DNA of 57,235 nucleotides. Source: Leptolyngbya sp. BC1307 (lineage in GTDB: Bacteria > Cyanobacteriota > Cyanobacteriia > Phormidesmidales > Phormidesmidaceae). The stretch spans positions 1 through 57,235 of the forward strand of contig NZ_NRTA01000026.1 of the NCBI RefSeq assembly GCF_002286735.1, written 5' to 3'. The translations under genes and the position numbers were made by a program. Of the stretch, positions 1-57,235 are shown piece after piece (positions within the stretch are counted from its first letter, which is position 1; every line of letters begins with the position of its first letter). The notes below the pieces were generated by a model. The model did no database searches. It had not been told where the DNA came from and was given only the letters and a program-made list of their open reading frames with translations.

Positions 1-1
1 T

Positions 2-115
2 CGGAATAACCAGGAATTCTTAAGACAAACACCCATTGAAGCGCTAAGTCTTAGGAAGCTCCGTCTGTACCCGCAGGGTCAGAGGGAGAGACTTCACTGG
101 GCCTTCCACTACTGA
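2..115 (+). other. Possible 3' end of a gene cut by the left edge
   Basis: One plus-strand frame is open from the window edge for 37 codons and ends in TGA at 113-115. Its translation is rich in Leu, Arg and Gln and could be a protein tail. The other two plus frames close early. A random open run of this length is not rare, so this is only a hint that a gene enters from the left. Confidence 0.2.
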
Positions 116-145
116 CAGCCTTCTCACGCCTGACTACACGCCACT

Positions 146-919
146 ATGGAAATCTATCGCCTGCCTGCCCGCACTGACAACTACATTTATGTCTTGTATA
201 ACCCGGCTGATAGTACAGCAGCTGTGGTTGACCCTGCCGATGCCCCGCCTGTTCTTAAAAAGCTCAATGAGCTAGGCGCGACGCTGGTCACCATTTTTAA
301 TACGCACCACCACAATGACCATGTCGGCGGCAACCGCCAGCTACTAGAGCGCTTTCCTGAGGCGCAGGTCTATGGCGGCGCGCAAGATCAGGGGCGAATA
401 CCGGGGCAGCAGCATTTTTTAGGGCAGGGCGATCGCGTCCAATTCGCAGATCGTACCGGCGAAGTCTTTTTTGTCCCCGGTCACACCCGAGGTCATATTG
501 CTTACTATTTCACGCCAGCGGCAGACGGAGAACCCGGCGATCTATTTCCTGGCGATACGCTGTTTGCGGGTGGCTGCGGCAAGCTATTTGAAGGGACGGC
601 TGAGCAGATGGCGATTTCACTCGGCAAGCTGCGCCAGCTGCCAGACCAGACGCGAGTGTGGTGCGGCCATGAGTACACGCTGAATAATCTGAAGTTTGCA
701 GTAAGCGTAGATGGGGGAAATGAGGAACTGCGATCGCGCCTAAAAACCGTTACCACTGCCCGTCAGCAAAACCAGCCCACCGTCCCCTCACTGCTCGCCG
801 AAGAAAAAGCCACCAATCCCTTTCTCCGCTGGGACAGCCCCGCCCTACAGTCAGTTGCTCGCAGTCAAGACCCGGTCACGGTATTCGCCCGCATCCGCGA
901 AATGAAGGATCGCTTCTAA
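146..919 (+). CDS. gloB: Hydroxyacylglutathione hydrolase (glyoxalase II)
   Basis: Metallo-beta-lactamase-fold thiolesterase of 257 residues, the usual size for glyoxalase II. It should hydrolyse S-D-lactoylglutathione to D-lactate and glutathione in the cytoplasm, the second step of methylglyoxal detoxification. The metal-binding motif THHHNDH lies at residues 53-59. Further metal ligands are expected in the GHTRGH segment near residue 113 and in the CGHEYT segment near residue 174. The C-terminal part has the substrate-binding region typical of GloB, ending near residue 257 with a conserved IREMKD stretch. The start is an ATG without a strong ribosome binding site. The next gene follows after 40 bases on the same strand. 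The assignment rests on motif order and length; a generic MBL hydrolase is unlikely. Confidence 0.93.
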
Positions 920-959
920 CAGAACCAATCAACGCACAGGGCAAACGCATCTAAATCTT

Positions 960-1322
960 ATGAGCCAAGCATCGTCAGAAGATAACCTGACAGTGGATAT
1001 CGGCGAACAAGCTGTAGTAGACAAAGCGCTTGATATAGCCTCAAAAAGGTTTAGAGCAACTGATTTAAGAGTTGTTAAGTCTAGTTTGATGAGTTACGAA
1101 GAAGCTCATGCACAGCTATTAGAACCCATAGAAACAGATCATCCGTTTCTCAATACACCGGTTCGAGTAGTAGAAATTTCTGGCTTCTTTCAAAGAAGAG
1201 AGCGTTCTCCATTTCAAAAAGAAGTATTAACGCCCGCCCCAACTTTTACGAAAGCCTACGTTGTTTTAAGAGCAGCCGACGGGTTACTGCTAGTTGTGAA
1301 AGCAGAGCAACCGCAATTTTAA
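960..1322 (+). CDS. Hypothetical protein, unrecognised, AT-richer than neighbours
   Basis: A 120-residue soluble protein that I do not recognise. No signal peptide, membrane segment or catalytic motif is visible. The middle (residues 40-60) is acidic. A basic run with a paired RR near residue 80 precedes a hydrophobic C-terminal strand (AYVVLRAADGLLLVVKAE) that looks like two beta strands, suggesting a small alpha/beta fold. The codons are visibly richer in A and T (many tta, aga, gta) than those of gloB or rplI on either side, which may indicate recent acquisition or weak expression. It lies 40 bases after gloB and 63 bases before rplI, all on the plus strand. A real gene is likely because the frame is long, starts with ATG and fits the gap. 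Confidence 0.65.
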   Translation: MSQASSEDNLTVDIGEQAVVDKALDIASKRFRATDLRVVKSSLMSYEEAHAQLLEPIETDHPFLNTPVRVVEISGFFQRRERSPFQKEVLTPAPTFTKAYVVLRAADGLLLVVKAEQPQF

Positions 1323-1385
1323 GTTGCGCCTCGCGCCTAATTTCGGTAAGCTGATAAACTGCGCTGAAAAAATTTAGTAAGAGCC

Positions 1386-1847
1386 ATGGCGAAAAAAAGA
1401 ACTCAGTTAGTCCTCAATCAGGACGTGCCCAAACTTGGCAGCAACGGTGACCTGGTAGAAGTTGCCTCCGGCTATGCCCGCAACTACTTAATTCCGCGCA
1501 GTTTGGCCTACAGAGCGACACCCGGCGTACTCAAGCAGGTAGAGCGTCGTCGTGAGCAAGAGCGCCAGCGCTTAGAAGCAATCAAGCAAGAGGCCGAAGC
1601 GACGAAGACCGCGCTCAACACCATCGGCATGTTCACCGTGAAAAAAGCTGTCGGTGAAGACGAAGCTATTTTTGGAACGGTCACCGCTGCTGAGGTTGCT
1701 GAAGTGATTCAGGCAAACGCCGGTAAAGAAGTAGATCGCCGTGAAATCACCCTGCCCGACATCAATAAGCTCGGTGAGTACAAGGTAGATATCAAGCTGC
1801 ACAGCGACGTGACGGCTACCATCAACCTGCGAGTCGCAGCTGATTAG
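1386..1847 (+). CDS. rplI: 50S ribosomal protein L9
   Basis: Ribosomal protein L9, 153 residues, the normal bacterial length. It binds 23S rRNA at the base of the L1 stalk and helps keep reading frame. The N-terminal domain is clear: [22 protein letters not shown] (split here at residues 17-38) carries the conserved glycine and the GYARNYL signature. A long charged connecting helix rich in Glu, Arg and Gln follows at about residues 50-75. The C-terminal rRNA-binding domain (residues 80-150) includes the IFGTVT segment. The gene is followed by a strong hairpin with a T-run and then dnaB; rplI-dnaB adjacency is common in bacteria and supports both calls. Confidence 0.97.
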
Positions 1848-1910
1848 CCTGACGATAGGCCATAGCGCATGCTTACTGGCGAACAGTACAAATGTTCGTT
1901 AACTTAATCA

Positions 1911-1943
1911 GGGTAGGGAGCTAATACTGCTTCCTACCCTTTT
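1911..1943 (+). terminator. Intrinsic terminator after rplI
   Basis: The arms GGGTAGGGAGC (1911-1921) and GCTTCCTACCC (1929-1939) pair over 11 bases with one G-T wobble and a 7-base loop, followed directly by TTTT. It lies 64 bases after the rplI stop and 32 bases before dnaB, so it should limit read-through between the two genes. Confidence 0.8.
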
Positions 1944-1974
1944 ACTATTTAAAGCAGATTCTCTCCGCTTTCCC

Positions 1975-4900
1975 ATGGTCCAAGAGCCCCGTTTCAAGCC
2001 CGCCATTGACCGCTTGCCACCCCAAAACATTGAGGCAGAAGAGGCCATCTTGGGCGGCATTTTAATTGATCCAGAGGCCGTGGGGCGAGTGACAGAAATT
2101 ATCACCCCCGAAGCCTTTTATATTGGTGCGCACCGCAGCATTTACCAAGCAGCGCTAGATTTGCAGGCGCGAGGGCTGCCAACCGATATGATGGGCATTG
2201 CCTCCTGGCTCAAAGATAAAGGTACGCTAGAAAAAGTTGGCGGTCAGAGCCGTCTGGCACAGCTGGTAGACCGCACGATTAGCGCGGCCAATATTGACCA
2301 GTACGCTCAGCTGGTAATGGATAAATATACTCGCCGTAAGCTGATTCAGTCAGGCGGCGAAATTATTCAGCTCGGCTACGAAACTGAGACGCCTTTAGAA
2401 TCGGTGCTTGACCAGTCTGAGCAAGCCCTGTTTGGCATTACCCAGGTGCGGCCTACCCAGGGCCTGACGGCTACCTCTGATATTCTCACCAGTACTTTTT
2501 CAGATATTGAGCAGCGATCGCTCGGCATGGTTCTTCCCGGCCTGGCCTGCGGTTTTTATGACCTAGACGCGATGACTCAGGGTTTTCAGCGCTCTGACCT
2601 GATTATTGCCGCTGCTCGTCCGGCAATGGGCAAGTGTCTCAGCGCGGAGGCCGAAATTTTACTAGCGGATGGCTCGGTTGCCACGATTGAAGCTATCTAC
2701 AGGCGTAGACATGCAGACCTGTTAACGCTGAATGATAGTTTGCAATTTGAACTTACTCAACCTTCTGCTTTTGTAGACGATGGCGTTAAGCCTGTCTTTA
2801 GGGTGACGACTCGCTTAGGGCGGCAGGTCGAGACGACATTGACGCATCCCTACTTGACGATGAAAGGATGGCAGCCGCTGTCTGAACTAGCTGTGGGCGA
2901 TCGCATTGCCGTCCCCAGACACTTACCTATCTTCGGCCAGCAGTCTCTCCCCGAGCATCAGGTCAAGCTCCTGGCCTATTTCATCGGAGATGGTGGCTTA
3001 ACGGGAACCTCCCCCCGGTTCACGAATGCGAATTCTCTGATGCAAACTGACTTCAGCGAGGCAGCCTGCCAGTTTTCAGGGACTAAGGTTCGCGTAAATA
3101 CCAGTGGCGGTACGCGAACCCCTTCTCTAATGGTCACAGCAGATACTGACAAGCTACTACAAGAACGCTGTGCTTTTGGTGAACGAGTTGAGCGATTAAT
3201 GCGATCGCTCAACTTAGGTGGCAGGCTATTGGCCAGGCAACTCAACGTTAACCCTTCGCTCATAACCCAATGGCGTCAAGGAAGATGCGCCCCACAGCGA
3301 GAAACATTTGACCAGCTATGCGCCGCTCTCGAAGTTTCCGCAGAACAGCTAGCGCCGCAGGGGTACGAATCTATTCGGTGGACGGGCAAAAACTCAGTCA
3401 CAGCATGGCTAGACGATCATGATCTTTGGGGACGTGGTGCCCATAACAAAACTATCCCCAAAGCTGTTTTCACTTTGCCAAAAGATCAGCTGTCGCTATT
3501 CTTAAACCGATTGTTTGCGACTGATGGATGGGCTTCTGTGCTCGCTAGCGGTCAGGCCCAAATCGGCTACGCTTCTGTCTGCGAAAAGTTGGCCCGGCAA
3601 ATCCAGCATTTGCTGCTGCGTTTTGGTATTTTGGCCGCTATCAGGCGCCGTCAGGTGAAGTACAAAGAAACTCGACGGCCTGCTTGGCAGCTAGACATTA
3701 CCGACGCCGAATCGCTCTCAACCTTTGCAACTGAGATTAGCATCTTTAGTAAAGAAGCAGCCGTTCGACAAGTTCTAGAAGTAGTAAAAGGCAAAAAATA
3801 TCACGCCAATAAAGATCTTATCCCCGTAGAAGTTTGGGACACTCTAAAAGCGGCTAAAGGCAAGGAAAGCTGGTCAGGGCTCGCGCGCTCAGCAGAGCTG
3901 GCTAGCAGCAGCAATATTCACGTTGGGAAACGGGCGCTCAGCCGCCGCCGCTTGTCTGCTTTAGCGATCGCCCTCGATCACAAACCACTACAAGATCTAG
4001 CAACTAGCGACATCTATTGGGATGAAATTGTTTCAATCGAAGCAATCGGTGAGCAGCAAGTCTATGACCTGACGATTCCAGATACTCACAACTTTGTCGC
4101 TAATGACGTTTGCGTACATAACACCAGCTTCGTGCTGAACATTGCGCGCAATATCGCGGGTACTCACAAGCAGCCGGTCGCTGTCTTTAGCCTGGAGATG
4201 TCTAAAGCGCAGCTGATTTACCGTCTGCTCTCTTCAGAAGCCAAAATTGAAAGCGGTCGCCTGCGCACCGGGCGAATCTCTCAGCACGAGTGGGAGCCGA
4301 TGGGCCATGCTATCAATACGCTCTCGCAGCTACCGATTTTTATTGACGATACGCCGGGCATCGGCGTTACCGAGATTCGCTCTAAGGCTCGCCGCTTGCA
4401 GGCCGAACAGGGGGGAACCCTGGGGCTAGTTTTGATTGACTACTTGCAACTGATGGAAGGTGCGGGCGATAACCGGGTGCAGGAGCTGTCAAAAATTACG
4501 CGATCGCTCAAAGGACTAGCCCGCGAACTCAATGTGCCGATCATTGCGCTCTCTCAGCTCAGTCGCGGCGTAGAGTCTCGTACTAACAAGCGCCCAATGA
4601 TGTCTGACCTGAGAGAATGTGTCACGGGCGATACTTTGGTATGGCTAGCAGACGGTAGGCGGCTGCCTATTGCCAATCTGGTTGGTAAAACGCCTGAAGT
4701 CATTAGCCTGAATGCTCAAGGTCAGCTGATCAAAGCGAAGACAGATTTAGTCTGGCAAGTCGGTGTGAAGTCTATCTACGAAATCACAACTGCCAGCGGA
4801 CGAAAGCTAAAAGCAACCGCTAAGCACCGTCTTTACACGTTCGACGGATGGCGGCGGCTACAAGCTCTAAAAGTTGGCGACCGGATTGCCGTTGCAAACC

Positions 4901-6084
4901 ACATGCCTCAGCTATCTCCATCTGCAGAGCCCTGGCCTGACTTTAGAATCATTTTGCTCGGCCATCTCATTGGCGATGGCAGCTACCTGAAACACCAGCC
5001 TTTGCGATACACAACAGCTTCAGAGGAAAATAGCGCAGCCGTAAAAGCTGCCGCCGAAGCGTTTGACTGTAAGGTAAATCGACACATTGGCAAAGGAAAC
5101 TGGCACCAGTTGGTTATTTCTGGAAACGGGAATCGCTGGCACCCTGCAGGTGTAGGACGCTGGCTGAAAGAATTGGGCATTTTCAACCAACGCTCGGCAG
5201 AAAAACATATCCCTGCTGAAGTTTTCAAGCTGCCAAATAGTCAAATTGCGCTCTTGCTCCGGCATCTATGGGCAACTGACGGCTGTATCGGCAGCTATCC
5301 GCAGCAGAATAGGAAGGAGAAAAGAATTAGTCTCTTTTTCTCTACAATTAGTGAGCGTTTGGCCCGGGATGTAATGGCTTTACTGTTACGATTGCAGATT
5401 TTGAGTCGGATGCGATGGTCAAAGTCTCAGTGCTACAACGTGCATATCTATGGGAAAGAGCATCAGCTCAGGTTCCTAAATTTAGTGGGCGCTTTTGGTC
5501 CTAAGGTAGAGGCTGCTGCTGTGGCCAAAGCCCAACTGCTGCAAATAGGTGAAGCGAATCCTAACCGAGACACCATTCCGGTTGAGGTCTTCACACTTGT
5601 CAAGCGAACCATGCAGGATCAAGGAATTTCTCAGCGCCGTATGGCCGCACTGGGAGGAACTTCCTACGGCGGATCCGCTCACTTTAAATTCTCTCCAACG
5701 CGAGACGTTGTTTCAAGCTATGCCAATATTTTAGAGAGCCAAGAACTCAAAGAGGTTGCAGCCTCACATATTTTTTGGGACGAGATCGTGTCCATTAAAG
5801 CCGTTGGCGAAGAACCAGTATACGATTTAACCGTTCCAGGGCCAGCTGCATGGATGGCAGATGGCCTTGTTTCGCACAACTCAGGCGCGATCGAGCAAGA
5901 CGCAGATTTGATTATGATGCTCTACAGAGAAGAATATTACGACCCCGATACGCCTGATCGCGGCATTGCCGAAATCATTTTGACCAAGCACCGCAACGGG
6001 CCTACTGGCACGATAAAACTATTGTTTCAACCGGAGTATACGCAGTTTCTCAATCGCGCATCGGATCTGTCAAATCGCAGTTAG
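1975..6084 (+). CDS. dnaB: Replicative DNA helicase DnaB containing two inteins
   Basis: A 1369-residue precursor. Removing two inteins (residues 221-716 and 882-1302) leaves a 452-residue DnaB, the normal size. DnaB is the hexameric ring helicase that unwinds DNA at the replication fork. The N-terminal domain begins with the typical [17 protein letters not shown] pattern. The C-terminal RecA-like motor has its Walker A Lys (K220) directly before intein 1, and Walker B ([10 protein letters not shown]) between the inteins. The [14 protein letters not shown] motif is split by intein 2. Both interruptions hit essential nucleotide-binding or contact motifs, so the helicase can be active only after both inteins splice out. 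Protein splicing is inferred from intact terminal residues. The ATG follows the rplI terminator by 32 bases. Confidence 0.97.
2635..4122 (+). mobile_element. Intein 1 of DnaB (in Walker A), LAGLIDADG endonuclease with HTH insert
   Basis: A 496-residue intein that begins with Cys221 of the precursor and ends with His-Asn (715-716). It is followed by Thr717 as +1 nucleophile. It sits in the P-loop between GK and T. The N-terminal splicing block ([13 protein letters not shown]) and the block B TxxHxxxT motif (TLTHPYLT) are present. Homing-endonuclease motifs are [10 protein letters not shown] from residue 332 and [12 protein letters not shown] about 180 residues later. Between them, from residue 416, lies a stretch resembling a Cro/C1-type helix-turn-helix ([18 protein letters not shown]). 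The C-terminal block ([21 protein letters not shown], split over residues 696-716) is standard. All splicing residues look intact, so self-excision and possibly homing should be functional. Confidence 0.93.
4618..5880 (+). mobile_element. Intein 2 of DnaB (in the RESGxIEQ motif), LAGLIDADG endonuclease
   Basis: A 421-residue intein from Cys882 to Asn1302 of the precursor, followed by Ser1303. It opens with [13 protein letters not shown], has block B as ATAKHRLYT, and ends in VSHN. Endonuclease motifs are [10 protein letters not shown] and [12 protein letters not shown] segment before the C-terminal splicing domain ([17 protein letters not shown]) resembles a DNA-binding module seen in other cyanobacterial DnaB inteins. 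The host junction is DLRE/SGAIEQ. The residue after Gly is Ala, so only the Ser of RESG can act as +1 nucleophile. From memory, the Synechocystis DnaB intein sits two residues later (RESG/SIEQ). All splicing residues appear intact. Confidence 0.93.
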
Positions 6085-6115
6085 AACAGCAGTTTTTTGA
6101 AGAGGGATGCGCGCC

Positions 6116-7372
6116 CTAGAGAGGCTTTTGCGAGAGGCGATCGCCCGCTGCTCTGGCAAACACCTGACAATACTGCTCATATCCCCCAGGAAAAACGACG
6201 CTTAGCCGCAGCGGATCGGCATCGTCACCGGGGCCACGGACTACACTCCGTACGCCATTCTCATCAGCTAGTTGCAGCGGCTTGCGGTTCTTCAATTCGC
6301 CGCCGCTGCTGTCTACATAGACGGTAAGATTGCCGCTGTCAAAGACATCGTTCAGATTTTGAATGAGTTGGAGGAAATTGCGATCGCTTCCCCCCCGCTT
6401 CACCTGATCGCCCTGCACTTGCGCAGTCACCGTGTCACCCACCCCAACAATCATCGGCATCATCGCCGGGTCGAAATTAGCTTTGACCAGGTCAACTAGC
6501 GCCGTCATGTCGTGAGGAGCCTGACGCGCGTTGAAGTCTTTGCCCAGCGGGTAGCTGCCCGTACGCTGAAAATAATAGTGATTCAGCAGGGCTAGCACCC
6601 CGGCCTCTTTGATCGCACCGCGCAGCATAAACTGAAAATCTGTTGTCCCCGACTCTCCTGACTGGCCAAACCAGACAATCTCTTGACCCTCGGTATCTCG
6701 GCCTAAGTTAGGCGCATAGTGAATAAAGAAAGAATCTTCCATGCCCTGCTGAGCGGCCTGAGAAAGGAGATCTTGAAGGAGCGATCGCAGTCTCTTTTGC
6801 AGCGCTACGAAAACGTCATTGTCATCAGCAAAAAGCGGATAAACGCTGTTGAGATTGACCGTAGGCGAAGCGATGTTATCTAATACAGTGGCAGCGATAT
6901 ATCGATCCAGGTCTGGTAACAGAGGGGCAGGAGAAGTCTGCTTAAAGAACGCTCTCAAACAGGTTTCCATTTTCTCTGGCACCGCCTTAAGAAAAGCCAA
7001 CTCCGCTTCGCTAACGCCCGGATGGGAGAACTCTCCACTGCGAATCTGCCACTGTACGCCCCCCGCAGCCAACCCTGGCAGATAGCTATTCTGCTTTTGC
7101 AGGTTAGCTGCATCCATACCAAAAGCTTGTTCAACAATCCGATTGATTCCTCGCCTGCCGATATGTTCGCCGTTGGTCAGCACGTAAAAATGAGTACCAA
7201 ATGCCCGCGTCGCACTCACATAGTCGGTGCTAATGCGGCGAGTCAGCGGATCGTTAACTAGGCCCATACAGACACCGTCAAGATCCTGAATGATCAACAG
7301 ATTTTCGGTGGTGGCTAGCGCGCGAACAAACGTCTCATGATCAAGAGAGAGATTTTGAAGAGAAGCTGGCAT
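6116..7372 (-). CDS. stpA: Glucosylglycerol-3-phosphate phosphatase
   Basis: A 418-residue member of the StpA/GgpP family, which dephosphorylates glucosylglycerol-phosphate to the compatible solute glucosylglycerol, the second and last step of the pathway. A HAD-like motif I appears as D30-L-D32-G33 after a hydrophobic strand (LLIIQ). The C-terminal half carries the conserved SGESGTTDFQFMLRG and IVGVGDTVT segments of the family. Length matches known StpA (about 420 residues). It is the last of three minus-strand genes (gghA, glpK, stpA), 141 bases after glpK. An 11-bp inverted repeat lies in that gap. Its 3' end faces dnaB at 31 bases. Presence of ggpS in the same locus makes the assignment secure. 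Confidence 0.92.
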   Translation of the reverse strand: MPASLQNLSLDHETFVRALATTENLLIIQDLDGVCMGLVNDPLTRRISTDYVSATRAFGTHFYVLTNGEHIGRRGINRIVEQAFGMDAANLQKQNSYLPGLAAGGVQWQIRSGEFSHPGVSEAELAFLKAVPEKMETCLRAFFKQTSPAPLLPDLDRYIAATVLDNIASPTVNLNSVYPLFADDNDVFVALQKRLRSLLQDLLSQAAQQGMEDSFFIHYAPNLGRDTEGQEIVWFGQSGESGTTDFQFMLRGAIKEAGVLALLNHYYFQRTGSYPLGKDFNARQAPHDMTALVDLVKANFDPAMMPMIVGVGDTVTAQVQGDQVKRGGSDRNFLQLIQNLNDVFDSGNLTVYVDSSGGELKNRKPLQLADENGVRSVVRGPGDDADPLRLSVVFPGGYEQYCQVFARAAGDRLSQKPL

Positions 7373-7428
7373 AAATTTTTAAGAGAGGGTGTAAGTAAAA
7401 ACTGAAGAAAGAGCACGCAGGAAAATTC

Positions 7429-7474
7429 TCAACGTCAAAGCGCTAAGGGATCTACCCTGACATTTTGACGTTGA
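7429..7474. repeat. 11-bp inverted repeat between glpK and stpA
   Basis: TCAACGTCAAA (7429-7439) and TTTGACGTTGA (7464-7474) form a perfect inverted repeat with a 24-base spacer that itself can fold (AGGG ATCTA CCCT). On the minus strand it is followed by GAATTTTCC. It could be a weak terminator for glpK, a stabilising mRNA hairpin or a protein-binding site ahead of stpA. Confidence 0.55.
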
Positions 7475-7513
7475 AACATTATCTAAAGGTAAAATCCTAC
7501 AGATAAAAACCGA

Positions 7514-9028
7514 CTAGACCCATGCCTTTGCCCGCGCTACGGCCTTTTGCCACTGAGCAAAATGTTCAGCGGTGACTCTATCTGGCTGCGGTTCAAACAC
7601 GCGGTCTACCTTGCGGGTAGCGACAAGGGCTTCGTAATCGTCCCAAAACCCGGTTGCCAATCCTGCTGCAAAAGCGGCCCCCTGCGCTGTCGCATCTCGC
7701 ACCTCGGGCCGCTCTACGGGTATGCCCAGCGCATCTGCCTGAAACTGCATCAAAAAGTTGTTATTGCAGGCTCCGCCATCTACCTTTAAGCGGCCAATGG
7801 GTGTCTCGCAGTTGGCATTGACCGCATCGACGACTTCTTTAACCTGAAAGGCGATCGCCTCTAAAACCGCCCGTACCATGTGCTCCCGCTGCGCACCGCC
7901 GGTGAGCCCCATAAAGGCCCCGCGCGCCGACATATCCCAGTGGGGTGCGCCTAAGCCACTCAGGGCTGGCACGAAGTAAACGCCATCGCTGTCAGGCACC
8001 TGCGCTGCTAATTTTTCTGTCTCCGCTGCGCTGCTGATCAGCTTCAGCCCGTCGCGCAGCCACTGAATGCAGGCACCGCTGGTAAACATCGCGCCTTCTA
8101 AGGCATAGCCAACCTGCTCAGATTGAGCGCTTGCTTTGCGGCTGTCAGCGGCTTCACTCCAGGCAATGGTGCTGAGTAGCTGCGGGGCTCGGACGACTTC
8201 GCCGCCTGTATGAGCCACCAAAAAGCTGCCGGTGCCGTAGGTGCATTTCAGTAAGCCGGGGCGATCGCACCCGTGGGCAAACAGCGCCGCCTGCTGATCG
8301 CCGAGAATAGCCATGATCGGAATTTCTACGCCCAAAATGCTCTTATCCAGCTGGCCAAATTCGCCCAGGCTCGGCTGGATCTGGGGCATCAAACTAGCAG
8401 GAATGCCAAATAGATCTAGCAGTTCGCTGTCCCACTGATGGGTAGACAGGTTGAGCAGCATAGTGCGGCTAGCATTGCTGTGGTCAGTCGCGTGGACTTT
8501 GCCGCCGGTCAGGTTCCACAGCGCCCAGGTGTCTATCGTGCCCGCGAGAACATTGCTGAAGTCGTTCACCCCGTTTTGCTTAACCGTATCTAGCAGCCAG
8601 TTCAGCTTGGTTGCTGAAAAGTAAGCGTCAAGAATCAGGCCAGTTTTATCGGCGATCATCTCCGCCTTGCCCTCGGCCCGCAGCTGATCGCACAGCGGCG
8701 CAGTGCGGCGATCTTGCCAGACAATTGCCGGGTGTAGTGGCTGGCCAGTTGTCTTGTCCCACAGCAGGCAAGTTTCTCGCTGTACCGTCAGACCGATGGC
8801 AGCAATCTCGGTCGCTTCAGTCTGAGCATCGGTCAGCGCAGTTTTCATCACCTGGACGACGGCCTGCCAAATTTCGGTCGCGTCGTGCTCTAGCCAGCCC
8901 GGTTTGGGGTAATGCTGCGTCAGCTCCTGGTAGGCCTGGCCGACGATATGGCCGCTGTGGTCAAACAAAATGGCGCGATTGCCAGTGGTGCCCAGATCAA
9001 GGGCCATGATGTACTGAGGTTGGCTCAT
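7514..9028 (-). CDS. glpK: Glycerol kinase
   Basis: A 504-residue FGGY-family sugar kinase matching glycerol kinase in length and motifs. It phosphorylates glycerol to sn-glycerol-3-phosphate using ATP in the cytoplasm. The N-terminal nucleotide-binding signature MALDLGTTGNRAILFD starts at residue 8. AIVWQDRRT near residue 104 is the conserved glycerol-binding region, and LKVDGGACNNNFLMQFQAD near residue 415 is the second FGGY signature. The gene lies between gghA and stpA on the same strand. In this setting it likely recycles glycerol released from glucosylglycerol by GghA back to the GgpS substrate. An ATG start at 9028 is clear. Confidence 0.95.
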   Translation of the reverse strand: MSQPQYIMALDLGTTGNRAILFDHSGHIVGQAYQELTQHYPKPGWLEHDATEIWQAVVQVMKTALTDAQTEATEIAAIGLTVQRETCLLWDKTTGQPLHPAIVWQDRRTAPLCDQLRAEGKAEMIADKTGLILDAYFSATKLNWLLDTVKQNGVNDFSNVLAGTIDTWALWNLTGGKVHATDHSNASRTMLLNLSTHQWDSELLDLFGIPASLMPQIQPSLGEFGQLDKSILGVEIPIMAILGDQQAALFAHGCDRPGLLKCTYGTGSFLVAHTGGEVVRAPQLLSTIAWSEAADSRKASAQSEQVGYALEGAMFTSGACIQWLRDGLKLISSAAETEKLAAQVPDSDGVYFVPALSGLGAPHWDMSARGAFMGLTGGAQREHMVRAVLEAIAFQVKEVVDAVNANCETPIGRLKVDGGACNNNFLMQFQADALGIPVERPEVRDATAQGAAFAAGLATGFWDDYEALVATRKVDRVFEPQPDRVTAEHFAQWQKAVARAKAWV

Positions 9029-9114
9029 GGCGTTTTTCTATTAATGAATGCTCCCTTTCGACTGTAGACCCCTGCCTGCCAGATCGCGAGCCCAAGCCAT
9101 GATTGTTCAAGATC

Positions 9115-11649
9115 TCAAGGCCGATTCTCCAGTAAAACGGCTTGGCCATCCTCTAGCGTTAGCCCTTTTAAGGCTTCGGCTTCGGCCACGACTAGTCCTG
9201 GCGAAGTCATGACGACGCGCCATTCGTGAGGATCTAGCTGCAGCCAGTCGAGTAAAGCGGTCTGTGCCGGATTGCCGCCCATATGAGCGAGCAGGGCAAT
9301 TTTCTTAGGCTCGATAATCGGGCTCGATTGAGCCGGGCTAGGCTGCGATCGCACCCCATAAAACAAAGTGTGGCCCGATTCGCTAACGCGGTTGAACCGG
9401 TCAGTTCCCGAAAGATTTTCCATCAGCCAGGGGTTGGCCTGTCGGTATTGGCGCATGGCTAGGTTGAAGGCAGCGCGATCGCCATTCACACCCGCCGCGA
9501 AGTGAGAGACCCGGCTAAACTCATGGCAATCTTCCATGAAAGCCAGCGCAAAAGCCTTGAGCTGAGCCGCTTCTAAGTTATGGCAAAACGCCTCCAGCGC
9601 AGGCTCTTGCACCAGGCCATCGGGCTCTAAGCTCCACCGACGACAAAAGCGAGCGACCAGCGCCAGGTCATACTCAAACTTTTCCATAGCGGTGGTCAGC
9701 ATCTGGGTAAAGCGCCGCAGCAGGGCTAGCCGCTCAAAGCCAAACTGCTTCAGGCCGGTAAAGAAATGAGGCCGCTCATAGCTTTCGGGCGTCACCTGCC
9801 AGTCTAAAAAGCCAAACTCTTCAGCGGCGACCTTGACGCCATAGCGGTCGTCAGTACTGCGGAAAAATCCCCAGCCGCTGTGCATTAGCGCATTCAAAAA
9901 TTCCATCGGCAGGCCCGGACTAAAGCCATAGACCCACAGCGTCACCGCCGGATTGTCGTAGGCGTTATCAAGCACTTCTGGCAGCGTCTCGCCCAAGTTC
10001 CAGTTGATATCGACATCGGTCGCAATCTGAGTACCTCGCCGCACCGTATCGTGGTTGCCGCAGCCGGTAATCCAGCGATCACCCTTCTGCATCACCTCCT
10101 GCACACGCGGCCATTTGTAGTCCCAATAGCCCTTCAGCGCTGGCGTATTGTGCGCAAAAATCAGCGGGCCCCACTGAAAGGCATCGGGGCGCAAGTCAAT
10201 CAGCTCCCGGTAGGTAGAAGTCGTCTCCCAGCCTTCTGCGGGCCAGGGGCGACCGTCTTCAAAAATGGTAAACATCAGCCGCTGAGCGCCGTTGATTTCC
10301 TGCACCACGTCGCTCATGGCCATCAGGTAGTTGTCGTCATACTCCAGCCGACCGGAGAAGGGGTTAAAAAAGCGAAAGTCCTGCCCGCCGTCGATGCGAA
10401 TACCGTCGATTCCCGTATTGAGCTTGCGCCGCTGCATCTCTAACAGCGTCGCTCGCACCATCGGCAGCGTATGGCTGAGGTCTTGCCCATACATATTTGG
10501 CCCCGCGAGAAACTGGCGGCTGAGCAAGTCGAGCGCCTGATTGTCTGAATGGCCGTAGACGAGGTCATAAATCACCTGAATGGGCTTACCCGGAAAGCTG
10601 TGCAGCTCAGCGATAAAGTCAATCACCTCGTCCGGGCGCAGACTGCCTAAGAGCGACGCATTGGTCGCCGAAGACCCCAAAATCGGCACGTCGTACCCCC
10701 AGTTCAGCGTATCTGGCGGGCGCAGCGTGATCTGGAGCGGCTCGCGCGTACAGACCGGGCCGTCGGTGCCGTAAACCGCATGATAGCTCTCAGGGGCAAA
10801 GCTAAAAAAGTCGCGATCGCTATCTTCTGAACGATATTCAATCGTGGGCTCAGTAGGCAACAGCTGCACCGCATCGTAGCCAATGTAGTTTTGCTCTGCT
10901 GGCGTCAGGGACTCGCCCTGCTCCATTTTTTGGGCAATCTGCCGGTAAACCTCAGTCAAACCGGACAGGGTGCCGGTCGCTGAGGCCGTAGGCACGTGCA
11001 GCTGCAAAATATTGCAGGGCGCAGCAGTGCGGGGCAGGGCAGGCTCATCGCCAGTGGCCGCTGGCGTCACGGGTTCAGCTTGAGCGGCCTGGGTGAAGTA
11101 GTCGCGATCGCGCCGGTTTTGCTGCAGCCGGTCAAAGTCGTACAGTTCTGCGGGCGCAAACACGCCATAGGGCAGGGAGTAAGGAGCCACATCGCGCACT
11201 GTATATAGCTGGCCGTCATTAAAGTCGCGGTAGCGCAGCCAGTAGAGGCTGCCGAGCTGATCGCGCGATCCCGACTGCATACCGCTGACCACCGCCCAGA
11301 CAAATTCGCCCTGGAGTGATGGCTCAACACATTCGTAGCGAAACGACACGGTCTGCTGTGGCTGAGAGAAATCTACTGGTTCGAGTGGGGTAAATATCTC
11401 TAGATAGATATTATTGCGCTCATTCGGCAAAATCTGGCCCGCCAGCTTCGGCACCCAAAAGCCAATCTCCGTCAGGCCATCGGCGCAGACGTGAGCCCCT
11501 AGCCGCCGAGCTAACTGCTGACCAATCTCAAAATAAGTCGCTCCAGACTCACCGACTTCGACCGCCCAAGCTGAGAGGGCTGCGGTTTCTGGCTCCTGCA
11601 GCTCGACCGGGGGAAGTGAAAGGGCGCGCTCGGAGAGAGGATGGCTCAT
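9115..11649 (-). CDS. gghA: Glucosylglycerol hydrolase (GH13-like)
   Basis: A large glycoside hydrolase of about 844 residues. It resembles the cyanobacterial GghA family, which hydrolyses glucosylglycerol to glucose and glycerol when salt stress is relieved. GH13-type elements are visible. GIDGIRIDGGQDF carries the likely catalytic Asp, MFTIFEDGRPW the likely acid/base region, and TGCGNHDTVRRGTQ the conserved NHD. A beta-rich N-terminal domain of roughly 250 residues precedes the barrel. The ATG at 11649 is preferred because an AGGA sequence sits 7 bases upstream; an in-frame TTG at 11682 would add 11 residues. It is first in a minus-strand run with glpK and stpA, and divergent from ggpS across a 1-kb gap. 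Another GH13 activity such as sucrose phosphorylase is possible but less likely given the locus. Confidence 0.85.
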   Translation of the reverse strand: MSHPLSERALSLPPVELQEPETAALSAWAVEVGESGATYFEIGQQLARRLGAHVCADGLTEIGFWVPKLAGQILPNERNNIYLEIFTPLEPVDFSQPQQTVSFRYECVEPSLQGEFVWAVVSGMQSGSRDQLGSLYWLRYRDFNDGQLYTVRDVAPYSLPYGVFAPAELYDFDRLQQNRRDRDYFTQAAQAEPVTPAATGDEPALPRTAAPCNILQLHVPTASATGTLSGLTEVYRQIAQKMEQGESLTPAEQNYIGYDAVQLLPTEPTIEYRSEDSDRDFFSFAPESYHAVYGTDGPVCTREPLQITLRPPDTLNWGYDVPILGSSATNASLLGSLRPDEVIDFIAELHSFPGKPIQVIYDLVYGHSDNQALDLLSRQFLAGPNMYGQDLSHTLPMVRATLLEMQRRKLNTGIDGIRIDGGQDFRFFNPFSGRLEYDDNYLMAMSDVVQEINGAQRLMFTIFEDGRPWPAEGWETTSTYRELIDLRPDAFQWGPLIFAHNTPALKGYWDYKWPRVQEVMQKGDRWITGCGNHDTVRRGTQIATDVDINWNLGETLPEVLDNAYDNPAVTLWVYGFSPGLPMEFLNALMHSGWGFFRSTDDRYGVKVAAEEFGFLDWQVTPESYERPHFFTGLKQFGFERLALLRRFTQMLTTAMEKFEYDLALVARFCRRWSLEPDGLVQEPALEAFCHNLEAAQLKAFALAFMEDCHEFSRVSHFAAGVNGDRAAFNLAMRQYRQANPWLMENLSGTDRFNRVSESGHTLFYGVRSQPSPAQSSPIIEPKKIALLAHMGGNPAQTALLDWLQLDPHEWRVVMTSPGLVVAEAEALKGLTLEDGQAVLLENRP

Positions 11650-11653
11650 AAAC

Positions 11654-11681
11654 AGTCCTAGTGTGCAAGTCCTGGTGTGCA
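11654..11681. repeat. Tandem 14-bp duplication upstream of gghA
   Basis: AGTCCTAGTGTGCA and AGTCCTGGTGTGCA stand head to tail with one mismatch, directly ahead of the preferred gghA start. The duplication creates the alternative in-frame TTG. Confidence 0.8.
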
Positions 11682-12214
11682 AAAAGGGTAGTCTACATTC
11701 TTACGCAATCAAACGCCGGATCAGACATACGGTCAGCCACGCACTCGAAGCGCCGCTATTCGCAGGTCTCACCAGCGCGGTTAAAGACGCGGTTAAAAAT
11801 GAATGCTGCTTTCTGTCCACTACTCTAAACCTAATTCCTGGAATAGGAAAAGCTTTTCTCTATCTGAACCTATGCCTGACTGAGTTCGGCTAATCCACTC
11901 ATAGCCGTCCGCCCGAGCAGCGATCGCCTCTATTCCAAACGGCTAGCGGCAGGCAGCGCTTAAGATTGTCTGTCTATAGGAAGATCCCTAAACTACACCG
12001 TGAGAGGTATTGTCTACACTGACACTATCGAGTAAACATTTGCCCTATAAATTCGCCTGCTAATTTAAAGTAACCCTTGGCTGCTTCTCTTAAATTTCAA
12101 TCAGGTTAGGTTAGTCAATCCGAGTAGCTCAACAGCATCTAGCCTTAACATTTAGCTTCGACGATCTCTATCAAGGGCTGATCATCTTAGCTTGTTTATA
12201 TTGTTGCATTAGCT

Positions 12215-12242
12215 GTTGTATTGAGCGCGTTGTATTGAGCGC
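12215..12242. repeat. Perfect 14-bp tandem duplication
   Basis: GTTGTATTGAGCGC occurs twice head to tail with no mismatch in the gghA-ggpS gap. Confidence 0.9.
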
Positions 12243-12427
12243 TGAGAGCCTCTTCTACAAGGTTTTCTCGGCAGAAGCGGTCAGACTTCTCCCCCGCTTT
12301 CATGCTCGTCCAACGCCAGCCAAGCCAGCCAAGCTGCGGTAGCGTAACCAACTGAGCAGTTGGATAAACGGGTAACCCGATAGACGGGGCCGCAACAGCG
12401 ATTGACCATTTATCCGAAGCGCTGTAC

Positions 12428-12512
12428 TGCCCCACCCCAAGCATTTTGTCTTGAGCAAGACGGCAGCGGCGCTAGCCAACGCCTTGATTTAGTGTGACTA
12501 TTGGGTGGGGCA
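12428..12512. repeat. 85-bp element with inverted terminal repeats
   Basis: The left end TGCCCCACCCCAA and the right end TTGGGTGGGGCA are inverted copies, apart from one extra C on the left. The interior is 60 bases with no coding potential. No target-site duplication is evident. It may be a small non-autonomous element or a large regulatory hairpin in the ggpS upstream region. Confidence 0.5.
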
Positions 12513-12629
12513 CTCATCGCCGCTCTCAGGGCGAACTAGCTACAGCCTGAATTAAGAAGGGGCTGCAGAATAGGGCTTTATTCGCCGCAGTGACGGCCGG
12601 CTGGATTTATCTTCAGTCAGCCAACGGTG

Positions 12630-12657
12630 TTGATCAGGCGCTAAATATAAATATAAA
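12630..12657 (+). promoter_or_regulatory. Candidate ggpS promoter
   Basis: TTGATC (12630-12635) and TATAAA (12652-12657) are separated by 16 bases, a plausible sigma-70-type pair about 70 bases before the ggpS start. The ribosome binding site CGGAGG lies at 12713-12718, ten bases before ATG. Confidence 0.4.
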
Positions 12658-12728
12658 GGCAAAATCGCCAACCGATTTTTCGCCTGAACCCGCTGTACAT
12701 TTGCTAACTCTCCGGAGGTTTTTCATCT

Positions 12729-14231
12729 ATGAAATCATCCCTTGTTATTCTTTATCACCGCGAGCCGTACGATGAGGTCATCGAAAATGGTCAGACCTAC
12801 TATCGAGAAAAGAAAAGCCCAAACGGTATTCTACCGACTATCAAGAGCTTTTTTGCCAGCGCTGAGCAAAGCACCTGGATCGCTTGGAAACAGATAAACC
12901 CCAATCAAAAGAACAGCTTTAAAGAGCGCATGAGCTTCGAGGGCAATGAGAACGGTACTGTGCGTCGAATTCCGCTCAGCGCCGAGCAAGTGAAGAATTT
13001 TTATCACGTTACCTCCAAAGAAGCTTTTTGGCCAATTCTGCACTCTTTTCCCTGGCAGTTTACCTACGAATCTTCTGACTGGGAGAACTTTCAAGATATC
13101 AACAAACGGTTTGCTGATGCTGCTTGCGAAGATGCTGCCGATGACGCGCTGATCTGGATTCATGACTACAACCTGTGGTTGACGCCCTACTACATTCGTC
13201 AGCAGCGACCGAATGCCAAGATTGTCTTTTTTCACCATACGCCTTTTCCTGGTCCCGATGCTTTCAACGTGCTGCCCTGGCGCGAAGAGATTGTTGAAAG
13301 CATTCTCTGTTGTGATGTGTGCGGCTTTCACATTCCGCGCTACGTGGAGAACTTTGTGGCGATCGCCCAAGGTCTCTGCGACATCGAGATTGTCAAAAGA
13401 GAGCCCGTCGCCAAAGAATTTACCCCGCGCGGCACTGCCTTAGCCGTTCCAGAAATTACCACACAGGTGCGCTACAAAGGGCAGCTCGTTCACTTAGGGG
13501 CTTTCCCAGTGGGTACGAATGTTAACTTTATTCGCTCCGTTGTCGAGAAGCCATCGGTGAAAAAGCGAGTTGAAGAGATTCGCGCAGAAATGGGAGGCGA
13601 GCGCCAGCTCATTGTCTCTGCCGGGCGGGTGGACTATGTGAAAGGCACCAAGGAAATGCTGCTGTGCTACGAGCGCCTGCTAACCCGGCGGCCAGAGCTG
13701 CAAGGCAAAATTAACTTTGTCGTCGCGGTCGCTAAGCCAGCAACCGGCATGCGAATTTACAAGACCGCGCAAAGCGAAATCGAGCGGCTCGTCGGTAAAA
13801 TCAACGGTCGCTTCGCGAAGCTGAGCTGGACACCAATTTTACTCTTTACTTCAGCGCTGCCTTTAGAAGAGATTTTGGCGCTGTATGCGGCAGCAGATAT
13901 TGCCTGGATTACACCCCTGCGAGACGGTCTGAATCTGGTCGGCAAAGAGTTTGTGGTGGCCAAAGGCGGGGAGGATGGCGTGCTGGTCTTCTCTGAATTT
14001 GCCGGAGCAGCGGTAGAACTGCCGGACGCGGTGCTGACAAACCCCTACGCCGATAGCAGCATGGATCGGGCAATCGACCAGGCGCTCGCGATGGAGCCCG
14101 AAGAGCGCAAGAAGCGGATGGGCCGCATGTACGAAGCGGTGAAAGCCTATGACGTAGATCGCTGGGCAGCTGAACTGCTCGGCTCTGTCGACAAGATAGA
14201 GAAAGCGGAGAAGGCAGCGATCGCCGTTTAA
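12729..14231 (+). CDS. ggpS: Glucosylglycerol-phosphate synthase
   Basis: A 500-residue GT20-family (trehalose-6-phosphate synthase-like) glycosyltransferase. It transfers glucose from ADP-glucose to glycerol-3-phosphate, the committed step of glucosylglycerol synthesis in the cytoplasm. Conserved features are WIHDYNLWLTPYYIRQ and FFHHTPFPGPDAFNVLPWR near residues 140-185. SAGRVDYVKGTKEML near residue 297 and TPLRDGLNLVGKEFV near residue 395 line the nucleotide-sugar site. The N-terminus MKSSLVILYHREPYDE matches GgpS rather than OtsA. A perfect CGGAGG lies ten bases before the ATG. It is divergent from gghA-glpK-stpA and ends in a strong terminator. Together with stpA this gives a complete pathway. 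Confidence 0.95.
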   Translation: MKSSLVILYHREPYDEVIENGQTYYREKKSPNGILPTIKSFFASAEQSTWIAWKQINPNQKNSFKERMSFEGNENGTVRRIPLSAEQVKNFYHVTSKEAFWPILHSFPWQFTYESSDWENFQDINKRFADAACEDAADDALIWIHDYNLWLTPYYIRQQRPNAKIVFFHHTPFPGPDAFNVLPWREEIVESILCCDVCGFHIPRYVENFVAIAQGLCDIEIVKREPVAKEFTPRGTALAVPEITTQVRYKGQLVHLGAFPVGTNVNFIRSVVEKPSVKKRVEEIRAEMGGERQLIVSAGRVDYVKGTKEMLLCYERLLTRRPELQGKINFVVAVAKPATGMRIYKTAQSEIERLVGKINGRFAKLSWTPILLFTSALPLEEILALYAAADIAWITPLRDGLNLVGKEFVVAKGGEDGVLVFSEFAGAAVELPDAVLTNPYADSSMDRAIDQALAMEPEERKKRMGRMYEAVKAYDVDRWAAELLGSVDKIEKAEKAAIAV

Positions 14232-14260
14232 GCCACCACAGGTCCGCTCGACACAGTCAG

Positions 14261-14308
14261 ACACCCGATGCTCAAAGCTATCAACTGGCAGTGAGCATCG
14301 GGTGTTTT
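14261..14308 (+). terminator. Intrinsic terminator after ggpS
   Basis: ACACCCGATGCTCA (14261-14274) and TGAGCATCGGGTGT (14292-14305) pair perfectly over 14 bases around a 17-base loop. A T-run follows on the plus strand (TTTT overlapping the end). The arm also serves the convergent pentapeptide gene, which ends at 14326. Confidence 0.8.
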
Positions 14309-14325
14309 CGCAGTTAGGGCAATTA

Positions 14326-14967
14326 TTAATCTAATATCGTGCCGGTCGTACAGGCCCCGGTCAGGTTGGCACCCGCCATGATGGCATCCTGAAAGTCGGC
14401 GCACAGCAAGTTAGCGCGAGCCAGAGAAGCGCCCGTAAAGTTAGCGGCCTGTAGATTGGCTTCTTCCAGGTTGGCCTCGCTCAGGGTTGCGCCCTGCAGG
14501 TCGGCCCGAGAAAAGTCGGTGCTGCGCAGGGTGCTGTCACTGAGATTGGCCCCGCGCAGATCCGCGCCGCGAACATCAGCCCCTTTAAGGTTCGCGCCCA
14601 TTAGCGAGGCCCCGCTCAAAAAAGCGCCGGTAAGGCTAGCACCCGTCAGCTTAGCGCCCATTAAGTTAGCGCCTCGTAAGTTAGCGCCCCGCAGGTCTGC
14701 GCCAGTGAGGTCGCACTGCATCAGGTTTGCGCCCCATAGATTGGCGCGCAGATCAGCCCCAGCCAGGTTAGCCCCAACCAGGTTACTACCCTCTAAGTGA
14801 GCGCGGTTGAGATTGGCCCGGCTCAGGTCGCAGCCAGAGAGGATTGCACCCGCTAGCTGCACGCCGGACAGGTCGCAGCCCGCTAAATCGGACTCTTCTA
14901 AGTTGGCACCGGCTAGCTTTTTGAGATTGCCCGCCCGGACTGCGTCAATGTCAATTGGTTCACTCAT
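14326..14967 (-). CDS. Pentapeptide-repeat protein
   Basis: About 213 residues, almost all A(N/D)LxX pentapeptide repeats, which fold as a right-handed quadrilateral beta-helix. Roughly 35 repeats follow a short non-repeat head (MSEPIDIDAVRAGNLKKL). No transmembrane segment or signal peptide is present, so it is probably cytosolic or bound to other proteins. The molecular role cannot be read from the repeats; relatives in cyanobacteria are abundant and mostly uncharacterised. Register breaks once, at residues 71-74 (ADLR), where a unit has four residues instead of five. The ATG at 14967 is preferred over an upstream in-frame TTG at 15000. The gene is convergent with ggpS and follows the DICT/HD gene on the same strand at 51 bases. 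Confidence 0.88.
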   Translation of the reverse strand: MSEPIDIDAVRAGNLKKLAGANLEESDLAGCDLSGVQLAGAILSGCDLSRANLNRAHLEGSNLVGANLAGADLRANLWGANLMQCDLTGADLRGANLRGANLMGAKLTGASLTGAFLSGASLMGANLKGADVRGADLRGANLSDSTLRSTDFSRADLQGATLSEANLEEANLQAANFTGASLARANLLCADFQDAIMAGANLTGACTTGTILD

Positions 14968-15018
14968 TTTTGTGCGCTGCAAAAAATAGGATGTATGCAA
15001 AGGTGTCTGAGGAGAAGC

Positions 15019-16467
15019 TTAAGTAGACTTCGTCTTCTCAGAAACAGAGAACGATGGCCAGGAATCTGCTACCTCAGGATTGAGTAGACCGGTGCCCATA
15101 GACAGTTTGAGTGGAATGGTCGGCAGACTCAGGCCCTGCTGCAAGCCCGTCACCAAAAAGCCCAATATCTCTAAAAGCTTAGGATCCCAGTGATCGTCCG
15201 CCTCAGCCTGACAGTCGGCAAAGGCATCGGTAACATGCTGCCATTCATTTTCGGCAGTTGGGGATAGGGATACCGCCTTCGGGTGGGTCTGCTGACTAGC
15301 TTCGTAGCGACGATGGGCCGCCGCCTGCTGAAAGGCTGCTACCAGGCCCAATATTCTGGACTCCACCGGAATTTTGTCGCCTTCCAGACCCGCTGGCTGA
15401 CCGCTGCCATCCCACCACTCATGCTGGTGAGAAATGATTTGCGCGATCGCCCTGAGCCTGGGCAATACCCGCAGCGTCTGCGCGCCCGGATGCAGCGGGC
15501 AGCTATCGCCCTCTTGGTTGCCCATCGTGTGGTCATCAAACTGAGCAGGCGCAATCCGATGCAGCAAGCTCGCCAGCCGCAGTCGCTGCATTTGCCACAC
15601 CGGCAGATCTAGAAACTGACCCATTATTTCTGAGAGCGAGGCCACTTCTGCTGCTGCCAGCGGATTAGTCGGGTCGGCCAAATCAGCGAGCTGAGCCATA
15701 CGCAAGTAAGCTTGCAGCTCATTAGAAACCAAATTTTGGCTAAGGGCACCCGCAAACTTAAACGTTTCGGTTTGTTCGACCTGGCGATCGCCTCCTTGCA
15801 AATAGTCCACCACACGCATCACCACATTGCCAATTTCATTGGTCTTAGTGGCAGCTTCTGCGTCTATTTTGGCCAATTTTGCTTCTAGCTGAGCCTGCAC
15901 ATCAGGAGCATAGCGGCCCACGTGATCGGCAGTGATCGCAATCGTCTCTCCCACCAGCACCGGATCAAACGTCCAAAACCCATAGAACTTACGCTCTAAA
16001 TCGTTTTCTGGCGGCCCCTTCGGACCATACTCTTCATCGGTTAGCTCCTGACACAGCACCATCGCACTGTAAGTAGAGCCCATAATCATCAGGTGCCACT
16101 CTTGCGCTACCGGATCATCTTTATCGAGCTCAACTAGCGTGACATTTTCGCGCGACCCCGTTGGATGCTCAGCAAAACCTGCCCCCGCTGCCGCCATAAT
16201 CACAATCTGGTCAGCTGTATCGGCAATGTCGCTATAGCGATCAGCCTCTTCCAAATACCACTTACCCTGCTGAAAGGCCGTCACCATCAGCGGCGACGTT
16301 TTAGTGGCGAGCACAGCATCCTCTAGCGCATGGCAAAGTGCCACCAGCGTATTTTTGTAATACACCCCAAAGTTGAGTGGAGTGCGGCCTGAGGCTTCAG
16401 AATCACGCGACGAGTCAGCGCTATCGTGGCCACGCACAAGCCTTTGAAGAATGGAACCCGCCAACAT
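15019..16467 (-). CDS. DICT sensor plus HD-type domain signalling protein
   Basis: A 482-residue soluble protein. The first half resembles the DICT sensory domain found in cyanobacterial signalling proteins. It runs from LNFGVYYKNTLVALCHALEDAVL near residue 31 to about residue 190. The second half resembles an HD or HD-GYP-type domain: RLRLASLLHRIAP near residue 300 and SHQHEWWDGSGQPAGLEGDKIPVESRIL near residue 345 correspond to the HExxDGxGYP signature. The canonical leading HD pair is not obvious (LLHRIAP), so cyclic-nucleotide phosphodiesterase activity is uncertain. The tail after residue 440 is Ser/Thr/Pro-rich. It lies between the radical SAM gene and the pentapeptide gene on the same strand. 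Role is inferred as stimulus sensing; the ligand is unknown. Confidence 0.75.
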   Translation of the reverse strand: MLAGSILQRLVRGHDSADSSRDSEASGRTPLNFGVYYKNTLVALCHALEDAVLATKTSPLMVTAFQQGKWYLEEADRYSDIADTADQIVIMAAAGAGFAEHPTGSRENVTLVELDKDDPVAQEWHLMIMGSTYSAMVLCQELTDEEYGPKGPPENDLERKFYGFWTFDPVLVGETIAITADHVGRYAPDVQAQLEAKLAKIDAEAATKTNEIGNVVMRVVDYLQGGDRQVEQTETFKFAGALSQNLVSNELQAYLRMAQLADLADPTNPLAAAEVASLSEIMGQFLDLPVWQMQRLRLASLLHRIAPAQFDDHTMGNQEGDSCPLHPGAQTLRVLPRLRAIAQIISHQHEWWDGSGQPAGLEGDKIPVESRILGLVAAFQQAAAHRRYEASQQTHPKAVSLSPTAENEWQHVTDAFADCQAEADDHWDPKLLEILGFLVTGLQQGLSLPTIPLKLSMGTGLLNPEVADSWPSFSVSEKTKST

Positions 16468-16536
16468 GTTTTTACTAAGACCTTGTTAGATAAAGAGTAT
16501 AAAAAACTGAAAACAAACTGTTCAAAACCGCTGACC

Positions 16537-18132
16537 TTATGATACCCCAGCCAGGGTACGGGTTTCCCCCTTCACGGGCGCGCTCAACGCCTCGGACAGC
16601 GGCACCGTCCCTAGCCGCTGCTCTAAAATCTTCATCACCGCCCGGCCAAAGTCATTCGGATTTTCACGCATCGCCTCTAAGCAAACATCGCCAAAGAAAG
16701 CGCCCAGTTCACCCGGGTTCCACAGCAGCTTCAGAGCGACCCAGGGTAAATAGATAGCCAGTGGATTGTAGCCACGCTTGAGAATGTTGTTTTTAAAGGC
16801 GTACTCCTCTAGGTGAGTATGAGGCTGCAAGCCAATAAAGAAGATAGCTGGCTCTACTTTATCCACGCCAAAGATGTTCTCTAGCTCGCGGTGGTAGGCG
16901 ACCGTCTGGCGAATGGTCTCATCGCGCTCATCGATCACATTAAACGAATAGTTCACAGAGACAAAGGCATCAAACCCAGCTGCCTTAAGGTCGCGGCAGT
17001 TTTGCAGCACCGTCTTCAAGTTGTAGCCCATGCGCATTTTTCTGACCAGCTCTTGCGAGCCACTGGTAATGCCAATTTCAAAGTAGTTCATTCCGGTGGC
17101 GACCATCAGTTCGCACAGCCGAGGCGTCAGGTTATCGGCGCGAATGTAGGCGGCCCAATTAATATCAGTCATGCCAGAGGCTAGAATTTTCTCTAGCAGC
17201 TCAACCGCATCATCGATGTAGCGCTTAGCCGGAATAAACTGCGCATCGGTAAACCAAAACTTGCGAATGCCCCGGTCATAGAGCTGGCGCATTTCTTTAA
17301 CCACTTCATCGGCCGGGTTGATCCGTACCTGCTTGCCTTCTACAACGGTATAAATGCAGTAGCAGCAGTTGTGCGGACAGCCGCGCTTGGTCTGCACCCC
17401 GATGTAAAAATCTTGCTCTTGCAGGTAATACTCAAACTCCGGCCACATCGCCTCGATGTAGTCATAATCACAGGCAGACTTTTCGACCGGGGTCGGCCAC
17501 TCATGGATCAGGCGCTCTCGGGGAGACTCACCGACGACATAACAGCGTTCTCCTGAAAAATCTTCGCCGCGCAGCAGCTTTTCTAGCAGTGTTTCGCCTT
17601 CACCGACTGAGACGATAGTGCCCGCAGGCAGCGTGTTCTGCATCTGCTCATAAAATACGCTGACCGCGCCACCGCCAACGACCACTTGGGCGGCTGGCTG
17701 ATAGCGACGAGCCCGATTGAGCCCTCGTTTGATCAGCTTTTCGTTACGGCGCAGTTCGGCCAGGTAAGTACCCACCATCCGGGCTCCGCCTAGGGCTCCG
17801 CGCAGTTTCACCAAAGGGTTGGATGCGTAGGCAAATTCAAAAGCGTTTTGCAGCGGATTACCGCCCCGCCCACCAACCGGCGCATAAATTTGAATGTCTC
17901 GCCATGAGAAGACTAGCAGCGTTGGCTGAAAGCGATCAATGCGTTCATCAAGTGCAGCTGTAAAGTCCAAAGGGGGCACGGTGCCCATGTCAAAAATCTG
18001 CTGCTCTACGTCGGCAAAGCACTTGTGCACGTGATCTGCCAGATAAACCACGCCGATCGGGAAGATCGGATTACAGGGAAGGCGAACGTAGAGAATGCGT
18101 TGGTTGAACCTCTCTTGTGGAGAATCATTCAT
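16537..18132 (-). CDS. B12-binding-domain radical SAM protein (high-light acclimation type)
   Basis: A 531-residue radical SAM enzyme with an N-terminal cobalamin-binding-like domain. The iron-sulfur motif is C252-x3-C256-x2-C259, with an aromatic residue before the last Cys as usual. The GGG pattern (VVVGGGAVS) near residue 150 fits the Rossmann-type B12-binding region. The N-terminus (RILYVRLPCNPIFPIGVVYLADHV, residues 12-35) matches a family conserved in cyanobacteria and often annotated as a photosystem II high-light acclimation radical SAM protein; that name is from memory and the reaction is unknown. The gene precedes the DICT/HD gene on the minus strand at 69 bases. No CDS lies upstream for about 700 bases. 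Confidence 0.85.
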   Translation of the reverse strand: MNDSPQERFNQRILYVRLPCNPIFPIGVVYLADHVHKCFADVEQQIFDMGTVPPLDFTAALDERIDRFQPTLLVFSWRDIQIYAPVGGRGGNPLQNAFEFAYASNPLVKLRGALGGARMVGTYLAELRRNEKLIKRGLNRARRYQPAAQVVVGGGAVSVFYEQMQNTLPAGTIVSVGEGETLLEKLLRGEDFSGERCYVVGESPRERLIHEWPTPVEKSACDYDYIEAMWPEFEYYLQEQDFYIGVQTKRGCPHNCCYCIYTVVEGKQVRINPADEVVKEMRQLYDRGIRKFWFTDAQFIPAKRYIDDAVELLEKILASGMTDINWAAYIRADNLTPRLCELMVATGMNYFEIGITSGSQELVRKMRMGYNLKTVLQNCRDLKAAGFDAFVSVNYSFNVIDERDETIRQTVAYHRELENIFGVDKVEPAIFFIGLQPHTHLEEYAFKNNILKRGYNPLAIYLPWVALKLLWNPGELGAFFGDVCLEAMRENPNDFGRAVMKILEQRLGTVPLSEALSAPVKGETRTLAGVS

Positions 18133-18851
18133 AGCAGGAGGTAGGGTGCAGCAGGAGGATTTACAAGTCTGTTAGCGCTGTCGTCGGTAGCAAACGGTGG
18201 GTCAATCAGAATATCTCAGTTTTTTCATATATCTTTACGATAGCACTGACATCCTTAAGCGGTGGCGTTCTGGCAAAATTTTCTGATGTCTTTCACCCAA
18301 AAATTTTAGCCTACGGGTCTCTAGTAGCGACATGAGCGTGATTCAGCGGCAGATTAATGCAGATTAAGTTATCAGGCGCGGATTGCCTTCGGCGCTCTGA
18401 TTGATCGGATTGATCGGGTTGATCGGGGAAATTATTGCGATTTGTGTACTTTTATTACGGCAAGTTTCGTTTATTCCATCCATTAACAAATCTTTAAGCG
18501 TCAAATTCGCTGGGTTATGAGAGCCTCTGCTGAGCAGCTCTGAGAAAGGGATTGGGCCTAAAAGTGGTCTCAAAGGCAGCCGCTAGAGAAATCTTGAGTT
18601 AAAACTTCAGTCCTATTGATGATGAGGCTCGGTGGACGCTTTGGGTAGGCTGGAAAGAGGCCATTTCCCATCGAAAGCAGTGGGGTGCTGGCACTTGGGT
18701 TTTAGCACCCGCTTAGCACCTGAGTTACGTTGATTCGGTGCGGTGGCAGATGATTGGCTTGGTATTCGTTTTTACAGTCATTGCTATTGCCAGGTGCTAG
18801 CCTCATGTTCAATGTGAAGTCTTGCAGGCAGTTTCTCTCTCGTCCTTACCC
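18133..18851. other. Gene-free divergent gap with short repeats
   Basis: No credible gene. Frames here are short or of poor composition. It holds AGCAGGAGG at 18133-18141 and again at 18150-18158, a near-perfect 10-bp tandem pair GCAGATTAAT/GCAGATTAAG (18349-18368) and a 9-bp unit GATTGATCG repeated three times with one mismatch (18399-18425). It also holds an inverted pair GGGTGCT/AGCACCC (18683-18710). It must contain promoters for the divergent radical SAM and DUF1830 genes, but I cannot place them. Confidence 0.5.
18399..18425. repeat. 9-bp unit in three tandem copies
   Basis: GATTGATCG, GATTGATCG and GGTTGATCG stand head to tail in the gap upstream of the radical SAM gene. Confidence 0.85.
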
Positions 18852-19343
18852 ATGGCTCAAATCCTTGACTCGCTCCCCTCTGACGACGCCGAAGTCATCC
18901 TTTGCTGCTACGTCAATGCCACCAGCAAAATTCAGATTGCGCGTATTACCAACGTGCCTGACTGGTATTTTGAGCGGGTTGTATTTCCGGGCCAGCGGCT
19001 GATGTTTGAATCGGTAAGAGCAGCCCATTTAGAAATCCATACCGGGATGATGGCTAGCTCTATTCTCTCCGATACCATTCCTTGCGACCAGCTAGTGATC
19101 GAAGCGCAAGGGGAGGAAGAGGTAGTCGAAGGTCCGCCCGAAGACGAGGCCGGACACAGTCAGGTAGAAGTCGCCCATCCGTATGCGGTTCAAGGAGCAG
19201 CTAAGAAAAACGAGGTTACAGGATCTGTTCCTTCTGTCAGTGGTGCAGTTATCAGTAGTACAGTCACCAGCAGTGCGGTTGCCAGCAGTGCAGTCAGTAG
19301 CGCTGGGCCCACTGTAGCTGCGGCGATCATGAAGCCTTTCTAA
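18852..19343 (+). CDS. DUF1830 domain-containing protein with Ser/Val-rich tail
   Basis: A 163-residue protein whose first 80 residues match the cyanobacterial DUF1830 domain: ILCCYVNATSKIQIARITNVPDWYFERVVFPGQRLMFE, with its conserved Cys pair and the FPGQ turn. The function of the domain is unknown. After an acidic linker (EEEVVEGPPEDEAG) the last 50 residues are low-complexity Ser/Val/Ala/Thr (SSAVASSAVSS), encoded by short imperfect DNA repeats; this tail is unlikely to be folded. The ATG at 18852 is chosen over an in-frame TTG at 18822. There is no signal peptide. It stands alone on the plus strand with a gap of about 200 bases before the DUF4079 gene. Confidence 0.8.
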   Translation: MAQILDSLPSDDAEVILCCYVNATSKIQIARITNVPDWYFERVVFPGQRLMFESVRAAHLEIHTGMMASSILSDTIPCDQLVIEAQGEEEVVEGPPEDEAGHSQVEVAHPYAVQGAAKKNEVTGSVPSVSGAVISSTVTSSAVASSAVSSAGPTVAAAIMKPF

Positions 19344-19458
19344 GTAGCCGCTCCAAGTGGAGAATCGCTAACTCAGCCCGGCTTGTGACAGCGATTTTAA
19401 GCGGCTCCTTGAAATTATTGTTCAAATTTCCTTTCCTGGTAAAGTCATTTCGGAGCTA

Positions 19459-19480
19459 GAAGATCTCCTGAAGATCTCCT
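19459..19480. repeat. Perfect 11-bp tandem duplication
   Basis: GAAGATCTCCT occurs twice head to tail between the DUF1830 and DUF4079 genes. Confidence 0.9.
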
Positions 19481-19548
19481 ACAGACGTAGAAAGCGCTCT
19501 ACTAAAGATGCTATGTCTGTAAGCAAATGTCTTAGCAACGGGTGATTT

Positions 19549-19983
19549 GTGGATCTTCCTTCCTTCATCTGGCTCTGGCGCATTGCCGCCTGGTCTATGG
19601 GTCTTTCGCTGACGACTTATGGCTTGCTCGCCGTTAGCGGCGGTGCTTTGCGCTATACCCGTCTGGGCGATCGCCCCCGTCCCAGCTGGCTACGACCGGC
19701 TCACTACTTATTAGGCAGCGCTTTAGTCGGCCTGGTGCTATTGCTGCTCTCCATCGGCATTGTCGGGACTCTGGGTGAATATGGTCGCTTAGGACATTCT
19801 GTGCATTTGCCTGTGGGACTGACTGTCGTGGCGCTGATTTTAGCTTCGGCTTGGAGCGCTAGCCGGATCAGCCCAGAGCGTCCCTGGGCGCGGAAGGCGC
19901 ATCTTACGCTTAACGGCATTTTGCTATTTTCTCTGGTGGTGGTGACAGCCACTGGCTGGAGTGTCGTTCAAAAATATTTATGA
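19549..19983 (+). CDS. DUF4079 family membrane protein
   Basis: A 144-residue integral membrane protein with four predicted helices at about residues 6-28, 51-72, 83-103 and 115-138. The layout (a short loop with RLGDRPRPSWLRPAHYLLGSALVG, a second with SPERPWARKAHLTLNG) matches the DUF4079 family common in cyanobacteria and plastids. Conserved His residues in HYL, GHSVHL and AHLTLN recall cytochrome b561-type haem ligands, so a haem or quinone role is possible, but this is speculative. The start is GTG at 19549. It is followed at 36 bases by another membrane protein and then an ABC ATPase on the same strand, which may form one transcription unit. Confidence 0.75.
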   Translation: MDLPSFIWLWRIAAWSMGLSLTTYGLLAVSGGALRYTRLGDRPRPSWLRPAHYLLGSALVGLVLLLLSIGIVGTLGEYGRLGHSVHLPVGLTVVALILASAWSASRISPERPWARKAHLTLNGILLFSLVVVTATGWSVVQKYL

Positions 19984-20019
19984 TGGGGTAGATAACTCTT
20001 GCCGCCCGAGTCGCTGCTA

Positions 20020-20604
20020 ATGACTTCTACTCTGCCAAAAACGGAAAGCCTGCCAGAAACGGACAGCTTTAGAATTTCGCCGCTGATTCAGCTGACGCTG
20101 ATGTCTCTCTACATTGCGCTGGTCGTGCCTTTGCCGTTTTTAGCCGCAGTTACGCAAGCACCTGTTCCGCCCGCGCTGCTTTGGATTGGCATAGCTTTGG
20201 GCGGAGCGGCGCTGTCCGGCATTTTGAGTGAGCGGGTACGGGTAGATGCAGAAGGCATCGCGGTGACTTATCCAGCATGGGTGCGCGCTTTTGGGCGTCG
20301 GGGCTGGGCGTTACAGTGGGATGAAATTACGGCGCTGAAGCCGCGATCAACTGGGCAGGGCGGCATCGTCTATTACTTTCTCAATCAGGCGGAGGACAGA
20401 GCTTATCTGCTGCCGATGCGGGTAGTCGGGTTTGCTCGCCTAGTGCGTTACGTAGAAGCTAAGACCGAGATTGATACTCGCGATGTCAGGCCGCTGTCTC
20501 AACCCTGGATGTATGTAATTTTATTAGGGCTAACGGCGCTGCTGCTGTTAGTAGATATTTGGACGATTGCGACGGCCAGCCAATTTGTACCGGGCAGCTG
20601 GTAA
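20020..20604 (+). CDS. Hypothetical membrane protein, PH-like soluble region
   Basis: A 194-residue protein with two N-terminal membrane helices (about residues 25-48 and 54-72) and one C-terminal helix (about 165-188). The cytoplasmic middle is beta-rich (VRVDAEGIAVTYPAW, ALQWDEITALKP, VYYFLNQAEDRAYLLP). This pattern is often seen in membrane proteins with a bacterial PH-like domain. I do not recognise a specific family. ATG at 20020 is preferred; an in-frame TTG at 19999 would add seven residues. The ABC ATPase gene begins 24 bases downstream, suggesting co-expression. It is not an obvious permease for that ATPase, because three helices and no coupling-helix motif are seen. Confidence 0.65.
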   Translation: MTSTLPKTESLPETDSFRISPLIQLTLMSLYIALVVPLPFLAAVTQAPVPPALLWIGIALGGAALSGILSERVRVDAEGIAVTYPAWVRAFGRRGWALQWDEITALKPRSTGQGGIVYYFLNQAEDRAYLLPMRVVGFARLVRYVEAKTEIDTRDVRPLSQPWMYVILLGLTALLLLVDIWTIATASQFVPGSW

Positions 20605-20628
20605 TCGCCCTATCAGGAGATCAGCCCG

Positions 20629-21369
20629 GTGACCATCTTAAAGTTTGAGCAGGTAACGATGAGGGCAGCAGCTGGCCCGGTCGAAATTCTCAAAGATCTC
20701 AGTTTTGCCGTTGAGCCGGGTGATTTTGTGGCGCTGGTTGGGCCTTCGGGATCGGGCAAAACCAGTCTGCTACGGTTGATCAACCGGCTTTCTGAAGTCA
20801 GCCGAGGCACCATCTGGTTTGCCGGTCAAGATATTCAGCAGCTGCCGGTGGTCAGTTTGCGGCGTCAGATTGCTTTGGTTAACCAGGAGAGCCGACTGCT
20901 GGGCATGAATGTTAAGACGGCTCTGGGCTATCCGCTCCGGCTACAGGGTCGCCCGACTGCGGAGATCGCAGCAGCCGTGAATCAGTGGGCTGAGCGGCTG
21001 AATATTCCAGCGGACTGGATGGATCGCACGGCGGTAAATCTATCATTGGGGCAACGGCAGCGAGTAGCGATCGCCCGCGCCCTGCTTAGCGAACCCAAAA
21101 TCTTACTGCTAGACGAACCGACTTCTTCTCAAGATGTGGGCTACAGCGAGTTTTTGCTCGCTCGTCTGGCTGACTGGGCGACTCAGGGCAAGCTCACTAT
21201 CATTATGGCCAACCATCAGATCGATCTGGCCGCTCGCTATGTCAACCGGCTGTGGCACCTCAACGACGGCAGGCTGATCGCTGATCTACCGGCTGACGCG
21301 GTAGATTGGGGCCAACTGCGCCAATCACTGGTAGCAGCCGAGCAGCAGGCTCAAGCTGACTGGTCTTAG
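20629..21369 (+). CDS. ABC transporter ATP-binding protein, YbbL/FetA-like
   Basis: A 246-residue stand-alone ABC ATPase. Walker A is GPSGSGKT at residues 38-45. The signature is LSLGQRQRVAIARAL (SLGQ rather than SGGQ), Walker B is ILLLDEPTS and the switch His follows in IIMANHQIDLA. The sequence is closest in style to YbbL/FetA-type ATPases that pair with a YbbM/FetB permease, but no such permease is present next to it. The start is GTG with AGGAGA about ten bases upstream. The stop codon TAG at 21367-21369 ends the first of three 15-bp tandem repeats. The preceding small membrane protein may be a partner; this is inference. Confidence 0.85.
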   Translation: MTILKFEQVTMRAAAGPVEILKDLSFAVEPGDFVALVGPSGSGKTSLLRLINRLSEVSRGTIWFAGQDIQQLPVVSLRRQIALVNQESRLLGMNVKTALGYPLRLQGRPTAEIAAAVNQWAERLNIPADWMDRTAVNLSLGQRQRVAIARALLSEPKILLLDEPTSSQDVGYSEFLLARLADWATQGKLTIIMANHQIDLAARYVNRLWHLNDGRLIADLPADAVDWGQLRQSLVAAEQQAQADWS

Positions 21370-21399
21370 GCTGACTGGTCTCAGACTGACTGGTCTTAG
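21355..21399. repeat. 15-bp unit in three tandem copies over the stop codon
   Basis: GCTGACTGGTCTTAG, GCTGACTGGTCTCAG and ACTGACTGGTCTTAG follow each other without gap. The first unit contains the last four sense codons and the stop of the ABC ATPase gene, and the third again carries an in-frame TAG. The array stops one base before the response regulator gene, which is convergent. Confidence 0.92.
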
Positions 21400-21400
21400 G

Positions 21401-22150
21401 CTAGGCGGGTTTGCTGTGGGCGATCGCCATCGCCTCTATTGATCTATCCAGCGGCCCAACACAAATGCGGTAGCCCACGTTTCTCACCGTCTGAATCAGA
21501 TCAGGATGACGCGGGTTAATCTCTATTTTTTTGCGCAGCGACAGCACATGCGTGTCCACCGTACGCGGATTGTCAATGGCATCCGGCCAGGCACGGCGCA
21601 GCAGATCGATCCGGCTGAGCGGCTCACCTTCGGCCTGAGTTAAAACATATAGCAAGCTAAATTCTTGGGGCGTCAGATCGACGAATTCACCCATATAGCG
21701 CACCCGACGCTGCACCAAATCAATGTGCAGATCGCCGCAGTCAATCGCCAGAGGCGTCGTAATATGGCGACTGCGACGAGTCAGCGACTCCACTCGCGCC
21801 AAAAACTCCTGCATGCCAAACGGCTTTTTGAGATAGTCGTCGGCCCCGGATCTTAGTCCGGCCACCACATCGGGTTCGGTCGTACGGGCAGACAGCATTA
21901 AAACCAGCGGGTGGCCCTGATGGCTGAGCCACTGGCACAGCTGTAGCCCCTGCCCCCCGGCAAACTCTGCCTCTAACACGACGAGGCTAGGCTGCTGCAT
22001 CTGGAAAACGTCTCTCGCCGCCACCATATCAGCACACTGCTGCACTTTATAACCAACCTGCTGCAAGTTCCAACTCAGCAGGGAGCGCAAGTTTAAATTG
22101 CTTTCAACAACTTGGACATTGATATCAATAGAGGCGCTCACAGAATACAT
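21401..22150 (-). CDS. OmpR/PhoB-family response regulator with Glu at the phospho-site
   Basis: About 249 residues: receiver domain (residues 11-125) and winged-helix DNA-binding domain (about 140-240, with LTPQEFSLLYVL and VDTHVLSLRKKIEINP). The receiver is non-canonical. The usual acidic pair is Glu16-Ser17 (VQVVESN), and the phospho-acceptor Asp is replaced by Glu60 (SLVVLEAEF). The conserved Ser (VLMLSAR) and Lys (DDYLKKPF) remain. It may be active without phosphorylation, or regulated otherwise, as in other atypical cyanobacterial regulators. ATG at 22150 fits the domain start; an upstream in-frame ATG at 22258 would add 36 residues of unrelated composition. No histidine kinase is adjacent. 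Confidence 0.88.
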   Translation of the reverse strand: MYSVSASIDINVQVVESNLNLRSLLSWNLQQVGYKVQQCADMVAARDVFQMQQPSLVVLEAEFAGGQGLQLCQWLSHQGHPLVLMLSARTTEPDVVAGLRSGADDYLKKPFGMQEFLARVESLTRRSRHITTPLAIDCGDLHIDLVQRRVRYMGEFVDLTPQEFSLLYVLTQAEGEPLSRIDLLRRAWPDAIDNPRTVDTHVLSLRKKIEINPRHPDLIQTVRNVGYRICVGPLDRSIEAMAIAHSKPA

Positions 22151-22569
22151 AGCGCAATAAATGCTGCTGCTGACAGATCTTAATGAGCAAAAGCCTAACA
22201 GAGCCCCTGTGCGACTTCTGTAATCGAGGTTACGGGACACGATCATCCGATAAAACATACTCTGATTGAGTTCGTAAGTCGGCTTAGCCCTGTTTGACCT
22301 GATAAAATAGAGTCAGAGCGCTGAATGATTCGAGCAAGCTTGATAGGTCAACAGTAACCGATCCAATCCCTATATGCGTTGACTTAACGAGTTGATTTTA
22401 CTAGCTTAAAACTGGGGGATCGGGAAGGGTTCAGCCAGGGCTCGGCGGCTACCCATCGAGGTTGAGAGCCGCTTAAGACCGGGTCTTTTAGCGCACGTAC
22501 AAAAGTTCACATACGTTCCGACAGACATTCGATACAGATCAGTTTCAGTTAAATGAGGCTCGCAGACAA
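22151..22569. other. Gene-free divergent gap
   Basis: About 420 bases between the response regulator and the DUF6761 gene, which diverge. The frame upstream of the chosen regulator start is open to 22258 but has no strong ribosome binding site. No convincing promoter, hairpin or small gene was recognised. Confidence 0.5.
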
Positions 22570-22818
22570 ATGCTTCAAGACGTTCGCATTATTCGCTATT
22601 ATCAGCGAATGACTGACACCCTCATAGATTATTGGCATAAGGGCTATCGTACCGACGAGCTCAGGCTATACATTGAGGGATATATTACTTCCATGCGCCA
22701 CTCTGGTGCCGCAGAGTCCTATTTAGTCAATAAGTTAGAACAAGAAGTTTTGCGGTTTTTACACGATTCTTCTAATTTCGCAGTGACTCAAACAGAGGTA
22801 GAAACTGACTACTATTAG
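22570..22818 (+). CDS. DUF6761 family protein
   Basis: An 82-residue, mostly helical protein that matches the small cyanobacterial DUF6761 family in length and pattern: an N-terminal RYYQRMTDTLIDYWHKGY, a middle LRLYIEGYITSMRHS and a hydrophobic LVNKLEQEVLRFL. There is no signal peptide or membrane span. The function is unknown. The gene stands alone on the plus strand with gaps of over 180 bases on each side. It begins with ATG at 22570. Family assignment is from memory of similar sequences; the gene itself is well supported by composition. Confidence 0.75.
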   Translation: MLQDVRIIRYYQRMTDTLIDYWHKGYRTDELRLYIEGYITSMRHSGAAESYLVNKLEQEVLRFLHDSSNFAVTQTEVETDYY

Positions 22819-23008
22819 GCGACCACCTCAGCAAAGTGAAGGTTCAAAGCGAATAGGGTTAAAACTGAATAAGTAGGCGCTTTGCAAAGAGCCATTGAGA
22901 ATCTGACTATTCACAGTAAAAAAGCGCGCTGGCACAGTCAGAAAACTGGCTAACACGCTTAGTGATGAATGACGCTAGCAGTATCAACGCTGACGGTGCT
23001 TAGTACGA

Positions 23009-23332
23009 TTAGGAAGCGATCGCTACCTCTACCGTCTCTTGCAGGTTACCTTCCTGATACATCTTGATTAAGATATCTGAGCCGCCAAGAAACTCACCAT
23101 TGATATAGACCTGAGGAATGGTGGGCCAGCTAGAGTACTCTTTGATACCCTGGCGAATTTCAGAATCGGCTAGAACATCTACGGTTTCGTAAGGGACACC
23201 TAGCATGTTCAAAATTTGGACGACATTGTTAGAAAAGCCGCACTGAGGCATAAGCTTGGTGCCTTTCATAAACACCATAATCTTGTTCTGCTCAATGAGG
23301 TTGTCGAGTTTAGCTTTAGTTTCTGGAGACAT
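23009..23332 (-). CDS. grxD: Monothiol glutaredoxin, Grx4/GrxD type
   Basis: A 107-residue monothiol glutaredoxin with the CGFS active site at residues 31-34, the [18 protein letters not shown] glutathione-binding region and conserved Lys in [12 protein letters not shown] glutaredoxins bind a glutathione-ligated [2Fe-2S] cluster and hand it to BolA proteins and other targets. The ATG at 23332 is preferred because AGGAT lies eight bases upstream and the family begins here; a further ATG at 23386 would add an 18-residue extension. The gene follows bolA on the same strand at 62 bases, the classic Grx-BolA pairing, which supports joint iron-sulfur trafficking or iron sensing. Confidence 0.95.
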
Positions 23333-23394
23333 TGCGATAATCCTGAAAAATGATGACCTTGTAAGTTTAGCGAGCTTAGCTAGCATTGATGCAG

Positions 23395-23646
23395 CTAGCT
23401 AGCAGCCGCGACTTCACCCGGTGTATGGGTCTCTAAAGAAAGCGCATGAATGGCCTCAGAAGTCATGGCTGCCGCCACTGACTGATAGACCAGCTGATGG
23501 CGCTTGACCAGGCTCAGCCCTTCAAAGGCAGAAGATATGATGGCTACCTGGTAGTGATCACCGCCGCCTGTAAGATCTTGAACCGCGACTTCAGCGTCGG
23601 GCAGGCTAGTGGTGATCATAGATTTTACTTGGTCGGGGCTGATCAT
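23395..23646 (-). CDS. bolA: BolA family protein
   Basis: An 83-residue BolA/IbaG-type protein. Family features are [29 protein letters not shown] and the conserved [11 protein letters not shown] at the end. BolA proteins bind a shared [2Fe-2S] cluster together with CGFS glutaredoxins; the His in HALSLET and the upstream variable loop usually provide ligands. The ATG at 23646 has AAGGAG five bases upstream and is clearly better than the in-frame TTG at 23667. It is the first gene of a two-gene unit with grxD. The upstream region holds a 9-bp inverted repeat (CTTCGATAG at 23737, CTATCGAAG at 23780). Confidence 0.93.
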
Positions 23647-23806
23647 ACGCTCCTTCTGTAAAGTCAATTGTCTTACCCATTATGGCGCAATTTTCCCATT
23701 AACTGACAGCTGATTGCCTCAGCCAGCGGTGTCAGCCTTCGATAGTAATTTTATTTTTTGTTCATCTAAGTCAAAGTATCTATCGAAGAGCCTTAGCGCT
23801 TAGCGG

Positions 23807-24403
23807 CTACTGACCCGGCGCGTTGTATGGGACGGCGACAAAGCCCAGTTCATAGAGCTGCTGGTAAGCCTGCTGACCTAGCGGGCGAGTGGGCTGCTGG
23901 CTATTGACGACTTCGACTAAGAGCGGCACGGCCAGATCGGGGCGGCTCTGGGCACGATAGACTACGGCTAGCTGATAGCTGGCCTGGTCACGCACCTCAG
24001 CAGACTCTCGCGCTAGGTCTCGTAAACCGCTGTTGACGCGGCTGTCTACACCGACAAATACGCCAGAGAGATTTTGGTAGTAGGTGGAAACGTCGTTAAG
24101 GGCCTTGCGAGCGGCGACCAGCTTTTCGGCGGCCAGGGTGTAGTTTTGCTGAGTGATCGCACTTTCAGCCTCGCTCATCAGCGACTGGCCAGCAGCGATG
24201 CCAATCAGACTAGACGATTGTTCTATGGCGCGGGTAGCAGCTGGAGCCTGGGCCGGGGGCTGAGTCTCGGCGGGCGGAGTGTCTCCAAGCTGGGCCTGAG
24301 CCACGAAGGGAACGGCGATCGCACCGACTATCGTACTGGCAACAGCGACGATGGCCGCTTTGGGTAACGCGCCAGACAGCAAAGCTCTAACAGTGGAAAC
24401 CAT
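23807..24403 (-). CDS. Exported hypothetical protein with helical repeats
   Basis: A protein of about 198 residues with an N-terminal signal-like segment (LPKAAIVAVASTIVGAIAVPFVAQA) ending in an Ala-x-Ala-type cleavage site. A Pro/Ala/Gln-rich linker follows. The remainder is helical (QNYTLAAEKLVAARKALNDVSTYYQNL, DQASYQLAVVYRAQSRPDLAVPLLVEVV) and resembles TPR-like repeats. It probably acts in the periplasm or at a membrane, possibly as a scaffold; I do not recognise a named family. ATG at 24403 puts the signal at the N-terminus; an in-frame ATG at 24472 would add 23 residues. It is divergent from the subtilase gene at about 150 bases. Confidence 0.65.
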   Translation of the reverse strand: MVSTVRALLSGALPKAAIVAVASTIVGAIAVPFVAQAQLGDTPPAETQPPAQAPAATRAIEQSSSLIGIAAGQSLMSEAESAITQQNYTLAAEKLVAARKALNDVSTYYQNLSGVFVGVDSRVNSGLRDLARESAEVRDQASYQLAVVYRAQSRPDLAVPLLVEVVNSQQPTRPLGQQAYQQLYELGFVAVPYNAPGQ

Positions 24404-24554
24404 GATGTCAAAAACAGCTAACTTTAGGGAATCTAAACTAGAGTAGGGCATCGAGTCCGCCATTGTCGCCATCCGATGTGACTCTTAGCTAAGTGGATGT
24501 GCCTGGCACCGGGTCACTAAAGGATCAAACTGTCCGTAGTATTAGCTTTTAACT

Positions 24555-26684
24555 ATGACTTCATCGGGGCCTTCATCAGGTGGAGCGTCGGGTCGACCTT
24601 CTGGCGGTCAGGGCGTTTTGCCAGGCAAAGAAGGGGTGATTTTGCAGCGCGGCGGCGAAGAGCTACAGCTCTACAAGGTGAGAAATCGCCTGACCTTTTA
24701 CCTGAGCGACCCAGCAGATTTGTCTGAACTAGTGGCACAGGGGCAGCCGCAGCAAGTCAGAAATATCACCCCTCAGACGACAGACCAGGGGTCAGTTGTG
24801 ATCGAATGGCAATTGCCTACTCAGCGATTAGAAGCGGTGCTCGCAGAGTTAAGAGCGGCTCCCCCGGTGCTCTATGCCAGCCATGTGTATGAACTGGCCT
24901 TGAGCCCAGGCACCTATGTGTATCTAGCCAATCAGCTGACGGTGCAGTTTACCGACGCGCTGCCGGTGGCTCAGATCGAGGCGATCGCCCGCAGCATCGG
25001 CATCGTTCCGACTCGCGTGCTGGCAGGCAGCAGCAATACCTACTGCTTTAGGGTCGGCCCTACCGCCCAAGAAAATCCGCTGAAGCTGGCCAATCGGCTC
25101 GCTCGTAACCCTAACGTTTTGCTAGCTGAGCCGAATGTGATTATGGCGATCGCGCCGCTCTATCGCCCGAGCGATACCCGCTACCCTGAGCAGTGGCATC
25201 TTTTCCACCGGGGCGGGCCGGGGCTGGCGGCTGGCTCTCATGTCTCTGCCGAACTCGCCTGGGATATTACTCGCGGCAGTCGCTCAGTGACTATCGCCGT
25301 CACTGACGATGGCTTCGATCTAGCTCACCGCGATCTGCAGGGACCCGGTAAGATTGTCGCCCCCCGCGACCTCAAAAATAAAGATGGCTTACCGATTCCT
25401 CGCCACAATGAAAATCATGGGACAGCAGTAGCCGGTGTTGCTTTAGGAGAAGAAACCGGAGATGGCATTGTTGGCATCGCCCCCGGCTGCAGCCTAATGC
25501 CGCTTCGGACAACCGGCTTTTTAGATGACGACTCGATTGAGCAACTGTTCGATTGGGCCATTGAACAGGGCGCAGATGTAATCTCTTGCAGCTGGTCACC
25601 TGCCTCTGTTTATTTCTCGCTGTCTCGGCGGATTAGCCAGGCGGTCAACCGGGCTGCAACTCAGGGGCGCAACGGCAAAGGCTGCGTGGTGGTGTTTTCG
25701 GCGGGCAATGCCAATCGCCCGGTAGAGGGCAAAGTAGAGGAGTCGGGCTGGCCTCGCAATCTCATTAAGGGATTAACCAGCTGGCTCAGCGGCTTTGCGG
25801 TTCACCCAGATGTGATTACGGTCTCGGCCTGCACCAGTCTCAACCAGAAGGCGGCTTACAGCAATTGGGGTCGTCACATTTCGGTGGCCGCTCCGAGCAA
25901 CAATGCTGCCCCTAATATGGCGCTCTCTACCGGTACTTTTGACACAGGGCCGCCGATTCAAGTGCAGCTATTAGGGCGCTCTGTGCTGACGAGCGATCGC
26001 ACGGGCGACCAGGGCTACACGACTGACGACTTCACCGGCTTTGGCGGCACTTCTAGCGCCTGTCCGCTAGTGGCAGGCATCGCCGGTCTGATGCTTTCGG
26101 TCAATCCCGATCTAACAGCGGCTGAAGTTAAGCAGATTTTGCAGAGCACCACCGACAAAATTATCGACAAAGCTCCCGATCCGCAGCTGGGGCAGCGCTA
26201 CGGCACCTACGATAGCAACGGGCATTCGTTCTGGTTTGGCTATGGCAAGGTGAATGCCGCCGCCGCTGTGAAAGCAGCTCAGGCAAAAGCGCTGCGCGAT
26301 CGCACCCTCCACCAAACCCTCACTGTCCAGAATTCGACCGCTTTCCCTATTCCTGACGATGCCCCTAACGGCATTCGCAGCGCCCTCGATATTTCCACAG
26401 GCGGCAGCCTACAAGACATCAAAATATTCATTCAGGCCGAACACGAATTTCTTAGCGACCTCAGCTTTACGCTGATCACTCCCCAGAACCAGTCTGTATT
26501 GCTACAGGGTCGCACCCTGGGCCGCCAAACCCGGCTGCAAAGAACCTACTCGCTGGTGAACACGCCCGCACTGCGCCGACTGATCAATACAGAAGTGAAG
26601 GGCCGCTGGCAGCTACAGGTGATTGACCATGTTCCTGAGCATACCGGGCAGCTACAGCGATGGGACTTAATACTGGGCATCTGA
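24555..26684 (+). CDS. S8 subtilisin-like serine protease with C-terminal P-domain
   Basis: A 709-residue subtilase. The catalytic triad is Asp251 (AVTDDGFD), His288 (NHGTAVAG) and Ser500 (GTSSACPLVAG). Residues 1-200 form an extended N-terminal region that resembles the inhibitory or fervidolysin-type prodomain (VRNRLTFYLSD, ANQLTVQFTD). From about residue 600, a proprotein-convertase P-domain follows (ALDISTGGSLQDIKIFIQAEH, LSFTLITPQNQSVLLQ, GRWQLQVIDH). No signal peptide is visible, since the N-terminus is Gly/Ser-rich and polar, so it may be cytosolic or leave by another route. The stop TGA is the end of a 13-bp unit that is duplicated just downstream. Substrates are unknown; calcium dependence is typical of the family. 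Confidence 0.9.
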   Translation: MTSSGPSSGGASGRPSGGQGVLPGKEGVILQRGGEELQLYKVRNRLTFYLSDPADLSELVAQGQPQQVRNITPQTTDQGSVVIEWQLPTQRLEAVLAELRAAPPVLYASHVYELALSPGTYVYLANQLTVQFTDALPVAQIEAIARSIGIVPTRVLAGSSNTYCFRVGPTAQENPLKLANRLARNPNVLLAEPNVIMAIAPLYRPSDTRYPEQWHLFHRGGPGLAAGSHVSAELAWDITRGSRSVTIAVTDDGFDLAHRDLQGPGKIVAPRDLKNKDGLPIPRHNENHGTAVAGVALGEETGDGIVGIAPGCSLMPLRTTGFLDDDSIEQLFDWAIEQGADVISCSWSPASVYFSLSRRISQAVNRAATQGRNGKGCVVVFSAGNANRPVEGKVEESGWPRNLIKGLTSWLSGFAVHPDVITVSACTSLNQKAAYSNWGRHISVAAPSNNAAPNMALSTGTFDTGPPIQVQLLGRSVLTSDRTGDQGYTTDDFTGFGGTSSACPLVAGIAGLMLSVNPDLTAAEVKQILQSTTDKIIDKAPDPQLGQRYGTYDSNGHSFWFGYGKVNAAAAVKAAQAKALRDRTLHQTLTVQNSTAFPIPDDAPNGIRSALDISTGGSLQDIKIFIQAEHEFLSDLSFTLITPQNQSVLLQGRTLGRQTRLQRTYSLVNTPALRRLINTEVKGRWQLQVIDHVPEHTGQLQRWDLILGI

Positions 26685-26697
26685 ACTGGGCATCTGA
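26672..26697. repeat. Perfect 13-bp tandem duplication over the subtilase stop codon
   Basis: ACTGGGCATCTGA occurs twice head to tail. The first copy ends with the TGA stop of the protease gene at 26682-26684, and the second lies fully downstream. Confidence 0.95.
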
Positions 26698-26705
26698 CGA
26701 CCCGC

Positions 26706-27383
26706 CTACTCTGAAACGTCAGCTAGATTGGTCAGTGCAGCTTGCAAATCGGCGGTGAGCTGTTTAGAACGCAGTTTGCCTTCTCCGGCTTTGTATTCGG
26801 CCACGGAGATAGGCTTACCAATACGAACTGTCACCGTCCCTAGCCAGCGGGGGCACAGCTCGCTGTATTTCAGGCTAATCGGAACAATTTTGACATGTAG
26901 GTGAGGGCGGCTGCGCTCGGCGCGAAGGGCAATGCGGGCGAGTCCAGGTTTGAGTGGGTGGATGCGATCGCGGTAGATATTTCCCTCTGGGTAAATCACC
27001 ATCATCTCGCCTGCTTGCAAGAGCTGAACCCCGTGTCGCAGCGTCTGTACAGAAGGCTTGCGGACATGCACCGGAAAGCCACCGAGCCGCCTGATAAACC
27101 AGCCCTGAATGCCCAAACATTCATCAGCCGTCACCATAAACCGCAAATAGCGACCGGCCTGCTTACCAATCAACCCAACCAGCAGCGGGTCCCAACGAGA
27201 CTGATGCGTCGGCGCTAGCACGACCGGCCCGTCCTGAGGAATATTTTCCTGCCCCGTGATTTCAATCTGGCTAAAATAGGCAGGCAGAATGACTTTTTCA
27301 CCCAGCGTATACATGACCGGCGCGAGCCAGGGAGAAACGCGGGACTGCGCGGAGTGGCAAAGAGGGTCAGCAGGAAGCGTCAT
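26706..27383 (-). CDS. plsC: 1-acyl-sn-glycerol-3-phosphate acyltransferase (PlsC family)
   Basis: A 225-residue lysophosphatidic-acid acyltransferase family member that should add the second acyl chain in phosphatidate synthesis at the membrane. The HX4D catalytic motif is H60-QSRW-D65. The substrate motif appears as VIYPEGNIYRDR, and a later KIVPISLKY stretch matches the family. The ATG at 27383 gives the normal length; the open frame continues upstream to 27587 with little resemblance to the family, and that portion would delay the first motif. It lies in a minus-strand run with tadA. One hydrophobic N-terminal segment may anchor it. Paralogous acyltransferases exist in cyanobacteria, so the acyl specificity cannot be read. 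Confidence 0.88.
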   Translation of the reverse strand: MTLPADPLCHSAQSRVSPWLAPVMYTLGEKVILPAYFSQIEITGQENIPQDGPVVLAPTHQSRWDPLLVGLIGKQAGRYLRFMVTADECLGIQGWFIRRLGGFPVHVRKPSVQTLRHGVQLLQAGEMMVIYPEGNIYRDRIHPLKPGLARIALRAERSRPHLHVKIVPISLKYSELCPRWLGTVTVRIGKPISVAEYKAGEGKLRSKQLTADLQAALTNLADVSE

Positions 27384-27615
27384 GTCACCAGAAAAATTTA
27401 TCAGCATGGCTGAAAGAGAGACGCCCCCAAAAAAAGCGCTAGCAAAGAATGTACCAATTGATACACATCCGTCAATAATTGACCTAGCATAGTCGGCTGC
27501 CGGCTGTCGCTTGATGCGCAAGCTGACAGTTTCGACTCTGGCTTGCCGCGACAGCAACATTTCAGATAGCTTGCAGGCGCTCCTCACCTTAACAGGCGTA
27601 TCCGCATCGAACCTG

Positions 27616-28179
27616 CTAGCGTCGCTGCTGAAACCAGCGCTGTAGCTGCTGACGGCAAGGCGATTCTAAGATTCCACCCAACACGGTCAGACGGTGATTA
27701 GAGCAAGGGCCATCTGGCAGGTTTATCACTGAACGCACAGCGCCTGCTTTGAGATCGTCAGCACCGTAGACCAGCAAGCCCAAACGCGATTGAACAATGG
27801 CCCCCGCGCACATCGGGCAAGGCTCTAAAGTGACGTATAGGGTGCAGTCATTCAGGTGCCAGTTGCCCAACTGCCTGCCTGCTGCGCGTAAGGCCAAAAC
27901 TTCAGCATGGGCGGTCGGGTCATGGTCGCGCTCTTTGCGATTGGCGGCAGCGGCCAGCAGCTGATTGTCTGGCCCGACGACGATAGCAGCAACGGGGACT
28001 TCACCGGCTTGACCGGCGGCTTCTGCCAGAGCTAAAGCTTGTATCATCCACTGGCGGTGGCGCAGGTAGATTTCACTGCTCAGCGCGGGTGGCGGAATGC
28101 CTAATGACGCTGCTAGGCACGCGGTATCTTGGTCGATGCCCAATGGCGGATCGATAGATAAATCATCAGGTTCAGTCAT
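27616..28179 (-). CDS. tadA: tRNA-specific adenosine deaminase
   Basis: A 187-residue zinc-dependent deaminase that converts adenosine-34 to inosine in the anticodon of tRNA-Arg(ACG), allowing wobble decoding. The zinc motif is H91-A-E93 with P120-C121-P-M-C124. A substrate-specificity segment (NRKERDHDPTAHAE) precedes the His. The protein has an N-terminal extension of about 37 residues (MTEPDDLSIDPPLGIDQD) before the usual core, acidic and probably disordered. The ATG at 28179 has GGAAAG upstream. The stop is 232 bases from the plsC start on the same strand. An alternative role as a cytosine deaminase is unlikely. Confidence 0.94.
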   Translation of the reverse strand: MTEPDDLSIDPPLGIDQDTACLAASLGIPPPALSSEIYLRHRQWMIQALALAEAAGQAGEVPVAAIVVGPDNQLLAAAANRKERDHDPTAHAEVLALRAAGRQLGNWHLNDCTLYVTLEPCPMCAGAIVQSRLGLLVYGADDLKAGAVRSVINLPDGPCSNHRLTVLGGILESPCRQQLQRWFQQRR

Positions 28180-28290
28180 GTCGGGGGCTTTCCTTAGCGT
28201 TGCTCTACGGATTTCGCACAGTAGGGGTTTATATCAAGTGCCATACTAGGGATAAGCAACCTAGCCGCGACTTGCCCCTTAATAATTAGT

Positions 28291-30651
28291 ATGGTGACCA
28301 CCGTAGATTTTCTCAATCAGCTCAATCCCTCCCAGCGTCAAGCCGTCGAACATTTCTGCGGGCCGCTGTTGGTGGTGGCCGGAGCCGGTTCAGGAAAGAC
28401 CCGCGCTCTCACCGCTCGGATTGCTAATCTCATTCTCAACCGCCAGGTCGATCCGGCCAATATCCTAGCGGTGACCTTTACCAATAAGGCCGCGCGGGAG
28501 ATGAAGGAGCGGATTGAGCGGGTGTTTGCAGAGCAGGAGGCGCTAGCGCGTCACAGTAAGCCTTTGCACATGCTCTCTGGATATGAGCAAGTACAGCTAC
28601 GCTCCTACGTGTATAAGAACTTTTTGAAAGAGCTGTGGATCGGCACGTTCCATTCACTGTGCTCACGCATTCTCCGCTACGACATTGAAAAGTACCAGAG
28701 CCCGGCGGGCCAGCGCTGGACGCGCACCTTTTCTATTTTTGATGAATCGGACGCTCAGAGCCTGGTCAAAAGCATCGTCATCGGTCAGATGAATCTGGAT
28801 GACCGCAAGTTCAACCCGCGCTCAGTGCGCTTTGCGATTAGCAATGCTAAAAACCAGGGGCTAGACCCTGACCAGTATGAAGCCGAAAATCCTAACTTCA
28901 AAGGTCGCAATATTGCTGAGGTGTATCGCTACTATCAGCAGGGTCTTTCAGCCAACAACGCCCTCGACTTTGACGATTTGATTCGGCTGCCAGTGCAGCT
29001 TTTCCGCCAAAACCCGCAGGTGCTCGACTACTGGCATCGCCGCTTCCGTCATATTTTGGTCGATGAGTATCAAGATACCAACCGGACTCAGTACGATCTG
29101 ATTCAGCTTCTAACGACCAATGGCAAAGGCAATCAGAATTTTGATGACTGGAACAATCGCTCTGTGTTTGTCGTAGGCGACGCTGACCAAAGCATTTATT
29201 CGTTCAGAGCAGCAGATTTTACGATTTTGATGGGCTTTCAGTCGGAGTTTGGCGATCGCCTCCCCGACGACGAGACCCAAACCCTGGTCAAACTCGAAGA
29301 AAACTATCGATCTACTTCTAACATTCTCGATGTTGCCAATCACTTAATCGAAAACAACACCGAGCGCATTGACAAGGTGCTGCGGGCTACCCGAGGCGAA
29401 GGCGACGCGATTTTCTGCCACCGGGCCGACAACGAGGCAATGGAAGCAGAATATGTAGTGAGCCAGATTCGCAATCTAGAGCTAAAAAATCCTGAGCTTA
29501 ACTGGCGAGACTTTGCCATTCTCTACCGCACCAACGCTCAGTCCCGAGCGCTAGAGGAAGTTCTGGTTCGATTTGACATTCCCTACCGGGTAGTGGGCGG
29601 TCTACGCTTTTACGATCGCCGCGAAATTAAAGACATTTTGGCCTACATGCGGCTGGCTGTGAACCCGGCAGACAGCGTTAGCCTGAAGCGAATTATCAAT
29701 ACGCCCCGGCGCGGCATTGGCAAAACGACGCTAGACAATTTAGAAAAAGCGGCGGCTGAACTGAGCGTGCCGCTGTGGGACATTATTAAAGACGAGACTT
29801 CGGTGAAGACGCTGGCAGGGCGGGCAAGTAAGAGTGCGATCGCCTTTGCCAGAATGGTCAGCAGTTGGCAGGAACGCGCCGAAACCACCTCCCCGACTGA
29901 GCTGGTTCAAGAAGTGCTAGAGAACACTGGCTATTTAGAAGAGCTAAAGAACAAAGGCACCGAAGAAGATCTCAACCGCATTGAGAACATTCAAGAGCTT
30001 TATAGCGCAGTAGTGCAGTTTGAAGAAGAAAACGAAGACGCCACCCTGATGACGTTTCTCGCCAATGCCTCGCTCAATTCTGACAACGACGATGGCAAAG
30101 AGGAAGACAACAAGGTCACCCTGATGACGCTGCACGCTTCCAAGGGTCTGGAATTTCCTGTCGTCTTTTTAGTCGGCCTAGAACAGGGCCTATTCCCTAG
30201 TTTTCGCTCTCTGGAAGACGCCGCCGCCATTGAAGAGGAGCGCCGTCTTTGCTATGTCGGCATTACCCGCGCCCAAGACCGGCTGTTTATCTCCCACGCC
30301 CGCGAACGCCGCACCTATGGCGCGATGCGAGAGGTCTCTACACCCTCTATCTTCCTCAGCGAACTCCCTCGCGACTACATCATGGCCACCGTACCTAGTG
30401 CCCTCCCTGAGCGCTGGACATCTACCACTCGCGAAGCCAAACTCAAAAACCCTCAGCCCAATCTCAACAAGCCTGGCACCCACGAAAACGATTGGAGCGT
30501 CGGCGCTTCAGTGACGCATAAAGCCTTTGGCGAGGGCAAAGTCACGCACATCTTTGGGGCGGGTAACAAGATTTGCTTAGCGGTTCACTTCCCCGGCATC
30601 GGTAAAAAGATCATCGATCCTAGAACAACCACGCTAGATCGGCTTGGGTGA
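28291..30651 (+). CDS. pcrA: UvrD/PcrA-type ATP-dependent DNA helicase
   Basis: A 786-residue superfamily 1A helicase. Motifs in order: Q motif near LNPSQRQAVEHF, Walker A GAGSGKT at residues 31-37, motif Ia TFTNKAAREMKER, motif II VDEYQDTN, motif III GDADQSIYSFRAA. These are followed by motif IV LEENYRST, motif V TLMTLHASKGLEFPVVF and motif VI EERRLCYVGITRAQDRLF. This 3'-5' helicase acts in nucleotide-excision and mismatch repair and removes proteins from DNA. The C-terminal SH3-like tail (SVGASVTHKAFGEGKVTHI) is the RNA-polymerase-binding region typical of PcrA/UvrD. It is plus-strand and divergent from tadA. PcrA versus UvrD naming follows the Gram-positive/cyanobacterial convention. Confidence 0.96.
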   Translation: MVTTVDFLNQLNPSQRQAVEHFCGPLLVVAGAGSGKTRALTARIANLILNRQVDPANILAVTFTNKAAREMKERIERVFAEQEALARHSKPLHMLSGYEQVQLRSYVYKNFLKELWIGTFHSLCSRILRYDIEKYQSPAGQRWTRTFSIFDESDAQSLVKSIVIGQMNLDDRKFNPRSVRFAISNAKNQGLDPDQYEAENPNFKGRNIAEVYRYYQQGLSANNALDFDDLIRLPVQLFRQNPQVLDYWHRRFRHILVDEYQDTNRTQYDLIQLLTTNGKGNQNFDDWNNRSVFVVGDADQSIYSFRAADFTILMGFQSEFGDRLPDDETQTLVKLEENYRSTSNILDVANHLIENNTERIDKVLRATRGEGDAIFCHRADNEAMEAEYVVSQIRNLELKNPELNWRDFAILYRTNAQSRALEEVLVRFDIPYRVVGGLRFYDRREIKDILAYMRLAVNPADSVSLKRIINTPRRGIGKTTLDNLEKAAAELSVPLWDIIKDETSVKTLAGRASKSAIAFARMVSSWQERAETTSPTELVQEVLENTGYLEELKNKGTEEDLNRIENIQELYSAVVQFEEENEDATLMTFLANASLNSDNDDGKEEDNKVTLMTLHASKGLEFPVVFLVGLEQGLFPSFRSLEDAAAIEEERRLCYVGITRAQDRLFISHARERRTYGAMREVSTPSIFLSELPRDYIMATVPSALPERWTSTTREAKLKNPQPNLNKPGTHENDWSVGASVTHKAFGEGKVTHIFGAGNKICLAVHFPGIGKKIIDPRTTTLDRLG

Positions 30652-30738
30652 AACATCTTTTGAGGAAATTTAGCGAAGAATCGGCAGAATCACGGCCACT
30701 TGTCCACTATCGTCTCTTCTATTCTCAGAGGAAGCAGA

Positions 30739-30825
30739 ATGAGTACTGTATTTGACTTGCTAGACCGGATTCGAAAAAATCTAGGCATGTACTTGGGATA
30801 TCCCTCAGATTCGCAGCCAAATTAG
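30739..30825 (+). pseudogene. Truncated gene remnant, 28 codons
   Basis: An ATG-initiated reading frame of 28 codons preceded by AGAGGA at good spacing. Its translation begins MSTVFDLLDRIRKNLGMYLG and then reads YPSDSQPN before TAG. The pattern LLDxIRxxxGMYLGxPS resembles the extreme N-terminus of a family of bacterial proteins of about 100-200 residues that I know only from their start; I cannot name it. The match stops after about 23 codons, and its stop overlaps the stop of the convergent VOC gene. This looks like a gene whose body was deleted up to the 3' end of the neighbour, leaving ribosome binding site and start. Confidence 0.5.
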
Positions 30826-31214
30826 ACTTGTGCAGTAGCTGCGGCAGCCTCCTTGCCCTCAAACAAGTCATCCGGCTCATAAAGATACTCAAACCAGTTG
30901 CCGAAGGGATCGCGGCCATAGAAGGAGGCGGTGCCGTCGCGGTGGTCGTGGATTTTGCCGACTTTGACGCCGTCGGCTTTGAGCTTGGCGTAGGCGGTGT
31001 CGATCTCGGCTCTGTCGCTAAACACAAACCCAAAATGCGGCCCGGCCTGGTCATAATCCGGGCTCATCAACGCCAGCCCATCATTGCCCGCCTTCAGGTA
31101 GGCCCAGTCGCTGTCCTGCCAGACTATCTTCATACCCAGGTTCTGGTAAAAGCTAGCTGCTTTCGCCACATCCTCTACGCATACCGCTACGTGGCCCAAT
31201 CGCTTCATTTGCAT
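30822..31214 (-). CDS. VOC (glyoxalase/dioxygenase-fold) family protein
   Basis: A 130-residue single-domain VOC protein. The pattern RLGHVAVCVEDVAKAASFYQNLGMKIVW gives the first beta-alpha-beta-beta-beta unit with His as metal ligand. The second unit runs to FYGRDPFGNWFEYLYEP, where DPFGNWFEY supplies the Glu. A middle HFGFVF adds a further His. Substrate is unknown: lactoylglutathione lyase, dioxygenase and antibiotic-resistance functions share this fold. The ATG at 31214 is supported by GAGGA ten bases upstream. The last 12 residues are Ala/Glu-rich. Its 3' end abuts the remnant at 30739-30825. Confidence 0.88.
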   Translation of the reverse strand: MQMKRLGHVAVCVEDVAKAASFYQNLGMKIVWQDSDWAYLKAGNDGLALMSPDYDQAGPHFGFVFSDRAEIDTAYAKLKADGVKVGKIHDHRDGTASFYGRDPFGNWFEYLYEPDDLFEGKEAAAATAQV

Positions 31215-31397
31215 TGTTTTCTATCCTCAAAAGCATTCGTCAAAGTTCTTTCTATAGTTTAGTCGCTGACGGTTTTTACGATATCTGACCGTATTTTCTG
31301 GTTGGAGCCAGGCCGTTACTATAGAAACATCGAGCACAGACATTCGGTCAGCCGGTCATTTGGCTCTAAGGTAGAGCATTGCGAGGATTTTTATCTT

Positions 31398-31742
31398 ATG
31401 GAAACAACTTTCGATTCTGACAAGCGCAAACTTCTATCAGTTGCGTCTCACGCCTCTATTTTCTTGAGTCAGTTAGTGCTGTCAGCCGGTGTGCCACTGG
31501 CGGTTATGGTGCTTTCAGAAGACTCAGTCACTAAGGAAAACGCAAAAGAAGCGCTAAACTTCCACTTCAACATGTGGCTGTATAGCGTTTTGCTAATCAT
31601 TCCAGCCTGGCTGATTATTGGCCTGCCTTTGGTGGCGCTACTGGGTTTGGTGCAGATAATCCTGCCAATCTTTGCGATTTTGAGCAGCGTTACTTCACCT
31701 GATGGCACTTTCCGCTACCCTTTCATCTTCCGTCCCCTCTAG
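31398..31742 (+). CDS. DUF4870 family membrane protein
   Basis: A 114-residue membrane protein that resembles DUF4870. LLSVASHASIFLSQLVLSAGVPLAVMVL and the conserved motif VTKENAKEALNFHFNMWLY are followed by two further helices (VLLIIPAWLIIGLPLV and LVQIILPIFAILSSV) and a short end with YPFIFRPL. In the family the NAKEALNFQ segment is diagnostic. The function is unknown. ATG at 31398 has GAGGA 11 bases upstream; a longer frame from a TTG at 31302 adds residues with no similarity. It lies divergent from the VOC gene and convergent with the MidA-like gene nine bases away. Confidence 0.85.
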   Translation: METTFDSDKRKLLSVASHASIFLSQLVLSAGVPLAVMVLSEDSVTKENAKEALNFHFNMWLYSVLLIIPAWLIIGLPLVALLGLVQIILPIFAILSSVTSPDGTFRYPFIFRPL

Positions 31743-31750
31743 ATATCGGT

Positions 31751-32938
31751 TTACATCATCGGTGGAATCGTCAGGCCCTTGAGCGGTCTGGCGATTTCTT
31801 TTGGGGTGAGTCCTTTGCCCTGAATGAGGACGCCAAAGTTGCCGAGCCCAAGCGGGCTGATGAGCTGCTGCAAGGCGTCGCGGCGCATCATAATGGCCTG
31901 TATGGTTTTGGCGGTGGCGGTTTGGTTGGTGGAGGAGTGGGAGAGTTGAGAGAGGCGATCGCTCAACCCCAACGCCATCAAAAACAGCCCCTGCTGCGTA
32001 AATCCAATCTTGGTCAACCCCACTTCATCGCCGTACTTTTCTAACGCCGTAAAGTCCACATGGGCCGTGATATCTTGCTCGCCCACACAGGCAAACGGAT
32101 CGTCGTGATGGCCATGGCGATAGTAGCACTGTAAAGTCCCCTGAGCGCGAGCCGGAGCATAATAGCGCTGGGCAGTGTAGCCATAGTCGATAGTGAGTAA
32201 ATAGCCCCGGCTTATTTTCTCTGAAACTGTTTTCGCCCAGTCGAGCGCGGCCAAATTCACCTCGGTTCGATAGCCATCTGGATGATCCGAAAGGTCAATG
32301 TCTACCCGGTCAAAATAATCTCGAAGCTGCGGTGTAGAGAGTTCTCCTAGCACCGGCACAAAGCCTTCTTCGATGACGCTCACCCACATTTCTTGCAGGG
32401 CATTTTCCCGTAGCTCGACCCAGTGCACCGGAAAGGCATCTACCAGCTCGTTTGAAAAAGCGCAGCCGACGATGGATTGGGCTGGAACTTCCGAGAGGTC
32501 TTGCCAGCTCAGCGAAACGCCCTGGTTTTGCCAGTGACTCAGCCGCTTTTGCTGCTCAGCTTTGAGCGCGCCTGATTTTTCGACCACGATGTAATTCAGG
32601 CAGGCAAAGCAGTCGGGATGGTGACTTTGCAGATGCGCCAGCACATCGGTGGCAACCAGTCCTTGACCTGCGCCCATTTCCATCAGAGTGAACGGGTTGG
32701 GCTGGGCCAGCGCCTGCCACATGTCGGCAAACTGCTCAGCGAGGATTTCGCCAAAGTCATGACCCATATGCGGCGAGGTGATAAAGTCGCCCTGAGGGCC
32801 AATAATGCTGCTGCGCGTAGAGTAATAGCCATGCGGATGGTACAGCGCCATCTCCATAAAGTCAGCAAACGTAATCCGCTGCCGTTCACTCTGCTCGATT
32901 CGCTGAGCAATTGCCTGCTGTAATTCTGAACTATTCAA
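31751..32938 (-). CDS. SAM-dependent methyltransferase, MidA/NDUFAF7 family
   Basis: A 395-residue class I methyltransferase of the MidA/NDUFAF7 (COG1565) family. Family signs are ITFADFMEMALYHPHGYYSTR near residue 22, GDFITSPHMGHDFGEILAEQ near residue 50 and the SAM-binding LMEMGAGQGLVATDVL near residue 86. Another is GYLLTIDYGYTAQRYYAPAR, the characteristic IDYG segment. In mitochondria the homologue methylates an arginine of complex I subunit NDUFS2; the cyanobacterial target may be the NDH-1 complex, an inference. The start is TTG at 32938 with AGGA seven bases upstream. It converges on the DUF4870 gene. Confidence 0.88.
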   Translation of the reverse strand: MNSSELQQAIAQRIEQSERQRITFADFMEMALYHPHGYYSTRSSIIGPQGDFITSPHMGHDFGEILAEQFADMWQALAQPNPFTLMEMGAGQGLVATDVLAHLQSHHPDCFACLNYIVVEKSGALKAEQQKRLSHWQNQGVSLSWQDLSEVPAQSIVGCAFSNELVDAFPVHWVELRENALQEMWVSVIEEGFVPVLGELSTPQLRDYFDRVDIDLSDHPDGYRTEVNLAALDWAKTVSEKISRGYLLTIDYGYTAQRYYAPARAQGTLQCYYRHGHHDDPFACVGEQDITAHVDFTALEKYGDEVGLTKIGFTQQGLFLMALGLSDRLSQLSHSSTNQTATAKTIQAIMMRRDALQQLISPLGLGNFGVLIQGKGLTPKEIARPLKGLTIPPMM

Positions 32939-33160
32939 CGGCTATTCCTGCACTAAGCGATCTACAGGATAGAAGATTTGTAGTGGTTCTTTCAGATGCG
33001 CGATAGCGATCGCCGACTTGTCAGTTCGCACTGTGGGAATTGATCTGAGCGAATACTACATTGAAGACCTGGGCAAAATTCTTGGGATGTTGTGTAGTAC
33101 ATTGACACAGCCCTACACTACTCGCGGCTAGACAGAGCGGAGGGGTACGATGAGCTTAAA

Positions 33161-34075
33161 CTAAGCAGCAGGACTCAATCCTTTAGAAGTTTCTACCAAG
33201 GCATCACTCTTTTCTAGCTGCGTCTCTGCCAGTGCTTTCAAGCGCTCGACGCGATCTTCAGTAGGTGGATGGGTGAGAAATAGTTTCATCAAGCCTTCCT
33301 TAGAGAGCGGATTGACAATGAATAGCGGGGCAAAGGCAGGATTCCCGTGAATAGGAACTTCCTGACTCATGGACTCTAAGGTTTCAAGCGCACGCACCAA
33401 CGCTAAAGGATTTTGGGTGATTTCGGCAGCTCCCGCATCGGCGGCATATTCCCGGGTTCTAGAAATCGCCATGCGCAGCAGCGCCGCAGCCAGCGGGCCA
33501 ACTACCAGCAAAAACAAAATCGCAATTGGGTTATTGCCTCGCCTGCCCACTCGCGCCACCGGAAAGTACAGTGCGCCCAGGGTCAGAATGCGACCTAAAT
33601 AGGTCAATGAGCCGGACAGCGTTCCCGCTACTGCTTGGGTCAGGGTATCGCGATTGCGCACATGGGTCAGCTCGTGGGCAATCACCGCGTCCAGTTCGTC
33701 GGCAGGCAAAAGCTTGATGATGCCTTCAGTGAGAGCGATCGCTGCATGGTTCGGGTCGCGCCCAGTTGCAAAAGCATTCAGCGCTTCCGAAGGCACAACA
33801 TAGAGCTTAGGATTGGGAACGCCAGCGCGATCGCTCAACTGCTCAATTCGGTCAAACAGCTCCGGGTTCTCTTCACGCGGCGTCGGTTTGGCCTTAAAGG
33901 CAGACAGCGCCGCCCGGTCAGAATAGTACCAGGAGCCAAAGCTGCTCAAAGCCGCAAACCCTAGACCGTAGTACAAGCCCTGCTCATCTCCTACCAGCAG
34001 ATAGCCCGCCAGCACAATCAGGCCGCTGAGCAGTGCCAGCAGCAGCAGGGTCTTAAGCTGATTCATCCCAGCCAT
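33161..34075 (-). CDS. htpX: HtpX-like membrane zinc metalloprotease (M48)
   Basis: A 304-residue M48B protease of the HtpX type involved in membrane-protein quality control. The zinc motif is H134-E-L-T-H138 with a downstream Glu in REYAADAGA. Four hydrophobic spans are visible: residues about 6-25, 33-50, 150-170 and 180-200. The C-terminal FLTHPPTEDRVERLKAL segment is characteristic. The ATG at 34075 is chosen because GAGG lies six bases upstream; other in-frame ATG codons occur at 34066 and 34105. Homologues commonly begin near MNQLKT, which fits either of the two nearest ATGs. A 55-codon ORF and then pgk lie upstream on the same strand. Confidence 0.92.
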   Translation of the reverse strand: MAGMNQLKTLLLLALLSGLIVLAGYLLVGDEQGLYYGLGFAALSSFGSWYYSDRAALSAFKAKPTPREENPELFDRIEQLSDRAGVPNPKLYVVPSEALNAFATGRDPNHAAIALTEGIIKLLPADELDAVIAHELTHVRNRDTLTQAVAGTLSGSLTYLGRILTLGALYFPVARVGRRGNNPIAILFLLVVGPLAAALLRMAISRTREYAADAGAAEITQNPLALVRALETLESMSQEVPIHGNPAFAPLFIVNPLSKEGLMKLFLTHPPTEDRVERLKALAETQLEKSDALVETSKGLSPAA

Positions 34076-34136
34076 AGAAAACCTCGTGAGTCGTCGAAGT
34101 GTCATCTAACACTTTAAGCGGCCAGAGCGGTTCATC

Positions 34137-34304
34137 TCACCATTCGCGGGATAGACTTTTGGCTGAAAACGCAATATCCGCATGTAGAGAGCGAGCTTCT
34201 GCCGCAGTACTTATTTGGTCGTTTACAGATTCCGTTCTTTTGCCGTCGTAGGGTAACAGCAAATATTCGGTGAGGCTGGTTGTTTTGGTGAGTAAATCAG
34301 GCAT
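34137..34304 (-). CDS. Small ORF, 55 residues, unrecognised
   Basis: A short ATG-initiated frame in the pgk-htpX gap, with AAAGG eight bases upstream. The translation opens MPDLLTKTTSLTEYLLLPYD, continues through a Lys/Arg/Asp stretch and ends in a helix-like part SLHADIAFSAKSLSREW. Composition resembles a real soluble protein. It has few rare residues and a mix of charged and hydrophobic positions, and it fits the gap between the pgk terminator and htpX. I do not recognise a family. It may be a small cyanobacterial protein missed by length cut-offs. Confidence 0.45.
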   Translation of the reverse strand: MPDLLTKTTSLTEYLLLPYDGKRTESVNDQISTAAEARSLHADIAFSAKSLSREW

Positions 34305-34344
34305 CTATCAACCTTTCTTTCACGCGGTCTCCTGATCATAACAA

Positions 34345-34376
34345 AAGCCGCCATACGATAGAGTGTACGGCGGCTT
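34345..34376 (-). terminator. Intrinsic terminator of pgk
   Basis: AAGCCGCC (34345-34352) and GGCGGCTT (34369-34376) pair perfectly around a 16-base loop that can add three more pairs. Read on the minus strand, the arm is followed by TTGTT. It lies 46 bases after the pgk stop. Confidence 0.75.
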
Positions 34377-34422
34377 CGTGATTTGACTATGACTTAGTCA
34401 ATACATCCTTAGTTGATCAGAA

Positions 34423-35628
34423 CTAGGCGTCATCCAAAGCTGCAATCCCAGGAAGTGTCTTACCTTCGAGCAGTTCCAGGCTCGCGCCGCCACCTGTAGA
34501 AATGTGGCTCATTTTGTCAGCGAGGCCCACTTTCTCAACGGCTGCTACGGAGTCGCCGCCGCCGATAATGGTGATGCAGCCAGTGCCAGTGAGGTCGGCT
34601 AGGGTGTGAGCGATCGCCTCCGTCCCCTTAGCAAACTTCTCCATTTCAAACACGCCCATCGGCCCATTCCAAATTACGCTCTTGCAGTCACCTAGCGCAT
34701 CTTGAAAAACCTTGACCGAATCAGGGCCAATGTCTAACCCCATCCAGCCATCGGGAATGCTCTCTACACTGACTGTTTGAGTATTCGCATCCGCCGCAAA
34801 CTTATCGGCTACGACCACATCAGTCGGCAGCAAAAATTCGACGCCCTTTGCTTTAGCCTTGGCTTCTAGTTCTTTAGCCAGCGCTAGCTTATCTTCTTCC
34901 ACTAGCGAATCACCCACGCTCAGGCCACGAGCCTTGTAGAAAGTGAAAATCATACCGCCGCCGATGAAGATCTTGTCTACCTTGTCGAGCAGCGTATCGA
35001 TTACGCCGATTTTGGAAGATACTTTAGACCCCCCAACGATTGCCGCTAGAGGGCGCTGAGGATTGTCTACAGTAGACTGCAAATACTTCAGCTCTTTCTC
35101 GATTAAAGAACCGGCAACCGCTGGACTCAGATACTCGGTCACACCCGCAGTAGAAGCATGAGCCCGGTGAGCTGTCCCGAAGGCGTCATTAACATAGAGA
35201 TCGGCATTAGCGGCTAGCTGCTTGGCAAACTCAGGGTCATTGCTGGTTTCACCGTCGTAGAAGCGGACGTTTTCTAATAGCGCCACCTGACCGTTGTCCA
35301 TGCCAGCGATTTTGGCGGCTACCTCATCACCAATGCAGTCGTCGCACTTGATTACGGCTTGGCCTAGCTTTTCAGACAGCCGCTCAGCGACCGGCGTTAG
35401 GCGCATGCTATCGACGACTTTGCCCTTGGGCCGACCAAAGTGGCTAGCCAAAATCACCTTGGCTCCTTTTTCTACCAGGTCTTGAATAGTGGGCAAAGCG
35501 GCCCGGATGCGAGTATCGTCAGTGATATTGCCCGCATCGTCTAGCGGCACATTGAAATCAGCTCGGACTAGCACCCGTTTGCCAGAAACATCGGACGCAG
35601 ATAGATCAGCTAGTGCTTTCTTAGCCAC
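34423..35628 (-). CDS. pgk: Phosphoglycerate kinase
   Basis: A 401-residue phosphoglycerate kinase, the standard length. It transfers phosphate between 1,3-bisphosphoglycerate and ADP in glycolysis, and works in reverse in the Calvin cycle. Signatures: [15 protein letters not shown] near residue 18, [10 protein letters not shown] near residue 60, [10 protein letters not shown] near residue 117. [19 protein letters not shown] lies near residue 197 and [12 protein letters not shown] near residue 353, the nucleotide-binding loop. The start is GTG at 35628 with AGGAGAG upstream at about nine bases. A strong terminator follows. The usp gene is divergent after 303 bases. Confidence 0.97.
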
Positions 35629-35931
35629 AGAATATACTCTCCTAAAAAATATGTAACGTTTAGCTGCACCAGACCCGAAAGCGGGACAAAGCTTGTCTAC
35701 CCTAGATCTCGAACGTCAGCTAGATCTCGAACAAGCATCTGATGCACCAGGCGGCGGTGCAGGTCGTCAAAACTGCTCTATGCAATTGCCTGCGATAGGC
35801 AATACCCATCCCCCGTTTGTTCACATTTTACAGAAGTCTGTGATCTCTTCTGAATCTAACCTGACGAATAGATCTAAACCTGATAGAAAAGCTCTTCACT
35901 GGCCCTATTTCACCGGCCCCGTTCCATAAAC
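35629..35931. other. Gap between pgk and usp with a spaced direct repeat
   Basis: The stretch holds CTAGATCTCGAAC at 35702-35714 and again at 35720-35732, separated by five bases. This could be an operator or a slippage product. A frame open across the gap starts with TTG and lacks composition like a protein, so I reject it. Promoters for pgk and usp must lie here. Confidence 0.45.
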
Positions 35932-36339
35932 ATGTACAAAACGCTTTTATTTTCGATAGATTCTAGCCCTGGTGCCAAAAAGGTCATTCAAACCGTCTTA
36001 GATATGGCTCAGCTTTGCCAGTCTAAAGTGGTGCTGCTCTCCGTCGTTGAACCACCGGAAAACAGCGACCCTTCTCATCCTGAGCAAACCTCAACGGAAG
36101 CGGTCGCTTCACTACTCACCCAGGCCAAAAAGCTATTTGAACAGCGGGGGTTCGAGACTGACACGATAGAGCGCGAAGGCAACCCGGCTTTTGTGATTTG
36201 CGATATTGCTGACGAGGTCTCAGCCGATCTGGTGATTATTGGCTGTCGGGGGATTGGCCTGACTGATGAGGGCCGTGAAGACAGCGTCAGCGCCCGAGTA
36301 ATCAATCTCTCGCCCTGTCCGGTGCTGGTGGTGCCCTAA
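35932..36339 (+). CDS. Universal stress protein (UspA family)
   Basis: A 135-residue single-domain universal stress protein, an alpha/beta fold that often binds ATP and dimerises. The N-terminal strand KTLLFSIDSSPGAKKVIQ and the C-terminal GCRGIGLTDEG ... SVSARVINLSPCPVLVV match the family. The ATP-binding loop G-2x-G-9x-G(S/T) is imperfect, because the Gly before SVS is Asp (EDSVS). It may therefore belong to the non-ATP-binding branch, an inference. The gene starts with ATG at 35932 and precedes the RbgA-like GTPase gene at 51 bases. Confidence 0.88.
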   Translation: MYKTLLFSIDSSPGAKKVIQTVLDMAQLCQSKVVLLSVVEPPENSDPSHPEQTSTEAVASLLTQAKKLFEQRGFETDTIEREGNPAFVICDIADEVSADLVIIGCRGIGLTDEGREDSVSARVINLSPCPVLVVP

Positions 36340-36390
36340 GTTATGGCGTAGATTAAGAGTCAGTCTGCTCTTTCTTCGCGCGTTTGCCCT

Positions 36391-37263
36391 ATGTCCTCTC
36401 CGTCGATTCAGTGGTACCCAGGACATATTGCCAAGGCAGAAAAGGCGCTGCAAGAGCAGTTGAAGCGCGTCGATGTGGTCTTAGAAGTTCGCGATGCGCG
36501 GATTCCGCTAGCGACGTTGCATCCTGACTTAGAATCGTGGCTAGGCAGTAAAAAGCGGGTGCTGGTGATTAACCGGGTGGATATGATCACTTCAGAGGTG
36601 CGCGATCGCTGGCAGCAATGGTTCAAAAGCCAGGGCCAGGTAGCCTACTATACCGATGCCAATCAGGGTAAAGGCGTCGGTCAGATTGCCAGAGCGGCGC
36701 AGGCAGCTGGGGTGGCGATGAATCAGCGGCGGCAAGAGCGAGGGATGCGATCGCGCCCGGTCCGCGCTGTCGTCATTGGCTTTCCTAACGTCGGCAAATC
36801 TGCCCTAATCAACCGCTTGCTCAAGCGTCGCATCGTCGAAAGTGCCCGCAAAGCAGGGGTGACTCGCCAGCTGCGATGGGTTCGCATCTCCGATGAATTA
36901 GAGCTGCTCGACGCGCCCGGTATCATCCCAGCTCAGCTGACCGACCAAGCGGCAGCGCTAAAGCTAGCGATTTGCGATGACATTGGTGAAGCCGCTTACG
37001 ATACCCAGCGGGTGGCATCAGCTTTTGTTGACCTGCTCAAGCAGCTAGACAGCGAAGCGCAAACAACCGAGCGCACTCAGGCTTTGCAGTCGCGGTACGA
37101 CATCGACGCAACCGACTGTACAGGTGAAACCTACTTGCAGCGCTTGGCCGAACAAACGTTTCATGGCGACTCAGAACGCGCTGCCCGAAAGCTACTCATT
37201 GAGTTTCGCAAAGGCGTATTGGGCAAGCTTAGTCTGGAGTTGCCCCCTGAGCTGCCTCTATAG
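36391..37263 (+). CDS. rbgA: Ribosome biogenesis GTPase, RbgA/YlqF type
   Basis: A 290-residue circularly permuted GTPase. Motif order is G4 (N61-RVD64), then G1 (GFPNVGKS, residues 130-137), then G3 (D174-APG177), which defines the YlqF/YawG group. The N-terminal WYPGHIAKAEKALQEQL is the usual start of RbgA. The protein assists late assembly of the 50S subunit. The C-terminal 80 residues form the ANTAR-like RNA-binding helical domain, with DCTGETYLQRLAEQT and AARKLLIEFRKGVLGKLSLE. ATG is at 36391. It lies 51 bases after usp on the same strand. Confidence 0.93.
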   Translation: MSSPSIQWYPGHIAKAEKALQEQLKRVDVVLEVRDARIPLATLHPDLESWLGSKKRVLVINRVDMITSEVRDRWQQWFKSQGQVAYYTDANQGKGVGQIARAAQAAGVAMNQRRQERGMRSRPVRAVVIGFPNVGKSALINRLLKRRIVESARKAGVTRQLRWVRISDELELLDAPGIIPAQLTDQAAALKLAICDDIGEAAYDTQRVASAFVDLLKQLDSEAQTTERTQALQSRYDIDATDCTGETYLQRLAEQTFHGDSERAARKLLIEFRKGVLGKLSLELPPELPL

Positions 37264-37640
37264 ACGTTCTGAGGCAATAACGCTACTGGCGGTCAAACAG
37301 ATCTGAGCTTGCGCTTTACCTTGTGCCGCTAGCCGATGGCATGGTTCAGACGCAGCCCAACCCTATCTCTGATGATGAGTCGAGACCGGCCAAATGGGTG
37401 CGATCGCGACTAGACCGTATGAAGCGCAGCCAACTTTGCCCAAACTGGATAAATATTTAACGAAGTAGCCTCAGAAAATCTATTGACCAGGCTATGGGTG
37501 GGCTACTATTCACACGTGATCGGGGGCAATTTTCCAATCTGTGCTGGGAATTAGATACTAAAGATCAGAAAACGTTACAGTCCGATTCCTATTTCGCTGG
37601 GTTACGACCGCCCTTTTCGTTTGTTTAGCGCTCTACATTT
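37264..37640. other. Gap before the glycosyltransferase group
   Basis: No clear gene. A 39-codon ATG frame near 37342-37461 (MVQTQPNPISDDESRP...) has protein-like composition but no ribosome binding site. No terminator hairpin stands out after rbgA. The promoter of the GTG-started glycosyltransferase gene is presumably here but not identified. Confidence 0.4.
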
Positions 37641-38867
37641 GTGTCCCAACTTGCTTCTGCCCTAACCGTTTCGGTCATAGCCCCAGATCTTGCCGGTGGT
37701 GGAACTACCCGCGTCTATTTAGTGGCCAATGCCCTACAGCAGCTCGGCTGTGATGTCACGGTCATCGGCTGTCAATTTGCAGAGCAGCTTTACCCCGTAC
37801 CCCCTGCCAATCTCAAAGTTTGCGCAGTGCCCGCAAGCCGCTCGCTCCGCTATATGGCGAATCTCACTCAGCTACTCCCCAAAATTACGGGAGATGTGAT
37901 CTACGCCATCAAGCCAAGGCCCACCAGCTTAGGGACGGCCCTGCTCAAGCAGATGACCTCGCGGCGACCGGTGATCGTCGATATTGACGACTGGGAAATG
38001 AGCTGGTTTGGCGGCGATACTCAGCGCTACCGGCCCGGGCCAAAGCAGCTTGCCCGCGACCTGCTCAAGCCCAACGGGGCCTTGCACAATCCAGAGCATC
38101 CGCTCTATCTAGAATGGATGGAAAATTTGGTATCGCAGGCAGACGCCGTTACAGTGACGACGCAGTTTCTCAAGCAGCGCTTTGGCGGCTACTATTTACC
38201 CAATAGCAAAGATACCGACATCTTTAACCCAGCGGACTACGATCCGATCGCCAGTCGGCAAAAGTATGGGCTGACCGGCTACCGGGTGCTGATGTTTCCA
38301 GGGACTGCCCGCCCTCACAAAGGCTTAGAAGATGTGCTGATCGCGCTCGACCAGCTCAATCAGCCAGACCTGCGGCTAGTCATCGTTGGCGGTCGCAAGC
38401 CGGATAGCTACGAAGCAGACCTGTTTGAGCGCTGGGGGCAGTGGCTGATTAAGCTGCCGCGTTTCCCGATTGACCAGATGGCAGAAGTGGTGTCGGCGGC
38501 ACATGTGATTGTGGTGCCTCAGCGCGATCGCGCCACTGCCAAAGCCCAATTTCCGCTAAAGCTGACAGATGGCATGGCGATGGCAAAGCCCATTTTATCA
38601 ACCCGGGTAGGCGACATTCCAGAAATCTTAGGCGGCACTGGGTATCTAGTCGAGGCTGAGTCACCCGACCAGATTGCTACCCAGCTGTCGCTCATCTTTC
38701 AAGATTTGGACGCTGCTAACCATCGGGGACAGCGCGCCCGAGCCAGGTGTATAGAGCACTACAGTACCCGCACCATGGCAACCCGCCTGCAGACAGTCAT
38801 AGCTGAGGTTAGCGCTGGCCGTACACAAGGCAGATCGCCTCAGAGAGCCGAAGGCGGTATCTCATGA
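37641..38867 (+). CDS. Glycosyltransferase, GT4-like (GT-B fold)
   Basis: A 408-residue glycosyltransferase resembling GT4 family members. The N-terminal Rossmann domain has VIAPDLAGGGTTRVYLVANALQQLG at residues 12-36. The C-terminal domain has VLMFPGTARPHKGLEDVLIALDQL near residue 220, which is the nucleotide-sugar site. It also has KLTDGMAMAKPILSTRVGDIPEIL near residue 305, with the usual E-x7-E area changed to D-x7. It likely transfers a hexose to a lipid-linked or glycan acceptor at the inner face of the membrane; donor and acceptor are unknown. The start is GTG at 37641. It is the first gene of a group with the ABC exporter and another glycosyltransferase. A 34-codon frame starts within its stop codon (ATGA). 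Confidence 0.85.
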   Translation: MSQLASALTVSVIAPDLAGGGTTRVYLVANALQQLGCDVTVIGCQFAEQLYPVPPANLKVCAVPASRSLRYMANLTQLLPKITGDVIYAIKPRPTSLGTALLKQMTSRRPVIVDIDDWEMSWFGGDTQRYRPGPKQLARDLLKPNGALHNPEHPLYLEWMENLVSQADAVTVTTQFLKQRFGGYYLPNSKDTDIFNPADYDPIASRQKYGLTGYRVLMFPGTARPHKGLEDVLIALDQLNQPDLRLVIVGGRKPDSYEADLFERWGQWLIKLPRFPIDQMAEVVSAAHVIVVPQRDRATAKAQFPLKLTDGMAMAKPILSTRVGDIPEILGGTGYLVEAESPDQIATQLSLIFQDLDAANHRGQRARARCIEHYSTRTMATRLQTVIAEVSAGRTQGRSPQRAEGGIS

Positions 38868-38968
38868 ACACTGGGGGCGGTCAGAGGCAACCGCAATCGC
38901 CGGGAAACAACAGTAATAAACGGGATTTCCTACTCTGGGGGACGGTGGTTGGCTCAGACACCGGTTAA
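38864..38968 (+). CDS. Possible 34-residue ORF coupled to the glycosyltransferase
   Basis: ATG at 38864 overlaps the glycosyltransferase stop as ATGA, a common translational-coupling arrangement. The frame reads 34 codons (MNTGGGQRQPQSPGNN, then SNKRDFLLWGTVVGSDTG) and stops at 38966-38968. A perfect 9-bp hairpin begins four bases later. The polar start followed by KRDFLLWG looks like the cytoplasmic lead into a membrane protein that has been cut short. Either a small peptide or a truncated gene is possible. Confidence 0.35.
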   Translation: MNTGGGQRQPQSPGNNSNKRDFLLWGTVVGSDTG

Positions 38969-38971
38969 TTA

Positions 38972-38994
38972 GCAACTGTTCTCTAAACAGTTGC
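38972..38994 (+). terminator. Perfect 9-bp hairpin after the glycosyltransferase
   Basis: GCAACTGTT (38972-38980) and AACAGTTGC (38986-38994) pair fully around the loop CTCTA. No T-run follows, so it may stabilise the mRNA or act as a weak terminator rather than a classic one. Confidence 0.5.
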
Positions 38995-39158
38995 CGCATA
39001 CGCCAGTATCGCTGGCTCACACAACCAAAATTTCATCCATCCTTCATCTAATAGCCTGCTTTCGACCCGTAAGGTAGGTGGAGACTTAGCCACGAGTATT
39101 CAATTTACCGGGTCTATCAGTATCTGCCACCATCCAGTATTTCTGATAAATAGGGATC

Positions 39159-41192
39159 ATGCATTCTAGACAACTCCTCATAAAATCACTGCTTCGATAT
39201 CCGGTTCTAGTCGTTCTTACGGTTTTACTGGAGTTTTCGGGCGCTCTGTTTAACGGCTTCAGTACGGTACTGATCGTTCCTATTTTATTAGAGCTTCTAG
39301 GTCAGTCTACAGAGCTGACAGGCCAGCTTCCCGGTATCTTACAGCGGTTTTTAGGCATTTTTGACGGCGTTGCTGAGGGCTACCGGCTGCCAGCTATGGC
39401 GATCGCCGTAGTCGGCATGATCATCTTAAAAAACGCAGCAACCTACGGCGGGTCACTGGTTTCTAATAGCCTTAACCGGAAGCTAGCGGCCCACTTACGA
39501 CTAGAGGGACTGCGAATTTTACTGGGTGTAGACCTGTCCTACTACGCCAAAACCAGAGTAGGCGACTTGATTAACCACCTCAATATTGAAGTTAGCCGTA
39601 CGACTATCGCCGTACGCGCGCTAGCTCGCATGGCCACTGCCATCATCACAATTTCGGTGTTTGTCGGGTTACTGCTGTGGACCTCTTGGCAGCTAACAGT
39701 AATTGCCATAGTTGCCTTAGGGGCAGTCGCCTTGGTCAACCAAACCGCTGTGCGACAGGCTAAGGTCTATGGCGCGGAGCTTTCGCAACTCTCTCGCAGC
39801 TATTCTGCTCGGATTGTCGAAATCCTATCAGGCATTCGTCTAGTAAAAGCCACTGCCAATGAGGATACAGAGTATGCGGGGATCAGTCAGCTGATTGCTG
39901 ATCGGGAGATTTCGGAGTATCGCTCTCAGCTTTTGTTTGCAGGCATTGCCCCTGTCAACGAAGTCTGTAGCATTATTGCGCTGATCAGCGTAGCAGCAGT
40001 CGGGCGAATGGTGATGGCCGAGCGAATAGAGGCGTTCTCCTCAATTTTGCTGACTTATTTGCTGGTGCTGTTTCGCATGCTGCCTTCGATTGGTCAGCTC
40101 AACTCTGCGCGTAGTCAGCTCGCCAATGTAGGGCCCAGTGTCGTCGTCGTCAGCGAGTTTCTCAGGCGCGATGACAAGCCTTTTATGAACCCGGGGCATA
40201 AACCCTACGCCCAGCTACAGCAAGGCATCCACTTCAAGCAGCTATTTTTCCGCTACCCCGGTAGTGAAAAGCCGGTGCTCAGCGGCGTAGATCTATATCT
40301 CAAGAAGGGCACTACGCTGGCGCTAGTCGGGGCGTCGGGCGCAGGTAAATCGACCCTAGCAGACCTACTGCCCCGCTTTTACGATCCGACGGAAGGCCAA
40401 ATTGAAATTGATGGCATTGACCTTAAGGCTTTAGATACCAAGAGTTTCCGGCGCAGCTTAGGCATTGTGAGCCAGGACACGTTTTTGTTTAATGCCTCTG
40501 TACGAGACAACTTGATTTACGGTCGGCCAGAAGCAACCGAAGACGAAATCAAAGACGCAATGTACCGGGCAAATGCGCATGAATTTATCTTGTCTTTACC
40601 CGAAGGGCTGGAGACCCTGATTGGCGATCGCGGTGTTTTACTATCCGGCGGTCAAAGGCAGCGGTTGGCGATCGCCCGCGCCCTGCTGCAAGATCCTGAC
40701 ATCTTAATTTTGGATGAGGCCACTAGCGCGCTCGATACGATTTCCGAACGGCTGGTACAAAAGGCGATTGACGAACTCAGCAAAGACCGGACTACGCTGG
40801 TGATCGCGCACCGGCTTTCGACAGTACAAAATGCCGACCAGATTGCGGTTATGGATCAAGGCCAGGTGGTTGAAACTGGCACGCATACGGAGCTATTGAA
40901 TAAGGGCGGCTACTATTCGCAGCTCTGTGCCATTCAGTTCTCTGAGAAGATCAAAGACGAGATGTATGGTCAGGAATTTTCCGAATGGGAGGACACGGTC
41001 AACCGGGCTTCTTATGAAATGCGATCGCGGCTAAGCAGTATTTTAGGCATCCTGGGCCTGCTGACCGATGGGATCACCATTCAAGATCGCAGAGAGCGCG
41101 ACGAGATGACGGCCTCAGCCTACGAAACCACGCTCAGACTGCTGAAGGTGATCGAAGATTTAGAAAAGTCTGGCCGCGAAGTACTTAATTAG
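39159..41192 (+). CDS. ABC exporter (MsbA-like) with HisKA-like C-terminal tail
   Basis: A 677-residue half-transporter. Six membrane helices occupy about residues 1-320 (type IV exporter fold), then an ATPase domain at 345-595. Walker A is G391-ASGAGKS398, signature LSGGQRQRLAIARALL, Walker B ILILDEATSALD, and the switch His is in IAHRLS. The last 65 residues (612-677) do not belong to the ABC fold. They read NRASYEMRSRLSSILGILGL ... DGITIQDRRERDEMTASAYETTLRLLKVIEDLEKS (two parts), closely resembling a HisKA dimerisation helix pair. The phospho-acceptor His of the HELRxPL motif is Tyr619 (YEMRSRL). It likely exports a glycolipid or polysaccharide precursor. The tail could drive dimerisation or bind a response regulator without phosphorylation. 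Confidence 0.9.
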   Translation: MHSRQLLIKSLLRYPVLVVLTVLLEFSGALFNGFSTVLIVPILLELLGQSTELTGQLPGILQRFLGIFDGVAEGYRLPAMAIAVVGMIILKNAATYGGSLVSNSLNRKLAAHLRLEGLRILLGVDLSYYAKTRVGDLINHLNIEVSRTTIAVRALARMATAIITISVFVGLLLWTSWQLTVIAIVALGAVALVNQTAVRQAKVYGAELSQLSRSYSARIVEILSGIRLVKATANEDTEYAGISQLIADREISEYRSQLLFAGIAPVNEVCSIIALISVAAVGRMVMAERIEAFSSILLTYLLVLFRMLPSIGQLNSARSQLANVGPSVVVVSEFLRRDDKPFMNPGHKPYAQLQQGIHFKQLFFRYPGSEKPVLSGVDLYLKKGTTLALVGASGAGKSTLADLLPRFYDPTEGQIEIDGIDLKALDTKSFRRSLGIVSQDTFLFNASVRDNLIYGRPEATEDEIKDAMYRANAHEFILSLPEGLETLIGDRGVLLSGGQRQRLAIARALLQDPDILILDEATSALDTISERLVQKAIDELSKDRTTLVIAHRLSTVQNADQIAVMDQGQVVETGTHTELLNKGGYYSQLCAIQFSEKIKDEMYGQEFSEWEDTVNRASYEMRSRLSSILGILGLLTDGITIQDRRERDEMTASAYETTLRLLKVIEDLEKSGREVLN

Positions 41193-41264
41193 TCAAGCGG
41201 GCTCAGTTGGCTACACTCGGCGTTTTAGCAATAGAGAGCAATATAAAAAGCAAGAGGGAAAGCC

Positions 41265-42197
41265 ATGCGCGGTGTGTATATAGTAGCCAACGATAAGGTG
41301 GGGGAAAATGCGATCGCCCTGGTTAGCAGCCTGCGCCTTCACGAGCCCGAGCTGCCTATTTTTTTGATCCCCTTCAACGAGGACTATCACACCGTCGCCA
41401 GTCGCTTGGCAGAGCTGTATCAGGTTCAGCTTTTTCCCGACTTAGACTTTTTAAGGTCGCTCACGCAAAAGATTGGCGAGATTTTTCCGCGTGACTTTTT
41501 GGCGCTGCCCAATAAGATGCGCAAGCTGGCAGCCTGGTTTGGGCCGCTGGATGAGTTTCTCTATATCGACACTGATATTCTTTTTTTCACGCCCGTCTCC
41601 GATACGCTAGCCTATCTGGATCAGGCTGATTTCATCTGGTGCGACTACCACTTTAAAGGAGGACTGGTAGATGTCTTTTCTGATGTCGTCCCTGAGCAAA
41701 ATTTGTTTAGCCCCGAAGCCTTACAAGACGTATTTAATAGCGGTCTCTGGGGGTCTAAGAAAAGCAGCCTCACCCTCGATCAGCTCTATGACTTGCTAGC
41801 AGAATGCGCCGCCCATCGCGAGTATTTTGATTTTTCTAACGGCACGACCGACCAGCCGATTATGAATTTTTTGGTGCTTAAGGCGATCCCCAACCGGCTC
41901 AACATCGTTAAAGCCAATCCGGGTGAACCGGGTAGCTGGGGGGGCTCATCTCACTTTGAGCAGCGAGACTATGTGCTTTTTGATGGCGATCGCCCCCTAC
42001 GCTATCTGCATTGGGCCGGTACGCCCATGCGGGCAGGGGGCCCCTACCGCAGCCTGTGGGAGCACTACCGGTATCTCAATGATCCGACTGGCAAGGCGCA
42101 GGCCACCGCTGCTCAGCCCGCTCAACCCTCAGTGCTACAGCAGATGAAGGCCCAGATAAAATCGCGGCTCAGGTCACTGCTGAAAAGCGCTCACTAG
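41265..42197 (+). CDS. Glycosyltransferase, Npun_R2821/Npun_R2823-like (GT8-type)
   Basis: A 310-residue GT-A-fold protein matching the family annotated in cyanobacteria as Npun_R2821/Npun_R2823. The opening MRGVYIVANDKVGENAIALVSSLR and the metal-binding DxD in EFLYIDTDILFFTPV (near residue 98) are clear. FNSGLWGSKKS and YLHWAGTPM occur further on. It probably transfers a sugar to a glycan or glycolipid in the cytoplasm. A Lys/Arg-rich C-terminal tail (QMKAQIKSRLRSLLKSAH) may bind membrane. It lies 72 bases after the ABC exporter on the same strand, suggesting that both act in one glycan-assembly pathway. Confidence 0.85.
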   Translation: MRGVYIVANDKVGENAIALVSSLRLHEPELPIFLIPFNEDYHTVASRLAELYQVQLFPDLDFLRSLTQKIGEIFPRDFLALPNKMRKLAAWFGPLDEFLYIDTDILFFTPVSDTLAYLDQADFIWCDYHFKGGLVDVFSDVVPEQNLFSPEALQDVFNSGLWGSKKSSLTLDQLYDLLAECAAHREYFDFSNGTTDQPIMNFLVLKAIPNRLNIVKANPGEPGSWGGSSHFEQRDYVLFDGDRPLRYLHWAGTPMRAGGPYRSLWEHYRYLNDPTGKAQATAAQPAQPSVLQQMKAQIKSRLRSLLKSAH

Positions 42198-42226
42198 ATC
42201 TGCCCAACTGACAGAAACCCAGTTCT

Positions 42227-42256
42227 TAAAAACGAGACAGCTAAAAACGAGACAGC
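42227..42256. repeat. Perfect 15-bp tandem duplication
   Basis: TAAAAACGAGACAGC occurs twice head to tail between the glycosyltransferase and the amidase gene, which converge. Confidence 0.95.
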
Positions 42257-42290
42257 CCGGCGGCTCTGGGCACTGCTATTTACAAGAGTT

Positions 42291-43148
42291 CTACTGAAGG
42301 GAGGCCCGGTTGGGATACTGATGTAGCAACGTCAGCAATCGTTCCCGATCAAAAGAGCGGGGGTCAATGCGCGATCCGGATCGATCTACCGCTTCGTGAG
42401 TCGTGATCCGCTCATCAGGAATAGTGGTACGAGAGAGTAGCCAGGCTAATGAGCGGTACTGAGCCTCTGTATAGCCGCTGTGGGTCAACGCACCGTTATT
42501 ACGTCCGTCTGGCGGCGATTCTAAAGATATATGATAGGCAAAATTGTTAACTGAGCTGGGAAAGCCGGAATTGGTGGTAACCGACTCTTCGCCGCTGGCC
42601 GTTTTGAAGGCAGAATCGCCCGCTCCGAAGGCTCGCTGCTCGGGCGGCACGACATAGATGACCGTACCATCTGCGCTAATTAAGGTGTGATAGCTGACCT
42701 GGTCTTCATCTCGCAGATTAGGAGCCTGAAACGTATTGATAGCGCTCTGGGCTGACCCCACTGTTTCGTGAAGCACCACGATGTAGTCATTGCTGACAGG
42801 AGTTCCGACGGCATCGACTGTATAGCGTTCTCCGTAGTTGGTCGGGTTGGCCAAAAACACTTCCTCTGGCGGTCGGTAGTCTAAACCGGTCTGCGTCAGC
42901 GAACCGCTGGGAAAATTAGCTGACAGCGTAGCAGGCAAGTCCGTGGGCAAGTCAACCGTCTGGGTTGGGTCACCCTCCGCTGACGGCGCTGGCGTCACAT
43001 CAGTAGACGCCCTGCCAGCGGGAAGCGAGCTGACGGACTGCCTGATCTGAGCGAGCGGTGCTTGAGCAGAGTCAAAGGCAATGGCCAAAATGACCGTCAA
43101 AAAGAAGGCAGCAATGCTAATTGCCCAAACGAGCCAGGGACGACGCAT
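42291..43148 (-). CDS. N-acetylmuramoyl-L-alanine amidase (Amidase_2 type)
   Basis: A 285-residue envelope hydrolase. One N-terminal membrane anchor (about residues 4-24, VWAISIAAFFLTVILAIAF) is followed by a 90-residue Pro/Thr/Ser-rich linker. The T7-lysozyme-like catalytic domain comes next. Zinc-ligand candidates are the His in IVVLHETVGSAQSAIN and the His in ITTHEAVDRSGSRIDPRSF. The third ligand and catalytic area lie near FAYHISLESP. It cleaves the amide between MurNAc and L-Ala in peptidoglycan, in the periplasm. ATG at 43148 gives a proper membrane anchor; a TTG at 43232 would add 28 odd residues. Role could be cell separation or peptidoglycan recycling. Confidence 0.88.
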   Translation of the reverse strand: MRRPWLVWAISIAAFFLTVILAIAFDSAQAPLAQIRQSVSSLPAGRASTDVTPAPSAEGDPTQTVDLPTDLPATLSANFPSGSLTQTGLDYRPPEEVFLANPTNYGERYTVDAVGTPVSNDYIVVLHETVGSAQSAINTFQAPNLRDEDQVSYHTLISADGTVIYVVPPEQRAFGAGDSAFKTASGEESVTTNSGFPSSVNNFAYHISLESPPDGRNNGALTHSGYTEAQYRSLAWLLSRTTIPDERITTHEAVDRSGSRIDPRSFDRERLLTLLHQYPNRASLQ

Positions 43149-43294
43149 AGAGAGAAAAACAGGGATAAGAGCGCAGGTAAAAACGGGCAAATCAAGCAGG
43201 TAGACACAGAATAAAGGCGACGGACAACTCAAAATATAGCTTTGACTACATTCGGAGCGATCGCCGCAATATCACTTCGATCCGCAGACGGCTT

Positions 43295-43939
43295 TCAGGC
43301 GCGCTGCCGGGCCAAATACTGCCGGTAATACTGACGGTACAGCAGCTCTAGTCTGCCGCTATAAGATTCAATGGCGGCTCGCTGGCGTCGGTATAGTCCT
43401 AAAAATAAATTGGTAAACAGTAGGGTGGCGATCGCGACCACTAGCCCAGCCGCTGTAGAAATCAGTGCCGTACCAATGCCCGCTGTCACCGCCCCCGACG
43501 ACTCACCAACGGCCTCTCCCACCCGCAGCGACGAGAAAGACTCCATCAGCCCCAAGATTGTCCCCAGCAGCCCCAGCAGCGGAGCTACGCCCACAATCGT
43601 CTCAAACACCGTATTGAAGCGCTTCAGCAGCGGTAGTTCGCCCTGCGCCGCACTCTCTAGCGCCAGCCGAAAATCTTCTGGCGTGCCCTGATCTAACGTC
43701 AGCGCCGTCAAAAAAATTCGAGCAATAGGAAACTGTGTTTGCTGACGCAGACGAGCGATCGCGCTCTGAGGCTGGGTGATGTAAAGATCCAGCACCTGCT
43801 GGATGAACTTATCCTGCTGCTGATAGAGCTGTAGCCAGAATAGCCCACGTTCAAAAACTAAGGCTGTAGCCAGTAGCGAAAACCCTAGCAGTGGCCACAT
43901 CACTATTCCCCCTGAGCGAAATAAGTCAATCAGCCCCAT
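43295..43939 (-). CDS. MotA/TolQ/ExbB-type proton channel protein
   Basis: A 214-residue inner-membrane protein of the MotA/TolQ/ExbB family. Three spans are visible: about residues 10-30 (IVMWPLLGFSLLATALVFERG), 112-132 (GVAPLLGLLGTILGLMESFS, the family signature) and 155-175 (LISTAAGLVVAIATLLFTN). These channels couple proton flow to work across the envelope with an ExbD/TolR partner. No partner gene is adjacent. The amidase gene follows on the same strand at about 150 bases. Start is ATG at 43939. ExbB or TolQ cannot be told apart here. Confidence 0.9.
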   Translation of the reverse strand: MGLIDLFRSGGIVMWPLLGFSLLATALVFERGLFWLQLYQQQDKFIQQVLDLYITQPQSAIARLRQQTQFPIARIFLTALTLDQGTPEDFRLALESAAQGELPLLKRFNTVFETIVGVAPLLGLLGTILGLMESFSSLRVGEAVGESSGAVTAGIGTALISTAAGLVVAIATLLFTNLFLGLYRRQRAAIESYSGRLELLYRQYYRQYLARQRA

Positions 43940-44026
43940 GAGAACGGCACCTCAGCCTATACGGTCTACGACAGTCGCGGCTAGCGGTAGCCAGGCGCTG
44001 GTCTGCTCAGTAGCGTACAGCGATAT

Positions 44027-44815
44027 CTACATGCCTGGGAAGTGCTCAATCTCAGCGTAGCCATTGAACAGCAGTTGCTTGCCTTCTATCTCTAAGCGAT
44101 TTACTCGTAGGGAAACACCATCCAGGTCAAACCGCTCTAGATCCACCATATTATTCAGCACTTCAACGAAGCCTGGCATCAGCGCTTCAGAGAGCCAGCA
44201 GACATCTTCTGAGATCTCACTCGGGTCAAACTGCGTGTCGGTAAAGACTACCCGGCGGCGGCGCTCAACGCTGATCTCTGCCGACAGGCAGATAGGCACG
44301 TCTTGGCGGTTGGGCAGGTCGGTCATCGTCGAAATTTTCACCCGCCGATTGGGCTGTAAGACAATATGAATATCGCGAAAGGACACAGGCTCACCGCCAG
44401 AGAGGTCGGTGATTGCCTCGCTTTCTACATTTTGCAAATGCTTTTCTACCAGGTCAGCTTTAAACGCCCGGTTGATGCCTGATTCGGTCATGGTGACAGT
44501 GGCGATCGCATGGGTTGCCTGCTTCATGCGAATTTTGCCGCCCATCAGCCCAGAAATGTCTAAAGACACGGCATCTGTCTCAAACTCCATCTCCGCCGCT
44601 TCAAACATTTTGCGGATAATCAGGCCGCGACCCTTCATCTGAAAACTATCGACGACCCCCTGCAAAATCTTGCTAGAAGGCGAGCAGCGAATCGAAACTT
44701 CTACAGACTCGCTGCGGGTAAACAGCTGTTGGATAGCCTGACGAGCCACGGAGTTCAGCATGTTTTCGCCGAAATCCTTGGAGGGAGATTTAGAGCCTAG
44801 CAGACCACTTAACAT
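44027..44815 (-). CDS. DUF2993 (LmeA-like) protein
   Basis: A 262-residue protein matching DUF2993, a mainly beta family related to lipid-binding LmeA. Features: SVEVSIRCSPSSKILQGVVDSFQMKGRGL near residue 36, DAVSLDISGLMGGKIRMKQATHAIATVTMTESGINRAF near residue 82, and a late VSLRVNRLEIEGKQLLFNGYAEI. There is no classical signal peptide, and the first 20 residues (MLSGLLGSKSPSKDFGENML) look amphipathic. The function in cyanobacteria is unknown; phospholipid binding is inferred from the family. It is the last gene before a 1.2-kb gap, and the TolQ/ExbB-like gene follows on the same strand at about 90 bases. Confidence 0.85.
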   Translation of the reverse strand: MLSGLLGSKSPSKDFGENMLNSVARQAIQQLFTRSESVEVSIRCSPSSKILQGVVDSFQMKGRGLIIRKMFEAAEMEFETDAVSLDISGLMGGKIRMKQATHAIATVTMTESGINRAFKADLVEKHLQNVESEAITDLSGGEPVSFRDIHIVLQPNRRVKISTMTDLPNRQDVPICLSAEISVERRRRVVFTDTQFDPSEISEDVCWLSEALMPGFVEVLNNMVDLERFDLDGVSLRVNRLEIEGKQLLFNGYAEIEHFPGM

Positions 44816-45988
44816 GCTTGAGGTAAATACCTGCTTAAGAGGGGCAGTCTTACTTGTAACAAAATATGAACAAGCTTGCCACGGTATCGGAGCTATCTTT
44901 GGGATGAATCGTGTCTGATGAGTCTGATAATATTTCTAAATACTGCGGTGGTTACCGACGCTGTCTATTATGCTCAATCATTGACTGGCTATAGCGCCTA
45001 CCGAAATATCACAGCAGAGCGCTCCGCTGAATAGCGCCTCTCTAGATTGAGAATACTCCATAGATAGAATCAGCAGTTTTTATTGCTAAATTGCTGCCTT
45101 GCTGATGCAATTCCTGTCTGCTTCTGTCTATAAAGTGCCTTATCTACACAGCGAAGTCTACAGGGCCGCATGGGTGGGGCGCTGCCCCATATCGACCCAT
45201 TTTACCGAAATAGTCAAGCAGACAGCTATTGGGTAAACGCAGATGATGTTAACGCCTAGCGTCTGATATTTTAGATAGCTTCAGCGAATTTTATCCGGTA
45301 TTTTTCAAATGTTTTTGAGTGTCTATATCTTCCGGGAGAGGCACAGACAACCACACACAGCCGCACCTGTAAAGCGCGTCTGTACAGGCGTCTTCTTTAC
45401 ACCAAACTGATTGTCTGTGTTAGTGATTTCATTCCTTTAGATGAGATTAAGTTATCTCGGCGCATCCCGCAGCCAAAATTCTTTACTGTATGATAATCAA
45501 ATATACACAAGGTTCTTTGATACCAATTGCTATAAGCGTTCGGTTAGTGCTTTTATCTAGATATCTTCAATCAGCTAACTGCCGTATTTGACTCAGCCCA
45601 GTTAGAAAGCTGATTAGCAAGCGCTTCTCTGGCCAACTTTTCTGGCCCAACTGGGTAGCTCAACCTGTCAATTGAATCTGATTGCTTATTCGGCAGGTTC
45701 GGTAATAATAGTCAACTCGCTCGTGGTAATAGCTTTGCGAATACTACCAGGAATTGGGTTGCTAACAGTTGTCAGGCCGCAGGGCGCTTCTAATAGTACT
45801 TCATCTAAGATCATCAGCATGGCGCTGCCTGTCCGTTGTTTGGACGATTCCCGCGTTGCTGCTTGACGCCTGGATATTCGCTATCTTGAAACTATGTCCT
45901 GGGGAATGATAGGTTCTGCCAGCGGCATAGAAATTTAAATCCAAAGGTCAATCCATAGAAACCCTGCACTCTTTCAGTCAAAAAGATT
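44816..45988. other. 1.2-kb gap upstream of the LabA-like gene
   Basis: Mostly non-coding and AT-richer than the genes. It holds a TGGGGC-GCT-GCCCCA hairpin near 45176-45190, a GGCCAACTTTTCTGGCC hairpin near 45630, and a 44-codon minus-strand ORF (45686-45820, listed separately). No tRNA or other structured RNA could be recognised by eye. The size is unusual for this gene-dense window, so an unannotated RNA is possible. Confidence 0.5.
45686..45820 (-). CDS. Small ORF, 44 residues, unrecognised
   Basis: An ATG-initiated 44-codon frame in a long gap. The sequence begins MLMILDEVLLEAPCGLTTVS and ends in GSIRKAITTSELTIITEPAE, split here. It has a hydrophobic start, a central Cys-Gly, and a Ser/Thr/Ile-rich tail, with no Trp, Phe or His. 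The frame is open for a further 20 codons upstream with charged residues but no good start. There is no strong ribosome binding site (only ACAGG). It could be a peptide-type gene or chance; the protein-like composition in a gene-poor stretch is the main argument. Confidence 0.35.
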   Translation of the reverse strand: MLMILDEVLLEAPCGLTTVSNPIPGSIRKAITTSELTIITEPAE

Positions 45989-46627
45989 ATGTTAAACACT
46001 CATCAAATTCTGGGTCATGATTCTGTTTTTACGCCTGAGCAGGTATTGGAAAACCGGGGCCGTATTGCCATTTTTATAGACGGATCAAATCTGTTTTACG
46101 CTGCCCTACAGCTGGGTATTGAGATTGACTATACTAAGCTACTGAGCCGTTTAACTGCCGGTTCGCGGTTGTTTCGGGCCTTTTTCTATACTGGCGTAGA
46201 TCGTACCAACGAAAAGCAGCAGGGGTTTCTGCTTTGGATGCGTCGAAACGGCTACCGGGTGGTCGCTAAAGACCTGGTACAGCTACCGGACGGCTCGAAG
46301 AAGGCCAACCTGGATGTAGAAGTTGCCGTAGATATGATGGCTCTGGTGGACTCTTATGACACGGCAGTCTTAGTCAGTGGCGATGGCGATCTGGCTTATG
46401 CAGTTGATGCTGCTAGCTATCAAGGGGTTCGTATCGAGGTCGTTAGCCTGCGCTCAATGACTAGCGATAGCCTGATCAATGTTTCTGATCGCTATATTGA
46501 TTTGGATGGGATTAAAGACGATATTCGCAAGGGCGCTCGGGGCAGTAATCCTACTGCTCAGCACAACTATACCTATCGTCCCCTTTCTAGCATAGCGGTG
46601 TTGGACGAGGCCGAGTCTCATCCTTAG
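45989..46627 (+). CDS. LabA-like NYN domain protein
   Basis: A 212-residue NYN/PIN-like nuclease-fold protein of the LabA/DUF88 family. The acidic active-site residues are visible in RIAIFIDGSNLFYAAL (near residue 27), KKANLDVEVAVDMMAL (near residue 109) and VLVSGDGDLAYAVDAA (near residue 128). In Synechococcus elongatus, LabA dampens kaiBC expression within the circadian output; whether this paralogue does so is unknown. NYN proteins may process RNA. ATG at 45989. The 3' end is followed at three bases by a 14-bp tandem duplication. It is on the plus strand with lptC downstream at about 116 bases. Confidence 0.88.
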   Translation: MLNTHQILGHDSVFTPEQVLENRGRIAIFIDGSNLFYAALQLGIEIDYTKLLSRLTAGSRLFRAFFYTGVDRTNEKQQGFLLWMRRNGYRVVAKDLVQLPDGSKKANLDVEVAVDMMALVDSYDTAVLVSGDGDLAYAVDAASYQGVRIEVVSLRSMTSDSLINVSDRYIDLDGIKDDIRKGARGSNPTAQHNYTYRPLSSIAVLDEAESHP

Positions 46628-46630
46628 GCT

Positions 46631-46658
46631 GGCCCCTACTAGATGGCCCCTACTAGAT
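46631..46658. repeat. Perfect 14-bp tandem duplication
   Basis: GGCCCCTACTAGAT occurs twice head to tail three bases after the LabA-like stop; the copies bring an extra in-frame TAG. Confidence 0.93.
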
Positions 46659-46743
46659 GGCTTCGTCAGGGCTGCATCGCTTGAGACAAACTGTCATCAG
46701 CTAGCTAATCAACTGGCTAATTAAAAAGGGGGATTGAGAAGCG

Positions 46744-47949
46744 TTGAAAAGTCGGTGGTATCGATGGACTGCGGTCGCCGCAGCGGTCGTCGTTTTAGTC
46801 GTGGCGTTGCGCACCTGCAGTTCAGATCGCAATCTGGCAGATCGCGATCCGGGCGAACAGATCGAAGCTGAGCTTACCCTACAAACCGTGACGCTTGAGC
46901 AGCCTGACGAAAACGGCAATCTGCTGTGGCGGCTCAAAGCTGAGTCTGTGACCTACAGCCCTGATAAGCAGCGCGCCGAACTCACGGGGCTAGACGGCGA
47001 ATTTTTTCAAGCTGATGAGATCATCTACACCGTGAAAGCCGACCAGGGCGAAGTCCAGCAGAACGGCGAAACCCTATTTTTGAGCGGCAATTTGGTGGCG
47101 ACGAGCACCGAAAATGAGCTGACGATGAAGGGCGAGAAGCTCAAGTGGCAGCCCAAGCAAGATCTGCTGGTGCTGGGCAACTTTGAGGGCGATCCGCTGA
47201 CTGAGGAGACTGGCGACGACGCGGACAAAGCTCCCGTTACTGGCTTCAATCCTCAAGTGGAAGCTGTCGCCCAAATGATGCAGGTCTCTAATAAAGAAAA
47301 CCGGGTGGAGCTAACCGGCGATGTCGTCGCCAAAAGCAAAGCCTCTCCCTGGATGGCCTTCACATCAGACCATCTGATCTGGCTGACCGAGCAAAAAGTG
47401 ATCGAGGCCGATCAGCCGCTACAAGTCGAGCAGTATCAGAGCAAAAACTTTCAGACGGTGAGCGATCGCATTACAGGCCAAACGGGTCAGGTTCAGCTCG
47501 CTGAGAATATCGTCACCCTTACTGAGGCCGTGCAGCTAGACCTGCTCAGCCAGCCACTTAAGGTCAGCAGTGAAATAGCCGTATGGGACGTAGACGCTGA
47601 AACCGTGCAGCTCGATCAGCCGGTTAACATCAATCAACCAGTGCGTAAAATCACCGCCTCAGCTAACCAGGCCAGCCTGGACTTGGCTCAAAAAATAATT
47701 TACCTGGTCGGCAATGTCCGGGCTAACGGCGAAAAAAACGACACCCGCCTAACCGCTGACCGAGTCACCTGGCAGACCACCAGTCAGCAAATAGAGGCCG
47801 AGGGCAACGTTCGCTATCAGCAGGCCGCCAACCCAGAGGTATCGATGAGCGGGCCTAAAGCAACTGGCAATCTTGAGCAGGGCACCGTTGTCATCACTGG
47901 CGGCGAATCTGGAGAAGTCGTGACTGAAATTGTGCCGGGCGAGTTTTAG
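46744..47949 (+). CDS. lptC: LPS export protein LptC (long cyanobacterial form)
   Basis: A 401-residue LptC-like protein. One N-terminal anchor (residues 6-24, YRWTAVAAAVVVLVVALRT) is followed by about 370 residues of beta strands of the beta-jellyroll LptA/LptC type. Examples are LWRLKAESVTYSPDKQRAEL, VQQNGETLFLSGNLVATS, and three later repeats such as NQASLDLAQKIIYLVGNVRAN. It should accept lipopolysaccharide-type lipids from LptBFG at the inner membrane and pass them to LptA. Cyanobacterial forms are longer than the roughly 190-residue enterobacterial LptC and contain extra jellyroll repeats. The start is TTG with GGGGGA upstream. No other lpt gene is adjacent. Confidence 0.85.
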   Translation: MKSRWYRWTAVAAAVVVLVVALRTCSSDRNLADRDPGEQIEAELTLQTVTLEQPDENGNLLWRLKAESVTYSPDKQRAELTGLDGEFFQADEIIYTVKADQGEVQQNGETLFLSGNLVATSTENELTMKGEKLKWQPKQDLLVLGNFEGDPLTEETGDDADKAPVTGFNPQVEAVAQMMQVSNKENRVELTGDVVAKSKASPWMAFTSDHLIWLTEQKVIEADQPLQVEQYQSKNFQTVSDRITGQTGQVQLAENIVTLTEAVQLDLLSQPLKVSSEIAVWDVDAETVQLDQPVNINQPVRKITASANQASLDLAQKIIYLVGNVRANGEKNDTRLTADRVTWQTTSQQIEAEGNVRYQQAANPEVSMSGPKATGNLEQGTVVITGGESGEVVTEIVPGEF

Positions 47950-48009
47950 TCGGCTGAGTGGCTGAAATCCGGCATGGCCGCCGGTCAGCGAGCTGAATAG
48001 CGCATCTGG

Positions 48010-49431
48010 CTAATTGCTGTACATGGGCTGATTTCGCTGCGGATCGCCTAGCTGGTAAGGTGCCTGACCAATGTTTACGGTCGTTTTTAGCTCTGGTGGA
48101 ATCTCAGTGGCTTTGCCCCACTGCTGCTCTATGGCGGAGACTACCTGATCCTGGCGCGATCGCAAGTCATTCAAATCCGACCCGTAGTTCAGAATAGAAA
48201 ACCATACGATGCCCTTTTGCTGAGTTGGCACAGCGCCCGCCAAGGCACTGACTACCGCTAAAGTGCCCGTCTTTACAACCGCGTTATTAGGAATATTGCG
48301 GTCTGTCACCGTGCCGCCATCTGCACCGACGACCGGAAAAATGTCAGAGAGGGTGAAGCCTTGCGATCGCAGCTCATCCTGCATTTTTTGCAACATGACC
48401 ACCGCTGCCCGAGGAGACATCTGGTTGCCCTCGCCCAATCCAGAGCCATTGATCAGCGATAGCTCCTCCGGCGGTAGATCAGTCGCGGTCTCCATCTGGC
48501 GAACGACCGCTGCTGGGCCGCCCAGGCTGCTGGCAATCTGCTCGGCCATGGCATTGTTGCTATAGATATTCATGGCTTTGAGCACGGCGACCAGCGGCAT
48601 CGAGTCATGGCGAACCAGCCAGCCGCTGACCCGGTTTTTAGCGCTGCTAGGATCGCTCACCACTTCACCATCAATCTGAATTTGCGGCTGCGGTGTGCCT
48701 GGCGGCATACTCTCATACGCGCTTTGAGCTGCATAGTCCCAAGCCGTTGCATTCATGGCCTGCTTTAGCATTTGGCCCGAGGCACTCTGGCTAGCGTCAA
48801 AATTCATGGTGAAGCCGCCAGCAATCACCAGATTGCCAGTGACCTGGCGAATGCCCATTTGCTGGAGCGTATTGCCAAGGGCGATCGCCTCCTCCCAAAC
48901 AAACAGCGGATCGTAGCCGCCTTCAATCACCAGATCGCCAATGACGACGCCATCTTCAAGCTGGCCTTGCCAGCCCACCAGGGTCTCAAAGCGGTACTCT
49001 GGTCCCCAGGTGGACAGCGCAGCCAGACTAGTGGCGATCTTCGTCAGTGAGGCGGCTGGGCGACGCACCGAGCCCTGATGCTGGGCGACGGTATACGGGC
49101 CGACGGCTACCCAGACGCCCTGATCGCCCGTGAGATAACCGTTGGTCGATAGCCCGTTCAGATAGCCCGAGACCAGCGAGTCAGCGGCAGGATCGCTAGC
49201 GATCGCCGTCCTCACCCAAGCAGACTCCCAGTCAGGGCGAATATCCACCGAGCCCAGGTTTAAGCCCTCAACCGGTTGCCACGATCCCCAGCCCCAGACC
49301 ACCCCTAATATCGAACCCAGTACGCCTGGCACCCAACCCGGTTGCCAGCGGCGTTCTAAAAACTTCAGCACTAAACCTATGTTCCTCAGCAGATCCGTTC
49401 GTCGATATCTTGCCAAAGATACACTATCCAT
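48010..49431 (-). CDS. dacB: D-alanyl-D-alanine carboxypeptidase (S13/DacB type)
   Basis: A 473-residue penicillin-binding-protein family member of the S13 type. Catalytic motifs are SLTK (in RRPAASLTKIATSLAAL), SNN (in NIYSNNAMAEQIASSLGG) and KTG (in VVKTGTLAVVSALAG). A hydrophobic segment near residues 34-50 (VPGVLGSILGVVWGWG) should export or anchor it. It trims the terminal D-Ala from peptidoglycan stem peptides or acts as an endopeptidase in the periplasm. ATG at 49431 is chosen; the frame runs open to 49491, but that would overlap the divergent gene and add no signal. Specific DacB versus PBP4 naming follows the family. Confidence 0.85.
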   Translation of the reverse strand: MDSVSLARYRRTDLLRNIGLVLKFLERRWQPGWVPGVLGSILGVVWGWGSWQPVEGLNLGSVDIRPDWESAWVRTAIASDPAADSLVSGYLNGLSTNGYLTGDQGVWVAVGPYTVAQHQGSVRRPAASLTKIATSLAALSTWGPEYRFETLVGWQGQLEDGVVIGDLVIEGGYDPLFVWEEAIALGNTLQQMGIRQVTGNLVIAGGFTMNFDASQSASGQMLKQAMNATAWDYAAQSAYESMPPGTPQPQIQIDGEVVSDPSSAKNRVSGWLVRHDSMPLVAVLKAMNIYSNNAMAEQIASSLGGPAAVVRQMETATDLPPEELSLINGSGLGEGNQMSPRAAVVMLQKMQDELRSQGFTLSDIFPVVGADGGTVTDRNIPNNAVVKTGTLAVVSALAGAVPTQQKGIVWFSILNYGSDLNDLRSRQDQVVSAIEQQWGKATEIPPELKTTVNIGQAPYQLGDPQRNQPMYSN

Positions 49432-49467
49432 AGTGCACCTGTGCATATAGCGCGAGCATTCCCTACC

Positions 49468-50145
49468 ATGGCCCGACCCGACCAAAATCAAGTTTTACGA
49501 CGGCTGCCCATTGTCGTGGGTGCCCTTGGCGGCACGCTGCTGTTTATCAACCGTATAACTACCCCGCTACTGAGCGAGTCACAGTCGCGCGCCGATGCCT
49601 TGGGGGTGATTTTGAGTGCCCTGCTGATTTTGACGGGTCTGCTGTGGCAGCGAATTCAGCCCAAATCACCGGAAGTCGTCACGCTGATAGGCGAAGAGGG
49701 CTTTGATTTAGTCGAGCAACTGCCCGAAGCGGTTCAAATCGAGCTGGCTTGGGCATCGCATTTGCTGCTGACTAACACGGCCACCCGCAGCGTCGTCGTC
49801 TATTACGATGGCACAGTGCTGCTCAGACGCGGCGTACTAGGGCCAAAAGAGACGCTAGTTCCTGGCAATATCGTTCAGCGCATCTTAGATAAACAAAAAC
49901 CGGTCTATCTGGTCAATCTCAGCATCTATCCGGGGCGCATAGAATTTGACTATCTGCCGCCGAATACGCAGGGGGTGATCTGTCAGCCGCTGGGCGATCG
50001 CGGCGTATTAATATTAGGTGCCCACGCCCCGCGCAGCTACACCCAGCAAGACGAAGCCTGGATCACCGGCATTGCCGAGAAAGTAGGTGACAGCCTTAGC
50101 CGCCTTCTCCCTCCAGCACCCGCACAGCCACCGTCGAAACCTTAA
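49468..50145 (+). CDS. Cofactor assembly of complex C subunit B (CCB2/CCB4-like)
   Basis: A 225-residue membrane protein resembling the CCB2/CCB4 family that helps attach haem c(i) to cytochrome b6 in the b6f complex. Two N-terminal spans (LPIVVGALGGTLLFINRI and ALGVILSALLILTGLLW) are followed by a soluble domain. The latter contains SVVVYYDGTVLLRRGVLGP and VNLSIYPGRIEFDYLP. The C-terminal Pro/Ala tail (PPAPAQPPSKP) overlaps by 50 bases with the convergent DUF4330 gene. ATG at 49468 is preferred; a GTG at 49441 would add nine residues. It is divergent from dacB with only 36 bases between starts, so the promoters must be tightly packed. Confidence 0.8.
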   Translation: MARPDQNQVLRRLPIVVGALGGTLLFINRITTPLLSESQSRADALGVILSALLILTGLLWQRIQPKSPEVVTLIGEEGFDLVEQLPEAVQIELAWASHLLLTNTATRSVVVYYDGTVLLRRGVLGPKETLVPGNIVQRILDKQKPVYLVNLSIYPGRIEFDYLPPNTQGVICQPLGDRGVLILGAHAPRSYTQQDEAWITGIAEKVGDSLSRLLPPAPAQPPSKP

Positions 50146-50635
50146 AGTTGTAGTCTTTACCCTCGATCTCGACAGGTGTGCCGATTTTGATCGGGACACC
50201 CAGCACTGGGCCATCGGCGGTGATCTGCGCCTGTCCGCCTAAAGTGATCAGCATATCTGCGGTGTAATTCAGCTCTGGTCTGGGGTCAGGATAGGATTTG
50301 ACAGTGCCATCTGGCTGAGGCACCGCTACGCTGCGAGGCAGGGCCTGCACTTTTTTAACCCCAATCTTGCCATAGGGCTGGTTGCGCACAATGATATTGG
50401 TAGAGTCTGCCTTAGAGAGGCTGGTTAAAAACTCTTCCGGATTGAGCACAGTCAGGCCCCGCGCAATTACATCCACCTCGATCTCTTGAGTTTTTGATCC
50501 GACTTGAGCCACCGAACCTTGAGAACCTGGGTAGAAAAAGATCCCGAAGATCACCATGACGATTGCCAGCGCCGCCCCCAGATCTAATAGACTCAGCTTG
50601 CCAAAGAGCCGTCCCTGAGAATCTAAAATTGCCAT
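50096..50635 (-). CDS. DUF4330 domain-containing protein
   Basis: A 179-residue protein of the DUF4330 family. It has an N-terminal membrane segment (residues 14-34, LLDLGAALAIVMVIFGIFFYP) after MAILDSQGRLFGKLS, then an extracytoplasmic beta domain (TQEIEVDVIARGLTVLNPEEF, LITLGGQAQITADGPVLG, VSTVAVRVLE). The function is unknown; the fold resembles mechanosensitive or efflux-related beta domains only weakly. The 3' end overlaps the convergent ccb-like gene by 50 bases, so both genes cannot be transcribed past their ends without antisense pairing. The start is ATG at 50635. A long gap of about 350 bases precedes it. Confidence 0.82.
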   Translation of the reverse strand: MAILDSQGRLFGKLSLLDLGAALAIVMVIFGIFFYPGSQGSVAQVGSKTQEIEVDVIARGLTVLNPEEFLTSLSKADSTNIIVRNQPYGKIGVKKVQALPRSVAVPQPDGTVKSYPDPRPELNYTADMLITLGGQAQITADGPVLGVPIKIGTPVEIEGKDYNFKVSTVAVRVLEGEGG

Positions 50636-50982
50636 CGCTTTACTCGTCTACACAGCTTCAATTGCACAGTCCTTTTGCGGGTGCCTCACGCCTGACAGCG
50701 CTAGCCAGATGCCCTCTTCAGCAGCAGTCTGTGCACTACAACCACAGTATTTAATCACACTTTCAAACGGTCATTCCTTAAGGTGTGCTGAAAGGTGTGC
50801 TGATGGGGCCTGATAAATCGTGGAGATTCATACGGATGAGCCTTGCCAAAACACACCATAGGAAGGACTGCTTTCAGTTTTGAAAGTGTCACAATTTGAC
50901 CAGAATGATCCGTTGAGCTAACTAAGCTGAGGTAGGGAGCATTTCACTAAGCACTTGCAACTAATCGTCTCTAAATTAAACT
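50636..50982. other. Divergent gap with inverted repeat and tandem duplication
   Basis: No gene was found. ACACTTTCAAA (50757-50767) and TTTGAAAGTGT (50879-50889) form a perfect 11-bp inverted pair 111 bases apart. Between them lies the 12-bp tandem duplication AAGGTGTGCTGA x2 (50780-50803). The pair could be a two-site operator for the divergent DUF4330 and M48 genes. Confidence 0.5.
50780..50803. repeat. Perfect 12-bp tandem duplication
   Basis: AAGGTGTGCTGA occurs twice head to tail in the gap before the M48 protease. Confidence 0.9.
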
Positions 50983-51831
50983 ATGTCTAAGCTGTTGGAC
51001 TTTAAAAGCAGACTCTATCGCCGGTTGGTCTACGGACTGGTCGCGATGACTATGGTCTTGGGCATCGGAGTAACGACCGCTCAGCCTTCTCATGCGGGCT
51101 GGCTAGACCTGATATTTCAAGGAGTTAGGGTCTATCAGCTCTCTAACATGTCTAATGAGCAGGAAGTTGACCTGGGTCGCGGTATCAACAACCAGCTAGT
51201 CAACAGCCGCCAAATCAGGCTGTACCGCAACGAATCGCTCAATACCTATGTGAACGATATTGGCCAGCGGCTGGCGGCGGTGAGCGATCGCCCTGGCATT
51301 CCTTACACCTTTCAAATTGTGCAGGATAGCTCAGTCAATGCCTTTGCTACGATGGGCGGCTATGTTTATGTCACGACAGGGCTAATGGCTGCTGCTGACA
51401 ACGAAGCTGAGTTAGCAAGCGTGATTGGACATGAGATTGGTCATATTTCAGGTCGTCATGCAGTTGAGCAGATGCGGCAGGCGGCGATTACTCAGGGTAT
51501 TACTGGCGCACTCGGGGTCAATCGCGATCGCCTGATCAACATCGGCGCCCAAGTCGCGTTGCAGCTGCCCGCGAGCCGCAGCGCTGAGTACGAAGCGGAT
51601 CGGCAAGGGTTTGATACCCTGGGTCGTGCGGGGTACGACCAGGCAGCAATGGTGGCCTTCATGAAAAAGCTCGTGCGTCAGGGCTCACCGCCGGAGTTTT
51701 TGAGTACTCACCCGGATGCTCGCAATCGGGTGACCCAGCTTCAGCAGAATCTAAATGAGTCTGCGCTACCGCAGGCAACAGCAGGGATGAGTGAGACGGC
51801 TTATAGCTCTAATATTGCGCCGTTGCGGTAG
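50983..51831 (+). CDS. Periplasmic M48 metalloprotease
   Basis: A 282-residue M48-family protease with a signal peptide (residues 11-38, LYRRLVYGLVAMTMVLGIGV ... SHA) and the zinc motif H150-E-I-G-H154. A downstream Glu in RSAEYEADRQGFD gives the third ligand. The SSVNAFATMGGYVYVTTGLM stretch is conserved in the BepA/YcaL/Loi-type group. It probably degrades misfolded envelope or lumenal proteins. The C-terminal FLSTHPDARNRVTQL matches the family. ATG at 50983. The last 23 bases overlap the convergent coaX gene. Confidence 0.9.
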   Translation: MSKLLDFKSRLYRRLVYGLVAMTMVLGIGVTTAQPSHAGWLDLIFQGVRVYQLSNMSNEQEVDLGRGINNQLVNSRQIRLYRNESLNTYVNDIGQRLAAVSDRPGIPYTFQIVQDSSVNAFATMGGYVYVTTGLMAAADNEAELASVIGHEIGHISGRHAVEQMRQAAITQGITGALGVNRDRLINIGAQVALQLPASRSAEYEADRQGFDTLGRAGYDQAAMVAFMKKLVRQGSPPEFLSTHPDARNRVTQLQQNLNESALPQATAGMSETAYSSNIAPLR

Positions 51832-52714
51832 AGGCAGCCATTACCGTTTGCCGGTAAACCTGCATTCCCAAAAACATCAAATGGCTATCGACTTGAACCC
51901 TGGAGGCAATCTCTGGGGTTTTCTGCTGAAGCAGGGTATACAGCAAAGGAGCATCCCCACCTGTGAAAACGACCTTGCCCTGAGGAAATTGTTGCCACCA
52001 GTCAATCAGATAGTCAGTGACAGCGGCGATCGCCCCGTAGGCCAGTCCGCTAGCGATCGCCCCAGCCGTATCGGTCGCCCACCGTTCTGGCAGTATTGCT
52101 GGCAGCGCCGAAGTCACTGCCGAAGTCATCTTTTGAGAATCTGCTGCTTCAGAGCGGGATTGACTAAAGGCGATTGCTTCGGCCAGTGCCGCCGTCTTTT
52201 GAGTGAGCGCCTGCTCTTGCAAGCGGATGCCCGGTAAAATTGCCCCGCCGTATACCGTTAGTTGACCCGCCTGACTAATGCCAGCGGTAAACGTCAAAGC
52301 AGTGCCACCATCGACTACGAGCACCGGCCAACCGACAGTACTGCCTGCCCCCAGCAGATTAATAGCGCGGTCAACGCCCAGCGTGGGATAGAGATTTGCC
52401 AAAGGAATATGCGATCGCCGGACCGTTTGCACCGATGGGTCACTCGCCCACAGCGCAGTCTGCGCCGGCACAACTGAAGCAATCCATAGCGCTGACGGTA
52501 GTAGGGCCATCTGAGGTAAACCCGACTCTGCGAGCAGCGTCAGCCCATCTACTTGCTGCCAGGCTTCCGCCTGGAACCCATGCTCGATTAGCTGGCTGAC
52601 TATCTCAGCCGGCAGAGGCGGTGTATGCCAGGTGCCGACCAGCCTTTCCTGATCAAAAAAACCCCAGTGCAGGCGAGTATTGCCAACGACGAGAGCTAGC
52701 CAGGCTGTTGCCAT
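51809..52714 (-). CDS. coaX: Pantothenate kinase, type III
   Basis: A 301-residue type III pantothenate kinase that catalyses the first step of coenzyme A synthesis. Family motifs: VVGNTRLHWG near residue 9 (the usual DxGNT P-loop-like motif has Val in place of Asp, seen in other cyanobacterial CoaX as I recall), GVDRAINLLGA near residue 113 and VVDGGTALTFT near residue 132. YGGAILPGIRLQ lies near residue 154 and VVFTGGDAPLL near the end. It depends on a monovalent cation and ATP. The gene is four bases downstream of lpxD on the same strand, so they are probably co-transcribed and translationally coupled. The 3' end overlaps the M48 gene by 23 bases. Confidence 0.9.
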   Translation of the reverse strand: MATAWLALVVGNTRLHWGFFDQERLVGTWHTPPLPAEIVSQLIEHGFQAEAWQQVDGLTLLAESGLPQMALLPSALWIASVVPAQTALWASDPSVQTVRRSHIPLANLYPTLGVDRAINLLGAGSTVGWPVLVVDGGTALTFTAGISQAGQLTVYGGAILPGIRLQEQALTQKTAALAEAIAFSQSRSEAADSQKMTSAVTSALPAILPERWATDTAGAIASGLAYGAIAAVTDYLIDWWQQFPQGKVVFTGGDAPLLYTLLQQKTPEIASRVQVDSHLMFLGMQVYRQTVMAASTATAQY

Positions 52715-52718
52715 CAGA

Positions 52719-53792
52719 CTAATCTTGCCCTAGCTGGCGCTGCAGTTGCTTGATCGCCTTGGCCATTTCCGGCAGTCGTTTCATCAGCAGCGCCGACCTG
52801 AGAAAAAGCTTGTGCGGCAGAGCGGGTGAACCCGAGACGGCCTCGCCTGGGGGCACATCGCCGTAGATACCTGCCTGCGCGTGAAGAATTGCGCCTTTAC
52901 CAATATGGGCCTGGTTAGCAATCCCGACCTGACCGGCTAAGATCGCCCGGTCGCCAATAGTTACCCCACCGGCCATGCCCACCTGACCGGCCATCACCAC
53001 GGCTTCTCCGATCTGACAGCCGTGAGCGACATGTACCATATTGTCAATTTTGGTATTGCGGCCAATTCGGGTTTCGCCAACGGCTGGCCGGTCTACGGTA
53101 GCGTTACAGCCAATTTCGACGCCGTCTTCGATGACGGTGATGCCAGACTGGTGCATCTTCTCCCAGCCCGCAGCGGTCGGCACAAAGCCAAACCCCTCTG
53201 AGCCAATCACCGCACAGCTATGAATGACACAGTTAGCACCAATTTGGGTGCGCTCGTGAATCACGCAGTTGGCATGGAGCGTGGTGCCTGCGCCAATGCT
53301 GGCCCCTGGGTAAACGACAGCGTTCGGGTGAATGCAGACGCGATCGCCCACCTCAACCTGCGCCTGGATGACCACGTGAGGACCAATGCCCACATCTTTG
53401 CCAATTTTGGCGGTTGGGTCGATCACAGCGCTGGGATGAATGCCGCTCGGTAGCCGATAGGGCTGGTAAAACAAGTCAATGACGCGCGCAAAGGCCAGCC
53501 GAGAATTTTTAACGCTGACCCAGGCTTTACCGCGATCGCTTGCCTGAGCTTGCAGAATCGGGTCGCCAGGTAAAATCAGAGCGCCTGCCTCAGTTGTCTC
53601 CACAAAGCGGGCAAACTTGCCCCCCTCGACGTAGCTAAGCGTACTGTCACTGGCGGTTTGAATAGCCGCTAGCCCCTCAATTTGGCGATCGCCCTCCACC
53701 TCAGCCGCTTCCTCGCCCGGCTGACTCACCGCCACCAAGCTCGATGCGGTGACTTCATCACCTAGCGCCGCCACAATCTGGCTAAACTTCAT
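52719..53792 (-). CDS. lpxD: UDP-3-O-acylglucosamine N-acyltransferase
   Basis: A 357-residue left-handed beta-helix acyltransferase that adds the second acyl chain to UDP-3-O-acyl-glucosamine in lipid A synthesis. The N-terminal uridine-binding domain (about residues 1-100) is followed by hexapeptide repeats (about 105-310, with GIHPSAVIDPTAKIGKDVGIGPHVVIQ and later IGRNTKIDNMVHVAHGCQIG). The His in HVAHGCQ is the expected catalytic base. The helical C-terminal extension (FLRSALLMKRLPEMAKAIKQLQ) is typical. GGGAGG lies shortly before the ATG at 53792. It stands between rlmD (upstream) and coaX (downstream) in a tight minus-strand run. Confidence 0.93.
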   Translation of the reverse strand: MKFSQIVAALGDEVTASSLVAVSQPGEEAAEVEGDRQIEGLAAIQTASDSTLSYVEGGKFARFVETTEAGALILPGDPILQAQASDRGKAWVSVKNSRLAFARVIDLFYQPYRLPSGIHPSAVIDPTAKIGKDVGIGPHVVIQAQVEVGDRVCIHPNAVVYPGASIGAGTTLHANCVIHERTQIGANCVIHSCAVIGSEGFGFVPTAAGWEKMHQSGITVIEDGVEIGCNATVDRPAVGETRIGRNTKIDNMVHVAHGCQIGEAVVMAGQVGMAGGVTIGDRAILAGQVGIANQAHIGKGAILHAQAGIYGDVPPGEAVSGSPALPHKLFLRSALLMKRLPEMAKAIKQLQRQLGQD

Positions 53793-53829
53793 TTGTGCCT
53801 CCCTCTATCGGTACACACCTCGTTCGCCA

Positions 53830-55269
53830 TTAAGCTACCAGAAAGGCTGCGCACTCTACATGGGCAGTCTGCGGGAAAAAGTCGGCAGGCTGCACCCGGC
53901 TGACCCGGTAGCCCCCTTCTTCGCAAAGCACCTTCAGGTCGCGGGCCAGCGTCGCCGGGTTACAGCTCACGTAAACAATTCGCTGCGGTTTAATTGCGAT
54001 CAGCGCCGCTAGCACCGTCGGTTCACAGCCTTTGCGGGGCGGGTCTAGCAGCACGACATCGGGCGTTATATCCAGGTTTGGCAATAGTTCTGCGACATCA
54101 CCAATTTTGAATTCGGCGTTCTCAATTTGGTTGAGCGCTGCGTTTTTTTCAGCCTGGGTCACCGATTCGGTGAGTGATTCTAAACCGATACAGCGCTTCG
54201 CCTGACGAGCCAGCGGCAGGGTAAAAGTGCCCACCCCGCAATAGGCATCTACCAGTGTTTCTTCGCCCGTCAGCGCCAGTTCTGCCTGTATGTGCGCTAG
54301 CAGCCGCTCTGCCTGTACGGTATTCACCTGAAAAAAGGTGCTGGGCTGGATGTGAAAGGTGAGCCCGGCAAATTCCTCTTCTAAATAAGACTGTCCGGCG
54401 ATGCAGTAGGTATCGGGGCCAAAAATAGCGTTCGTCTTCTTCCAGTTGAGGTTAACCAGCACGCCGACCACATTAGGATACCGGTTCATCCACTGCTGCG
54501 CCTGCTCGTGAATGCCTTTGAGCTTGACTGAGCGGCTCACCAGCGTCAGCAAAATCTGCCCGGTGCGTCGGCCCACGCGCAGCGATAAGTGCTTCAAATG
54601 TCCTCTGTGCAGCTTTTCGTCGTAGATCTTCCACTGGCGAGCTTGCAGATCTTGCTTGACTTCGGCTAGCAGCGGATCGAGGCGATCATCCTGCACTGGG
54701 CACTGGTTGAGATTTACCAGGCGGTGCGAGCCTTTGCGGTAGTAGCCAGCTTTTACATCCTGGGTTTGCGATCGCCCCAGCGGATAGGTCGCCTTATTGC
54801 GATAGCTCAGCTGCTCTGCTGAAGCCATCACCGGATCAACCGGCACACCCTCCAACTTGCCAATTCGCGCTAGCGCATCTACTACCAGATGATGCTTAGC
54901 TGCTAGCTGCGCTTCGTAGCCCACCGGCTGCCACTGACAGCCGCCGCATTTATCGGCCACCATACAGGCAGGTCTCACCCGCTGCGGCGAGGGCTTGACG
55001 ATGCCTGCTGGGATGCCAAAGCCATGAGTGGCTTTCACCCGGGTCAGCTTCACGCGCATGATATCGCCGGGCACAGTGTTAGGCACAAACACGACGCGGT
55101 CTTCCCAGCGACCGACCCCATCACCACCATTGCTCAGATCGGTGATGGTCATTTTCAATATCTCCCCCTGCTGCCATTTAGGTTGGGGCGGCTCGGCTGG
55201 CCATATCTTCTGTGACCCGCTCTCTACAGAGTCTGGCTGATGTTGGGGTGAGGGTAGTGGAGAGGTCAT
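53830..55269 (-). CDS. rlmD: 23S rRNA (uracil-5-)-methyltransferase RlmD/RumA
   Basis: A 479-residue RNA m5U methyltransferase. An N-terminal TRAM domain (GEILKMTITDLSNGGDGVGRW near residue 38) is followed by the [4Fe-4S] cysteine cluster (CMVADKCGGCQWQ near residue 110). The SAM-binding LVDAYCGVGTFTLPLAR and the catalytic DPPRKGC with YVSCNPATLARDL come next. It methylates U1939 (or U747) of 23S rRNA in the cytoplasm. The closely related TrmA lacks the iron-sulfur cluster, so RlmD or RlmC is preferred. ATG at 55269; a GTG at 55275 is also possible. It is the first gene of a minus-strand run with lpxD and coaX. Confidence 0.9.
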   Translation of the reverse strand: MTSPLPSPQHQPDSVESGSQKIWPAEPPQPKWQQGEILKMTITDLSNGGDGVGRWEDRVVFVPNTVPGDIMRVKLTRVKATHGFGIPAGIVKPSPQRVRPACMVADKCGGCQWQPVGYEAQLAAKHHLVVDALARIGKLEGVPVDPVMASAEQLSYRNKATYPLGRSQTQDVKAGYYRKGSHRLVNLNQCPVQDDRLDPLLAEVKQDLQARQWKIYDEKLHRGHLKHLSLRVGRRTGQILLTLVSRSVKLKGIHEQAQQWMNRYPNVVGVLVNLNWKKTNAIFGPDTYCIAGQSYLEEEFAGLTFHIQPSTFFQVNTVQAERLLAHIQAELALTGEETLVDAYCGVGTFTLPLARQAKRCIGLESLTESVTQAEKNAALNQIENAEFKIGDVAELLPNLDITPDVVLLDPPRKGCEPTVLAALIAIKPQRIVYVSCNPATLARDLKVLCEEGGYRVSRVQPADFFPQTAHVECAAFLVA

Positions 55270-55275
55270 AGTCAC

Positions 55276-55621
55276 TTTTGAAGTTGGCGAGCTGGGACTG
55301 GCGAGATAGGATGACGCCGGGTATCAGGCGAATTGATCTAAACGCTCAGCCTCTCAGTATGGCGCATTTATTCTCTATCGTTTTTCTCTGTGGCGCGTAA
55401 ATCGGGTCAATTGTGGCTTCAGCAGCTTCTCAATAATAAGAATTAGTCATGTGCTTAACATTTCTTGAGGCTTTTCTAAGGTGAGGCTTTACCGCGCTTC
55501 TCTTTGCTTGTAGAGGCTTATAGAGATCGGATTATGACAAAACTGAGAGCGATCGCTTTCCTTGACGACCCCGAAGTCGCTAAACTGTGAATATCAATAG
55601 AGTCACCGCAATCTAAAAATT
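55276..55621. other. Gap upstream of apcD
   Basis: No protein-coding gene of size is present. A 18-codon ATG frame lies at 55534-55590 (MTKLRAIAFLDDPEVAKL), spanning a GCGATCGC site, and stops 31 bases before apcD. A TTGACG at 55562-55567 lacks a matching -10 at standard distance. The apcD promoter should be here but is not assigned. Confidence 0.45.
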
Positions 55622-56110
55622 ATGTCTGTTGTCAGCCAAGTAATTCTCAATGCAGATGACGAGTTGCGCTACCCCACTAGCGGCGAACTCAAGGGTATTG
55701 AAAACTTTCTCAAGACCGGCAATCAGCGGATGCGGATTGCTCAAACGCTAGCGGATAACGAAAAGAAAATTGTTTCTCAAGCTAGCAGTTCGCTCTGGAA
55801 AATCCGCCCAGACTTCATTGCCAAAGGCGGTAACGCCTACGGTCAAAAGCAGCGCGCCCTATGTCTGCGTGACTACGGCTGGTATCTAAGGCTAATTACC
55901 TACAGCCTCATCGCTGGCGACAAAGACCCCATTGAGAACATCGGTCTGATCGGCGTGCGCGAAATGTACAATGCGCTGGATGTCCCTGTTCCTGGCATGG
56001 TAGAAGCTATTCGCTGCCTTAAAGACGCTTCTCTCAAGCTGATGAGCGAGGAAGACGCCGCTGAAGCCGCCCCTTACTTCGACTACATCATTCAGGCCAT
56101 GTCTTCCTAG
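55622..56110 (+). CDS. apcD: Allophycocyanin alpha-B subunit
   Basis: A 162-residue phycobiliprotein of the ApcD type. It is a core subunit that acts as a terminal emitter of the phycobilisome, passing excitation mainly to photosystem I and to state transitions. The chromophore cysteine is C81 in [10 protein letters not shown]. The start [22 protein letters not shown], and the GNAYGQKQ and [19 protein letters not shown] segments, fit ApcD rather than ApcA. The gene stands alone with ATG at 55622 and no strong ribosome binding site. A strong terminator follows 45 bases after the stop. psbA lies about 1 kb further on the same strand. Confidence 0.94.
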
Positions 56111-56154
56111 GCTTGCTCGCTATCAAGATTGGCTAAAAGTCGATGCTAAGGGCT

Positions 56155-56184
56155 GGGGGGAGTGTTGTGCGCTTCCCCCTTTTT
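56155..56184 (+). terminator. Intrinsic terminator after apcD
   Basis: GGGGGGAGTG (56155-56164) and CGCTTCCCCC (56070+ at 56170-56179) pair over ten bases including two G-T wobbles, with loop TTGTG, followed by a five-T run. It lies 45 bases after the apcD stop. Confidence 0.85.
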
Positions 56185-56282
56185 GTGAGCGATCGCGATC
56201 GCCGCTGTAATCTTGCGGGTGTAGTGAGTACATCTGTACGTTTAATTTGAGATATCCTTAAGCCACAGCGCGTTAGCTAGCT

Positions 56283-56939
56283 ATGGTCTATTCTTCTCGT
56301 ACAGCCTCCAGCTCTAGATCACTCGGCCCAACCGCCACGACCTGTCTGGGTAGAGTCGTCAAATCTAACTCTCACTGCGACTATGTCGTTCAGCTCGACA
56401 CCCACAACGACGTTGAGAATCCGCCGCAGATTGAAGACTACGGGTTTGGACAGTTTGTAAAATTTGACAGCCATCGGCATTGGGCCGTGGGCATTGTGTA
56501 TGACTCTCAGCTGTTTAATTCAGCTTTTCTCAACAGCGGACCCCGGCTTACGAGCGCCCCCGATCCAATGTTTACGCCCGACTTAATCCAGGACACCTGC
56601 ATTCTACTGAATATCGTTTTAGTGGGTAGTTTGCAGCTAGGCGACCCGCATAGCTACGGGCTGCACGGCATTCCCAGAGTGGTGGTGCCGGCTAATACAC
56701 CGGTTTGCCGAATGAACACTGCTGAGATTCACAGCTTTCATCGGTCTGCCGAGGGTAAGCCGCAGTTCGCCTATTATGGTCATCTGCTACGGGCTGGCGG
56801 CGGATTTGCCGCCCAACTTACTCAGCAAGTACTCGCTGAGCTAATTGCGACAGAGCTATTTTCTGGAGCAGATCAAAGAGCGCTTCAGGTCTTGTGTAAA
56901 GAACTCTCATGGAAAAGCACCATGGGCGCTATTCGCTGA
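56283..56939 (+). CDS. Conserved hypothetical protein, possible HAS-barrel-like domain
   Basis: A 218-residue soluble protein. The first half is beta-rich (CLGRVVKSNSHCDYVVQLD, YGFGQFVKFDSHRHWAVGIVYDS). It resembles the short barrel-like domain seen in some cyanobacterial hypothetical proteins and at the start of HerA-type ATPases. The second half is mixed (LLNIVLVGSLQLGD, PVCRMNTAEIHSFH, and a helical C-terminal QQVLAELIATELFSGADQ). No catalytic motif is visible. The family and function are not certain. ATG at 56283. It sits between apcD and psbA on the plus strand, and a role near photosynthesis cannot be inferred from that alone. Confidence 0.6.
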   Translation: MVYSSRTASSSRSLGPTATTCLGRVVKSNSHCDYVVQLDTHNDVENPPQIEDYGFGQFVKFDSHRHWAVGIVYDSQLFNSAFLNSGPRLTSAPDPMFTPDLIQDTCILLNIVLVGSLQLGDPHSYGLHGIPRVVVPANTPVCRMNTAEIHSFHRSAEGKPQFAYYGHLLRAGGGFAAQLTQQVLAELIATELFSGADQRALQVLCKELSWKSTMGAIR

Positions 56940-57038
56940 GCGGCGTAACCTGTCTACTAGCCGTCAGCAAACGGGCGAAACCCTTACAGAAGTGAGTACT
57001 CCTTAAGGCAGACATCAGCGCTACTGAAGATTAATGCC

Positions 57039-57067
57039 TTGAAATATTCCGTTACATTTGCTATGAT
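57039..57067 (+). promoter_or_regulatory. psbA promoter
   Basis: TTGAAA (57039-57044) and TATGAT (57062-57067) are separated by exactly 17 bases, close to the sigma-70 consensus. The predicted transcription start near 57074 would leave a leader of about 65 bases before the psbA ATG, as is common for cyanobacterial psbA genes. Confidence 0.7.
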
Positions 57068-57139
57068 AAGTACATCGGTGAGATAAACGCTCTTTTTCGA
57101 AGCGTCCTCATCCATACGTACCTAATTACTGGAATAATA

Positions 57140-57235
57140 ATGACTACTACACTACAGACACGCCAAAGCGCGTCGCTGTGGGAGCAGTTTTGTCAGTGGG
57201 TCACCAGCACCGAAAACCGCCTCTATGTAGGTTGG
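57140..57235 (+). CDS. psbA: Photosystem II D1 protein, N-terminal part
   Basis: The first 32 codons of D1, the PSII reaction-centre protein that binds P680, the manganese cluster ligands and the QB site in the thylakoid membrane. The sequence [20 protein letters not shown], then [12 protein letters not shown], matches the highly conserved D1 N-terminus. The gene runs off the right edge, so its isoform (the residue at position 130 is not visible) cannot be decided. A short GGA element lies six bases before the ATG. A consensus promoter is present upstream. The CDS is partial only because of the window end. Confidence 0.96.

Follow-up and report, generated by a model that had tools for sequence, protein, structure and literature searches.

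The two repeated stop codons of Leptolyngbya sp. BC1307 described here are two of many copy errors of 11–17 bases found across the non-coding DNA of this cyanobacterium, and topoisomerase I may be the maker of these duplications. Both repeats lie on contig NZ_NRTA01000026.1, in a stretch of 57,235 nucleotides hereafter called the window. We explain them by an account in two layers, the tolerance of selection toward duplications that overlap a stop codon and the production of duplications by topoisomerase I (TopA). Taken as a whole, this account is probably correct.

Two Genes Ending within Tandem Arrays

The gene of an ABC transporter ATPase (20629..21369, forward strand; PF00005 ABC_tran, E 2.2e-33) ends with a TAG codon at 21367–21369 that closes the first copy of a 15-bp tandem array of 3.2 copies (21355..21402, with copies at 21355–21369, 21370–21384, and 21385–21399 and a partial one at 21400–21402). 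An earlier note had described this gene as ending inside the first of three 15-bp repeats, which we confirm; the copies are near-perfect, the second and the third each differing from the first by one mismatch. A convergent response-regulator gene (21401..22150, reverse strand; PF00072 and PF00486) has its stop 31 bp from that of the ATPase gene. The subtilase gene (24555..26684, forward strand) encodes an S8 peptidase with a P-domain (PF00082 Peptidase_S8, E 3e-44; PF01483 P_proprotein, E 5.6e-13). Its TGA stop (26682–26684) closes the first copy of a perfect 13-bp tandem duplication (26672..26697, copies 26672–26684 and 26685–26697), as the note had also reported. The 26-base sequence of this array occurs once in the genome. 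A convergent acyltransferase gene (26706..27587, reverse strand; PF01553, E 5.3e-24) follows 21 bp from the subtilase stop. The further claim that in both cases the duplicated unit ends exactly at the stop holds for the subtilase, whose register is unique. For the ATPase it is one of four readings, because the array runs on to 21402 and could be read in registers shifted by as much as 3 bp.

Among same-genus orthologues with readable ends, none of six ATPase genes carries a repeat after the stop and none of four subtilase genes has the repeat. Both repeats are therefore derived and new in this lineage, which is the outcome of the comparison with sister genomes that the earlier note had proposed.

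Abundance and Length of the Duplications

We sampled 1.257 Mb of the genome (26%), made up of the first 857 kb and a later 400 kb and containing 957 stops. About 160 arrays with units of at least 11 bp lie outside genes in this sampled quarter. Near-perfect intergenic arrays of at least 11 bp, the class of the ATPase array, numbered 143, and resampling gave 5.0 on average; perfect arrays of 11–20 bp averaged 0.0 in five resamplings of the intergenic sequence of this genome. Perfect intergenic units are mostly 11–17 bp long with a mode of 14, and two exceed 20 bp.

Replication slippage is the standard route to tandem repeats: the polymerase slips back on a microhomology and copies a stretch twice, and selection filters the products afterward. 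The excess of perfect units of 6–9 bp over the resampled expectation in this genome (98 vs. 70.4, 46 vs. 17.2, 15 vs. 4.4, and 10 vs. 2.2) is in line with it, as are two other genomes, G001, which has the densest arrays, and G013, where 18 of 22 and 10 of 10 perfect arrays, respectively, show slack above 0. G001 also lacks the edge mark described below (8/38 edges). In Leptolyngbya sp. BC1307, however, 43 of the 63 perfect arrays of 11–22 bp have slack 0 or 1 (27 and 16, respectively), counts little above those of random matching, which we estimate at about 56% and 28%. Units of 10 bp are rare (2) and those of 14 bp the commonest (19). For units of at least 11 bp in this genome, the hallmarks of slippage, microhomology at the edges and a predominance of short units, were thus not found. 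Moreover, under slippage no particular base is expected at a set distance beyond the edge, and one is observed. We consider slippage an unlikely origin of these duplications.

A Cytosine Four Nucleotides outside the Edges

Of the 298 outer edges contributed by 149 slack-0 arrays, 129 have a C located exactly 4 nt outside, C(−4), a frequency of 0.43 against a background of 0.23 (P 3.7e-15), neighboring positions ranging from 0.20 to 0.29; these edges comprise the six genomes where the mark was discovered, discovery data included, and 46 hold-out edges. Before counting, we dropped low-complexity arrays and those lying entirely within called genes, near the ends of the stretches, or with slack other than 0. 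The 149 arrays form 144 sequence clusters, and with one array per cluster the count is 126/288. Random duplications passed through the same detector gave 0.218 (440 detected of 1452).

In a hold-out of 80 loci and 42 arrays, for which the test was fixed beforehand and arrays known from the main sample were excluded as well, C(−4) was found at 27/84 edges (P 0.016). The Leptolyngbya-like loci in it gave 21/46 edges (P 5e-4), for a list of 46 of the 80 loci and 23 of the 42 arrays that was first set down in the script reading the hold-out data and not earlier. This list, the first 40 listed loci and six added by title, takes in a few other names, such as Microcoleus sp. FACHB-1515 and Trichocoleus sp. 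FACHB-40; hold-out loci outside it gave 6/38. The eight perfect hold-out arrays had the mark at 4 of 16 edges. A small extra hold-out (8/16 edges) was kept apart from the 27/84 because the regions may overlap. The later sample of Leptolyngbya sp. BC1307 alone gave 0.35 for 10 arrays.

Arrays of slack 1–3 had C(−4) in some register in 188 of 326 cases, against 189 for −5 and 190 for −6, without a sharp peak, and coding arrays showed a weak excess (35/102, P 0.055). Units of 9–10 bp are marked too (19/46, P 0.002), and the mark thus extends beyond 11–17 bp; units of 18–22 bp gave 4/16. Thirteen arrays lie outside genes in 200 kb of Gloeothece plasmids, and the five usable ones (1/10 edges) are too few and not supportive. 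A single array was found in 100 kb of Acaryochloris plasmid sequence.

TC at (−5,−4) is enriched 2.97-fold, CC 1.63-fold, and AC 1.87-fold, and T is mildly favored at −5, −3, and −2. UvrC cuts 4 nt 3′ of a damaged pyrimidine pair. Nicking by UvrABC next to UV-damaged pyrimidine pairs on both strands, followed by fill-in and joining, would match this distance, a light-exposed host, and the enrichment of TC and CC. Nevertheless TT, the commonest photoproduct site, is not enriched (0.84-fold), nor is CT (0.79-fold), and AC is. Furthermore, at −4 T falls short of its background frequency (0.22 vs. 0.28), the signal being a C and not a dipyrimidine. Excision repair is thus very unlikely to be the source. 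Footprints of target-site duplications left by transposon excision would look alike, being head-to-tail non-coding copies without microhomology. A transposase family makes target-site duplications of fixed length, however, and unit length here forms a continuum between 9 and 20 bp; the 144 sequence clusters among 149 arrays likewise show no common flanking element. We regard such footprints as highly improbable.

Within the units, G at inner position +4 is found at 51 of 114 edges in this genome and at 48 of 184 in the other genomes and the hold-out. The GC content of the units is 0.422 against 0.464 in the flanks. A preference for TTAG/CTAA in units was observed in this genome only.

In the window, the subtilase array carries no C(−4)/G(+4) mark at either outer edge. 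The three-copy ATPase array, read by eye, has it at both outer edges when the register is shifted by 1 bp and at neither in the register ending on the stop; it entered the mark counts as its first two copies, with one edge marked. Among other arrays of the window, a perfect 12-bp non-coding duplication (50780..50803) is marked at both edges. Three are marked at one edge: a perfect 15-bp duplication (42227..42256) starting 30 bp past the stop of ORF 41265–42197, and perfect non-coding duplications of 14 bp (12215..12242) and 11 bp (19459..19480). A 14-bp array (46628..46661) begins directly past the stop of an NYN-domain gene (45989–46627).

Paired Topoisomerase I Nicks as a Possible Origin

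The genome has one match to the type IA topoisomerase profile PF01131 (E 6.3e-121), which is present in 38 of 38 genomes. In Escherichia coli, according to the available part of the published cleavage map, TopoI cuts 4 nt past a conserved C in the motif TCNTTA/T (PMC9352719). We propose that, within a small melted stretch, TopA would nick the two strands 11–17 bp apart, with a C lying 4 nt upstream of each nick. The free 3′ ends would be extended to the opposite nick, so that each of the two resulting ends would carry the unit, and their rejoining would produce two head-to-tail copies. The nicking enzyme, the order of events around the paired nicks, and what rejoins the ends are what we infer here. 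On balance, we slightly favor the view that the duplications originate from pairs of nicks made by a type IA topoisomerase. Ku-dependent end joining was rejected for the last step, as Ku (PF02735) was found in none of 38 genomes and was found in the Bacillus subtilis control.

Both outer edges are marked in 31 of 149 arrays, against 7.2 expected at background. If a single nick were responsible, marks on the two outer edges should exclude each other, with an odds ratio that we estimate near 0.5; the observed value of 1.43 (31/29/38/51, P 0.32) disfavors this variant. Several observations weigh against paired nicking by TopA. The subtilase array is unmarked, and that of the ATPase shows the mark only after a shift of register. 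G001 and the hold-out loci outside the Leptolyngbya-like list lack the mark. The model does not predict the inner G(+4) seen in this genome. A at +1 shows no preference (0.26), the TA at the cut of the E. coli motif not being seen. E. coli K-12 has TopA, yet only 6 non-coding arrays were found in 250 kb, and TopA alone is therefore not enough.

We tentatively suggest that in Leptolyngbya- and Phormidesmis-like cyanobacteria topoisomerase I acts as a standing natural mutator, the edges of the duplications keeping its C(−4) imprint and the 3′ ends of genes gaining most. If the mark does reflect topoisomerase I, these genomes keep a readable record of single-strand topoisomerase misfires.

Probable Tolerance of Duplications at Stop Codons

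Genes were called by our own script, which on an E. coli test stretch recovered 42 of 46 annotated stops with 42 of 43 calls right; the stops had been typed in, and two genes, one very short and the other truncated, were omitted. In the first 857 kb, arrays occur at 0.111/kb within genes, where 67 of 73 periods are divisible by three, and at 0.557/kb outside genes (38/111). The later 400 kb gave 0.131/kb (35/41) and 0.377/kb (10/33), respectively. Short tandem duplications arise throughout the genome and, inside a gene, shift the frame unless their length is a multiple of three. A unit including or passing the stop leaves the sequence through the stop untouched and is hidden from selection on the protein, and a duplication over the start codon is harmful. 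Very probably, then, overlap with stops is tolerated since the protein stays intact. A unit ending exactly at the stop occupies the innermost tolerated position.

The 957 stops of the 1.257-Mb sample have 35 overlaps with arrays, which correspond to 33 arrays because two of them each cover two convergent stops. Array density is 3.28 per kb of possible positions over stops and 1.12 just downstream (P 1e-5), a 2.77-fold excess when each array is counted once (P 3.9e-5). The excess is 3.16-fold in the first sample without the window (P 1.7e-4) and 2.84-fold in the later 400 kb (P 0.018); in five other cyanobacterial genomes pooled it is 1.33-fold and not significant (18 vs. 41, P 0.19). Considering gaps of at most 300 bp, the inner copy ends 0–15 bp outside the gene in 33 cases in 9596 bp at stops and in one case in 8716 bp at starts. 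The enrichment at gene ends anticipated by the earlier note is therefore real in this sample, although one-sided, starts being almost free of arrays. A simple rule follows: the 3′ ends of genes can gain sequence by tandem duplication, the 5′ ends hardly. The note had also judged the two cases hard to attribute to chance. Arrays and their overlap with stops do exceed chance, but at 35 per 957 stops the 44 called genes of the window should have about 1.6 overlaps, and two are ordinary for this genome.

No preference for an exact end at the stop was detected. Arrays ending exactly on a stop number 8 against 8.67 expected in this genome and 13 against 11.78 in six genomes, and an exact phase is rejected as a rule. 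The stop falls in successive fifths of the unit in 5, 6, 7, 10, and 15 of 43 two-copy cases, a mild tilt toward the unit end (KS P 0.088). There is no sign of a mechanism that recognizes stop codons. Periods are divisible by three in 17 of 53 array–stop overlaps, which therefore show no appearance of selection for in-frame back-up stops. Selection of the stop copies, as back-up stops or 3′-end signals, would agree with the 2.8- to 2.9-fold density over stops in this genome, but is largely refuted by period and phase, finds no significant excess in other genomes and no repeats in the orthologues, and is the least likely explanation of all.

Convergent gene orientation was rejected as the cause of the stop excess, which convergent and co-directional stops both show (4.66- and 2.63-fold here, two arrays being counted twice among the convergent ones; 2.21- and 2.03-fold pooled). 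The idea that stop-spanning arrays survive longer, one copy being held by selection, found no support, and the 2.8-fold excess is thus not fully explained. In counts pooled with E. coli, 11 of 45 stop-spanning arrays are perfect, compared with 78 of 328 at other sites outside genes, and mismatch rates are equal (23/415 and 23/421). The main result of the E. coli cleavage map, in its available part, is that TopoI cuts more often ahead of active units and less often inside them (PMC9352719), which by itself predicts an excess near starts and not stops. The same source also reports higher cutting inside weakly expressed units, particularly near their ends.

Comparison with Known Systems

The STRR of filamentous cyanobacteria are intergenic families of heptanucleotide tandem repeats. 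The arrays described here are likewise short tandem repeats in cyanobacterial intergenic DNA, but instead of a 7-bp unit they have unique units of 11–17 bp, mostly in two copies (13 and 15 bp for the two window arrays at stops). A literature search of one collection showed, among the papers listed, none describing a topoisomerase mark at tandem duplications of natural origin.

Topoisomerase II duplications in yeast and human tumors, as far as the available part of their description goes, similarly arise by staggered cuts, 3′ fill-in, and joining that duplicates the overhang (PMC11477040). They have units of 2–4 nt, result from one type II cut, and depend on NHEJ, whereas here the units span 11–17 nt, the mark resembles that of a type IA enzyme, and Ku was found in none of 38 genomes. 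The 2016 case, as cited in the accessible text of PMC6954433, concerns plant genomes, with no topoisomerase link stated there.

Another close parallel is the E. coli topA R168C mutant, in which, according to the same text, tandem duplications of 2–19 bp arise de novo and independently of repeats (Bachar et al., PMC6954433). Its authors state there that the first origin of a tandem repeat from unrepeated DNA is unknown; the hotspots could not be matched to TopoI motifs and the mechanism was left open. Both systems have head-to-tail, repeat-independent copies, mostly of 11–17 bp in our case, and a type IA topoisomerase in the cell. At the lower end of the 2–19 bp range, short units are difficult to distinguish from chance matches. 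Repeat independence is observed in Leptolyngbya sp. BC1307 and is less clear in G001 and G013. Unlike this laboratory mutant without a cleavage motif, we are dealing with natural genomes, many fixed events, and C(−4) at many edges. If topoisomerase I is indeed a natural mutator in these cyanobacteria, paired nicking would also explain how de novo repeats arise in the E. coli topA mutant, the point on which its authors had not settled.

Derived Repeats at Two Gene Ends

The ABC-ATPase ORF (20629–21369) and the subtilase ORF (24555–26684) both stop inside a tandem repeat, as the earlier note had described: by the ORF and repeat coordinates, the stop codon closes the first unit of a three-copy 15-bp repeat in the former and the first unit of a perfect two-copy 13-bp repeat in the latter. 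Exact coincidence of unit end and stop, also claimed there, holds for the subtilase, whose array has a single possible register; the ABC array extends to 21402, which leaves its register ambiguous by up to 3 bp. Both repeats lie in short convergent gaps, of 31 bp (ABC-ATPase) and 21 bp (subtilase). They are two among a crowd, as 16 near-perfect arrays of 9–22 bp are present in the window. A 14-bp tandem array (46628–46661) starts immediately 3' of the stop codon of a gene encoding an NYN-domain protein.

Orthologues of the two genes were collected by protein searches of 38 genomes. The comparison with sister strains suggested in the earlier note gave the same result for both genes. Six same-genus ABC orthologues end at the corresponding codon, except that L034 runs one codon longer, and four same-genus subtilase orthologues with a readable end stop at the matching codon, all of them lacking the repeat. 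The subtilase comparison leaves out L007, a fifth orthologue whose sequence breaks off before the gene end, and G002, the sole genome of six in the genus with no close orthologue (best E value 1.1e-8), in which the ABC gene is present. Copy 1 thus represents the ancestral gene end and the copies past the stop an addition: judged from these alignable ends, both repeats are derived. In the same-genus relative L033, other tandem copies are visible by eye shortly past the stop of the same ABC gene, indicating that such duplication events recur.

Short Tandem Duplication as a Common Mutation

We sampled 1.257 Mb of the 4.92-Mb genome, window included, together with stretches of five other cyanobacteria and, as a control, five stretches of Escherichia coli K-12. 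In the first 857 kb, arrays occur at 0.557 per kb outside genes versus 0.111 within genes, with periods divisible by three in 67/73 and 38/111 arrays inside and outside genes, respectively. The later 400 kb gave 0.377 and 0.131 per kb outside and in genes, 35 of the 41 genic periods being multiples of three. Intergenic near-perfect arrays of at least 11 bp numbered 143, against 5.0 in resampled sequence. From these densities and periods, short tandem duplication is a common mutation here, under purifying selection. The E. coli control (250 kb) contained six arrays outside genes and two inside. The highest density, 1.55 per kb outside genes, was met in the G001 cyanobacterial stretches L172–L181. 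Plasmid stretches (L187–L192) yielded 13 arrays in 200 kb for Gloeothece and one in 100 kb for Acaryochloris; the process may therefore be restricted to some lineages.

Perfect repeats in 285 kb of intergenic DNA follow a characteristic length spectrum: 5-bp units are at expectation, 6–9 bp somewhat above it and 10 bp scarce (two arrays), followed by a distinct hump at 11–17 bp with a mode of 14; only two arrays exceed 20 bp. The commonest length of perfect units longer than 8 bp is 14 bp here and 11 bp in two other cyanobacteria, G002 and G027. The 63 perfect arrays of 11–22 bp have no slack, that is, no freedom to shift the repeat register, in 27 cases and one base of slack in 16. This distribution is near that of random matching, so microhomology is not required for duplication.

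Excess of Arrays at Stop Codons

At the 957 stops of the sample, we counted 35 overlaps with arrays whose first copy extends as far as the stop codon, a density of 3.28 per kb of possible positions versus 1.12 in the following 45 bp (2.94-fold, P = 1e-5). With each array counted once, two of them spanning two convergent stops each, 33 arrays remain (2.77-fold, P = 3.9e-5). The excess persists when the window is removed from the first sample, and the later 400 kb show it as well. Start codons are almost devoid of arrays. The earlier note had considered two arrays ending exactly on a stop hard to attribute to chance; enrichment at gene ends is real in this genome, but exact endings are not enriched (8 observed, 8.67 expected). 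In the five other cyanobacterial genomes pooled, the excess is 1.33-fold and not significant. The excess is not explained by arrays lasting longer when one of their copies is conserved. The original observation is an ordinary mutation viewed through selection, plus a real local excess at stops.

A Cytosine Four Nucleotides outside the Duplication

Edges were scored in slack-0 arrays only, where they are known to the base. A C lies 4 nt outside the edge, C(-4), at 129/298 edges in six genomes and the Leptolyngbya-like hold-out loci (P = 3.7e-15, a pooled value that contains the discovery data of the six genomes); its frequency at -7, -6, -5, -3, -2 and -1 stays at 0.20–0.29. By source, the counts are 49/114 for this genome, 25/46 for G002, 15/32 for G027, 11/22 for G013 and G006 together, 8/38 for G001, and 21/46 for the hold-out part. 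The hold-out, 80 loci of named cyanobacteria, was read after the test had been fixed, and carries the mark at 27/84 edges overall (P = 0.016). Splitting it, outside the pre-fixed test, gives 21/46 for the Leptolyngbya-like list (P = 5e-4) and 6/38 for the remaining loci; its eight perfect arrays are marked at 4/16 edges. Random duplications run through the same detector gave 0.218.

Topoisomerase I as a Candidate

According to the cited part of PMC9352719, cleavage by E. coli topoisomerase I falls 4 nt downstream of a conserved C (core TCNTTA/T), a base that earlier in vitro studies had also identified for other type IA enzymes; the portion of a review cited here (PMC9960139) describes this C as required for bacterial type IA enzymes. 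One type IA topoisomerase is encoded in this genome. Repair of pyrimidine dimers, as the source of the mark, fits less well than a reader of C: relative to background, the dinucleotide at (-5,-4) is enriched for TC (2.97-fold), and also for AC (1.87-fold), but not for TT (0.84-fold).

Under the topoisomerase I reading, two nicks on opposite strands, 11–17 bp apart in one melted stretch and each 4 nt after a C, would be followed by extension of both 3' ends as far as the opposite nick and by rejoining of the ends. Both outer edges are marked in 31/149 arrays, versus 7.2 expected at background. The size of the bubble would set the upper limit of unit length. Ku was found in none of the 38 genomes. 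Weakly expressed units are reported in the cited part of PMC9352719 to be cut more towards their ends, which could make gene ends hot, although the main result given there is increased cleavage upstream of active units. Strand displacement from a single nick is disfavoured, because it predicts mutual exclusion of marks on the two outer edges, whereas the odds ratio is 1.43. Copies of a dispersed element are ruled out, the 149 arrays forming 144 sequence clusters.

Several observations stand against topoisomerase I. The subtilase array has C(-4) on neither edge; in the ABC array it appears only once the register is shifted. G001 is array-dense yet unmarked, and G001 and G013 arrays have more slack; in G001, it is as if another process dominates. 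Slack-0 arrays of this genome also carry an inner G(+4), equivalent to C at -4 from the unit end, at 51/114 edges, which the model does not predict; it is not in excess in the other genomes and hold-out (48/184). Outer and inner marks at one edge tend to avoid each other in this genome (18/31/33/32, P = 0.18). Arrays with slack 1–3 lack a sharp peak at -4, and 9–10-bp units are marked too (19/46). Finally, E. coli K-12 has the enzyme yet few arrays.

In one group of cyanobacteria, the survey brings to light a duplication process that is limited in unit length and leaves a sharp C(-4) mark at its edges. Topoisomerase I is the best explanation for it, and one open to direct testing. In the cited part of PMC6954433, the duplication hotspots of an E. 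coli topA mutant were not matched to cleavage motifs and the origin of such de novo repeats is termed unknown; the same source reports that a topA point mutation produces de novo tandem duplications of 2–19 bp, independently of pre-existing repeats.
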